Source of the DNA: Sulfurimonadaceae bacterium
Lineage (GTDB): Bacteria > Campylobacterota > Campylobacteria > Campylobacterales > Sulfurimonadaceae
DNA: 41,169 nucleotides
Direction: 5' to 3'
Assembly (NCBI GenBank): GCA_028683835.1
Contig: JAQUHB010000024.1
Span: 1 to 41,169, forward strand
The notes under the pieces are model-generated. The model was not told the origin of the DNA and did no database searches. It saw only the letters and a list, made by a program, of their open reading frames with translations. The stretch's first letter is position 1, and each line of letters starts with the position of its first letter. This document shows, one piece after another, positions 1 through 41,169 of the stretch. The position numbers and the translations under genes were made by a program.

Positions 1-35
1 GATAAAAGAAAGGAAATAAAAACTAAAAAGGATGG

Positions 36-53
36 ATAAGGGAAAACCCTTAT
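36..53 (-). terminator. Hairpin terminator after tsf
   Basis: A perfect 7-bp inverted repeat (ATAAGGG, four-base loop, CCCTTAT) overlaps the tsf stop codon. Read on the minus strand it is followed, after eight bases, by a T-rich tract (TTTTTAGTTTTTATTT). This fits a factor-independent terminator for rpsB-tsf, although the T tract is slightly displaced from the stem. Confidence 0.6.
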
Positions 54-1117
54 GCCATTTGTGCTGCGACTTCTGCTGCGAAATCGTCAACTTTTTTCTC
101 TAAACCTTCACCAACTTCAAGACGGAAAAATGCAGAGATTGTAGCTGTTCCACCAACTGCTTTAGCAGCCGCTTCAACAGCCTGTGCTACTGTCAATTTA
201 TCATCAAGAACATAGTTCTGATCTAAAAGTGCTAACTCTTTATCTAAGCTAGAGTTATCATCAATAAAACGAGCAAGTTGACCAGGAACGATTTTGTCCC
301 AGATTTGCTCAGGCTTCCCTTGTGCTTTTAACTCTGCTTTGATAGCCGCTTCAGCATTAGCTAAAACTTCTGGAGTCATTTGTGACATCGAAATATACTG
401 AGGTATATTTTTCAAAGGCTTTTTCAAACGCGCAAGCTCTTCGTTTTCTTTTTTGATCACTTCAATACGTCCGATAGTTTCACTTTGAACGAAGTCTGCA
501 TCAAAATCTTTGTAACTAAGAGTTGTCGGTTTCATAGCAGATGCATGCATTGCTACATTTTTAGCAATATCAGTCATAGATTTTGCAGTTTTTTCACTGT
601 CACACTCGATAGCAACGATAACGCCGATACGAGTATTTGAATGAACATAACCGTTTATGATTGTGTTTGCATTAGCAGTCAAAGTAGCCATACGGCGTAA
701 TTCGATTTTTTCACCGATTTTTGCTACTGATTCATCAAATACAAGTGCAAATGATTTACCATCTAGCTCAGTCTCGCGAAGTGCACTAACAGAGTCACAA
801 TTTTGAGTAAATGCTTGTGTCACAGATGTAGAGACAAGGTTTTTAAACCCATCATTTTTAGCAACAAAGTCAGTTTCAGAGTTAACTTCAACTAAAGTAG
901 CTTTTGAAAAATCATCAGCTATTTTCAAACCAATTGAACCTTCAGCAGCAATGCGATCAGCTTTGTTAGCTGATTTTGCAATACCACGTTCACGAAGGAA
1001 TTCAACTGCTTTATCGAAATCACCATCATTTTCTGTGAGTGCTTTTTTACAATCCATCATCGGTGCATCAGTTGCTGTTCGCAACTCTTTTACCATTGCT
1101 GCTGTGATTTCTGCCAT
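50..1117 (-). CDS. tsf: Translation elongation factor Ts
   Basis: EF-Ts is the cytoplasmic nucleotide exchange factor that releases GDP from EF-Tu. The 355-residue product starts with an N-terminal UBA-like domain ([13 protein letters not shown], then [11 protein letters not shown]) and continues with the EF-Tu contact motif around residues 75-83 ([10 protein letters not shown]), which is diagnostic of the family. The length is usual for Campylobacterota, which have a longer core than E. coli EF-Ts (about 283 residues). The ATG at 1117 is preceded by AGAGGAAG. It lies two bases after the rpsB stop, the near-universal rpsB-tsf pair, so the two are surely co-transcribed. A hairpin terminator overlaps its stop codon. 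Confidence 0.98.
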
Positions 1118-1119
1118 GA

Positions 1120-1881
1120 TTACGCTTCCTCTGTTGTAGTTTCTTCTTCAGCAGCAGCTTCAGTAGCAAACTCTTCTTCAGTTACAGTAGTTGAACCACC
1201 ATTTGCCAATGCCTTACCTTCATTGATAGCCTCAGCCATTTCATTACAGAAAAGTTGGATAGAACGGATAGCATCATCATTCCCAGGAATTGGGTGAGTA
1301 ATAAGATCCGGATCACAGTTTGTATCAAGTGGAGCAACGATAGGAATATTCAAACAACGAGCTTCAAGAACCGCGATATGCTCTTTTGCAGCGTCCATAA
1401 CAAATAGCATGTCTGGGAGTTTTTTCATTTGACGGATACCACCAAAATACTCAGAAAGTTTCTCTTTTTGGCGAGAAAGCATTAATGCTTCTTTTTTAGT
1501 TAATAATCCCATTTGACCATTTTCTTCCATTTGCTCGATAGCTTCTAACTTACGAATAGATTTTTGGATTGTATCAAAGTTTGTAAGCATACCACCTAAC
1601 CAACGGTTTTCAACGTATGGCATACCACATTTAAGTGCAGCTTCTTTTACAGTGTTACGAGCTTGTTTTTTTGTTCCAACAAAAAGAACAGTTTTTCCCT
1701 CAGCAGCAGCATCAACAACGATTTGGTATGTATTACGGAAATAACGTAATGTTTTTTGTAAATCGATAATATGGATGTTTTTACGCACACCGAAGATATA
1801 TTTTTTCATCTTTGGATTCCAACGACGAGTTTGGTGTCCAAAGTGTACACCACATTCTAATAGGTCTTTCATAGTTACCAT
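1120..1881 (-). CDS. rpsB: 30S ribosomal protein S2
   Basis: Structural protein of the small ribosomal subunit, needed for S1 binding and translation initiation. The 253-residue product opens with the S2 signature ([20 protein letters not shown]) and holds the other S2 blocks: [31 protein letters not shown], and the DTNCDP/PGNDDA region near residues 183-203. The C-terminal tail from about residue 230 is strongly acidic (runs of Glu), a common lineage-specific extension. The ATG at 1881 has AAAGGA upstream. It is the first gene of rpsB-tsf and has a leader of roughly 150 bases with a hairpin close to the start, which could take part in S2 autoregulation as known in other bacteria; that last point is inference. 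Confidence 0.98.
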
Positions 1882-1896
1882 TCAAGGTCCTTTAAA

Positions 1897-1909
1897 GGCA
1901 GATTCTGCC
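1897..1909 (-). promoter_or_regulatory. Hairpin in rpsB leader
   Basis: A perfect 5-bp stem (GGCAG/CTGCC, three-base loop) ends 15 bases before the rpsB start codon, just upstream of its ribosome site AAAGGA. It is placed where a translational autoregulatory element for S2 would sit, but I cannot match it to a known consensus. Confidence 0.35.
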
Positions 1910-2134
1910 AGAAATTTTGTCAGTTCACTTGGGTATTACCAGACATCTTTTCCTATTATTTCAGGAAGGACGCACCGACGTTTTGGCATATACTTGCAAT
2001 GTTTTTCTTTTATTTAAAAAAAGAAAATCTCGGAATTGTATATGATATTAGTTTAAAAACCGCTGTTTTAAGATTATTTTTGTATTTACTATAAGACAAT
2101 CAAATCTATGAGAAAAAGAGTTTAAATTACTTTT

Positions 2135-2140
2135 TATAAT
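2135..2140 (+). promoter_or_regulatory. -10 box of DUF3373 porin promoter
   Basis: A perfect TATAAT preceded by an AT-rich tract (TTTAAATTACTTTT), the usual form of vegetative promoters in Campylobacterota, where the -35 hexamer is poorly conserved. The predicted transcript start is near 2147, giving a leader of about 50 bases that ends in a strong AGGGGGA ribosome site. Confidence 0.6.
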
Positions 2141-2197
2141 ATATTAGTTACTATGCACGAACAATAAATGTAATAAAAATGTGATAGGGGGATTTTA

Positions 2198-3805
2198 ATG
2201 ATTAAAAAGACACTACTGGTTTCGTTAGCAGCAGCAACTCTACTTGTAAACAATGCAAATGCATCGACAATGCTTGAGCGCTTTGATGCTATGGAAAAAG
2301 AGATGAATGCACTCAAAGCAGAGATCGCAGATCTCAAAGCAAAAGAGGCTGCATCAACTGTTTCAACTACAAAAATGGTGAATGCAACAGATAATGAAGA
2401 GAACAAAGCACTTACTAAAAAAGCTTCATCCTCAAATGATGATGACGAAGAAGATGCAAAACTTTCAAAAAGTACAAAAAGTCCTACTAGCAAGCTTGAA
2501 AGTAAAATTGCTGATATGCAAGATGATATAGATGAGCTCAACAAAAAAACAAACGGAAATCACCTGAAATTCAATGTAGATTTTAGAACTGCTATTGAAA
2601 ATATCGGTTACAAAATGGCAGATGGTTCAACAAAAGGGAATGATGCTTTAATGACCAACAGGCTTTGGCTTGGCATGAGCTGGGCAGCAACTGATAAGAT
2701 CAGTTTTACTGGACAACTAGCTTACAATAAAGCTTTTGGTGCCAGAAGCGGTGCAAATACAACCAATGCTGGATATGAAAATTTTGACTGGATCACAAAC
2801 GAAAATGCTTATGATGATACACTAAAAGTACGTTCTGCATACTTTTTCTATAAAAACAATACATTTTTAGGCCTCAATACTCCTTGGACATTTAGTTTAG
2901 GTCGCCGTCCTTCCACAAATGGTCACTTAGTAAATCTACGTGACAATGATCCAGAATCTTCACCGATGGGACACGCTATCAATGTTGAGTTTGATGGTCT
3001 CAGTTCAAAATTTGGACTTGAAAGAGTAACAGGTGTTTCGGGAATGTATGTGAAGTTTTGTGCAGGTCGTGGTGGCACCAATGCATTACCTCGATTTGAT
3101 CCAAATGGTGCACCTTATGCAAAAGATCCAACAACGACGAATGATATTGACTTAGCAGGACTTATCTTTGTGCCATATGACAATGGACACTATAAAGTAC
3201 AAAGTCAATTCTATTATGCGAATAATCTAATAGATGCAAAAAGTTCTATGGATCCAAGTTTTAAAACTGTCGGTGGCCTTTACAGTGGAACGGCCAACTT
3301 CGTTATCAACGGTATCGGTAATGACCTGGGAGAGTTCTGGGACAATACGACTTTCTTTGTCAGTGGAGCAGTTTCTCAAACAAATCCAAATAGCGGACAA
3401 AATATGCTTGGAAGTACCGATGCAAAAACAGGTTACTCTGAATGGGTTGGCGTCCAGTTCCCATCACTTATCAGTAGAGAGGGAAGATGGGGCGTAGAAT
3501 ATAACCATGGTTCAAAATACTGGAGAAGTATCACATACGGTGAGGACACAAATATAGGCTCAAAACTTGCAGCTCGTGGTAATGCATATGAAGCGTATTT
3601 TACTGAACCTTTAGTTGATAATGTTCTATCATTTCAACTTCGTTATACGTATATACAATATGACTATACTGGAAGTAATGGATTCTTTGGAGATACGACG
3701 GGAACACCTTACAAAATATCTGATATAGCATCAACAAATCCTATGGCAGGAAGTGTTGTAAAAGAAGCTCAAGATATTCGAGCTTATCTAAGATACAGAT
3801 TCTAA
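2198..3805 (+). CDS. DUF3373-type outer-membrane porin-like protein
   Basis: The 535-residue product has a clear Sec signal peptide (MIKKTLLVSLAAATLLVNNANA, cleavage after ANA). Then comes a predicted coiled coil (about residues 23-50, LERFDAMEKEMNALKAEIAD), a Lys/Asp/Ser-rich linker (about 65-105), a second short helix (KLESKIADMQDDIDEL), and from about residue 120 a long region of alternating aromatic beta strands that ends in YLRYRF, a terminal Phe as in outer-membrane beta-barrels. This layout matches the DUF3373 family abundant in Campylobacterota, whose substrate is not established. The N-terminal coiled coil may trimerise or contact peptidoglycan, as in other coiled-coil porins (inference). 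It is monocistronic, with its own TATAAT promoter, and is convergent with bcp. Confidence 0.85.
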   Translation: MIKKTLLVSLAAATLLVNNANASTMLERFDAMEKEMNALKAEIADLKAKEAASTVSTTKMVNATDNEENKALTKKASSSNDDDEEDAKLSKSTKSPTSKLESKIADMQDDIDELNKKTNGNHLKFNVDFRTAIENIGYKMADGSTKGNDALMTNRLWLGMSWAATDKISFTGQLAYNKAFGARSGANTTNAGYENFDWITNENAYDDTLKVRSAYFFYKNNTFLGLNTPWTFSLGRRPSTNGHLVNLRDNDPESSPMGHAINVEFDGLSSKFGLERVTGVSGMYVKFCAGRGGTNALPRFDPNGAPYAKDPTTTNDIDLAGLIFVPYDNGHYKVQSQFYYANNLIDAKSSMDPSFKTVGGLYSGTANFVINGIGNDLGEFWDNTTFFVSGAVSQTNPNSGQNMLGSTDAKTGYSEWVGVQFPSLISREGRWGVEYNHGSKYWRSITYGEDTNIGSKLAARGNAYEAYFTEPLVDNVLSFQLRYTYIQYDYTGSNGFFGDTTGTPYKISDIASTNPMAGSVVKEAQDIRAYLRYRF

Positions 3806-3833
3806 AAACTCCTTACACCAAAAGAGCACTTCG

Positions 3834-3858
3834 CATGTAAGTATTTAACGCTTACATG
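3834..3858. terminator. Inverted repeat between convergent porin and bcp
   Basis: CATGTAAG (3834-3841) and CTTACATG (3851-3858) form a perfect 8-bp stem with a nine-base loop in the 75-base gap between two convergent genes, so it could end transcription from both sides. A short TCTTTT tract lies on the minus-strand exit; the plus-strand exit has no good T run. The right arm is also part of the 12-base palindrome CTTACATGTAAG that recurs in the window. Confidence 0.5.
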
Positions 3859-3880
3859 TAAGACTCTTCAATCTGAAAAA

Positions 3881-4384
3881 CTAAGCTCTTAACTCTTTGA
3901 GTTTGGCTTTGACTTCATCTACATGCAAAGTCTCAATAGTCTCTCCATCTTTTTTACGTTTCACGCGAACTTTTACATTATTCCAAACGGCGGCAATTTT
4001 CCCATCAGGTGAGATGATGTAAGTCGTTCTTACAATCCCCATATACTCTTTTCCATAGTTTTTTTTCATCTGCCAAACACCATATTCTTGCATCATCTTC
4101 GTTTCTTCATCACTTAAAAGCGTAATGTCTAGATCATACTTTTCGATAAATTTTTGATGCTTCGCCGTTGAGTCTGCACTTACGCCTAAAACTATCGCAT
4201 CAAGATCTGAGAAATCTACTACAGCGTCTGTAAAATCACAAGCTTCAGTTGTACATCCCGGAGTGTTATCTTTTGGATAAAAATACAAAACGATCCATTT
4301 GCCTTTGATATCTCGCAAACATATCTCCACATCATCTTGATTAGGCAAACAAAACTCTGGTGCCATTGTCCCGATCTCAATCAT
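3881..4384 (-). CDS. bcp: Thioredoxin-dependent peroxiredoxin, Bcp/PrxQ type
   Basis: Reduces hydrogen peroxide and organic peroxides in the cytoplasm using thioredoxin. I start it at the ATG at 4384 (MIEIGTMAPEF), which has a strong AAGGAG site; an in-frame ATG at 4423 would add 13 residues that lie inside dedA and lack family character. The resulting 167 residues match the family. The peroxidatic Cys is in the TPGCTTEAC motif, and the second Cys five residues later is the resolving Cys of the PrxQ type. A YFYPKD block precedes it and the C-terminal half contains RTTYIISPDGKI. It is the last gene of the mqnP-bcp operon and overlaps dedA by eight bases. Confidence 0.95.
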   Translation of the reverse strand: MIEIGTMAPEFCLPNQDDVEICLRDIKGKWIVLYFYPKDNTPGCTTEACDFTDAVVDFSDLDAIVLGVSADSTAKHQKFIEKYDLDITLLSDEETKMMQEYGVWQMKKNYGKEYMGIVRTTYIISPDGKIAAVWNNVKVRVKRKKDGETIETLHVDEVKAKLKELRA

Positions 4385-4988
4385 TTTTTTCTCCTTGTTT
4401 CTTTTTAAAAAATATATATCCAACTATCACTACTAAAACGAATAAAACCAACCCAACTGTTATCTCTTTAAGATACATCGTAATAAGATCTTGACTTTTA
4501 CCGATAAAATATCCCAAAGCAATCAGGATGATGCTCCAAAGCCCAGCACCCGCGCCCGTGTATATCAAAAACAATTTGATTTCCATCTTTGCAAGACCTG
4601 CGGGAATGGATATAAGATGCCTTGCTCCCGGAATAAGTCTGCCTGTAAACGTGGAAACATGTCCATGGTTTAAAAAGAAATCATCCATCTTTTTAAGACT
4701 CTCATGACTTACAAAAAAGTATTTTCCATATTTATGCAAAAATCTTCTTCCCACAAACATTGCTGCATAATAGTTGATAAGAGAACCTAAAAATGATCCT
4801 AAAAGTGAGACGATAAAAACAAGATACAAGTTCATCTTTCCATCAGCAATAAGTACTCCCGCTGGGATGAGGACAAGTTCACTAGGAATGGGAATTACAG
4901 AACTTTCCATTCCCATAAGTAAAAAGATACCCAAGTATCCCCAATCAAAAACAGTTGCCAAAAGCCAATGTGAAAATTCTGCTAACAT
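4377..4988 (-). CDS. DedA family membrane protein
   Basis: A 203-residue inner-membrane protein with about five hydrophobic segments. Members of the DedA (SNARE-associated/VTT) superfamily act as lipid scramblases or flippases, including undecaprenyl phosphate recycling in some subfamilies. The signature is visible: the MESSVIPIPSELVLIPAG entrance block, GSLINYYAAMFVGRRF, and the core GRLIPGARHLISIPAGLAKM with its conserved Arg and Pro residues. I prefer the ATG at 4988 (TGATG overlap with the murG stop) over a TTG one codon upstream. Its place right after murG suggests undecaprenyl phosphate recycling for lipid II synthesis, but this is inference from context. Confidence 0.9.
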   Translation of the reverse strand: MLAEFSHWLLATVFDWGYLGIFLLMGMESSVIPIPSELVLIPAGVLIADGKMNLYLVFIVSLLGSFLGSLINYYAAMFVGRRFLHKYGKYFFVSHESLKKMDDFFLNHGHVSTFTGRLIPGARHLISIPAGLAKMEIKLFLIYTGAGAGLWSIILIALGYFIGKSQDLITMYLKEITVGLVLFVLVVIVGYIFFKKKQGEKND

Positions 4989-6013
4989 CAACTTTTTTCC
5001 ACGTTTTGTTCAAAGAGTTTAATCATCTCTGATGCAACATCTTTATGCGAATTTTCTAAAAGTCTTTTACTTTTATTTTGCAAAGGTGCATCTAAAATTG
5101 CTAACAGTTTTTCTGCCAAATCTTTTCCCTCACGTTCGCACCAGCCAAGTTCATGTTTTAATATAAACTGTGCATTGTGAAATTGATGATCGCCTGCAGC
5201 GTGTGGATATGGAACAAAAAAAGTTGGAACGCCGTTTGCACAAAGTTCCCAAAGTGTACTCGCACCCGCACGACTCACTGCCAAATCAGCTCTTGAGATA
5301 AGTGAAGCTATCTCTTTTGTAAAAGAATACAGTTCTACCTCTACACCAAGTTTTTCATATTCAGCTTTTACTCTTTCATAGTCTCTCTCACCACATTGAT
5401 GAATGATATGAATATTTTTTTCTTTTAAAGTCGGGCTTACATGTAAAGCTAGATCATTAATCGCCTTGGCTCCCTGAGAACCACCTAAAAAAATGATGGT
5501 TTTAAGTTCATCTCTCACTCTCGCTGTTTGAAAAAACTGCCCTTTTACGGGATAACCCTGAACAAGAGAATCCTCTTCATAGGCTGAAATGAAGAGTTTT
5601 GCACGCGAACGCAATACAGAATTGAGCTTTCCTATAACGGCATTTTGCTCATGGATGAAAAGCGGAACTCCACTAAAAATAGAAGCAAAAGAAGCAGGTG
5701 CGGCAGAAAATCCACCGACGCTGATGACAGCTTGAACACTATGCTTTTTTAAAAGTTTCCTCGATTTTAAAAAGGCTTTGAAAATTTTATAAAGGGCTTT
5801 TATTTTACCAAGTTTTCCTTGGTTGACAACACCTGTTGTCTCTAAAAAATAAACATGTGAAAAAGCACTGTGTTCACCAAACCACATTTTATCTTGTCCA
5901 TTTGTAGAACCTATAAATATTACTTCATGTCCACGTTCTACCGCCGCATTACAAAGTGCATCGGCAATGGAAAGATGTCCGCCTGTACCGCCACCTGTGA
6001 TACAAAACTTCAT
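4988..6013 (-). CDS. murG: UDP-GlcNAc:lipid I N-acetylglucosaminyltransferase MurG
   Basis: Peripheral membrane enzyme that adds GlcNAc to lipid I to give lipid II, the last cytoplasmic step of peptidoglycan synthesis. The 341-residue GT-B protein shows the N-terminal glycine-rich loop (GGGTGGHLSIADAL; the usual PA is replaced by SI), a second G loop around ISVGGFSAAP, HEQNAVIGKLN, the central GGSQGAKAIND, and the UDP-binding SRAGASTLWEL followed by PYPHAAGDHQFHNA. It starts inside the stop of ftsW (ATGA overlap), the same pairing of lipid II maker and septal glycan polymerase seen in division clusters. The next gene, dedA, overlaps its stop. Confidence 0.97.
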   Translation of the reverse strand: MKFCITGGGTGGHLSIADALCNAAVERGHEVIFIGSTNGQDKMWFGEHSAFSHVYFLETTGVVNQGKLGKIKALYKIFKAFLKSRKLLKKHSVQAVISVGGFSAAPASFASIFSGVPLFIHEQNAVIGKLNSVLRSRAKLFISAYEEDSLVQGYPVKGQFFQTARVRDELKTIIFLGGSQGAKAINDLALHVSPTLKEKNIHIIHQCGERDYERVKAEYEKLGVEVELYSFTKEIASLISRADLAVSRAGASTLWELCANGVPTFFVPYPHAAGDHQFHNAQFILKHELGWCEREGKDLAEKLLAILDAPLQNKSKRLLENSHKDVASEMIKLFEQNVEKS

Positions 6014-7212
6014 TCACCCTCTCCTTTTTGGGGGATCTCTACTATTTTTTCATCCAATTCCACTTTTTTTGAAGCCATCAGTACCATTCCAACTCCTATT
6101 GCAGCAGCGATTATAGCAGAACCTCCATAACTCAAAAATGGAACTGAGATCCCTTTGATAGGAGTTAATCCACTGATACCATAAGCATTTATCAAAAATG
6201 CAAATGCCAACAAAAGTCCGACACCAAGACTAAAAAGATAATACACAGAGTCTTTGGAACGATTTGCAATCTTAAATATACGTTGTAAAATTCCCAAAAA
6301 AAGAAGACTTATAACTGTCAAACCGATAAATCCAAGTTCTTCGGAGATCCCCGCCAAAATAAAATCGGTATGAACCTCACTTAAAAATCCCATCTTAAAT
6401 GTTCCATCCCCCAAACCTGCACCAAAGATACCTCCATTATGAATTGCATTGAGAGAGTGACCTATCTGATATGGTTCTGTCGATGAGGGAACTCTTAAAT
6501 GTGAAGCTATAGATTCTGGAAAGAGCTGTAAAATAGATTTTTGTGCGATTGACCACCAAGATATGATACGCGAAATCCTATGTTCTGCCGTAATAATAAA
6601 AAAGACAAAAAAGCTAAGAGTACTAAAGAGTAAAATAGTGAAAAACTTCATGCTGCTTCCAGCCAAAATAAGCATAAACAAAAGAGTAAGCCCAAGTACG
6701 ACAACTTGTCCTAAGTCGTTTTGTAAAAATGCGATTATAAACATAACAGCGACAAAAACAACAGCATATGGAAAGAATCGTAAAAATTCCTCTTTTACAC
6801 CCATGCCGCCATGATGACCAAGCTTTCTTGAAAAGCTCCATGCTAAAAAGTAGATAAATCCTATTTTAAAAAACTCAACTGGTGCTAAAGAAAATCCTAC
6901 GATTTTAATCCATCGTTTCGCACCGCCAACTTCAGAAACAAGACTTGCCGGTAAAAAGGGCATAATAATCATTAAAAACATGGAGATGACAAATAAACTC
7001 AGTCCCACTCTATGTAGCCAAATATCCGGATCAAGTTGAGCCAGATACCACATGATAAAAATCGAAAGAATTCCGAAAAATCCCTGACGAATGAGAAAAT
7101 GGAACTCACCTACATCAAACAAGATCACGGTATATGACGTAAGTGAATAAGACATAAAGATGCCTATTACTATCATTATTGAGGTTAAAACGAAAAGTCT
7201 TCTATCTGCCAT
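6010..7212 (-). CDS. ftsW: Cell division SEDS protein FtsW
   Basis: Polytopic (about ten membrane spans) peptidoglycan glycosyltransferase that works with a class B penicillin-binding protein at the septum. The 400-residue product has the SEDS signatures: GGAKRWI near residue 97, AEHRISRIISW, then YQIGHSLNAIHNGGIFGAGLG and EVHTDFILAGISEELGFIGL, and a C-terminal LTPIKGISVPFLSYGGS. FtsW and RodA are hard to separate by eye; the call rests on overlap with murG. The ATG at 7212 lies 7 bases after the preceding gene, with only a weak ribosome site, so translational coupling is likely. Confidence 0.93.
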   Translation of the reverse strand: MADRRLFVLTSIMIVIGIFMSYSLTSYTVILFDVGEFHFLIRQGFFGILSIFIMWYLAQLDPDIWLHRVGLSLFVISMFLMIIMPFLPASLVSEVGGAKRWIKIVGFSLAPVEFFKIGFIYFLAWSFSRKLGHHGGMGVKEEFLRFFPYAVVFVAVMFIIAFLQNDLGQVVVLGLTLLFMLILAGSSMKFFTILLFSTLSFFVFFIITAEHRISRIISWWSIAQKSILQLFPESIASHLRVPSSTEPYQIGHSLNAIHNGGIFGAGLGDGTFKMGFLSEVHTDFILAGISEELGFIGLTVISLLFLGILQRIFKIANRSKDSVYYLFSLGVGLLLAFAFLINAYGISGLTPIKGISVPFLSYGGSAIIAAAIGVGMVLMASKKVELDEKIVEIPQKGEGE

Positions 7213-7219
7213 GGACGCT

Positions 7220-7732
7220 CTATCTTAGTTGATTTATTTTGAGCACGAATTCAACTTCGGCTTTGGAAAGGTGTAACTCTTTTGAAATAGCATCGATATC
7301 GATACCTTGTTTAAAAAGTGAAGTGATTTTACTGTCATCATTACCATGTACGGATGAGGGCATAGATATCTGGCGGATACCACCCTCAAGATTTGAAAGT
7401 CTGTTATCTACTGCAGATGCGAGATCAGAGAGATTTTGTTCTGTCATAGAGAGTTTTTTTGACAGCGGATTGATAAGATCATAGACACTTCTCTCTATTT
7501 CTGCATATATTTCCTCATCATTCATTTCTCTATGAATATCTTTGAAAGTCGTACTATTTTGTATCTCATAAAGTTTTTTCTCTAGCACATAAATCTGGCG
7601 ATTTAGATCTTCAACCGCCACTGCAATAGAGCGTATATGTTTTGTAAGCTCCGCATCTTTTGTAAAGATATAATATAAAATATAGAGTAAAACAGCTCCA
7701 ATGGCTATAAAAATAATTTCCGTTGCTGTCAA
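7220..7732 (-). CDS. Small membrane-anchored coiled-coil protein, DUF2802/DUF6115-like end
   Basis: A 170-residue protein of unknown function. One N-terminal membrane span (IIFIAIGAVLLYILYYIF, residues 6-23) is followed by charged helical, probably coiled-coil sequence (about 28-125). A short C-terminal module (KQGIDIDAISKELHLSKAEV then FVLKINQLR) resembles the helix-turn-helix-like ends of DUF2802/DUF6115 proteins. I recognise that resemblance from pattern only. The start is a TTG at 7732 preceded by AGAGGGTG; no ATG is available before residue 70. It lies between mqnP (13 bases upstream) and ftsW (7 bases downstream), so a role near the divisome or envelope is possible but unproven. Confidence 0.75.
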   Translation of the reverse strand: MTATEIIFIAIGAVLLYILYYIFTKDAELTKHIRSIAVAVEDLNRQIYVLEKKLYEIQNSTTFKDIHREMNDEEIYAEIERSVYDLINPLSKKLSMTEQNLSDLASAVDNRLSNLEGGIRQISMPSSVHGNDDSKITSLFKQGIDIDAISKELHLSKAEVEFVLKINQLR

Positions 7733-7745
7733 TTTTCACCCTCTT

Positions 7746-8606
7746 TCATGCAAATATCCTGTCTAAAATGATAAAAAAGAAGAAGACAATACCAAGATAA
7801 CCATTGACCGTAAAAAAAGCTCTGTCTATCTTTGTGAAATCTTTTCTTACAAGATAATGTTCATAAGAGAGCATCAAAAAACTAAAAACTACTGCCAGCA
7901 CGGCAAAAAGCCCAAGTCCTGCAACTGCCACAAAAAGAGTCCAAAAAAGTATGGTCAAAAAATGAAAGAAAGCAGATATTTTAAGTGTTGCAGTTGCACC
8001 GTATCTTGATGGAATAGAAAAAAGTCCGTTCTTTTTATCAAAATCGATATCTTGTAAAGAGTACAAAAGATCAAAACCTGCTACCCAAAACATAACGCCA
8101 AGACTCAGTAAAAGCGACCATGCAGGAATATTTGCCTGTACTGCCACAACGCCCGCAAGAGGTGCCAAACCAAGAGAGATACCAAGCACAAGATGTGCAC
8201 CCTCACTAAATCTTTTAAAATAAGAGTAGCTTCCAAGAATAAATAAAATCGGGAACGAGAGGAAAAAAGCAAGTTCGTTGATAATATACGCAACACCAAT
8301 AAAAGCTAAAGCATTAACAGCAGTAAAGATAAAAATAGAGGTCGCATCAAGTCTACCATCGACACTCGGCCGACTTGCAGTGCGAGGATTTAAAGAGTCA
8401 AACTCTCTATCAGCCCAGCGGTTGAGTCCCATAGCAAAGTTTCTTGCAGTCACAGCTGCCAAACTTCCAAGTATTAAAAGTTTAAATCCAAACCAGCCGT
8501 CTGCAGCTACAACCATGGCAATGAAAATAAAGGGCAAAGAAAAAATCGAGTGCTGAAACATCACCAGTTCGTTAAAATCTTTGAGTTTTTGTATATATCT
8601 TCGCAA
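7746..8606 (-). CDS. mqnP: Menaquinone prenyltransferase MqnP, UbiA family
   Basis: Integral membrane prenyltransferase that attaches the polyprenyl tail to the aromatic headgroup in futalosine-route menaquinone synthesis. The 286-residue product has about eight membrane spans and both Asp-rich sites: the first as NRWADREFDSLNPRTASRP (residues 62-80) and the second as YSLQDIDFDKKNGLFSIP (about 182-199). UbiA and MenA share this fold. The MqnP call rests on the NPRT-ASRP form of motif one and on the likely Campylobacterota host, which uses the futalosine route. The start is a TTG at 8606; a later ATG (residue 16) would cut into the conserved first helix. First gene of a six-gene operon. Confidence 0.88.
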   Translation of the reverse strand: MRRYIQKLKDFNELVMFQHSIFSLPFIFIAMVVAADGWFGFKLLILGSLAAVTARNFAMGLNRWADREFDSLNPRTASRPSVDGRLDATSIFIFTAVNALAFIGVAYIINELAFFLSFPILFILGSYSYFKRFSEGAHLVLGISLGLAPLAGVVAVQANIPAWSLLLSLGVMFWVAGFDLLYSLQDIDFDKKNGLFSIPSRYGATATLKISAFFHFLTILFWTLFVAVAGLGLFAVLAVVFSFLMLSYEHYLVRKDFTKIDRAFFTVNGYLGIVFFFFIILDRIFA

Positions 8607-8636
8607 TAAATATCCAATAAAATTCTATTTCTCTTA

Positions 8637-8642
8637 TTTTAT
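8637..8642 (-). promoter_or_regulatory. Candidate -10 box for the mqnP operon
   Basis: On the minus strand GATAAAAT, with TAAAAT at 8642-8637, is the best -10-like sequence in the 68-base divergent gap between mqnP and miaA. It would give a leader of about 25 bases. Other AT-rich hexamers are nearby, so the exact box is uncertain. Confidence 0.35.
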
Positions 8643-8662
8643 CAAAATAACCTTTTAACTGA

Positions 8663-8668
8663 TATAAT
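8663..8668 (+). promoter_or_regulatory. -10 box placing miaA start at or near +1
   Basis: A perfect TATAAT ends six bases before the miaA ATG (8675), so transcription should begin at or within a base or two of the start codon. No Shine-Dalgarno sequence lies between them (TTTGTT), which suggests a leaderless mRNA. Confidence 0.6.
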
Positions 8669-8674
8669 TTTGTT

Positions 8675-9565
8675 ATGAAACAACTTGCTATTATCGGTCC
8701 GACCGCATCTGGAAAAAGTGATCTTGCACTCCAAATTGCCGAGAAACACAATGCCTATATCCTCTCCATAGATTCACTCAGCATCTATAAAGAGATAGAT
8801 ATCGCATCTGCGAAACCCTCTCATGAAGAACTCTTGCATGTAAAGCATTTTGGCATTAATGAGATAACTCCAAATGAGAGTTTTAGCGTAGAGATATTTA
8901 TTGATATCTATAAAAATGCAAAAAGAATAGCTCAAGATACACATAAAAACCTCGTTATCGTTGGAGGAAGTACTTTTTATCTAAAATCCTTGCTTCAAGG
9001 GCTTTCAGAGATACCAAAAATCAGTGAAGAAGTAAAAGCAGAAGTGAATAGGATGCTCTTACATGTAAGTGACTGTCATGCACTTTTACATAATATCGAT
9101 AATGAATATATGAAAAATATAGACTCCAATGATCGATATAGAATAGAAAAAATGCTACTTATCTATAAAGCGTCAGGGCTCTCTCCATCAGAATGGTTCG
9201 CTTCACATCCTCCAAAACCTGTTATAGAAAATTTAGATATTTATAATATTGATGTTAGTAGAGAAATTCTTAGAAAGCGCATAGATAAAAGATCGAAGAA
9301 AATGGTGCAAATGGGAATTATCGATGAAGTGACTTTCTTAGAACATAAATATACACGAGAACCAAACAGTATGAAATCAATCGGGATTTTAGAAGTTTTA
9401 GAGTATCTTGACGGATATGTGAGTAAAGAGAAGATGCTTGAAAATATCTCAACACACACAGCGCAGTTGGCAAAAAGGCAACAGACTTTTAACCGTACTC
9501 AGTTTAAAGATATTATTTCTGCTCCACTTGAGGAGCTTGAAATAATAATAAATTCTAAGTTTTAA
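8675..9565 (+). CDS. miaA: tRNA dimethylallyltransferase
   Basis: Transfers a dimethylallyl group from DMAPP to A37 of tRNAs reading UNN codons, the first step toward ms2i6A. The 296-residue product begins with the P-loop GPTASGKSDLA (residues 8-18), followed by SIDSLSIYKEIDIASAKPS, the family's substrate-binding region, and GGSTFYLKSLLQGL near residue 98. A C-terminal KRQQTFNRTQF segment corresponds to the usual RYAKRQ-TW block. It is the only plus-strand gene between two long minus-strand operons, has its own TATAAT promoter, and its last bases interlock with the stop codon of pflA. The ATG at 8675 has no ribosome site. Confidence 0.96.
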   Translation: MKQLAIIGPTASGKSDLALQIAEKHNAYILSIDSLSIYKEIDIASAKPSHEELLHVKHFGINEITPNESFSVEIFIDIYKNAKRIAQDTHKNLVIVGGSTFYLKSLLQGLSEIPKISEEVKAEVNRMLLHVSDCHALLHNIDNEYMKNIDSNDRYRIEKMLLIYKASGLSPSEWFASHPPKPVIENLDIYNIDVSREILRKRIDKRSKKMVQMGIIDEVTFLEHKYTREPNSMKSIGILEVLEYLDGYVSKEKMLENISTHTAQLAKRQQTFNRTQFKDIISAPLEELEIIINSKF

Positions 9566-11919
9566 AGTTTCATCGCATCAGCGGCTAGTTTTGCCCATGG
9601 AGACGCTTTATTTGCCTCTATAGATTTTTTAAACTGCGCTTTTGCCTCACTATTTTTCCCTTTCTTCTGTAACAACGATCCGAGAAGATATTTTTGTCTT
9701 GCTCGCTGTTCTTTACTTAAAGCTCTTTTATCAAGAGAAAAAAGAATCTCCATCGCCTTTGTAGTGTTGCCTTTATTCATATATGCTTGGTAAGTTGTAA
9801 ACTCAGCATATGGTGATTGGGTATAGGTAGATGTTTTTTTCTGAAGGCTCATCACCTTCTCACCATAAGTGATAATGATATTATCATCCTTCATGCGAGT
9901 TGCTAATCCCATCATCTGCACATATCGCTCGATATCTTTAAAATTCTCTCCAAATGTATCTACTATTTTTGTCATCATTGCGATCATTTTATTATCATCA
10001 CCCAGTCGTTGATATGCATCAAAAAGTATTCTGTAGATATCGATATATGGACTTTTTTTATCCCTACCGATAAGGGTAATGACATCATTGCCCATTTTGA
10101 TAGTATTGCTATACTCTCCTGTTTGAAAACTCACATTAGCGTATCGATACATCCATTTGATCTTTTGTGTCAAAGTTTTTGTATTAATATTTACTGCAGC
10201 CATATTTTTTGCCAAGGTAAGCTGTGGTATTTTCATATAACAGTTATAGAGATCATCATCAAAATCACTTGCTAGTTTGATGTTGTATTCACTTGATATA
10301 CTAACAACTTCAGTACACTTGCCATCTTTGAGCTTTAATTTAATAAGTGCACTTGCCGCCTGATTGATTATATCATTCACATTTGGATATATTTTTTTAT
10401 CAAGTGCTTTTAATGGTGTTTTAAGTGCTAACACCTCTATATATTTTTGCCCTTGCAATAACAATTGTGCTTTTTTATAAAGTGCCTTTTGCCCTATAGA
10501 ATCATTCTTATAATTTTTAATCAACTTGTCATAATTTGCCATGTTTGCAGTAACATTTCCATCATTGACATCAAAAAATAAAGAATCTTTCGTCGTTTTC
10601 ACCTCATCTATAAAAGTTCCATGAGGAAATTCTTTGATATATCTGTTAAGTAACTTCATCGCTTCAGCTTTGTCTGCTGTTTTTGCAAGCCACACACCAC
10701 TATTTTTAAGAAGTTGTTCGTAGTTTGCATCTTTTTTCGTAATTGGCGCTAAAAGAATCTGCGATATTTTCGATGCTTCTGAGAACATCCCTTTATCTGC
10801 AAGAGCTGATGCAAATTTTAATGAATCATCTCTTTCTTTTAGAAAGTATGCAGGATCTGCTTGAAGTATCTTATCAACATAATTCTGTGCTTTTTTCGCG
10901 GATGTTCCACTGAGATAGTACTTGGCTATTTTTTGGGATGCTGTTGCTGCTGTATCTATATCATTAGTCTCATCCAAAGCCCTTTGATAATATTCTAAGC
11001 CCTTAGCAGAACTACCTGCTTCTAAAAGCTGATCTCCTTTGTAGATCAACCCTTTTTTTGAAAATACAGAATCACCATGCTCAGAAAAAAGTCTGTCATA
11101 GAAATAATCGGCATCACTGTTTTGATGTTCTTGACTATATCCCATCGCCGTAAGTGAAAGAACTTCGGGAACATTCTCATCTGATGCATAATTACGTAAA
11201 TATACTTTTGAAAGAGAAGTGACTTCATCATATTTTTTTAGTTTTGAAAGAGCTTTAATCTTATAGTAAAGCAATTCACTCATAAAGATAGAATCAGGAA
11301 AAGATTTTATGATATCATCAACAACTTGCACCGTTCCTGCATAATCTTTATTCTCAAAACTTTTTTTAGCTTTTAAATATCCGCTAACATCGCCAGCTTG
11401 TCTTATGTGTACAGGATTGCCGGCAATATCTAAACTGCCCACATATAACGGTTCATATTTTGGAAATGTAATAGGAAGATTCAAGTTTTTATCTGAATTT
11501 TTTTTGTCTGCTAAAAGTGTGAACTTCTCTTTGTACCCGACCATAACCCACGATTTTGACAAACGCACTTTTGATTGAAAAAATGTATCTTCACTTGCAA
11601 CATTTACAACATCTGGGAGAAGTTTCATCTTATGAATAGGTGTTACTATAAGAAAAAATGTGCCTTTTTTGACTTCACTAATAACATTAAAAAAATCATC
11701 ATTCAGCGGTTTTAAGGACTGATTAGGCTTTTTTGAAAAAGCACAAATAACTTTTGTAATATTATTGAAATCATCAGTTTGTGGTTCACAAATAAACGGA
11801 TCATTCGCTTTTACATGCAAGAGAGTAAATTTATTGAAGTTCTCTTTGCCTGCTTGAAAACTAATTTCAAGGGCATGAAGATATAAAGGTGTGAGAAAGA
11901 GTAGTAACCATTTTAACAC
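9562..11919 (-). CDS. pflA: Flagellar motor accessory protein PflA (TPR-rich)
   Basis: PflA is a periplasmic scaffold protein of the Campylobacter flagellar motor, needed for placing stators in the wide high-torque ring; loss paralyses the flagellum. This 785-residue product has a signal peptide (MLKWLLLFLTPLYLHA), a beta-rich N-terminal domain to about residue 165, then helical TPR-like repeats to the end (for example SFENKDYAGTVQVVDDIIKS, and KKGKNSEAKAQFKKSIEANK near the C-terminus). Length, architecture and position directly after nuoN match Campylobacter pflA. The start is a GTG at 11919 with AAGGGAG upstream. Only 29 bases separate it from nuoN, so read-through from the nuo operon is likely. 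Identification rests on synteny and architecture more than on a sharp motif. Confidence 0.88.
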   Translation of the reverse strand: MLKWLLLFLTPLYLHALEISFQAGKENFNKFTLLHVKANDPFICEPQTDDFNNITKVICAFSKKPNQSLKPLNDDFFNVISEVKKGTFFLIVTPIHKMKLLPDVVNVASEDTFFQSKVRLSKSWVMVGYKEKFTLLADKKNSDKNLNLPITFPKYEPLYVGSLDIAGNPVHIRQAGDVSGYLKAKKSFENKDYAGTVQVVDDIIKSFPDSIFMSELLYYKIKALSKLKKYDEVTSLSKVYLRNYASDENVPEVLSLTAMGYSQEHQNSDADYFYDRLFSEHGDSVFSKKGLIYKGDQLLEAGSSAKGLEYYQRALDETNDIDTAATASQKIAKYYLSGTSAKKAQNYVDKILQADPAYFLKERDDSLKFASALADKGMFSEASKISQILLAPITKKDANYEQLLKNSGVWLAKTADKAEAMKLLNRYIKEFPHGTFIDEVKTTKDSLFFDVNDGNVTANMANYDKLIKNYKNDSIGQKALYKKAQLLLQGQKYIEVLALKTPLKALDKKIYPNVNDIINQAASALIKLKLKDGKCTEVVSISSEYNIKLASDFDDDLYNCYMKIPQLTLAKNMAAVNINTKTLTQKIKWMYRYANVSFQTGEYSNTIKMGNDVITLIGRDKKSPYIDIYRILFDAYQRLGDDNKMIAMMTKIVDTFGENFKDIERYVQMMGLATRMKDDNIIITYGEKVMSLQKKTSTYTQSPYAEFTTYQAYMNKGNTTKAMEILFSLDKRALSKEQRARQKYLLGSLLQKKGKNSEAKAQFKKSIEANKASPWAKLAADAMKL

Positions 11920-11948
11920 TATATTACTACTCCCTTTGATTCTAACTA

Positions 11949-13457
11949 TTAATATCCGCTATTATATACAAATGCCGTAATAAACTCAATTAATGGATTT
12001 ACTACAATTGAAGCAAATACAGTTCCGACTGCTGCAATACCTATGATGGTACGAAGAGAAACAGAACTATTCATAGTATAGACTTTACTTTCAATATCAA
12101 TCTCAGGCTCTTTCATAAACATATAGATAATGAGCTTTAGATAATAATATCCAGCGATCGCAGAGTTGAGTGCCATAATCAACGCTAAAACAACATAACC
12201 AGAAGAGACTGCTGCAGAGATCATGTAAATTTTACCCCAAAAAAGTGCAAATGGAGGCAATCCTGCAAGACTTAACATAAATAAAGCCATAATAGTTGCA
12301 GAAATAGGCGCTACTTTAATAAGACCCGCAAATTTATTATAAGAGTGATCCGAACTTTGTCCTGCTGCTAAATTTTTCTGACGCGAGATCCAAAGCATAC
12401 TAAATGCTCCAAGATTTGTAAACGTAAAAAGTATCCAGTATAAAAAGAGTGCCGAGTTTGCTTGAGTAGTACCAATTAAAATAGCTGCCATAACAAAACC
12501 TGCATGAGAGATAGAACTATATGCGAGCATACGTTTTACATCACTCTGAACAAGTGCCCAAATATTTGCAGCGGTCATCGTCACAATAACAATTGCATAA
12601 AGTACCACATTAAGCCATACGACACCACTGTGAATTAAAAATTCAAACATACGCATAACTACAACAAAACCTGCTATCTTTGGTACGATAGACATGTAAC
12701 CTGCCATTGATGCACTTGCACCCTCGTATACATCCGGCGCCCATGTGTGAAATGGAACAAGAGAAACTTTAAAGCCTAAAGCTGCAAGTAAAAATACAAC
12801 ACCAACCAAAATAAATGGAAGATTTGCAAACTCATCTGCATTAAATACTGCAGCCATCTGATGAATCTCTACAGAACCAGTAAGCGCATACAGCACCATA
12901 GATCCAAAAGCAAAGAAACCAGCAGCGAGAGCACCCATTGTAAAATACTTCACAGCAGCTTCAAAAGATTTACTTCTATTATGAAGGGCGATGAGCGTGT
13001 ATAAGGCCAACGAAGCCATTTCAAGCCCAATGAAAATAAGAATAAGATTATCTGTTGCAACCATAAACTGAAAACCAGAGATCATGAACAAGAAAAGAGC
13101 AAAAAATTCAGGATATGAAAATTCATGAAAACGTTTTGACGTAAGCGCAAGTGGTATGAACAAGATAGAAGCACCAACGATAATAAACTGTCCTAAAAGT
13201 GCCAATCCATCTACTAGCATCATATCAAAATAGCCAAGAATAGTTCCGTTTGTATTGAAATCAATAGAAGAATCTATCAATGAACCAAAGTCAAGCATCA
13301 CAAATAATAAACTCAGCATAACATACATAGATTTTCTCTGATCTTTTTTAAACAGATCTAAGACTAAAATAAAAAGTGCCCCTACAATAGGTATAAGCAT
13401 TGGTACTAGAGTCGCAATGTTTAGTGACTCTAAAGAAATATTTACATGACTTAGCAT
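11949..13457 (-). CDS. nuoN: NADH-quinone oxidoreductase subunit N
   Basis: Antiporter-like, proton-pumping membrane subunit of complex I. The 502-residue product has about 14 membrane spans. The Mrp-type core is visible as LIFIGLEMASLALYTL (conserved Glu, about residue 145) and the HTWAPDVYEGASASMAGYMS block with the later Lys in VPKIAGF (about residue 260). Its ATG overlaps the nuoM stop by one base (TAATG), so the two are translationally coupled. It is the last nuo gene before pflA. Confidence 0.96.
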   Translation of the reverse strand: MLSHVNISLESLNIATLVPMLIPIVGALFILVLDLFKKDQRKSMYVMLSLLFVMLDFGSLIDSSIDFNTNGTILGYFDMMLVDGLALLGQFIIVGASILFIPLALTSKRFHEFSYPEFFALFLFMISGFQFMVATDNLILIFIGLEMASLALYTLIALHNRSKSFEAAVKYFTMGALAAGFFAFGSMVLYALTGSVEIHQMAAVFNADEFANLPFILVGVVFLLAALGFKVSLVPFHTWAPDVYEGASASMAGYMSIVPKIAGFVVVMRMFEFLIHSGVVWLNVVLYAIVIVTMTAANIWALVQSDVKRMLAYSSISHAGFVMAAILIGTTQANSALFLYWILFTFTNLGAFSMLWISRQKNLAAGQSSDHSYNKFAGLIKVAPISATIMALFMLSLAGLPPFALFWGKIYMISAAVSSGYVVLALIMALNSAIAGYYYLKLIIYMFMKEPEIDIESKVYTMNSSVSLRTIIGIAAVGTVFASIVVNPLIEFITAFVYNSGY

Positions 13458-15007
13458 TATTTTACCTCCGCTTCTGATGTTTGCGTAGTAACTTTATTTT
13501 CAAGTGAAGGTATACGGCTTTTACCTTCTGGTGTTATTGCTTTTTCGTGCATCAGCATAACAACTGATTTTACGCTGCTATTGATCGGATCTAAGAGTGG
13601 TTTTGGATAAACTCCAAGCCAAACAGCGATAATAGTCAAAGGAATAAGAGCTAATAACTCTCTTGAATTCACATCTGGAAGTTTTCTATTTGCTTCATTT
13701 GTCACTTCGCCAAAGAATGCTCTTTTATATGAACTTAACATATAGATAGCACCAACGATAATCGCTGTTCCCGCTAGTAAAGTTGCGATATGTGATTGAT
13801 TATAAAAACCTAGTAGACTCAAAAACTCACCAACAAAGTTGACAAGCAAAGGTAAACCCACCGAAGCCATCATCATGATTCCAAATATCGTCGCATAGCG
13901 AGGCATGACTGAAGCTAAACCACCGAACTCACTCATCATTTTTGTATGACGTCTGTCATAGATTACACCAACCAAGAAGAAAAGTGCACCTGAAACGATA
14001 CCGTGACCGATCATTAAAAACACAGAACCAGTGATTCCCTCAACATTTAAAGCGAATGTTCCAAGGATAATAACACCCATATGTGAAATAGAAGAGTATG
14101 CAACAACTTGTTTAATATCTTCTTGAGCATATGCAACCATTGCTGTATAGATAATCATAATGATCGCAATTACTGCGATTGGAAACATAAAAAATGCCGC
14201 TGCATCAGGAAACATCGGAAGAGAAAAACGGATAAATGCGTATGTACCCATTTTAAGAAGAACTGCTGCAAGAATTACAGAACCGATAGTCGGTGCTTGA
14301 CCATGTGCATATGGCAACCAAGTGTGAAATGGAAACATAGGAACTTTAATGGCAAAACCAATAAAAAATGCTGCAAATAACCATAACTGATAATTTAAAG
14401 GCAATATCAAACGGTACCACTCGAGAATTGAAAAACTCCAAACGCCTGTTGCTTGATTATACAAAAACGCCATAAAAAGCATACCAACAAGCATAACAAG
14501 CGAGCCTGTAAATGTATATAAGAAAAACTTCACTGAAGCATATATACGTAATGGACCACCCCACGCACCGATGATATAAAGCATCGGAACTAAAGAAAGT
14601 TCCCAAAATACATAAAATAAAATAGCATCAAGAGCAGCGAATACTCCAACCATAGTCATTTGTAAAAAGAGAAGAGTGATAACCAAATTCTTTATCTTTT
14701 TCATATCACCAAGAGAAGCTATACCAATCATCGTAAAGAATGAAGCCATAATGATGATGAAAAGAGAGATTCCATCTATTCCAACAAGATAATTAATACC
14801 AAAGGCAGGAACAACAGATATATTCTCCATAAACTGCATGCCAGAAACATTTGTATCAAATGCAAACCACAAATATAAAGAGATTACAAACTCTATAACA
14901 GAGACTGCGACACCAAAAGCTTTTGCACTCTCTTTATGGACAACAAAGCCCATAATAGCTGCAATAGCTGGAAAAAATATTAATAATGACAATATATGAT
15001 CTAACAT
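13457..15007 (-). CDS. nuoM: NADH-quinone oxidoreductase subunit M
   Basis: Antiporter-like proton-pumping subunit of complex I in the membrane arm. The 516-residue product has about 14 spans. Typical motifs are FYVFWELSLVPMLYIIGAWG (key Glu near residue 135), PMFPFHTWLPYAHGQAPT, the following LLKMGTYAFIRF (key Lys), and the discontinuous helix region SSISHMG. The C-terminus carries a polar, charged tail of about 30 residues (KSRIPSLENKVTTQTSEAEV). The start lies three bases after the nuoL stop. Confidence 0.97.
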   Translation of the reverse strand: MLDHILSLLIFFPAIAAIMGFVVHKESAKAFGVAVSVIEFVISLYLWFAFDTNVSGMQFMENISVVPAFGINYLVGIDGISLFIIIMASFFTMIGIASLGDMKKIKNLVITLLFLQMTMVGVFAALDAILFYVFWELSLVPMLYIIGAWGGPLRIYASVKFFLYTFTGSLVMLVGMLFMAFLYNQATGVWSFSILEWYRLILPLNYQLWLFAAFFIGFAIKVPMFPFHTWLPYAHGQAPTIGSVILAAVLLKMGTYAFIRFSLPMFPDAAAFFMFPIAVIAIIMIIYTAMVAYAQEDIKQVVAYSSISHMGVIILGTFALNVEGITGSVFLMIGHGIVSGALFFLVGVIYDRRHTKMMSEFGGLASVMPRYATIFGIMMMASVGLPLLVNFVGEFLSLLGFYNQSHIATLLAGTAIIVGAIYMLSSYKRAFFGEVTNEANRKLPDVNSRELLALIPLTIIAVWLGVYPKPLLDPINSSVKSVVMLMHEKAITPEGKSRIPSLENKVTTQTSEAEVK

Positions 15008-15010
15008 TTA

Positions 15011-16918
15011 TTAAGCTCCTAAACCTGATAATACAGCTGAAATTTCATCTGCATATCTTACTGCTAATCCAAAAGCAACCGCTAAAGATAATAGAATGAC
15101 CGTGCCGGCAACCATCCATCTAAGCATACTTGAAAGACTTCCATTTTGCATATCACGAGTATTTTCACCCGCTTTATAAATACCATTAGCTATACAGTCA
15201 ACAGTTGCATCAACAACTTTAAGATCCACTTTTTTCCAAAATATCGTTGAAAGTTCTCTATATGGTTTTGTTATATATTCTTCATAAAAATATGGAACAT
15301 AGTATTGATTGATCAATACTTTATATACAAGACGTTTTTCAAACTCTTTATTTTCACCCTTAAAGTTGATATATTTTTTATAAGCAAAAAATATAGCAAG
15401 GATAACAAAGAGCTGAGTCCCTATAATCATTGTCCATTCTGTAACTTCAGAATGAATATGATATTCGGTATTTGGTAAAATTTTTGTCACCATTTCAAAG
15501 TATGTTGATTTAAATGAACCTGCAATCACAGCCAAAAGGGCAAGTGGGCTCATCGCAATAAGTACAAATTTATATGCTTCATGTGGATGAAAACCAAACA
15601 CTTTATATCTCTCTTCACCATGGAATATTAGAGCAACAAGACGGAAAGAGTAAAATGCCGTAAGTCCAGCTGTAAGTAAAAGTACAGTGTAAATCACATA
15701 ATGATGTTCAACAAAACCAACCTCTAAAATTGCATCTTTAGAAAAGAATCCAGCCAATGGATATATGCCGGCAAGCGCCACTGAAGCGAGTGTCATCATA
15801 ATAAATGTCCACTTCATGCTTTTTCTTAATCCACCCATTTTAAATGGATCAAGTTCATCATCCATTGCATGCATAACATTACCAGCACCCAAGAAAAGAA
15901 GTGCTTTGAAAAATGCGTGAGCCATCAAGTGAAACAGTGCAACCCAGTAAGCTCCAAGACCAGCAGCCACAAACATATATCCAAGTTGTGAAAGTGTTGA
16001 ATACGCGATAATACGCTTCATGTCACGATTTACAAGAGCCATAGTCGCAGCAAACATTGCAACGAAAGCCCCTAAACTTGCGATAAAAAGTCCCATTTCA
16101 GGGATCATATGATAAAGTGGATTCGCACGAACGACTAAATAAACGCCCGCTGTAACCATCGTTGCCGCGTGAATAAGTGCAGAAACAGGGGTAGGACCTT
16201 CCATCGCATCAGCAAGCCAAGTATGGAGAGGAAATTGTGCTGATTTACCCATCGCACCTATAAATAAAAACACACCTATATATGTAAGTGTCATATTATC
16301 CAAAGTAGGCATTACTGCGAACGCTTTGTCATATTGAAGTGAACCTGTATTCCAATAAACTAAGAAGATACCGATAAGCATACCAAGATCGGCAATACGG
16401 TTCATAATAAACGCTTCATTTGCCGCCCAAGTAGCACTCTCTTTGTGGTACCAAAACCCAATGAGTAACCAAGAACAAAGACCAACACCTTCCCAACCAA
16501 TGAAAAGACCGGCAAAGTTATCACTCATAACCAAAACCATCATCGAAAAAACGAATGCTGAAAGGTAAGAGAAAAAACGGTTAAACCCTTTATCGTGGTC
16601 CATATAGCCAATTGAATAGACATGTACAACCGTCGAAACCGTTGTAACAACCATCATCATGGTCACACTCACTTGATCAACAACAAAACCAAACGGAATA
16701 TAAAGATTTCCCGTAGCCATCCACTCCATCATCTCCACATGTACCGTTTGTCCATTGAGTACATATCCAAGTAAAACTGCACTCGAGAGAAACGATGCAA
16801 AAAGTAAAGAGGAGTTTACTACTCCTGTCAGCAGTGTCTTAGGAGAAGCCCCAAACAGACCCGCAAATAGTGCACCAACAAGCGGTGAAAACAGTGCTAT
16901 ATATAAGTATAATTCCAT
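15011..16918 (-). CDS. nuoL: NADH-quinone oxidoreductase subunit L
   Basis: Distal antiporter-like subunit of complex I. The 635-residue product has the NuoL signatures FIGWEGVGLCSWLLIGFWYH (key Glu), FPLHTWLADAMEGPTPVSAL followed by IHAATMVTAGVYL, and DMKRIIAYSTLSQLGYM. The C-terminal 150 residues hold the amphipathic lateral helix region (YVPYFYEEYITKPYRELSTI) and a last anchoring span, as expected for NuoL and not for NuoM or NuoN. The length fits the family. It starts four bases after the nuoK stop. Confidence 0.97.
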   Translation of the reverse strand: MELYLYIALFSPLVGALFAGLFGASPKTLLTGVVNSSLLFASFLSSAVLLGYVLNGQTVHVEMMEWMATGNLYIPFGFVVDQVSVTMMMVVTTVSTVVHVYSIGYMDHDKGFNRFFSYLSAFVFSMMVLVMSDNFAGLFIGWEGVGLCSWLLIGFWYHKESATWAANEAFIMNRIADLGMLIGIFLVYWNTGSLQYDKAFAVMPTLDNMTLTYIGVFLFIGAMGKSAQFPLHTWLADAMEGPTPVSALIHAATMVTAGVYLVVRANPLYHMIPEMGLFIASLGAFVAMFAATMALVNRDMKRIIAYSTLSQLGYMFVAAGLGAYWVALFHLMAHAFFKALLFLGAGNVMHAMDDELDPFKMGGLRKSMKWTFIMMTLASVALAGIYPLAGFFSKDAILEVGFVEHHYVIYTVLLLTAGLTAFYSFRLVALIFHGEERYKVFGFHPHEAYKFVLIAMSPLALLAVIAGSFKSTYFEMVTKILPNTEYHIHSEVTEWTMIIGTQLFVILAIFFAYKKYINFKGENKEFEKRLVYKVLINQYYVPYFYEEYITKPYRELSTIFWKKVDLKVVDATVDCIANGIYKAGENTRDMQNGSLSSMLRWMVAGTVILLSLAVAFGLAVRYADEISAVLSGLGA

Positions 16919-16922
16919 TCGT

Positions 16923-17231
16923 TTATCCTCTCATTGATGACATAGCGTCAAGATTAATATTTCCATGACGTTTATACCATGCGATCAAAAGTCCAAGTCC
17001 TACAGCTACTTCAGACGCAGCGATAGCTATAATAAAAAATGCAAACATTTGACCAGTCAGATCATTGTAATAGTGAGAAATAGCCGCAAATCCCACATTC
17101 ACGGCATTAAGCAATATCTCAGTTGCGAAAAACAGCATTAAAAGATTTTTACGTCTCATCACACCCAACAATCCAATTGAAAAAAGAACTGTTGAAAGTA
17201 CAAGATAATGTGTTAAACCGATTTCCATCAT
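16923..17231 (-). CDS. nuoK: NADH-quinone oxidoreductase subunit K
   Basis: Three-span membrane subunit of complex I, 102 residues, the usual length. The two buried glutamates of the proton path are visible in MLFFATEILLNAVNVGF (about residue 38) and IIAIAASEVAVGLGLLIA (about residue 74). Its ATG overlaps the end of nuoJ by four bases. Two consecutive ATG codons give an uncertain choice of one residue at the N-terminus. Confidence 0.96.
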   Translation of the reverse strand: MMEIGLTHYLVLSTVLFSIGLLGVMRRKNLLMLFFATEILLNAVNVGFAAISHYYNDLTGQMFAFFIIAIAASEVAVGLGLLIAWYKRHGNINLDAMSSMRG

Positions 17232-17800
17232 AGTAGCACCTTTCTGTTAGCTTCTTCAGCTATCATAATCTCTTCTTCTGCCATTAGTGTCAATGATCTA
17301 TCCATTTTCTTCCCAGCTAAAACGATTCCCGCTATCATAGCAACAAGCAACATCACCGCTGCTAATTCAAATGGGACAAGATATTTAGTAAACAAAACCA
17401 TACCAATAGACTGTGAATTTGTTGTTCCTGCAATCAGTGGAGCAGTTACTTGAATCTTTGTACTCACGATTGGAGCAACAAAAATAAGTACGACAAAAAC
17501 TGCAGATAAAATAGAAAGTCCAGCTGTAATAAGCGGTGATCCACTTCTCTCTTTTAACTCTCTAGTCGTATCAAAAAACATCATACCAAATGCATAAAGG
17601 GCCATAACAGCGCCTGTATAAACGATAATCTGAACAACTCCCAAGAAATCAGCACCTAAAATAAAAAAGAATGCTGATATAAAAATCATTCCTGCTGCTA
17701 ATGCAGTCAATGCGAACAGCGCTTGTTTTGTTGTTACAGTGATGTAAAACATAACAGCTGTTAATATTGAAAACAGATAAAAAGCGATTGCTTCAAACAT
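17228..17800 (-). CDS. nuoJ: NADH-quinone oxidoreductase subunit J
   Basis: Five-span membrane subunit of complex I, 190 residues. The conserved pi-bulge helix is present as VVQIIVYTGAVMALYAFGMM (about residues 56-75), the segment that links quinone chemistry to proton pumping. The hydrophilic C-terminus (AEEEIMIAEEANRKVLL) is acidic. It lies nine bases after nuoI and overlaps nuoK. Confidence 0.95.
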   Translation of the reverse strand: MFEAIAFYLFSILTAVMFYITVTTKQALFALTALAAGMIFISAFFFILGADFLGVVQIIVYTGAVMALYAFGMMFFDTTRELKERSGSPLITAGLSILSAVFVVLIFVAPIVSTKIQVTAPLIAGTTNSQSIGMVLFTKYLVPFELAAVMLLVAMIAGIVLAGKKMDRSLTLMAEEEIMIAEEANRKVLL

Positions 17801-17809
17801 TGTTACTCC

Positions 17810-18430
17810 TTAATATGCGAGAGGTGTCTTTTTGACACGCTCATCTTCATGTGGTGTGATAGCACCGAAACCTTCAAACTCTTGTTGCTGACCAGCTTTT
17901 AGCATATCGATCGGTGTTAACATATCTTCATACATAACAAAGTGTGCTCTTTGTTCACTTGCATTCTCATATCTTCCACCGTGAGTGATCGCAAGCTCAG
18001 GACAAACCTCTGCACAGTATCCACAGAAGATACAACGCCCAAGATTAATACTGTATTCGCTAACCTCTTTACGAGAGTTTTCATCGATTTTTGTTTCCAT
18101 ACGGATACAATCAGATATACAGATCTTTTCACAAAGTCCACACCCGATACATCTCTCAGTTCCAGATTCCCAAAGACGTTTCATCTCATGAACCGCGCGA
18201 TAGCGAGGGCCTATAGGCATCTTCTCTTTTGGATACTGAACTGTATGGATATCAAACTTAATCATTTCACGAAGTACAACCCAAAGACCAACAAAAAGCT
18301 CACCTTGAAAAGTACGTTTTACAACACGTTTGAATTTTCCCCAACCATCAGTAGGGTAATCTTCAATGTCAACTAGAAAGTATTCTTCGCTTACATTTCT
18401 GTTTTTAAACTGTTCTATATTACTCATCAT
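17810..18430 (-). CDS. nuoI: NADH-quinone oxidoreductase subunit I, two 4Fe-4S clusters
   Basis: Ferredoxin-like subunit of the peripheral arm that passes electrons to NuoB through clusters N6a and N6b. The 206-residue product has both motifs: CIGCGLCEKICISDC (about residues 95-109, with the Pro after the fourth Cys replaced) and CIFCGYCAEVCPELA (about 137-151). There is an N-terminal amphipathic region of about 60 residues. An AAGGGG site precedes the double ATG at 18430; it lies six bases after nuoH. Confidence 0.96.
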   Translation of the reverse strand: MMSNIEQFKNRNVSEEYFLVDIEDYPTDGWGKFKRVVKRTFQGELFVGLWVVLREMIKFDIHTVQYPKEKMPIGPRYRAVHEMKRLWESGTERCIGCGLCEKICISDCIRMETKIDENSRKEVSEYSINLGRCIFCGYCAEVCPELAITHGGRYENASEQRAHFVMYEDMLTPIDMLKAGQQQEFEGFGAITPHEDERVKKTPLAY

Positions 18431-18436
18431 CGCCCC

Positions 18437-19426
18437 TTAAAACATCATCACTAAGCCGGTAACGACTACATTTACTACAGCTAATGGCATAAGCACTTTC
18501 CAACATAGCCACATCAATTGATCCGGTCTTACATCTGGCCATGCAGCTCTTGTCCATAAAAAGAAGAAAAAGAAAAATGAAACTTTAGCTATAAGTGCCA
18601 ATGCACCGCCTAAGCCACCATCTCCAAATCCGCCAAGAAATACTAATGCTATAACAAACGAGATGAAGAACATATTTGCATATTCCCCAATAAAGAAAAG
18701 ACCCCATCTCATCCCTGAATACTCAGTACCAAAACCATCGATAATCTCATGATCATTTGCTATCAAGTGAAATGGAGTACGTCCAGTCTCAGCAAAAGCA
18801 GCGATCCAAAAAAGGATAAATGCCACCGGCTGAGTCCATACCAACCAGTGGCTCACACCGCCAGCTTGATAGTTGTTAAAATCAACAAGCGAGAGAGAGC
18901 CCACAATCATAATTGGTGCAAGAAGAGATAAACCTGTTACAACTTCATACGATATAAAAATCGCCCCTGTACGTGCTGCAGAGATAAGTGAAAACTTATT
19001 TGCAGATGCCATACCACCAAGAAGTAGACCGTAAAGACCAATTGCCATCACTGCCAATACATACAATAAACCGATTTCTGTATCTGCAACTATCGGATGA
19101 ACCGTATATCCAAACACTGTAAATTGAGGCCAAAATGGAATCGCCGCTGCTGCCATAAATGCAGTTGCTGCTGTAATCACAGGAGCAAACTTAAAGATAG
19201 GAGCTACTACATTTTGAGGAATAATATCCTCTTTTGTAAATAGCTTGATACCATCTGCCGCAACTTGCAAAAGCCCGTAAGGTCCAACACTCATTGGCCC
19301 TAAACGGCGTTGCATAAATGCAAGAACCTTACGCTCAAAATATGTTCCCAATCCCGCTAAAGCAGAAAAGATCAACATAATAACAACGATTTTTACAACC
19401 GTTTCAATTAAATATGCCATATCCAT
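18437..19426 (-). CDS. nuoH: NADH-quinone oxidoreductase subunit H
   Basis: Membrane subunit forming the quinone-binding chamber with NuoB and NuoD. The 329-residue product has about eight spans and the invariant blocks ERKVLAFMQRRLGPMSVGPY (residues 31-50), GLLQVAADGIKLFTKEDIIP, and AETGRTPFHLIANDHEIIDG (the usual PFDL/EAE loop appears here as PFHL/NDHE), then EYSGMRWGLFFIGEY. The ATG at 19426 has AAGGGGTG upstream and lies two bases after the second nuoG. Confidence 0.97.
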   Translation of the reverse strand: MDMAYLIETVVKIVVIMLIFSALAGLGTYFERKVLAFMQRRLGPMSVGPYGLLQVAADGIKLFTKEDIIPQNVVAPIFKFAPVITAATAFMAAAAIPFWPQFTVFGYTVHPIVADTEIGLLYVLAVMAIGLYGLLLGGMASANKFSLISAARTGAIFISYEVVTGLSLLAPIMIVGSLSLVDFNNYQAGGVSHWLVWTQPVAFILFWIAAFAETGRTPFHLIANDHEIIDGFGTEYSGMRWGLFFIGEYANMFFISFVIALVFLGGFGDGGLGGALALIAKVSFFFFFFLWTRAAWPDVRPDQLMWLCWKVLMPLAVVNVVVTGLVMMF

Positions 19427-19428
19427 AC

Positions 19429-21915
19429 TTACACCCCTTGTATTGTAGCTGTACTAAAGCGGTAACCGCTAAAGAGAGCCTGCGAATTTAGATTTGAATC
19501 AAAAGTTGGAAGAGTCGCTATCTCCCCCTCGATTTTGTTGTCACTGATGATTTTTGTCGTAAACTCACCGTTTTGTGTCTTCACTCTTACAGTATCACCC
19601 TCATTGAAATTACTTGTTTTGAGGTAAGATTCACTCATATAAAGCCCGCTTTTTTCCGTGAGGTTCGCTGACTTATTAGTAAATTCACTAAACTGACGAA
19701 CCGGATTTGCTAAATATATGATACTTCCATCTAACTTATCATCTGTTATCGCTTCAACTGACTCATCAGCTGAAGGCTCATTAGCGATTATATCTAGTAG
19801 ATATCCTCTCACTTCTGTTCCGTCATTTTCATAACGGTTTGGAAGATTGTCAAAAAGCTCGGCTTTAAACCCTTTATATGTAGGCAATTTGAGAGTGTAA
19901 TCTACTGTCAATTTAGTGCTGATGCCAAGAGCATTAGCAATGTCGTTAAGCTCATATCCTTTGTATCCAACCGCTGCATTTGTAGGATTTACACGCTTGT
20001 CGATGCTTGTAAGTGTTCCCTCTTGCTGATTGAGCGCCGGCATATCAAGATCACCATTTCCAAGTGCGCTTAGAGTAAAGTCACCTTTTGTATTGTAACC
20101 CACAGTGTAAGTTCCTCTTGCATCATCAAGATCACAGATTAGTGCGACACCAAGAGTATTTGTAAGACTTGGAATCATTACCAATTTAAATGCACTGTAT
20201 TTTTCTAAAAGTGCCACAAGACGTGCTAAATTTTTAGCATTCGGATGTGTGTAAAGATCAGGCCCGACGATAAGAGAAAAACTCTCTTTTTTCGCCAAGA
20301 ACTTCTCTAAACTCTCTGTAAAGTTTTTAGGCGCATCTACGATTTCCAAAAGACGATTTTCATCCACTTGGACATCTTTAGAGATTTTTTTAGGAACCAT
20401 AGAAGTTTTTTCCTCTTCTACTTCTTCCTCTTCTCCTGTTTCTTCATTCACTTTTTTCACTTTTACAATTTCAGTGACTTTTTCTTTGATAGTCTCTTCG
20501 ACCGTCACAGTTTTTTCTGAATGAAAAGATGCAATATACTCTACCACAGACGCAGGAAGTTTAGATTTGTCAGCAAAAAGGTCAAGTAAAAGATATAAAA
20601 CTGCTTCTTCAGCAAGCGGAGCATGAGCTATACTCATTACGTTTTTGCCTATCCCATCAATAATAGGATCTTTTAGTGGATGGAAATAAAGACCTGCACC
20701 TTTATTCATGCTGATAGCATTATTAAATGCATATCTTGCATTTGGATTGTCACTTTTGAGCGCTGTTCCTAAAGAAACTATAAAATCAGCCGCGTGAGTC
20801 TGTGTTAAGTCGCTTCCATACAAAGATGTGCCACTTATCTCACTATAATTTTTCAAAAATGTTTGAAATGCTTTTGCTTCCTCGTTTACAAGTTTGTATC
20901 CGAACTTCTCTTTTAATGATTGAAGAATCATTGCCTCTTCATTTGTGATCGTTGAAGTAAATGCAATAGTATCTGCTTTTTTGAATGCTTCTATTGCATT
21001 TGCAAAAGCTGCCTCATCTTTAGCTTCCACCTTATTATCATAGTCGTACCCATAACGTCCGGCACCACAAAGTGAAACATAGTTCCATTCGTTCATAACA
21101 CGATAGATCTTATCATCAGAATTTTCAATACTTGTATGTTTGACATCATAAGTGATCTGGCATCCAGCACTACAGTGACCACATGTTGCAGGAACTTGAT
21201 GAAGTTCCCAAGCATTTGATTTATATATAAAATGTGTATCTACAAGTGCACCGACGGGACAAACAGCTGCACACTCGCCGCATGACGTACAGTCAAGCAT
21301 CTCTTCGCCGCTTGTGAGTCCAATAAGAGATTTATTGAGCTTATTCCACATTGCATACGCATCTTTTGGCATCCCTTCTTTAAACTCATTATCTATAGTA
21401 TCAGCATTACGAGAAACTGTTTTTAAAGCATTATCGCCAATCATATCCTTACAGACAGTCACACATCTCTCACAAACGATACAAAGACCAGGGTTATAAT
21501 GAATATGTCCCCAATCTTTATCTTTTCTGTCCACATCTTTAATAGCGTAGCTTTGAGAATCTACTCCCATCTCTAAGGTATAATTTTGAAGCTCACATTC
21601 TCCTGATTGATCACAAACTCCACATTCTAACGGATGGTTTACATCATAAACTTCCATAATGGCACGGCGCTCTGTTTCAATAGTTTCTGTAGAAGTCGTG
21701 ACATTCATACCGTCTTTTGCTTTGGCATTACACGCATATACCTGTTTGCCATCAGCCTCAACAAGACAAAGACGGCAAGCTAAAGTTGGGCTACAACGTG
21801 TCAGATAGCAGATAGCAGGGATAAAGATATCATTTGCACGAGCGGCATTTAATATAAATTCCCCCTCCTCTGTTTGTATTTCGCGGCCATCTATATTTAT
21901 AGTAATATTACTCAT
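19429..21915 (-). CDS. nuoG: NuoG-type complex I subunit, second of two tandem copies
   Basis: Large iron-sulfur subunit of the peripheral arm. The 828-residue product has the N-terminal 2Fe-2S domain (Cys36, 47, 50, 62), the His-Cys3 motif HPLECGVCDQSGEC (about 96-109), CIVCERCVTVC, CTSCGECAAVCPVGA, and the extra N7-type motif CGHCSAGC with a later SLCGAGRYG. The C-terminal part is a degenerate molybdopterin-oxidoreductase domain. It differs from the first copy by an insert between the 4Fe-4S motifs (about 166-208, with EFKEGMPKDAYAMWNKLNK) and by a very charged insert at about 470-520 (ETGEEEEVEEEK and neighbours). It overlaps the other nuoG by eight bases and precedes nuoH by two. This copy is nearer in length to single NuoG proteins of relatives. 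Confidence 0.93.
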   Translation of the reverse strand: MSNITINIDGREIQTEEGEFILNAARANDIFIPAICYLTRCSPTLACRLCLVEADGKQVYACNAKAKDGMNVTTSTETIETERRAIMEVYDVNHPLECGVCDQSGECELQNYTLEMGVDSQSYAIKDVDRKDKDWGHIHYNPGLCIVCERCVTVCKDMIGDNALKTVSRNADTIDNEFKEGMPKDAYAMWNKLNKSLIGLTSGEEMLDCTSCGECAAVCPVGALVDTHFIYKSNAWELHQVPATCGHCSAGCQITYDVKHTSIENSDDKIYRVMNEWNYVSLCGAGRYGYDYDNKVEAKDEAAFANAIEAFKKADTIAFTSTITNEEAMILQSLKEKFGYKLVNEEAKAFQTFLKNYSEISGTSLYGSDLTQTHAADFIVSLGTALKSDNPNARYAFNNAISMNKGAGLYFHPLKDPIIDGIGKNVMSIAHAPLAEEAVLYLLLDLFADKSKLPASVVEYIASFHSEKTVTVEETIKEKVTEIVKVKKVNEETGEEEEVEEEKTSMVPKKISKDVQVDENRLLEIVDAPKNFTESLEKFLAKKESFSLIVGPDLYTHPNAKNLARLVALLEKYSAFKLVMIPSLTNTLGVALICDLDDARGTYTVGYNTKGDFTLSALGNGDLDMPALNQQEGTLTSIDKRVNPTNAAVGYKGYELNDIANALGISTKLTVDYTLKLPTYKGFKAELFDNLPNRYENDGTEVRGYLLDIIANEPSADESVEAITDDKLDGSIIYLANPVRQFSEFTNKSANLTEKSGLYMSESYLKTSNFNEGDTVRVKTQNGEFTTKIISDNKIEGEIATLPTFDSNLNSQALFSGYRFSTATIQGV

Positions 21916-24163
21916 GGTTCACTCTCATAATTTTAGATTTTTGAAATCTGTAACTGTTGATACTTTCGTCTAAATCAAAAGTAGGATTTAATGCGATTGT
22001 ACCCTTTAAAGATTTATCCTGCTTGAAAGTACGAAGAAAAGTTTTGTCTGCAAAACTTATTTCAACTTTATCTCCATCACTCACACGCGCTGCTGCAGCA
22101 AATTGAGCAGAACCTCGAAGTGCTGTGTCACGTTCAAGCTGTTTTGTGATATTTGTATAAGCATTAAACTGTAATACAGGATTGACGTTATAGATAATCG
22201 TTCCATTAAACTCTGGAAGTGAATCCAGCTCATCCAACGATCCATCCATTGCCACTTCTACAACGTCGAGCAAATAGCCTCTGATATCTTCGCCTAAAGG
22301 CGTAAGGAAGTTTTCAAGGGCATCAAAGTCAACTGTTTGAAATCCACTTGTAAGTGGTAACTCTTTCGTGAAATCTATTGTATTTTGTTTGCTTATGCCA
22401 AAAACTTTTGCAAGATCAAGAAGTTCATATCCGTCAAACGCTAAGGCGGAGTTTGTAGGAACAACACGATTGTCAATGCTTACAAATGTTCCCTCTTGCT
22501 GATTAAGTGCGGGAGCTGCCAGGTCTGCATTTCCAACACTTGAAATAACAAAACTTCCTTTATCGTTGTAAGCAACAACATTTTCAAGAGAGTTGTCATC
22601 CTTATCAAGCTTACATGTAAGGCTTACCCCGAGCGTATTGACATCGCGTGGCACAACAAGGACAGAAATATCCGTGTATTTTTCTATCACAGCTGCAAGT
22701 TTTGCAATATTTTTAGCCTCTTTGTGTGCAATAAGATCATTTCCAAGAACTAAAACTCTATTTTTTGTTCTTGTCAGTGATTTCATCATTAAAGTGAATT
22801 CTTCTTCGCCAATATTAGTTTCAGCACTTAAGTATCCATCATCTAAATCATCAAAAAATGCTTTTTCATCATCACTAAGTTCTACATTTTCAAGTAAATA
22901 TTTAGCAAAAAGAGCCATCACACCCTCTTCTGTTCCCACTTCATATTTTAAAAATTGTGTAATAGTATTTTGCATTAAAGCATCTTCTATCGGATGCGCA
23001 TAAATAATTTTTGCGCCATTATGTTTTGCAGCCGTTGTGATTGCATATCTTACAGCTGGATTATCCGTTGTTATCATGGAACCGATAACGATAATGCCAT
23101 CAGAAAGTTTAATAGCTTCAAGTGTTGCACTATAATGCTTTTTACCGCTGATACTTGCATATGCATCCATAAATGAACCAAATTTTCTTGCATCTTCGTT
23201 ATAAAGTTTGATCCCAAGTTTTTCTTTTAATCTTTGTAAAATCAGAACCTCTTCATTTGTGATCATCGAGCTAAAACGAATCGCTTTGGCATTTTTTAGA
23301 GCTTCAACTGCATTTGCAAATGCAACTTCATCTTTTGAAGCTTTATTATCAAAATCAAATCCAAATCTTCCTGCACCACAAAGTGAAGTAAACTCAAAAT
23401 TATTTTTTACTCTGTAGATAGTATCATCTTTTGACGAGATCCCCGTATGTCTTGTTTCATATTCAAGTGAACAACCGCCTGAACAATGTGCACAAGTAGC
23501 AGGAATACGTGTTAATTCCCAAGCATTTGCACTGTATTTGAAATCACTGCTCACAAGTGCGCCGACTGGACAAACAGCAATACATTCACCACAAAATGTA
23601 CAATCAAGAGTATCTGAATTTTTGGGGATAACTTTTGATTTATATCCGCCAAACTGAAGGTCTATGGCATCATCACCTATCACTTCATTACATACATGAA
23701 CACATTTTTCACATAAAATACAAAGAGCTGGATCATAGTTTATAAGTCCCCAGTTTTCTATTTGACGATGCTGATCACGTGCAGAAAAGTTTTGCTGTGC
23801 GACATCAAATTCTAAAGTCTTGTTTTGAAGATCACATTCTCCAGATTTATCACAAACACCGCATTCTAAAGGATGATTTACATCATAAAGTTTCATGATG
23901 TTTGTACGTTCTTGCTCTAAAACATCGCTATTGGTTGTTATTACAATACCGTTTGTAGGAGGAGTATTACATGAAAGAACAAGTCCTTCAACCCCGGCAG
24001 CTTCTACGACACACATGCGACATGATGCACACGGTGTTGTTTTAGATATATAACACATGGTAGGGATATAAATCCCCTCGCGGCGCGCTACTGTCAAAAT
24101 ACTCTCGCCTTTTTTAGCACTAACCGCTTTGCCATCAATCGTAAAGTTAATCAAACTATTCAT
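21908..24163 (-). CDS. nuoG: NuoG-type complex I subunit, first of two tandem copies
   Basis: A 751-residue NuoG paralogue. The 2Fe-2S ligands are Cys37, 48, 51 and 65; HPLECGVCDKSGEC supplies the His-Cys3 cluster; CILCEKCVHVC and CTFCGECIAVCPVGA follow; an N7-type set CAHCSGGC and SLCGAGRFG is also complete. The molybdopterin-like C-terminal domain is present and ends close to the family end. It lacks the charged insert of the downstream copy. It follows the GltD-like gene by nine bases and overlaps the next nuoG by eight. The two copies are clearly related, especially across the cluster domains and the second half (LNQQEGTF-SID-RVVPTN against LNQQEGTLTSIDKRVNPTN), but well diverged, so this is an old duplication. 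Confidence 0.93.
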   Translation of the reverse strand: MNSLINFTIDGKAVSAKKGESILTVARREGIYIPTMCYISKTTPCASCRMCVVEAAGVEGLVLSCNTPPTNGIVITTNSDVLEQERTNIMKLYDVNHPLECGVCDKSGECDLQNKTLEFDVAQQNFSARDQHRQIENWGLINYDPALCILCEKCVHVCNEVIGDDAIDLQFGGYKSKVIPKNSDTLDCTFCGECIAVCPVGALVSSDFKYSANAWELTRIPATCAHCSGGCSLEYETRHTGISSKDDTIYRVKNNFEFTSLCGAGRFGFDFDNKASKDEVAFANAVEALKNAKAIRFSSMITNEEVLILQRLKEKLGIKLYNEDARKFGSFMDAYASISGKKHYSATLEAIKLSDGIIVIGSMITTDNPAVRYAITTAAKHNGAKIIYAHPIEDALMQNTITQFLKYEVGTEEGVMALFAKYLLENVELSDDEKAFFDDLDDGYLSAETNIGEEEFTLMMKSLTRTKNRVLVLGNDLIAHKEAKNIAKLAAVIEKYTDISVLVVPRDVNTLGVSLTCKLDKDDNSLENVVAYNDKGSFVISSVGNADLAAPALNQQEGTFVSIDNRVVPTNSALAFDGYELLDLAKVFGISKQNTIDFTKELPLTSGFQTVDFDALENFLTPLGEDIRGYLLDVVEVAMDGSLDELDSLPEFNGTIIYNVNPVLQFNAYTNITKQLERDTALRGSAQFAAAARVSDGDKVEISFADKTFLRTFKQDKSLKGTIALNPTFDLDESINSYRFQKSKIMRVNHE

Positions 24164-24172
24164 CCAATCCCC

Positions 24173-26206
24173 TTAAACTGCTGTCATAGCGATGTAATAA
24201 CAACGCATACATCTATCAGCTTCACTCATTGCTTCTTCTTGTGTAAAGCCTAAGTTAACCTCTTTGTTGTTTGTTTTACGATCATCAACATCAAGTTTGA
24301 TACTAACCTCACGAGGCAATCCCGGAAGCCAACCTGTGACTTTCTCTTTTTTATCATACACGCGAAGTTTGCGTAAGTGATCTTCCATGATCTCATCATC
24401 TGTGAGAGTCACTTCACCTGTTTGTACATATCTCGCCATTACAGAAGATGCACGTTTTGCCTGACCGACTGCATTTACGATCGTCATAGGACCATATTCA
24501 CAATCTCCTGAAGCAAAAACACCTTTACGAGAGGTCATATAGTCTTTTCCATTAGTCTTTATAGTCGCCCATGAAGTCATCTCCAACTCCCATTCAGGAG
24601 GAAGAAGTTTCAAATCTGCACTCTGTGAAACTGCTGGAACAAGATAATCTGCTTCGATCTCATACGAAGCACCCTCAACTTTTACAAGCTGAGCACGTCC
24701 ACCATTAGGGTCTGGAACAAGCTCATATTTATCGATTAAAAGAGATTTTAAGATATTATCTTCATCTCTCATCTCAGCAACTGCAGAGTGAAAAAGAAAC
24801 TCAACACCCTCTTCAACAGCTTCGTGGTATTCTTCATATGTTGTATTACTGATAATTGTTTTTTCATCACGACGATAGATCATATAGACTTTTTTTGCAT
24901 TTGCACGAATAGAACAACGAACAACATCCATAGAGGTAAACCCACCACCGACACAGACAACCGTTTTACCAGTTAAGTCTACATAATCAGTCGTTAAAAG
25001 ATTTTCTTCTTGATCTTCTTTGCTTATTGTATATCCATATTTTTCAAAAAGATTTACTTTATCAAGAAAGTCAATTGCTCCCCAGTATCCATGAATCTCA
25101 GCTCTTTCATTATCACAGTAAACTTTTTTAGAAATTCTCGTTCCGGTTGCAACCATAATCCCATCATAATCTTTTTCAAACTGACGCATCATATCTGCTG
25201 TGACTTTTGAATTGACGATAAAGTTTACACCTAGATCTTTCACACAATCAATATCTTTATTGTATTTATCGATCGGCATACGATATTCAGGAACACCTAC
25301 GGCAACCTCTCCACCCAAGACAGGAAGTTCTTCATACACATCTACAGTAATACCTTCGAGTGCAAGGTAATATGCCGTAGTCAAACCAGCAGGTCCAGCC
25401 CCGATAACAGCGACTTTTTTACCGATACTTGGTTTTTGAACCTCAGGATGAAAAAATCCAAAACCATGATCAGTTTCATAATCAGCGCCAAGACGTTTGA
25501 GTTCCATAATAGAGATCGGTTCATCAAGATTTGTACGACGGCAAGCATCTTCACAAGGATGTGGACAAACACGTCCACAAGTATGTGCAAGAGGCATAGT
25601 TTGGCGTGTTGCCATGAGTGAATCATCAAAACGAAGATCCCTAACACCTTCGATATATCCGGGAATGTCCACATGCGCAGGACATGCATCAGTACATGGA
25701 GCTGTGATTTTTGCAATGTAATTGATAGTCGCATCATAGTGTTTTGAGGGTTTTTTCTCATTGATACAAACCAAAAACTCGGCTTCAAAATGGGTCATAA
25801 TATCTAAAATAGGGTTTGGAACTGTTTTTCCAATCTCACATTTTGAAGTGATCTGCATACTTTTGCTGATCTCTTTTAAATGATCCATATCAGAGATTTC
25901 ACCCTCGCCGCGAGCGATCTTATCAAGCATATCATAAAGGATTCTTCCACCCCAACGTCCCGGAGCACAACGTCCGCATGCTTCTGAATAAACCTGATAC
26001 TGCGCTGCATATTCAGTTGCAAGACGAATAACATCAACATCTTGATTGAATATTGCCAGACCATCCCAACCGATGAAAGCTTTTGACTCTCTATGGTCAT
26101 CGTACTGCGCTGGCAGGTTATATGCTGATTCTTCCCACGCTTCTTCTGGTTTGTTTATGTTGTTGATAAATTCACCATTCCAAGTGGAAAAATAGACTTT
26201 GCTCAC
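24173..26206 (-). CDS. NuoF-position subunit: NuoF Fe-S remnant fused to GltD-like FAD/NAD(P)H oxidoreductase
   Basis: A 677-residue chimera. Residues 60-145 resemble the 4Fe-4S domain of NuoF (EACGRCAPGRWGG at 76-88, then ITSKCEIGKTVPNPI at 119-133), but the third cysteine of the usual CGxCxPC motif is Gly83, and the FMN/NADH Rossmann domain is missing. From about 165 it is GltD-like: CTDACPAHVDIPGYI (171-185), TCGRVCPHPCEDACRR (209-224), FAD loop VIGAGPAGLTTAYY (267-280), NAD(P)H loop VCVGGGFTSMDVV (417-429) with a downstream YRRDE, and a C-terminal RCMRC pair. It probably feeds electrons into the adjacent NuoG proteins; the donor is not decided by sequence. The start is a GTG at 26206 with AGGAAG. 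It lies nine bases after the small NuoE-position gene. Confidence 0.92.
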   Translation of the reverse strand: MSKVYFSTWNGEFINNINKPEEAWEESAYNLPAQYDDHRESKAFIGWDGLAIFNQDVDVIRLATEYAAQYQVYSEACGRCAPGRWGGRILYDMLDKIARGEGEISDMDHLKEISKSMQITSKCEIGKTVPNPILDIMTHFEAEFLVCINEKKPSKHYDATINYIAKITAPCTDACPAHVDIPGYIEGVRDLRFDDSLMATRQTMPLAHTCGRVCPHPCEDACRRTNLDEPISIMELKRLGADYETDHGFGFFHPEVQKPSIGKKVAVIGAGPAGLTTAYYLALEGITVDVYEELPVLGGEVAVGVPEYRMPIDKYNKDIDCVKDLGVNFIVNSKVTADMMRQFEKDYDGIMVATGTRISKKVYCDNERAEIHGYWGAIDFLDKVNLFEKYGYTISKEDQEENLLTTDYVDLTGKTVVCVGGGFTSMDVVRCSIRANAKKVYMIYRRDEKTIISNTTYEEYHEAVEEGVEFLFHSAVAEMRDEDNILKSLLIDKYELVPDPNGGRAQLVKVEGASYEIEADYLVPAVSQSADLKLLPPEWELEMTSWATIKTNGKDYMTSRKGVFASGDCEYGPMTIVNAVGQAKRASSVMARYVQTGEVTLTDDEIMEDHLRKLRVYDKKEKVTGWLPGLPREVSIKLDVDDRKTNNKEVNLGFTQEEAMSEADRCMRCYYIAMTAV

Positions 26207-26215
26207 AATAACTTC

Positions 26216-26440
26216 CTAACTTTTTTTAACTACGATAGTCCAGTCGACTTCGTTAAATTTCAATGAGTTCATAAGCTCATATCCTGACTCTTTTACAAGG
26301 TCAGCTGAACGCTGAACTGGAGTAAAATCACCAACTTCAAATAAAAATATTGCAATTTCATGTGCGGGATGAGAGCTAAGAAGCTCTTTCATTCTAGGTT
26401 CAAAATCATTTTTCAGATGTCTTAAATCATATCTTTTCAT
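26216..26440 (-). CDS. Small NuoE-position protein of Campylobacterota complex I
   Basis: A 74-residue protein in the slot where nuoE normally lies. It has no cysteine at all, so it cannot hold the 2Fe-2S cluster of true NuoE. It opens [20 protein letters not shown] and contains a hydrophobic core AIFLFEVGDFTPVQRSADLV and a C-terminal strand VDWTIVVKK. Related short proteins in the same position are known in Campylobacter and Helicobacter, where they are often labelled NuoE by position only. Its ATG overlaps the nuoD stop by one base, and the GltD-like gene follows after nine bases, so a structural or assembly role in the input module is likely (inference). Confidence 0.88.
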   Translation of the reverse strand: MKRYDLRHLKNDFEPRMKELLSSHPAHEIAIFLFEVGDFTPVQRSADLVKESGYELMNSLKFNEVDWTIVVKKS

Positions 26441-27678
26441 TAGCGATCTACCTCTCCAAATACGATGTTAGTCGTACCAATAATCGAAACAACGTCTGGA
26501 ATATAGTGCCCAGGAAGTAAGTCAGTTAAAATACCTGTATGCCAAAAAGAAGGCGCACGAAGTTTTAAACGGTACGGATATGGGCCACCTTGAGAGTTGA
26601 TGTAATATCCAAGCTCACCTTTTGGTGACTCTGTTGGAATATATACTTCACCTACAGGGGGACGCATACCTTGAGTAACAAGTACAAAATGCTGCATCAA
26701 AGAGTAGTTTTGCGTCATGATATCTATCTTTGGAGCTGAAATGTATTTTGGTGCATGTGCCATCAAATCTGTTTGATTATTTTTGATCGTTTCTTCATAC
26801 ATATCCGCTACTTGATAGAGAATATGAGCGGATTGTCTCATCTCTTCCATATAGATACGATAACGTGCAAAATTATCACCTTTGTCAGAAACCGGGACTT
26901 TAAACTCTACTTCGCTGTAAAGCTCATATGGCTCCTCTTTACGGATATCCCAAGCAACACCGCTTGCACGAAGCATCGGTCCTGTACATCCCCATGAGAG
27001 TGCCATCTCTTTAGAGATCACACCTACACCTTCCATTCTCATTCTCCAGATACGGTTTGTATCCAAAAGATCTTCATAATCTTTGATATTTTCTGGTAAT
27101 TTATCGAGGAATCTTCTCAAATCTGCAATGAAGTTATCTGGAAGATCCAAAGGTACACCACCGATACGGATAGCCGCATGAGTCAAACGTGCACCACAGT
27201 AATCTTCAATGAGGTCCATCAGATATTCACGTTCACGAAATGCAAACAAGAATACCGTCATAGCACCAATATCAAGAGCTGTAGTAGCAAGCCAGAAAAG
27301 GTGAGACATCAATCTGTTGATCTCTAAAAGAAGCATACGGATCACTTTTGCACGGCGAGGCACTTCAAGACCTATGAGTTTTTCAACAGCAAGCGCAAAA
27401 CCGTAATTATTTGAACTTGAAGCAATATAATCCATACGATCAGTTGTCGGCATAAACTCATTATAGATCATATTTTCAGCCATCTTCTCCATACCGCGGT
27501 GAAGATATCCTATATCCGGATGCGCTTTTGTGATCATCTCTTGTTGGAGATGAAGCATCAAACGAAGCTGACCGTGCGCTGATGGGTGCTGAGGCCCAAA
27601 ATTTAGGATCATCTCATTATCATCACGATCAAACGTAATATTTTCAAAAAATGGTCTTAATCTGTTTTGATGTTGCAT
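26440..27678 (-). CDS. nuoD: NADH-quinone oxidoreductase subunit D
   Basis: Peripheral-arm subunit that lines the quinone site with NuoB and NuoH. The 412-residue product has [10 protein letters not shown] near residue 28 (the His that meets the quinone headgroup), [35 protein letters not shown], and ends in [18 protein letters not shown], the typical terminus where the hydrogenase-like ligand motif has become DPVVS-like. Full length. The ATG follows AGGTAGACTT and lies four bases after nuoC. Confidence 0.97.
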
Positions 27679-27682
27679 AAGT

Positions 27683-28489
27683 CTACCTATTCCTATCTGT
27701 AATAATTACTGATTTTTCTTCATCAAATCTGTCTATCAAAAACACGCCGCCCTCTTCTTGGTAAGCAAGAGGAGTTTTAGGCTCATTTCCAGTGATTTTT
27801 GTGCCCTTAGGAACTTCATGTCCTAAACGTCCAAAGCGCTCACTGTCATAACGGTCAACACGTGCAGTATCACGGATTTCAGGCCCAATAATATCACGAG
27901 CTTCTTTGCCGAAGATTTTATCTACTTCATACCATGCAGCAAACTCATCACCCTCAAGAGGATAAGTTTTAAGCAGAGGATAACCTTCCCAGTCATATGG
28001 CATCAAGATACGTTTTAAAAATGGATGATTATTTACTTCTATTCCGAACATATCATACATCTCACGCTCCGACCAATCAGCACAGCGGAAAAGTTTTTCA
28101 ACACTGTTGATCGCTTCGTCTTTAGAGATAAAACATTTGATACGGATACGTTTTCTTTTACCCATTGAAAGCATCTGATAAAAGATCTCAAACTGTCCAC
28201 TTTTAGCTATCCAGTCGATTGCACTCATCTCTGAGAGCTGAGTATAATCAAGTTCTTCTTTTACAAGTTTGATTACATCAACGTTATCTTTTGCATTGAT
28301 ATAAACAACCATTTGCTCGACTTGGATATACGCCTCAAGAACTTCAAACTTTGCTTTGATCGCTTCTAAGTCAGCGGTGAACACTTCATCGCTTAAAACA
28401 TCTTGCTTTGGAACTTGAGGTGCAACATAAAATCTGTCTGTATAGTACGATTTTGCTTGTACATCATCTTTTGGTGTATAGGCTCTCAT
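27683..28489 (-). CDS. nuoC: NADH-quinone oxidoreductase subunit C
   Basis: Peripheral-arm 30-kDa-type subunit, 268 residues, a little longer than stand-alone NuoC in many bacteria because of an N-terminal extension of about 40 residues and a C-terminal tail after the core. The core signature is complete: [50 protein letters not shown]. It is a separate gene, not a NuoCD fusion. The ATG at 28489 overlaps the nuoB stop by one base. Confidence 0.95.
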
Positions 28490-28998
28490 TACATCAACCT
28501 CTTAGTTTTTTGAGATTTAATCGCTTTTTCGGCACGGATTTTTTTCTGCAAAAGCATTACTCCATACTGAAGCGTTTCAGGACGAGGCGCACATCCTGGA
28601 AGATACAAATCAACCGGAATGATTCTATCAACACCCTGAACAGTTGCATACGTATTAAACATACCACCTGTGTTTGCACATGAGCCCATAGAGATAACCC
28701 ATCTTGGTTCAGTCATTTGATCATATAAACGTTTGATAAACTCAGCATGTTTTTTTGTCAGAGTTCCGGCCACGATCATAACATCTGCTTGACGCGGAGA
28801 AGCTCTAAAAATCGTTCCATATCGGTCGAAGTCATAACGAGATGCGCCTGATGCCATCATCTCGATACCACAACATGCAAGACCGTAAGTTAGTGCCCAA
28901 ATAGAGTTTGAACGACCCCAGTTTACGACTTTATCAATTGTAGTAAGTGCTACTGGAAGACCAGCATTTTGCGTATAATTTACTTTATGTTGTGCCAT
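28489..28998 (-). CDS. nuoB: NADH-quinone oxidoreductase subunit B, cluster N2
   Basis: Holds the terminal 4Fe-4S cluster N2 that reduces quinone. I start it at the ATG at 28998 ([13 protein letters not shown], 169 residues), which has AGGAGCC ten bases upstream; the longer frame to 29082 would add 28 residues coded inside nuoA with no family character. The N2 ligands are visible in [10 protein letters not shown] (the tandem cysteines), [12 protein letters not shown] and [19 protein letters not shown] and [11 protein letters not shown] are also typical. Its start overlaps the end of nuoA by 19 bases. Confidence 0.96.
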
Positions 28999-29369
28999 TC
29001 TAAGGCTCCTTTTTTCCATGCATATACAAAACCGATTGCAAGCAATAAGATAAATGTCATCATCTCTACGAATCCGAACCAACCAAGATATTTAAAATCT
29101 ACTGCCCAAGGGAACATGAAAACAATCTCAACATCAAAAAGTATGAAGAGTAATGCAAAAAGATAAAACTGCGGAGAGAGTCTATTTGGCTGTTTTGTGA
29201 TCTCAGGTCCACACTCATAGACAGAGAGTTTTATCTTTTCCGTATCTTTTGCCGCCATCGCACGGCTTACGAGTCTTGCGATAGTCGTTGTAGTAAAAAA
29301 TGCACCAAACGTGAGTGCGAATAGTACAAATACCCCAAAATATGTATTTGCAGTGTGAATATGCTCCAT
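28980..29369 (-). CDS. nuoA: NADH-quinone oxidoreductase subunit A
   Basis: Three-span membrane subunit at the junction of the two arms, 129 residues. The conserved loop VYECGPEI with its Cys (about residue 51) and the second-helix acidic pair in [18 protein letters not shown] (about 73-90) identify it. First gene of the nuo operon, with an AGGTAGGA ribosome site and a consensus TATAAT about 50 bases upstream of its start. Confidence 0.96.
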
Positions 29370-29419
29370 ACATCCTACCTTCGTTTATTTTTTGTTATCA
29401 AACACTGTGAAGAGTTTAC

Positions 29420-29425
29420 ATTATA
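29420..29425 (-). promoter_or_regulatory. -10 box of the nuo operon promoter
   Basis: Read on the minus strand this is TATAAT in the context TTACGTAATATAATGTAAAC; an overlapping palindrome TTACGTAA (29426-29433) lies just upstream. The predicted transcript start is near 29413, giving nuoA a leader of about 44 bases. A copy of AAACACTGT (29400-29408) lies just downstream of that start. Confidence 0.6.
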
Positions 29426-29520
29426 TTACGTAAAATTACACTAAAGCGTTGAAAAAACAGTTGAGGGCACTATAGCAAAAAGAGTATTAAAGCAAGAAGA
29501 GTTTATGGTAACAAACAGTA

Positions 29521-29545
29521 ACAGTGTCACTAAGAGAAACACTGT
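29521..29545. promoter_or_regulatory. Inverted repeat between the AAA ATPase and nuo
   Basis: ACAGTGT (29521-29527), 11 bases, then ACACTGT (29539-29545): a perfect 7-bp inverted repeat. It may be a weak terminator for the upstream AAA ATPase operon (a loose TACTGTTTGTT tract follows on the minus strand) or an operator, because another AAACACTGT copy lies beside the nuo promoter. The sequence does not decide between these. Confidence 0.4.
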
Positions 29546-29600
29546 AATCTGATATAAAAATATTATGTGTAATTTCGTAACAAATTATAGAAAAAATAAT

Positions 29601-31337
29601 TTATTTTGTTAAAAATCCGACAGATTTTTCACTATCAAAATTTCCCTCTTTTTCTTTTCCTATGTGAGAGATGAAATCATCTAGATTAAAGAGTGGTTCT
29701 TGTTTAATCGCTACACTGTAAGCTGTATTTTTTATAATCAAATTGATCTGACCGCCCGTAAGTGAGTATGATGCAAGTTTCTCAACATCAAAATCTTTTT
29801 CATACGGAGCATCTTTTGGAAGCATTTTTTTCCATAGTTCAAGACGCTGTTTTTCATTTGGTTTTTTGAACTCTATTTTATAATTGAAACGTCTTGAAAA
29901 GGCAACATCAATATTTTCTAGCAAGTTTGTCGTAGCGATGAGAATCCCTTTAAATTTTTCTATCTGCTCTAAAAAGATATTTTGCATCTGATTGTGCATC
30001 TGTTCTGCTCCGCCACTAGGACCGCTTGAGCGCGCACTTAAAAACTGGTCAGCTTCATTGAGCAGCAAAACAGGCTCAGTTTTTGTCTGCTGAGTAAGTT
30101 CATAATAAGTATCAAAGATTTTGCGTACATTTTTTTCACTCTCGCCGACATACATGGAAAGGATTTTAGAACAATCAAAACTCAGCACTTGACGTTTGAG
30201 AGATTTTGCTAAAGAGTGTGCCGTCATAGTCTTTCCAGTTCCCGGTGCTCCATAAAAAATGATGCGTGCATCGATACCGCTTTTTTTATCTTTTATCCCC
30301 CAGGCAACCAGACGCGCTACAACTTCTTTATCCACTTGACGCATAAGATTATCAAGTGTATCTCTTGTTTTTGGATTTAAAACTACATCATCCAAATTTG
30401 TCTCAGGGTCAATAAGTTCAAAGATATCTTGATCTTTTATCAACATATCGAGTTTAAGCTTTGTTACTTTTTTCTTTTTTTGCGGATGAATGATCGATTG
30501 TAAAATCTCATCTGTAATGTAAAAAGATCTCGAAATCCCGCCAAAAGGATTGAGCATCTCTTCATAATCGATGATATCTTCACCTATGAGTTTTGAACCG
30601 TCTTCTAAAAGTGAGCGATTTTTAATACGATCATAATCATCAAAAGAGATCAAGTCTATCAGCGCATTCATCTCTCGAAGTGAGGTATCAGTCGCATTGT
30701 ACTCTTCGCGAAGAAGTGCTAAAAAGATCACTTCCTCTTTTTTTTCAAGTTTTTTTTGCTTTATAAATTTATCCAAAACAATATCTTCTGCAGTTTCTTT
30801 AATTCTCTCTGCTATTCTTGTCTCAAGAAGATTGACCTTATTTTGAATGCGATCAATTCCAAGAGAGTGTTCATGCACATTATGACGGATGGCACTCATC
30901 TTTTGATACATCTCAATTCTAAAAAATTGATCTTGCAAATACTCTAAATGATCGGCATAAGGCTTTACATCCGGCAGAGAAAGTTCCAAACTCCCCTCTT
31001 CTAGGAGTCTTAAAAAAGATGATGTAAGTCCCACAACTCCATTTAAAAGTTCCAAGTTGATCACTTCACTGATCTTTACCGGAGTAAAAGTTCTTTGATT
31101 AATCCACCCAAGTTCCAAAAGTACTTTAATGTCTGTCAAATGTTCAAGATATGTATAATCATCCGTGCCATAAAGATCTTGTAAAACCTCTAAAACCAGC
31201 ATATCTTCGTTGCCTTGAAGAAACTTTTTCACTAACTGCTGAAGTATTTTCACTTCTGCTTCACTACACTTAAGTTGTGAAAAAAGCTCACTCTTTATGA
31301 CATCTTCGTGCTCTATAAAATTTATTACGTTTTTCAA
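29601..31337 (-). CDS. AAA family ATPase with variant Walker B
   Basis: A 578-residue protein whose C-terminal 230 residues are a classical AAA domain: Walker A GAPGTGKT (about 361-368), pore-loop-like region MYVGESEKNVRKIF, Walker B as LLLNEADQF (about 422-430), sensor-1 IATTN and arginine finger SRRFN. In Walker B the usual first Asp is Asn, with the catalytic Glu kept; this NEAD form occurs in a subgroup of bacterial AAA proteins. The N-terminal 340 residues are helical and charged with no recognised domain and no membrane span. The start is a TTG at 31337 behind a strong AAGGAG site, overlapping the acyl-CoA synthetase stop by four bases (TTGA). Its target is unknown; co-transcription with fadL and an acyl-CoA synthetase hints at envelope lipid metabolism. 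Confidence 0.85.
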   Translation of the reverse strand: MKNVINFIEHEDVIKSELFSQLKCSEAEVKILQQLVKKFLQGNEDMLVLEVLQDLYGTDDYTYLEHLTDIKVLLELGWINQRTFTPVKISEVINLELLNGVVGLTSSFLRLLEEGSLELSLPDVKPYADHLEYLQDQFFRIEMYQKMSAIRHNVHEHSLGIDRIQNKVNLLETRIAERIKETAEDIVLDKFIKQKKLEKKEEVIFLALLREEYNATDTSLREMNALIDLISFDDYDRIKNRSLLEDGSKLIGEDIIDYEEMLNPFGGISRSFYITDEILQSIIHPQKKKKVTKLKLDMLIKDQDIFELIDPETNLDDVVLNPKTRDTLDNLMRQVDKEVVARLVAWGIKDKKSGIDARIIFYGAPGTGKTMTAHSLAKSLKRQVLSFDCSKILSMYVGESEKNVRKIFDTYYELTQQTKTEPVLLLNEADQFLSARSSGPSGGAEQMHNQMQNIFLEQIEKFKGILIATTNLLENIDVAFSRRFNYKIEFKKPNEKQRLELWKKMLPKDAPYEKDFDVEKLASYSLTGGQINLIIKNTAYSVAIKQEPLFNLDDFISHIGKEKEGNFDSEKSVGFLTK

Positions 31338-32902
31338 ATTTCTCCTTGTCTTATACGCTCTTTTAAAACGCGTTTAAGTACCTTTCCTGTTGCTGTTTTT
31401 GGCAGATCATCCACAAAATGAACCATTTTCGGTATCTTAAAGTTTGCCAAAGTATGCTTCAAATCACTTTTGACTTTTGCCTGTGTGATATGTATCTTAT
31501 CTACATCTTCTATAAGCTCGATAAATGCCACCGGGATTTCACCGCTATTTGTATCTGGTTTAGAAACCACTGCGCAAAGTTTAACATAAGAAAGTTTCAT
31601 TAGCTCTTCTTCTATCTGGCGAGGGTAAATATTGATCCCTTTTGAGATGATAATATCTTTAATACGATCGACGATGTACACAAAACCATCTATATCCATC
31701 TTGCCAAGATCGCCCGTTTTGAGCCAGCCGTTAATGATCGTCTCGTCAGTCGCTTGTGGATTGTTCAAATATCCATGCATCACACAGTCACCATGGACTA
31801 TGATCTCCCCCACTTCTCCATACGGAACTTCGACCATCTCATGATCTACAATTTTCACTTCATAACCCGGGATTGCACATCCGACTGAATAAACTCTCTG
31901 CACAGATAAGGAATTTACACACACGGCAGGTGAACATTCGCTCAGACCATATCCTTCTAGCATTTTTGCACGTTTGAATACTTTTGTATATCTATTTAAC
32001 GTTTCTTCACTCAAAGCCGAAGCACCCGAGATAAAAAGTCTTATCGAATTAAACCACAAAAAGTACCATGGCAATTTTGCTCGAATGAGAGCATTATAAA
32101 TATCAGGAACGCCTAGAAATATCGTAACACGTTTGAGCAATGTCTGCTTGATAATATTGCTAAATGGTAAAAGCTTTCTAATGATAACAATGGAAGTATC
32201 TGCAAAAACAGGTAAAAGCATCATCACAGAAAAAGTGAAAGCATGAAACATCGGAAGATAAAGAATAAACCTATCTTTTTGGCGTATATCAAAAATCTTC
32301 ATCACTCCTACGAGATTTGAAAAGATATTCCGAAAACTAAGCATCGCACCTTTGGGATATCCGGTCGTTCCGGAAGTATAAAATATTACGGCAAGATCAT
32401 CAAGATCTCTGCTTACACCTACAGTGTTGTTTGTATATGAAATTTTATGTTCTTTTTCAACGTAAAGAAAATTATTGTCATCTTGTGAGGGAACTTCATC
32501 TATCCAAATAGTTTTTTCTACTTGTGTACAAGCACCGATATTCTGTGTTTCTTTTGCAAAATCTTTAGAAGTGATAACTATTTTTGCTTCACAGTCACCC
32601 AAAATATAGGAAATCTCATCCCGTTTTAGCATATTATTAATTGGTACGACGATTCCACCGAGTTTCCCTATGGCAAAAACAGCGACCAAAAATTCCAAAG
32701 AGTTAGGTAAAATCAGTGCTACTTTCTCGTTTTCTTTGAGTTCGCAAAGCTCTAAAAATCTTGCGAAAGAATCAATCTTTTCTAACAGCTCCTTATTGCT
32801 TATCTTCTCATCATCGATGAAGACAACTTTTTTCTTTGGATTGGCAGCGGCATTTACCATTGCCATTTCATAGAAATTTTTATATGGATAATTTAATGTC
32901 AT
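31334..32902 (-). CDS. AMP-forming acyl-CoA synthetase (long-chain fatty acid-CoA ligase type)
   Basis: A 522-residue member of the ANL superfamily that activates a carboxylic acid through an acyl-adenylate and transfers it to CoA. Motifs: P-loop-like YTSGTTGYPKGAMLS (about 176-190), LEGYGLSECSP (about 324-334), GWLKTGDLG (about 389-397), the hinge VDRIKDIIISKGINIYPRQI (about 406-425), and the C-terminal catalytic Lys in KTATGKVLKR. The order, and the fadL-type porin directly upstream (one-base overlap), argue for long- or medium-chain fatty acid, but the substrate cannot be read from sequence. Aryl or other acyl substrates are alternatives. Confidence 0.88.
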   Translation of the reverse strand: MTLNYPYKNFYEMAMVNAAANPKKKVVFIDDEKISNKELLEKIDSFARFLELCELKENEKVALILPNSLEFLVAVFAIGKLGGIVVPINNMLKRDEISYILGDCEAKIVITSKDFAKETQNIGACTQVEKTIWIDEVPSQDDNNFLYVEKEHKISYTNNTVGVSRDLDDLAVIFYTSGTTGYPKGAMLSFRNIFSNLVGVMKIFDIRQKDRFILYLPMFHAFTFSVMMLLPVFADTSIVIIRKLLPFSNIIKQTLLKRVTIFLGVPDIYNALIRAKLPWYFLWFNSIRLFISGASALSEETLNRYTKVFKRAKMLEGYGLSECSPAVCVNSLSVQRVYSVGCAIPGYEVKIVDHEMVEVPYGEVGEIIVHGDCVMHGYLNNPQATDETIINGWLKTGDLGKMDIDGFVYIVDRIKDIIISKGINIYPRQIEEELMKLSYVKLCAVVSKPDTNSGEIPVAFIELIEDVDKIHITQAKVKSDLKHTLANFKIPKMVHFVDDLPKTATGKVLKRVLKERIRQGEI

Positions 32903-34098
32903 TAAAATTTGTATTCCATTCCAAGACTTACAAGGTATGCACGTCCATGAGATATTTCGCCACTTAATATTGCATTATTTATTTTTCTGTTCTCTTCAAC
33001 ATCTACAAGTCCAGCAATTCCAATATTTACCCGGCTACTAATATCGTAACGTCCACCAAGAGAAAAGATCTTACCAGTGGTATCTGGAAGTTCATAGCTA
33101 AATGTTGCATTTGGAATTGGCGAAGGATCATACGCAAAACCTGCCATCGCGCTTATCTTCTCATATTTGTGCGTTATCCCTATACGAAATGTATCCATAT
33201 CTTCCCAATTCTTTGCTATTGATTTTCCTAAATTTGTTTCATTTGTTGCACTGTTAAAATTAAAATTAAGCTTGTCATACGCTGACCAAACATTATGTTC
33301 CAACAGCGCTTCAACTGTTGTTGTATTGTTAAATGTATGTGACGCCGCAAAAGTCAAAGTTGCAGGAAGAGGCAATGTTACTTTCACTCCACTATTAATC
33401 GTCGTTACCGTTGTTGATGTATCACCACTTACATGTAAGCCGATTTGAGATCTATATGTCACTGCCACGTTTGTATCTTTGTCTGGTTTGAGAGTGAGGG
33501 CAAGATTGTATCCCCAATCCATACCAGTGCCATCGAGTGTATAAAGTGCATTTTTTACTTTTCCACTTGAGTAAACTCCTCGTGCACCAAAAGCAACTGC
33601 GAGTTGATCGTTGAGTTTATACGCAATTGTCGGATTGACTTCTATGGTTTTAAGCGTAAACTCTTGAGCATATTTTGCTGATGGATCAGATTTCCATTGC
33701 TTAGACAATCCTGCTGGACTCACTATCGAAAGACCAAACCTAAAGTCACCAAGAGCAGGAGAAACATAGAAAAGTGTTGGAACGAGAAAATCTTCAGACT
33801 CAGAACTACTTGCTCTTGGATCAGTAGCTACTAAGGTAGTACCATTATAAAAATTTGTTTTCCCTGCATAATTAATCCGTCCAAGTCCGATATAAGTCAA
33901 ATCAACCTCTATCGCTCCACCCTTATTCTTGTTAAGAACCATATTTGCAGGATTGTAGTACGATGCATCTGCACCGTTTGCATTTGCCACGTACGCATTT
34001 GAAAGTGCGACTGCATTGACTGAACTTTCAGGTATTTTGTATCCCCCTGCCAACAAAGCAGTTGTTACTGATAGTGACATTAAAGCGATCTTTTGCAT
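32902..34098 (-). CDS. FadL/OmpP1/TodX family outer-membrane transporter
   Basis: A 398-residue outer-membrane beta-barrel for hydrophobic compounds such as long-chain fatty acids. I start it at the ATG at 34098 (MQKIALMSLSVTTALLAGG), which has GGGGGAG upstream and gives a clean signal peptide; the in-frame ATG at 34122 adds eight residues and weakens it. The mature N-terminus carries the family hatch motif (VNAVALSNAYVANANGADAS, then YYNPANM), the equivalent of the NPA region of FadL. Many alternating strands follow, and it ends in LVSLGMEYKF, a terminal Phe for barrel assembly. It heads the fadL - acyl-CoA synthetase - AAA ATPase operon. Confidence 0.93.
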   Translation of the reverse strand: MQKIALMSLSVTTALLAGGYKIPESSVNAVALSNAYVANANGADASYYNPANMVLNKNKGGAIEVDLTYIGLGRINYAGKTNFYNGTTLVATDPRASSSESEDFLVPTLFYVSPALGDFRFGLSIVSPAGLSKQWKSDPSAKYAQEFTLKTIEVNPTIAYKLNDQLAVAFGARGVYSSGKVKNALYTLDGTGMDWGYNLALTLKPDKDTNVAVTYRSQIGLHVSGDTSTTVTTINSGVKVTLPLPATLTFAASHTFNNTTTVEALLEHNVWSAYDKLNFNFNSATNETNLGKSIAKNWEDMDTFRIGITHKYEKISAMAGFAYDPSPIPNATFSYELPDTTGKIFSLGGRYDISSRVNIGIAGLVDVEENRKINNAILSGEISHGRAYLVSLGMEYKF

Positions 34099-34130
34099 TG
34101 TCCATCTCCCCCGAAATTTCATTTTGAAAC

Positions 34131-34136
34131 ATTCTA
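34131..34136 (-). promoter_or_regulatory. Candidate -10 box for the fadL operon
   Basis: On the minus strand the sequence TCTATAGAATG lies between the nfo stop codon and fadL and offers TAGAAT or the overlapping TATAGA as a -10 box. A T-rich tract (eight Ts) lies just upstream. Start near 34124 is predicted, 25 bases before the start codon. Confidence 0.35.
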
Positions 34137-34148
34137 TAGAAAAAAAAC

Positions 34149-34991
34149 TTAATCTACAAAAGAGTACAAGAGTTTAATTTCATCCATCCAGATCGTTTCA
34201 TCTATCGTTTCTAGTATGAGTGGAATATCATCCATTCTCTCATCATTCATGATAAATCTAAAAGCGTCAAGCCCTATTTTTCCTTTTCCAAGAGAATCAT
34301 GACGGTCTACATGTGAGCCGAGCTCAGGCTTAGAATCGTTGATATGCATCCCTTTGAGATACTTAAATCCTACAATATTTTCAAACTGCGCCATCGTAAT
34401 ATCATAAGCTTCACGCGTTCTTATGTCGTATCCTGCTGTAAACATGTGACAAGTGTCTATACATACACCGACACGGCTTTTATCTTCAACCTTGTCGATG
34501 ATCTGAGCGAGGTGTTCAAACTTCCAGCCGAGATTGCTTCCCTGACCTGCCGTATTTTCCAGTACAAGTGATACACCTACGGTTTTATCCAGCGTAATAT
34601 TCATAGCCTCAGAGATGCGCGTTATACATTCATCTTCACTTATCTGCTTCAAATGACTTCCTGGATGAAAATTGAGTCTATCAAGCCCCAAAAGGGAGCA
34701 TCTTTGCACCTCATCTAAAAAAGCTTCCATCGATTTGTGACGTTTTTCATCTTCAGGATGTCCAAGATTGATGAGATATGAGTCGTGCGGTAACACATGG
34801 CGAGGCAAAATCCCGCTTGCTTGTAAGGCTTCTTTAAAGCTATCAATAGTTTTCGTATCCAGCGGCTTTGCATCCCATCTTTTTTGATTTTTCGTAAAGA
34901 GTGCAAATGCTTTTGCGCCAAGCTTTTGTGCGTTAATAACCGCATTAGTAACACCGCCGCTTGCGGATGTATGTGCACCTACATATTTCAT
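34149..34991 (-). CDS. nfo: Endonuclease IV (AP endonuclease)
   Basis: Zinc-dependent AP endonuclease and 3'-repair diesterase in base excision repair. The 280-residue product is full length and carries the family signatures: GAHTSASGG at the N-terminus (His ligand), NFHPGSH (about 110), [14 protein letters not shown] with the conserved Glu, [16 protein letters not shown] (Asp and His ligands), [20 protein letters not shown] and ILET near the end. The ATG has AGGAATAGT upstream. It lies 29 bases after the lipoprotein gene and is probably read from the aldo/keto reductase promoter. Confidence 0.97.
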
Positions 34992-35020
34992 ACTATTCCT
35001 TTGTATTTGTAACTTAAAAA

Positions 35021-35506
35021 TTATTTTGACGGAGAGGAGATTTTCAGTAAAATACCATTTTTACTGTCTTTAAATCTGATGCTTTGATGAGTCACTACAT
35101 AATCAATATTAACATCCTCATCTTTGATTTTTTGTCCAAATCCATCATACATTTTTTTTAGATTTTTTCCATCATAGATTACATGTCCGAGGATCACATT
35201 TTCTAAAATATCTGAGGGATAATTGCTATTTAGGTATTTTTTATTAAACACACTTTTTAGCATACAACCATCGTCCACACAGATAAAATTATTTATCTCT
35301 ATACTTTTGACAACATTTCCCATTTCGTAAAGTTCAATTTTGAGCGAATTCCCATGACCACGGATATATCCAAGATCACCGTACTTAATCTGAGGAGATT
35401 TTATCACGATGATCTTAGACTCATTCATCTCGTAGTTTTTAACGCTACATCCGCTAAAAAGAAAAATCGTTGCGAGAAGAGAAACAGATAGGAGTTTTTT
35501 CATCAT
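35021..35506 (-). CDS. Small lipoprotein of unknown function
   Basis: A 161-residue product with a lipoprotein signal peptide: [18 protein letters not shown], lipobox FSGC with the lipidated Cys at about position 20, and Ser at +2, so outer-membrane sorting is expected if the E. coli rule applies. The mature part has two further cysteines (CVDDGC, about 78-83), which could form a disulfide, and is otherwise a mix of strands and polar turns. I recognise no domain. I start at the ATG at 35506, which overlaps the aldo/keto reductase stop by one base (TGATG); a second ATG follows at once. Confidence 0.75.
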
Positions 35507-36522
35507 CAACCCATTGGATAAAGTATCTCACTGTGTACTTTATCGCACGCATGTAAGACTTCATCACTCAAAGTCAAATCCATCGCCGCTAAACTTGCAT
35601 CGAGCTGTTGTGACGAAGTCGCACCAATGATCGTCGAAGCCACAAAATCAAACTGCTTTGTCCATGCGATAGCCATCGTCACTGGATCAAGTCCTGCATC
35701 TGCGGCGATTTTAAGATATTTTTGCGTTGAAGCTAAAGTTTTATCGTTCATAAATCTTTGTGCCATCAGTCTATTGCGAGGATTTGTAGAGTGAATATAC
35801 TCAAAAAATCTTCCCTCACCCTCTTTTGCCTGATTGTATTTTCCGCTTAAGACTCCCCCTGCAAGTGGAGAGTATGGAAGCAATGATATTTTTTCTGCCC
35901 TTGCTAAAGTAGAAAGCTCGTCTAAAAATCTTCTGTTTAAAAGTGAAAAGTTATTTTGGATCGATTCAAAACGAGTAAGTTTCTCATGTTTTGAACTCAT
36001 CAAAGCTTTACATGTACCGTATGCTGTGTCATTTGAAGTACCGATGTAACGCACTTTTCCGCTTTGCACAAGTGAGTCAAAAGCACGTAGCGATTCTTCA
36101 ATGGGCACAATAGTATCTGGCCAGTGCATCTGATAAAGATCGATATAATCCGTGCCAAGACGCTTAAGTGAACCCTCAATAGCACGCTCTATATGAAATC
36201 TATCAATTGCCGTTAGTCCATGACGGATAGGCGGAACAAACCAGCCGTTTGCAGCACCTGCGACCTTGGAAGCCAAGATTATGCTATCGCGAGGTTTAGT
36301 TTTAAGCCATCTGCCTACGATCTCTTCGGTGATACCACTACTCTCTTTTGTAGGTGGCACAGGATAAAGCTCTGCGGTATCATAAAAATTTACGCCCCCC
36401 TCATAGGCTTTGTCCATGATCTTAAAAGCTTCTTTTTCATCACATTGCGAGCCGAAAGTCATAGTTCCCATACAGATAGGACTCACACGAAGTCCCGTTT
36501 TACCGATGTATCTATAAGTCAT
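35506..36522 (-). CDS. Aldo/keto reductase, Tas-like
   Basis: A 338-residue NADP(H)-dependent TIM-barrel oxidoreductase of the aldo/keto reductase superfamily. The catalytic tetrad is visible: Asp and Tyr in VNFYDTAELYP (about 50-60), Lys in IILASKVAGA (about 98), His in YIDLYQMHWPD (about 146). The N-terminal block TGLRVSPICMGTMTFGSQ and the PVPPTKES insert after the active-site Tyr resemble E. coli Tas. Physiological substrate unknown. The ATG at 36522 is preferred over a TTG two codons upstream. It has its own TATAAT promoter and heads a likely operon with the lipoprotein and nfo. Confidence 0.9.
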   Translation of the reverse strand: MTYRYIGKTGLRVSPICMGTMTFGSQCDEKEAFKIMDKAYEGGVNFYDTAELYPVPPTKESSGITEEIVGRWLKTKPRDSIILASKVAGAANGWFVPPIRHGLTAIDRFHIERAIEGSLKRLGTDYIDLYQMHWPDTIVPIEESLRAFDSLVQSGKVRYIGTSNDTAYGTCKALMSSKHEKLTRFESIQNNFSLLNRRFLDELSTLARAEKISLLPYSPLAGGVLSGKYNQAKEGEGRFFEYIHSTNPRNRLMAQRFMNDKTLASTQKYLKIAADAGLDPVTMAIAWTKQFDFVASTIIGATSSQQLDASLAAMDLTLSDEVLHACDKVHSEILYPMG

Positions 36523-36553
36523 TTTCAAATCTTTTATTTTGATATTTTTCGTG

Positions 36554-36559
36554 ATTATA
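36554..36559 (-). promoter_or_regulatory. -10 box for aldo/keto reductase
   Basis: Read on the minus strand this is a perfect TATAAT (context CGCTATAATCACG). The predicted start near 36547 gives a leader of about 25 bases. It is only 13 bases from a divergent TATAAT on the plus strand, so the two promoters share one short control region. Confidence 0.55.
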
Positions 36560-36572
36560 GCGATATTTTTGA

Positions 36573-36578
36573 TATAAT
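36573..36578 (+). promoter_or_regulatory. -10 box for the giant surface protein gene
   Basis: A perfect TATAAT on the plus strand (context TTTTTGATATAATGAAC). Start near 36585 would give a leader of about 167 bases. A second TATAAT (36663-36668, context GGCAGTATAATTAG) lies inside that leader and could be an alternative promoter. Confidence 0.5.
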
Positions 36579-36606
36579 GAACTTCAAATAAATCTCTATC
36601 TTGACG

Positions 36607-36725
36607 ATACTGTAAAACTTTATAACTTAAAAAGTTAACCTTTTGTAAAGCTGGGTTGGCAGTATAATTAGAGATGGTGAAGAAATTAAAATTGGCTGAG
36701 CCCTATCTTTGGGTACTCTGTTTTT
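36607..36725 (+). promoter_or_regulatory. Structured 5' leader, possible attenuator or riboswitch
   Basis: The leader contains ATACTG (36607-36612) paired with CAGTAT (36660-36665), enclosing a TAACTT/AAGTTA hairpin (36623-36637). Further on, GAGCCC (36698-36703) can pair with GGG-TA-CTC (36711-36718), which is followed by TGTTTTT: terminator-like. The same GAGCCC could instead pair with GGGTT at 36653-36657, giving two exclusive folds. I could not match it to a known riboswitch class with confidence. Confidence 0.35.
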
Positions 36726-36751
36726 AAAACCTTATTTTAGGAGGGTGTGTT

Positions 36752-39700
36752 ATGAAACTTACGAATATTTTTTCAAGGCTTTTGGCTGTTTTTGGACTTT
36801 TATTATTATTGAGTGTTTCTGGATGGGGAGCGTGCAGTGGTACTTCCGTTGCTACGTGGAATACATCGACAACCACATACTCTGATAGTGATTCGAGCTT
36901 TACAAACAGTTATTACACAATCACTGTCACGCAAGCTGGAATATTGAATTTAAGCGTTTATAATGCTAGTAGCGGTAGTCATACAAGGAATATCACTGCT
37001 TCTTTATATCCTAATGGTACATGTACTTCAACTGCCACTTGGAGTTCTGGTTCAATCTCAGAACTCCAAACTGCTTATTCTGGCGACATCTCTGTCTCTG
37101 TAGGTACCTATACGTTACAACTTTCAAGAAGCAGCAGTTATTCGTCAGGCTACAGTTGGAGTGGCACTTTCGCTCCAAATGCTCCTCCTGTTATTACAAA
37201 TACAAGCCGAAATGTCGATGAAAACTCACCGGCAGGAACTCTTGTTGGCATACCGATCACTGCGACGAACTCTCCTACAGGTTTTGCCATCACAGGTGGA
37301 ACTGGTCAATCTTTGTTTAATATAGATTCATCTGGTCAAATCACAGTTAAAACTGGAGTGGTGCTTGACTATGAAACAACTGCTTCTTACACTTTAACTG
37401 TTACAGCTACTAATAGCGCAGGAAGTGGTTCTGCCAATATCACGATTAATCTGAATAATATTACCGGTCCTACGATTATATCTGGACAAACATTTAGCAT
37501 AGTAGGCGGATCAGCGAATGGAACTTATATTGGAACACTAGCTGTAACAATTCCTACGCCACTGCCTTCTACAAATACAACAACAAGCTATACATCTAGC
37601 GATTCAGCTTTTACTATCAGCCATACAGGCGCAATCACAGTAGCAGACAGCGGTGGATTAACAGTTGGTACACATACAGTAACGGTAGTCGCTACCAATG
37701 CCGAGGGAACTGACACTAAAACTATTACAATAAATGTTACTGCACCTTCTGCCGACCTTGCCCTGACAAATACAGACTCCCCAGATCCTGTTATAACAAA
37801 TTCATCTCTCACCTACACTTTGGGTGTGACAAATAATGGACCTCAGACAGCCACATCTTTAACTTTAACAGATACGCTTCCTGCGGGTGTAACCTATCTA
37901 AACGCAAGTGGAACAGGCTGGTCTTGTTCTCAATCTTCCGGAACTGTTACATGTACAAATTCCAGTCTTGCTAGTGGTGCAAGTTCAAATGTCACAATAA
38001 CTCTTACTTCTCCTTCGACAGCAGGAACTATTACGAATACTGCAACTGTGACATCTGCTGTCACTGATCCGACACCTGCTAATAATACAAACATTACACA
38101 AAGTACGACGGTAAATACTCCTTCTGCTGATCTAGCATTAACAAAGACTGCACCTGCTAATGCTCTAACCAATAATACAATCCAATATACCATTACCGTT
38201 ACAAACAATGGGCCTGCAGATACCGATAATCTCACAGTGATTGACGATATCAATGCAAGTGAAACGTATCAAAATGCATATGGGACTGATTGGATATGTA
38301 CATATACATCAGCAACACGTAGATTGTCTTGTCTACATCCGACAACTTTAGCGAATGGAGATTCTACCAGCATCACTCTTATAGTTGCTGCACCAAGTAC
38401 AGCAAGCACTGTTAAAAACTATGCCAGCGTAACAAGTTTAACAACAGATCCTAATATGGCAAATAATACTAATTTTGCTTCAACGACAGTAACAGCAACA
38501 TCGATTAATTCAAATAACCCTCGTTCTTTCACCCTTCAAAAACAATACAACATCTATGGAGATATGACAATTATAGGGAACTCTGTAATGGTAAAGAAAA
38601 ATGGGACAAGTTGGACATGCCCGTCAATGACAGAGCGAAATAATGTCATCGCAGCAACCTACGCCGATATCGATAATAACGCTTCAACTTTTGACTCTTC
38701 ATCAGCAGAATTAAAACTTCCCGTAACGGCTACAAACAAAGAGATTGTTTGGGCAGGGCTTTATTGGCAAGGATATCTTGTAAATGATTCTGCAGATAAA
38801 GCAAAAGCAAATAGCGTCTTATTAAAGACTCCTATTTCTTCATCTTATGTCACTATGACCTCTGATATAACAAAATTTAATTGGCTATACGTTACAGGGA
38901 GTAGTTTCGATCGATTTTACTATCAAGGCGTAGCTGATATAACGGCTATTGTTAAAGCTGCCGGAGAAGGAAATTATACAGTTGCTAATCTTTACAGCAG
39001 TACGCTAGATGGTTTTTCTAGTAGTGACCTTAATACTGTGGGGGGAGCTTTTGGGGCATGGTCTATTGTTGTTGTTTATAAAGATAGTAGTACTACAATC
39101 AAAAATATCTCTGTGTATGACGGCTATGTTAGTATAGGCACAGTTGGAGCAACTTCTGATGGTCCCGTATATAATGATTATACTCTCACTTTATCAGGAT
39201 TTTTAACACCAACTTTGGGAACTATAAATTCAAATTTTCTTGTTTTTGCAGGAGAAGGGGATTTAGGTGGTACGGGTGATTATACTAAACTTTCAAGTGG
39301 ATCTAATTTAACAAATTTAGTATCTCTCTACAATGCAAAAAATCCAGCTAATGATATCTATAATTCATCAATCACTGACGATGGGGTTCCTGTAACTACG
39401 AGAAGTCCTAATTGTGAAAATACCATTGGCGCCGATATCGATAAATTTGATGTCGGTTCTACCGCATCTACAACAACACAAGGACAGATTATTCAGAACT
39501 CTCAAACAAGTACAAATGTAAATCTTACTACTAGTGGAGATGGCTACTTCCCTGGTGTTTTTGCATTTTCCACTCAACTATATGTTCCAGATGTATGCTA
39601 TCTCGAAGATGTCTCTTACAACGGTGCAGCGATATCAAGTACAAATATACCCTCAACGGGCGATAATGTAACATATGAAGTATCTGTCACAAATAAAAAT

Positions 39701-41169
39701 AGTGAAGCGGCGAAAGGTGTTTTTATTGAAAAAATATTTGATAAACCAAATGAAATAACTTATGTTCCCAATTCAATGTCCATAGCTCCCATACCGGGAA
39801 CCACCTACACGCCTAAAAGTGATGCTATCGGCGATGATACGGCTGAATATAATTCTGATACAGATACGGCAAAATTTTTGTTGGGGGACACTGCACAATG
39901 GTATCAAGGTGGCACTCTCTCTCAAAATGCTATTACAAAATTCAAATACGATGCCAAGCTCGGCGATCAAAATGCGAGTGAAAACACATACCTAGTTAGT
40001 TATCGTAATGATCTATTACATATTACATTTTCTGGTATTCCAATAAGAAAATGTCAGGACTTTAACAACAGTTTTTCTGTCTATACACCAGTTATAGGTG
40101 CATATAATACAGTTCATTCTGGTGCAGTTAATATCAATACTGACTCAGACCCTTTAGATCCTTCTGATGTAAAAAATGCTCTTTACACACAAGTGGTAAA
40201 TCAATCATTTTCTGTCGATTTACTTTCTCTTGACACAAATAACATCACGCCGGTAAATTCTTCAAAAGATGTAAACCTTTCCATTGTCGAACTTCCTTCT
40301 GATGGAAATTGTGACAATGCAACTTTACTACAAACTGTTACACCAACCATTCCCATTAATGGCCTCAAGCTAAAAACCGTTACCATCACGCCGATAAGAG
40401 CATCAAAAAATGCTGTCTTTAAAATGGCTACGGATACTGTAAGCTTATGTTCGCGAGATCGATTTGCTATTCGTCCTGCTAGTTTTTCTATGGATACAAA
40501 TGTCACGAGTCCTCTCATAGGAAATAGGCAATATATGCTAACGGCAACGGCAAATCAATCCGGATCGACGAGTCCATCTGTTGGCTATAACCAGACAATT
40601 GATAATACCGTCAATAAAAATACAACGACGCAGCTGGTTCTTCCTACAGGATGCGGATTGCCAAATCCACTACAAAATATCAGCACGGCTTTACCTTTTG
40701 GTGATGGTACTGTAAGTGCAGTCATTGTATATCCAAATGTAGGTGATGTCAATCTTACTATCACTGACTCAGATTGGACTTTCGTGGATTCCAATAATTC
40801 TAAAGGAGACTGTATCGCCAACAGTACTTCAAATATTCCAGTAAGCGGTAAAGTCGGTTGTTTGATACAGAGTAGTAAAATATTTAGCTTTGTTCCTCAA
40901 ACATTTAACTCATTACTAACACTTGCAAATAGTTCTACTGGGTTTACTTATATATCAACTGACCAAAATATGTCTGCACCTTTAACACTCAATACGACTG
41001 CAGTACTAGATGGTGGAGGAACTGCTACAAACTATACAAAAGACTGTTTTGCAAAAGATATTAACACTACACTTTCTTTGATGAATAATCAAAATTTATC
41101 ATGGGGAACGTCCCAAGCTAGAGTTAAATTTTTCGACGACTTAAATACTACGTCAAGATTTCTTACACA
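36752..41169 (+). CDS. Giant secreted surface protein, partial (cadherin-like, DUF11, MshQ/DUF6701-like)
   Basis: The frame is open from an ATG with an excellent AGGAGGG site to the window edge: at least 1472 residues, C-terminus missing. A Sec signal peptide (SRLLAVFGLLLLLSVSGWGA) is followed by a Ser/Thr-rich N-terminal domain (about 30-138), a cadherin-like domain (about 140-235; VDENSPAGTLVG, FNIDSSGQITV, LDYETTASYTLTVTATN), a second weaker Ig/cadherin-like domain (238-330), two DUF11 repeats (331-453 and 456-581; SADLALT, VTNNGP, ADLALTKTAPAN), a long unassigned beta-rich region (588 to about 1230; GGAFGAWSIVVVYKD) and a stretch resembling MshQ/DUF6701 proteins (from about 1236; RFAIRPASFSM). 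Composition is rich in Thr, Ser and Asn and poor in Lys, as in adhesins. Likely exported and surface-attached; function inferred only. Confidence 0.88.
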   Translation, partial: MKLTNIFSRLLAVFGLLLLLSVSGWGACSGTSVATWNTSTTTYSDSDSSFTNSYYTITVTQAGILNLSVYNASSGSHTRNITASLYPNGTCTSTATWSSGSISELQTAYSGDISVSVGTYTLQLSRSSSYSSGYSWSGTFAPNAPPVITNTSRNVDENSPAGTLVGIPITATNSPTGFAITGGTGQSLFNIDSSGQITVKTGVVLDYETTASYTLTVTATNSAGSGSANITINLNNITGPTIISGQTFSIVGGSANGTYIGTLAVTIPTPLPSTNTTTSYTSSDSAFTISHTGAITVADSGGLTVGTHTVTVVATNAEGTDTKTITINVTAPSADLALTNTDSPDPVITNSSLTYTLGVTNNGPQTATSLTLTDTLPAGVTYLNASGTGWSCSQSSGTVTCTNSSLASGASSNVTITLTSPSTAGTITNTATVTSAVTDPTPANNTNITQSTTVNTPSADLALTKTAPANALTNNTIQYTITVTNNGPADTDNLTVIDDINASETYQNAYGTDWICTYTSATRRLSCLHPTTLANGDSTSITLIVAAPSTASTVKNYASVTSLTTDPNMANNTNFASTTVTATSINSNNPRSFTLQKQYNIYGDMTIIGNSVMVKKNGTSWTCPSMTERNNVIAATYADIDNNASTFDSSSAELKLPVTATNKEIVWAGLYWQGYLVNDSADKAKANSVLLKTPISSSYVTMTSDITKFNWLYVTGSSFDRFYYQGVADITAIVKAAGEGNYTVANLYSSTLDGFSSSDLNTVGGAFGAWSIVVVYKDSSTTIKNISVYDGYVSIGTVGATSDGPVYNDYTLTLSGFLTPTLGTINSNFLVFAGEGDLGGTGDYTKLSSGSNLTNLVSLYNAKNPANDIYNSSITDDGVPVTTRSPNCENTIGADIDKFDVGSTASTTTQGQIIQNSQTSTNVNLTTSGDGYFPGVFAFSTQLYVPDVCYLEDVSYNGAAISSTNIPSTGDNVTYEVSVTNKNSEAAKGVFIEKIFDKPNEITYVPNSMSIAPIPGTTYTPKSDAIGDDTAEYNSDTDTAKFLLGDTAQWYQGGTLSQNAITKFKYDAKLGDQNASENTYLVSYRNDLLHITFSGIPIRKCQDFNNSFSVYTPVIGAYNTVHSGAVNINTDSDPLDPSDVKNALYTQVVNQSFSVDLLSLDTNNITPVNSSKDVNLSIVELPSDGNCDNATLLQTVTPTIPINGLKLKTVTITPIRASKNAVFKMATDTVSLCSRDRFAIRPASFSMDTNVTSPLIGNRQYMLTATANQSGSTSPSVGYNQTIDNTVNKNTTTQLVLPTGCGLPNPLQNISTALPFGDGTVSAVIVYPNVGDVNLTITDSDWTFVDSNNSKGDCIANSTSNIPVSGKVGCLIQSSKIFSFVPQTFNSLLTLANSSTGFTYISTDQNMSAPLTLNTTAVLDGGGTATNYTKDCFAKDINTTLSLMNNQNLSWGTSQARVKFFDDLNTTSRFLT

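Follow-up and report, generated by a model that had tools for sequence, protein, structure and literature searches.

The giant gene and its continuation beyond the window

The window (the whole stretch of DNA analysed, 41,169 nucleotides) is the entire contig C40 of a 2.51-Mb draft genome (G000), and its plus strand ends in a giant mshQ-like gene. The frame occupies positions 36752..41167 and stays open for 1472 codons up to the window edge, in agreement with the first-pass annotation, which had described an uninterrupted frame of 4418 bases. The last 127 bases of C40 recur without mismatch, in reverse orientation, at the end of contig C83 and on none of the other contigs; a shared end of 127 bp would be a typical length for an assembly-graph overlap. 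When the two contigs were joined, the frame continued in phase for 238 codons on the minus strand of C83 (L003:16261-17102) and reached a stop, giving a protein of 1710 amino acids. Thus the frame could be extended to its stop as had been proposed, and 238 further residues, instead of an early stop or frameshift, lie just beyond the edge. The join is supported because the gene is uninterrupted in a same-genus orthologue (L023/L079), an open frame of 1713 amino acids with 69% identity over the window part. An open frame of 4.4 kb with domain matches and many homologues is far beyond chance, and the giant gene is real and complete.

Architecture of the giant protein

The protein begins with a Sec-like signal peptide (residues 1-27; 36752..36832, plus strand, as are all segments of the gene given below), read from the sequence by eye. 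A cysteine follows at residue 28; since it is not kept in relatives, a lipoprotein is unlikely. One Cadherin repeat (residues 155-233; 37214..37450) passes Pfam (PF00028, 1.2e-8, 35.7 bits against a cut-off of 28.8). DUF11 matches the whole protein at 8.5e-38 with three stretches counted by Pfam. The first repeat covers residues 335-447 (37754..38092), which are the best stretch for PF01345 and also match NCBIfam TIGR01451, and the second covers approximately residues 457-583 (38120..38500), based on the Pfam stretch count with limits set by eye. The signal peptide and the two DUF11 repeats named in the first-pass annotation were therefore borne out, with a third DUF11 stretch below threshold, while its plural "cadherin-like domains" came down to a single repeat.

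The central region had been said to match nothing over some 650 residues. This holds for residues 588-940 (38513..39571), a domain delimited by regional conservation (about 50 of 77 relatives) and by a structure model, which gave no Pfam match and, in a fold search of the model, no clear PDB match. The predicted structure of residues 587-1228 (m84a90e7ec636; pLDDT 78.3, pTM 0.70) is confident enough to call this domain all-beta. The description does not hold for residues 944-1100 (39581..40051), which are predicted to form an Ig-like, DUF11-related domain. Here VIA-align returned Z of about 10 to many Ig-like domains (for the best match, rmsd 3.1 and 131 aligned), and the only Pfam signal across residues 587-1228 is a sub-threshold DUF11 match (7.9e-4). 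DUF3344 appeared in one of 22 central domains (3.3e-5), was absent when ten were scanned alone, and was dropped.

The C-terminal region spans residues 1226-1710, of which residues 1226-1472 lie in the window (40427..41167). A model of this region from the orthologue L079 (483 aa, pLDDT 72) consists of chained beta sandwiches, with the last 30 residues disordered (pLDDT below 50). Fold searches with the C-terminus matched nothing more specific than generic beta-sandwich chains (Z no higher than 8.0), from which no function could be read, and PDB sequence searches with the central and C-terminal regions returned nothing useful. All structure predictions were of single chains. The modelling that had been suggested for both regions yielded beta folds, with no clear PDB match for residues 588-940 and generic ones for the C-terminus.

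No direct match to DUF6701 above the Pfam cut-off was found in the giant protein or in its genome. However, 7 of 36 aligned homologous C-termini match DUF6701 (best 7.6e-23). One of these positive relatives (L029, genome G051) scores 81.4 bits over residues 137-559 of 577, and the giant's own C-terminus matches this relative with E=1.3e-22. This suggests that the C-terminus is a divergent DUF6701 region of the MshQ type, linked only transitively through relatives; the proposed MshQ/DUF6701-like part stands as homology through relatives and not as a direct domain match. A search of plasmid records found no relative of the DUF6701-positive C-terminus.

A conserved operon with prepilin genes

The first-pass annotation had suggested looking for pilus genes just downstream, and four prepilin-like genes were found directly behind the giant gene. 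On C83, the start of the next gene overlaps the giant's stop by four bases (GTGA). The four same-strand genes encode proteins of 229 (pil1), 315 (pil2), 146 (pil3) and 158 (pil4) amino acids, all with prepilin-like N-termini, and are followed by a gene for a ribosome hibernation factor. Pfam N_methyl is above its cut-off for pil3 (23.3 bits) and sub-threshold for pil1 and pil2; TIGR02532 is above its cut-off for pil2 and pil3 and below it for pil1. The assignment of pil4 as a prepilin comes from its motif and homology only.

The arrangement was compared in the related genomes and at 40 named loci from Sulfurimonas, other Campylobacterales and Sulfurospirillum, found with a four-sequence alignment. 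The window protein is matched in 38 of 60 related genomes and the C-terminal profile in 51 of 60. The order giant-pil1-pil2-pil4 recurs at nearly every fetched locus with enough downstream DNA, the few exceptions with other genes behind the giant being L028, L029, L042 and the first copy in L041. Giant and pil1 mostly overlap by 7 bases in relatives, and the giant itself ranges from about 670 to 4078 amino acids. Among the loci sampled, pil3 is confined to the window's own genus. Judging by gene order and homology, the giant heads a conserved operon of putative minor pilins in Campylobacterota.

This conservation bears on whether the giant is instead a free-standing cell-surface or S-layer-like adhesin whose adjoining pilin genes are coincidental. 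DUF11 and cadherin modules are common in surface proteins, and S-layer proteins and giant adhesins turn up among the generic structural hits. However, both order and overlap with the pilin genes are conserved in dozens of genomes, the C-terminus is related to DUF6701, and Pfam scans of the protein found no other anchoring or export domain. We regard such a surface protein as highly improbable, and the S-layer-like reading in the first-pass annotation received no support. The same annotation had suggested looking for type I or IX secretion genes, and none are linked to the giant. A type I pair does lie on the minus strand of C83 (L003:178-3236), with an HlyD-type adaptor (TIGR01843, 321.8 bits) and a PrtD-type ABC exporter (TIGR01842, 731.2 bits), but it sits at the far contig end, about 13 kb from the giant gene. 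A type I secreted (RTX) adhesin was rejected based on this distance, the Sec-like signal and the lack of any RTX domain in the Pfam scans, and type IX secretion was dropped together with type I. On present evidence, the giant is neither an S-layer protein nor a type I or type IX product.

Constant base and variable outer part

Regional conservation was measured against 77 relatives having the C-terminus. Residues 1312-1596 of the giant are covered in all 77, residues 628-969 in about 50 and residues 1-570 in about 12. Calx-beta replaces cadherin and DUF11 in two of six other relatives scanned. Across the aligned sequences, the C-terminus thus appears constant, the middle partly kept and the N-terminus mostly exchanged. 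Tandem giants occur in L037, L044 and L049. Their extra giants, and that of L041, lie upstream of the operon copy and have the same tail, with no pilin gene directly behind; these are possible alternative tips.

The machine encoded elsewhere in the genome

A cluster on contig C52 encodes a secretin (262.9 bits against an MshL cut-off of 250.2), a PilO-like protein, an AAA ATPase, a TPR protein, a GspE/PilB-type (MshE-type) ATPase and a GspF/PilC-type (MshG-type) platform protein. The secretin falls far below the cut-off of the GspD model, and MshL fits best. PilT is encoded on C87 and a prepilin peptidase on C77. Two further genes were noted in this genome, a second, more distant secretin (L122, G000:C61:3884-4345) and a third T2SSE-type ATPase (L121, G000:C9:89328-89921).

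Putative MSH systems have already been detected in Epsilonproteobacteria from gene content, almost always in a single locus (Denise et al., PMC6668835). In this draft genome, the giant and its pilins lie on C83/C40 and the machine on C52, so that a shared locus is not seen. In two other genomes (L054 in G058, L059 in G010), a single cluster on one strand brings together a paralogous giant, pilins, I-J-K-like genes, a secretin, an AAA ATPase and other genes of the machine. Presence of the family tracks the MshL secretin weakly; co-occurrence is uninformative here because nearly all relatives carry such a secretin.

These genes could also be read as a secretion system in which the pilins form a pseudopilus that exports the giant as type II-like cargo, the giant being no part of a pilus. 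The pilins do weakly match the type II pseudopilin models GspG, GspI and GspK, the ATPase and platform protein of C52 score near GspE and GspF, and the giant has a signal peptide. On the other hand, the best fit and above-threshold score of the secretin are with MshL, and a PilT retraction ATPase is present. Further, tight translational coupling of one cargo gene to pilins throughout an order would be unusual, and the conserved parts of the giant are its C-terminus and tail, as expected of a docking end. We therefore consider export as cargo improbable.

The C-terminal tail

Most giant copies end in [KR]xxW. The codons of this tail double as a purine-rich ribosome-binding site for the first pilin gene; where the two genes overlap by 7 bases, the last codon, TGG, also lends its TG to the start codon of the pilin. 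A purely protein-level reading of the tail was dropped because of this overlap with the ribosome-binding site.

Alternatively, the tail might do no more than provide the pilin gene with its ribosome-binding site and start codon, with no function as a peptide. Among copies with a close downstream gene, AGG makes up 53 of 113 arginine codons in the last seven codons, compared with 180 of 2120 elsewhere (p ~1e-24), and an AGGA/GGAG/GAGG core is present in the tail of 49 of 63 copies against a background of 11%. The excess of AGG among the tail arginines indicates selection at the nucleotide level. However, the final W is also kept in each of the ten copies that lack a close downstream gene, nine of which show the full [KR]xxW, and no pilin start directly follows any of the eight that were inspected. 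In addition, L027 keeps RR with the codons CGA CGT and has no purine core. Several of the ten are paralogues and could be recent copies. We nevertheless think it rather unlikely that the tail serves translation only. Selection at the peptide level is probable because copies without a close downstream gene retain the W, which counts as support and not proof since the sequences are related and non-independent; the tail probably also acts as a peptide. In place of a known sorting signal, which the first-pass annotation had suggested looking for, the giant has a conserved peptide at its C-terminus.

A more specific possibility, which we offer tentatively, is that the [NS][KR]RxxW tail is a docking peptide for a minor pilin at the tip, such that any DUF6701-like base with this tail could be mounted. 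Orphan and tandem copies would then be interchangeable tips, and the pilin gene would draw both its ribosome-binding site and its start from the nucleotides that encode the tail, coupling the supply of tip and pilin.

The giants of L043, L047, L054 and L059 lack the W tail, ending in R, and their pilins are more divergent. They may belong to a second, paralogous pilus system; G010 has both kinds (L037 and L059).

Proposed role and comparison with known systems

Based on these observations, we consider it likely that the giant is an MshQ-like protein acting at the tip (or in the priming) of a type IV pilus of the MSHA type, where it would dock on minor pilins with its variable adhesive modules facing outward. 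The giant would be exported to the periplasm by Sec, and its constant DUF6701-like C-terminus with the flexible [KR]xxW tail would dock on the minor pilins encoded directly behind it. Together, giant and minor pilins would make up a complex that initiates the pilus and is extruded through the MshL secretin to become the pilus tip. In this position the cadherin, DUF11 and beta modules of the variable N-terminal part would point outward, where they might attach to surfaces, particles or other cells. The docking, the place at the tip and the adhesion are predictions drawn from the operon, from the pattern of conservation and, by analogy, from the PilY1 and minor pilins of Myxococcus. For the tip position, the analogy is with PilY1 because MshQ itself is listed as an MSHA pilus component of unknown function (PMC9815625). 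The first-pass annotation had left the choice between a new surface-attachment protein and a pilus-associated adhesin. The prepilin genes, their conserved arrangement and the MSHA-type machine favor the pilus side.

Several observations count against a tip role in an MSHA-type pilus. The giant has no direct DUF6701 match; it and its pilins are separated from the machine, whereas MSH systems usually occupy one locus (PMC6668835); and both one-cluster genomes (L054, L059) carry the paralogues that end in R. Moreover, at least three relatives (L028, L029, L042) have a copy lacking a pilin gene behind it, and there is only a weak association between presence of the family and the MshL secretin.

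The giant could also resemble PilY1 as a primer or surface sensor that serves mainly to initiate pilus assembly, with outer modules that are non-adhesive. In Myxococcus, assembly is primed by PilY1 together with minor pilins (PMC7541494), and the giant's constant C-terminus is encoded with pilins. However, exchange of the N-terminal modules and the tandem copies (L037, L044, L049) fit a choice of ligands better, and we view priming as the main task as unlikely. Priming and adhesive roles are compatible and not mutually exclusive.

Encoded in a conserved operon, the giant is MshQ-like but divergent, a variant of the known MshQ type. Like MshQ of Vibrio, Shewanella and Aeromonas, it has a C-terminus tied to DUF6701 (here through relatives), is encoded with minor pilins, and occurs in a genome with an MSHA-type machine. 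It is also large and variable in length, as reported for Shewanella MshQ (PMC7439477). In contrast to mshQ, which ends the msh operon running from mshH to mshQ (PMC7439477), the giant gene precedes its pilins and lies apart from the machine. The giant also differs in giving no DUF6701 match with its own sequence and in having N-terminal cadherin, DUF11 and all-beta modules. A further candidate difference is the [KR]xxW tail that runs into the first pilin gene, a feature seen here in the giant and its relatives.

PilY1/PilC1 of type IVa pili has a variable N-terminal and a conserved C-terminal part, a likeness to the giant. Unlike PilY1/PilC1, the giant has a C-terminus of DUF6701-like beta sandwiches, and the PilY1 domain PF05567 had no match in the giant or in its genome, the genome search being one run without a positive control. 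PilY1/PilC1 is a large exported protein that works with minor pilins at the tip (PMC7541494), as the giant may do by analogy. Surface adhesins with DUF11 and cadherin repeats share the same kind of repeats with the giant's N-terminal half; in the giant, however, these modules are exchangeable and the constant part is the pilin-linked C-terminus. With its wide set of homologues, constant base, exchangeable outer modules and short conserved tail, this family makes the role of MshQ testable, and it suggests how Sulfurimonas-like Campylobacterota may attach to surfaces or to each other.

Elsewhere in the window, a respiratory complex I operon on the minus strand (19429-24163) contains tandem NuoG-like subunits (19429-21915 and 21908-24163), both with iron-sulfur motifs as read from sequence only.
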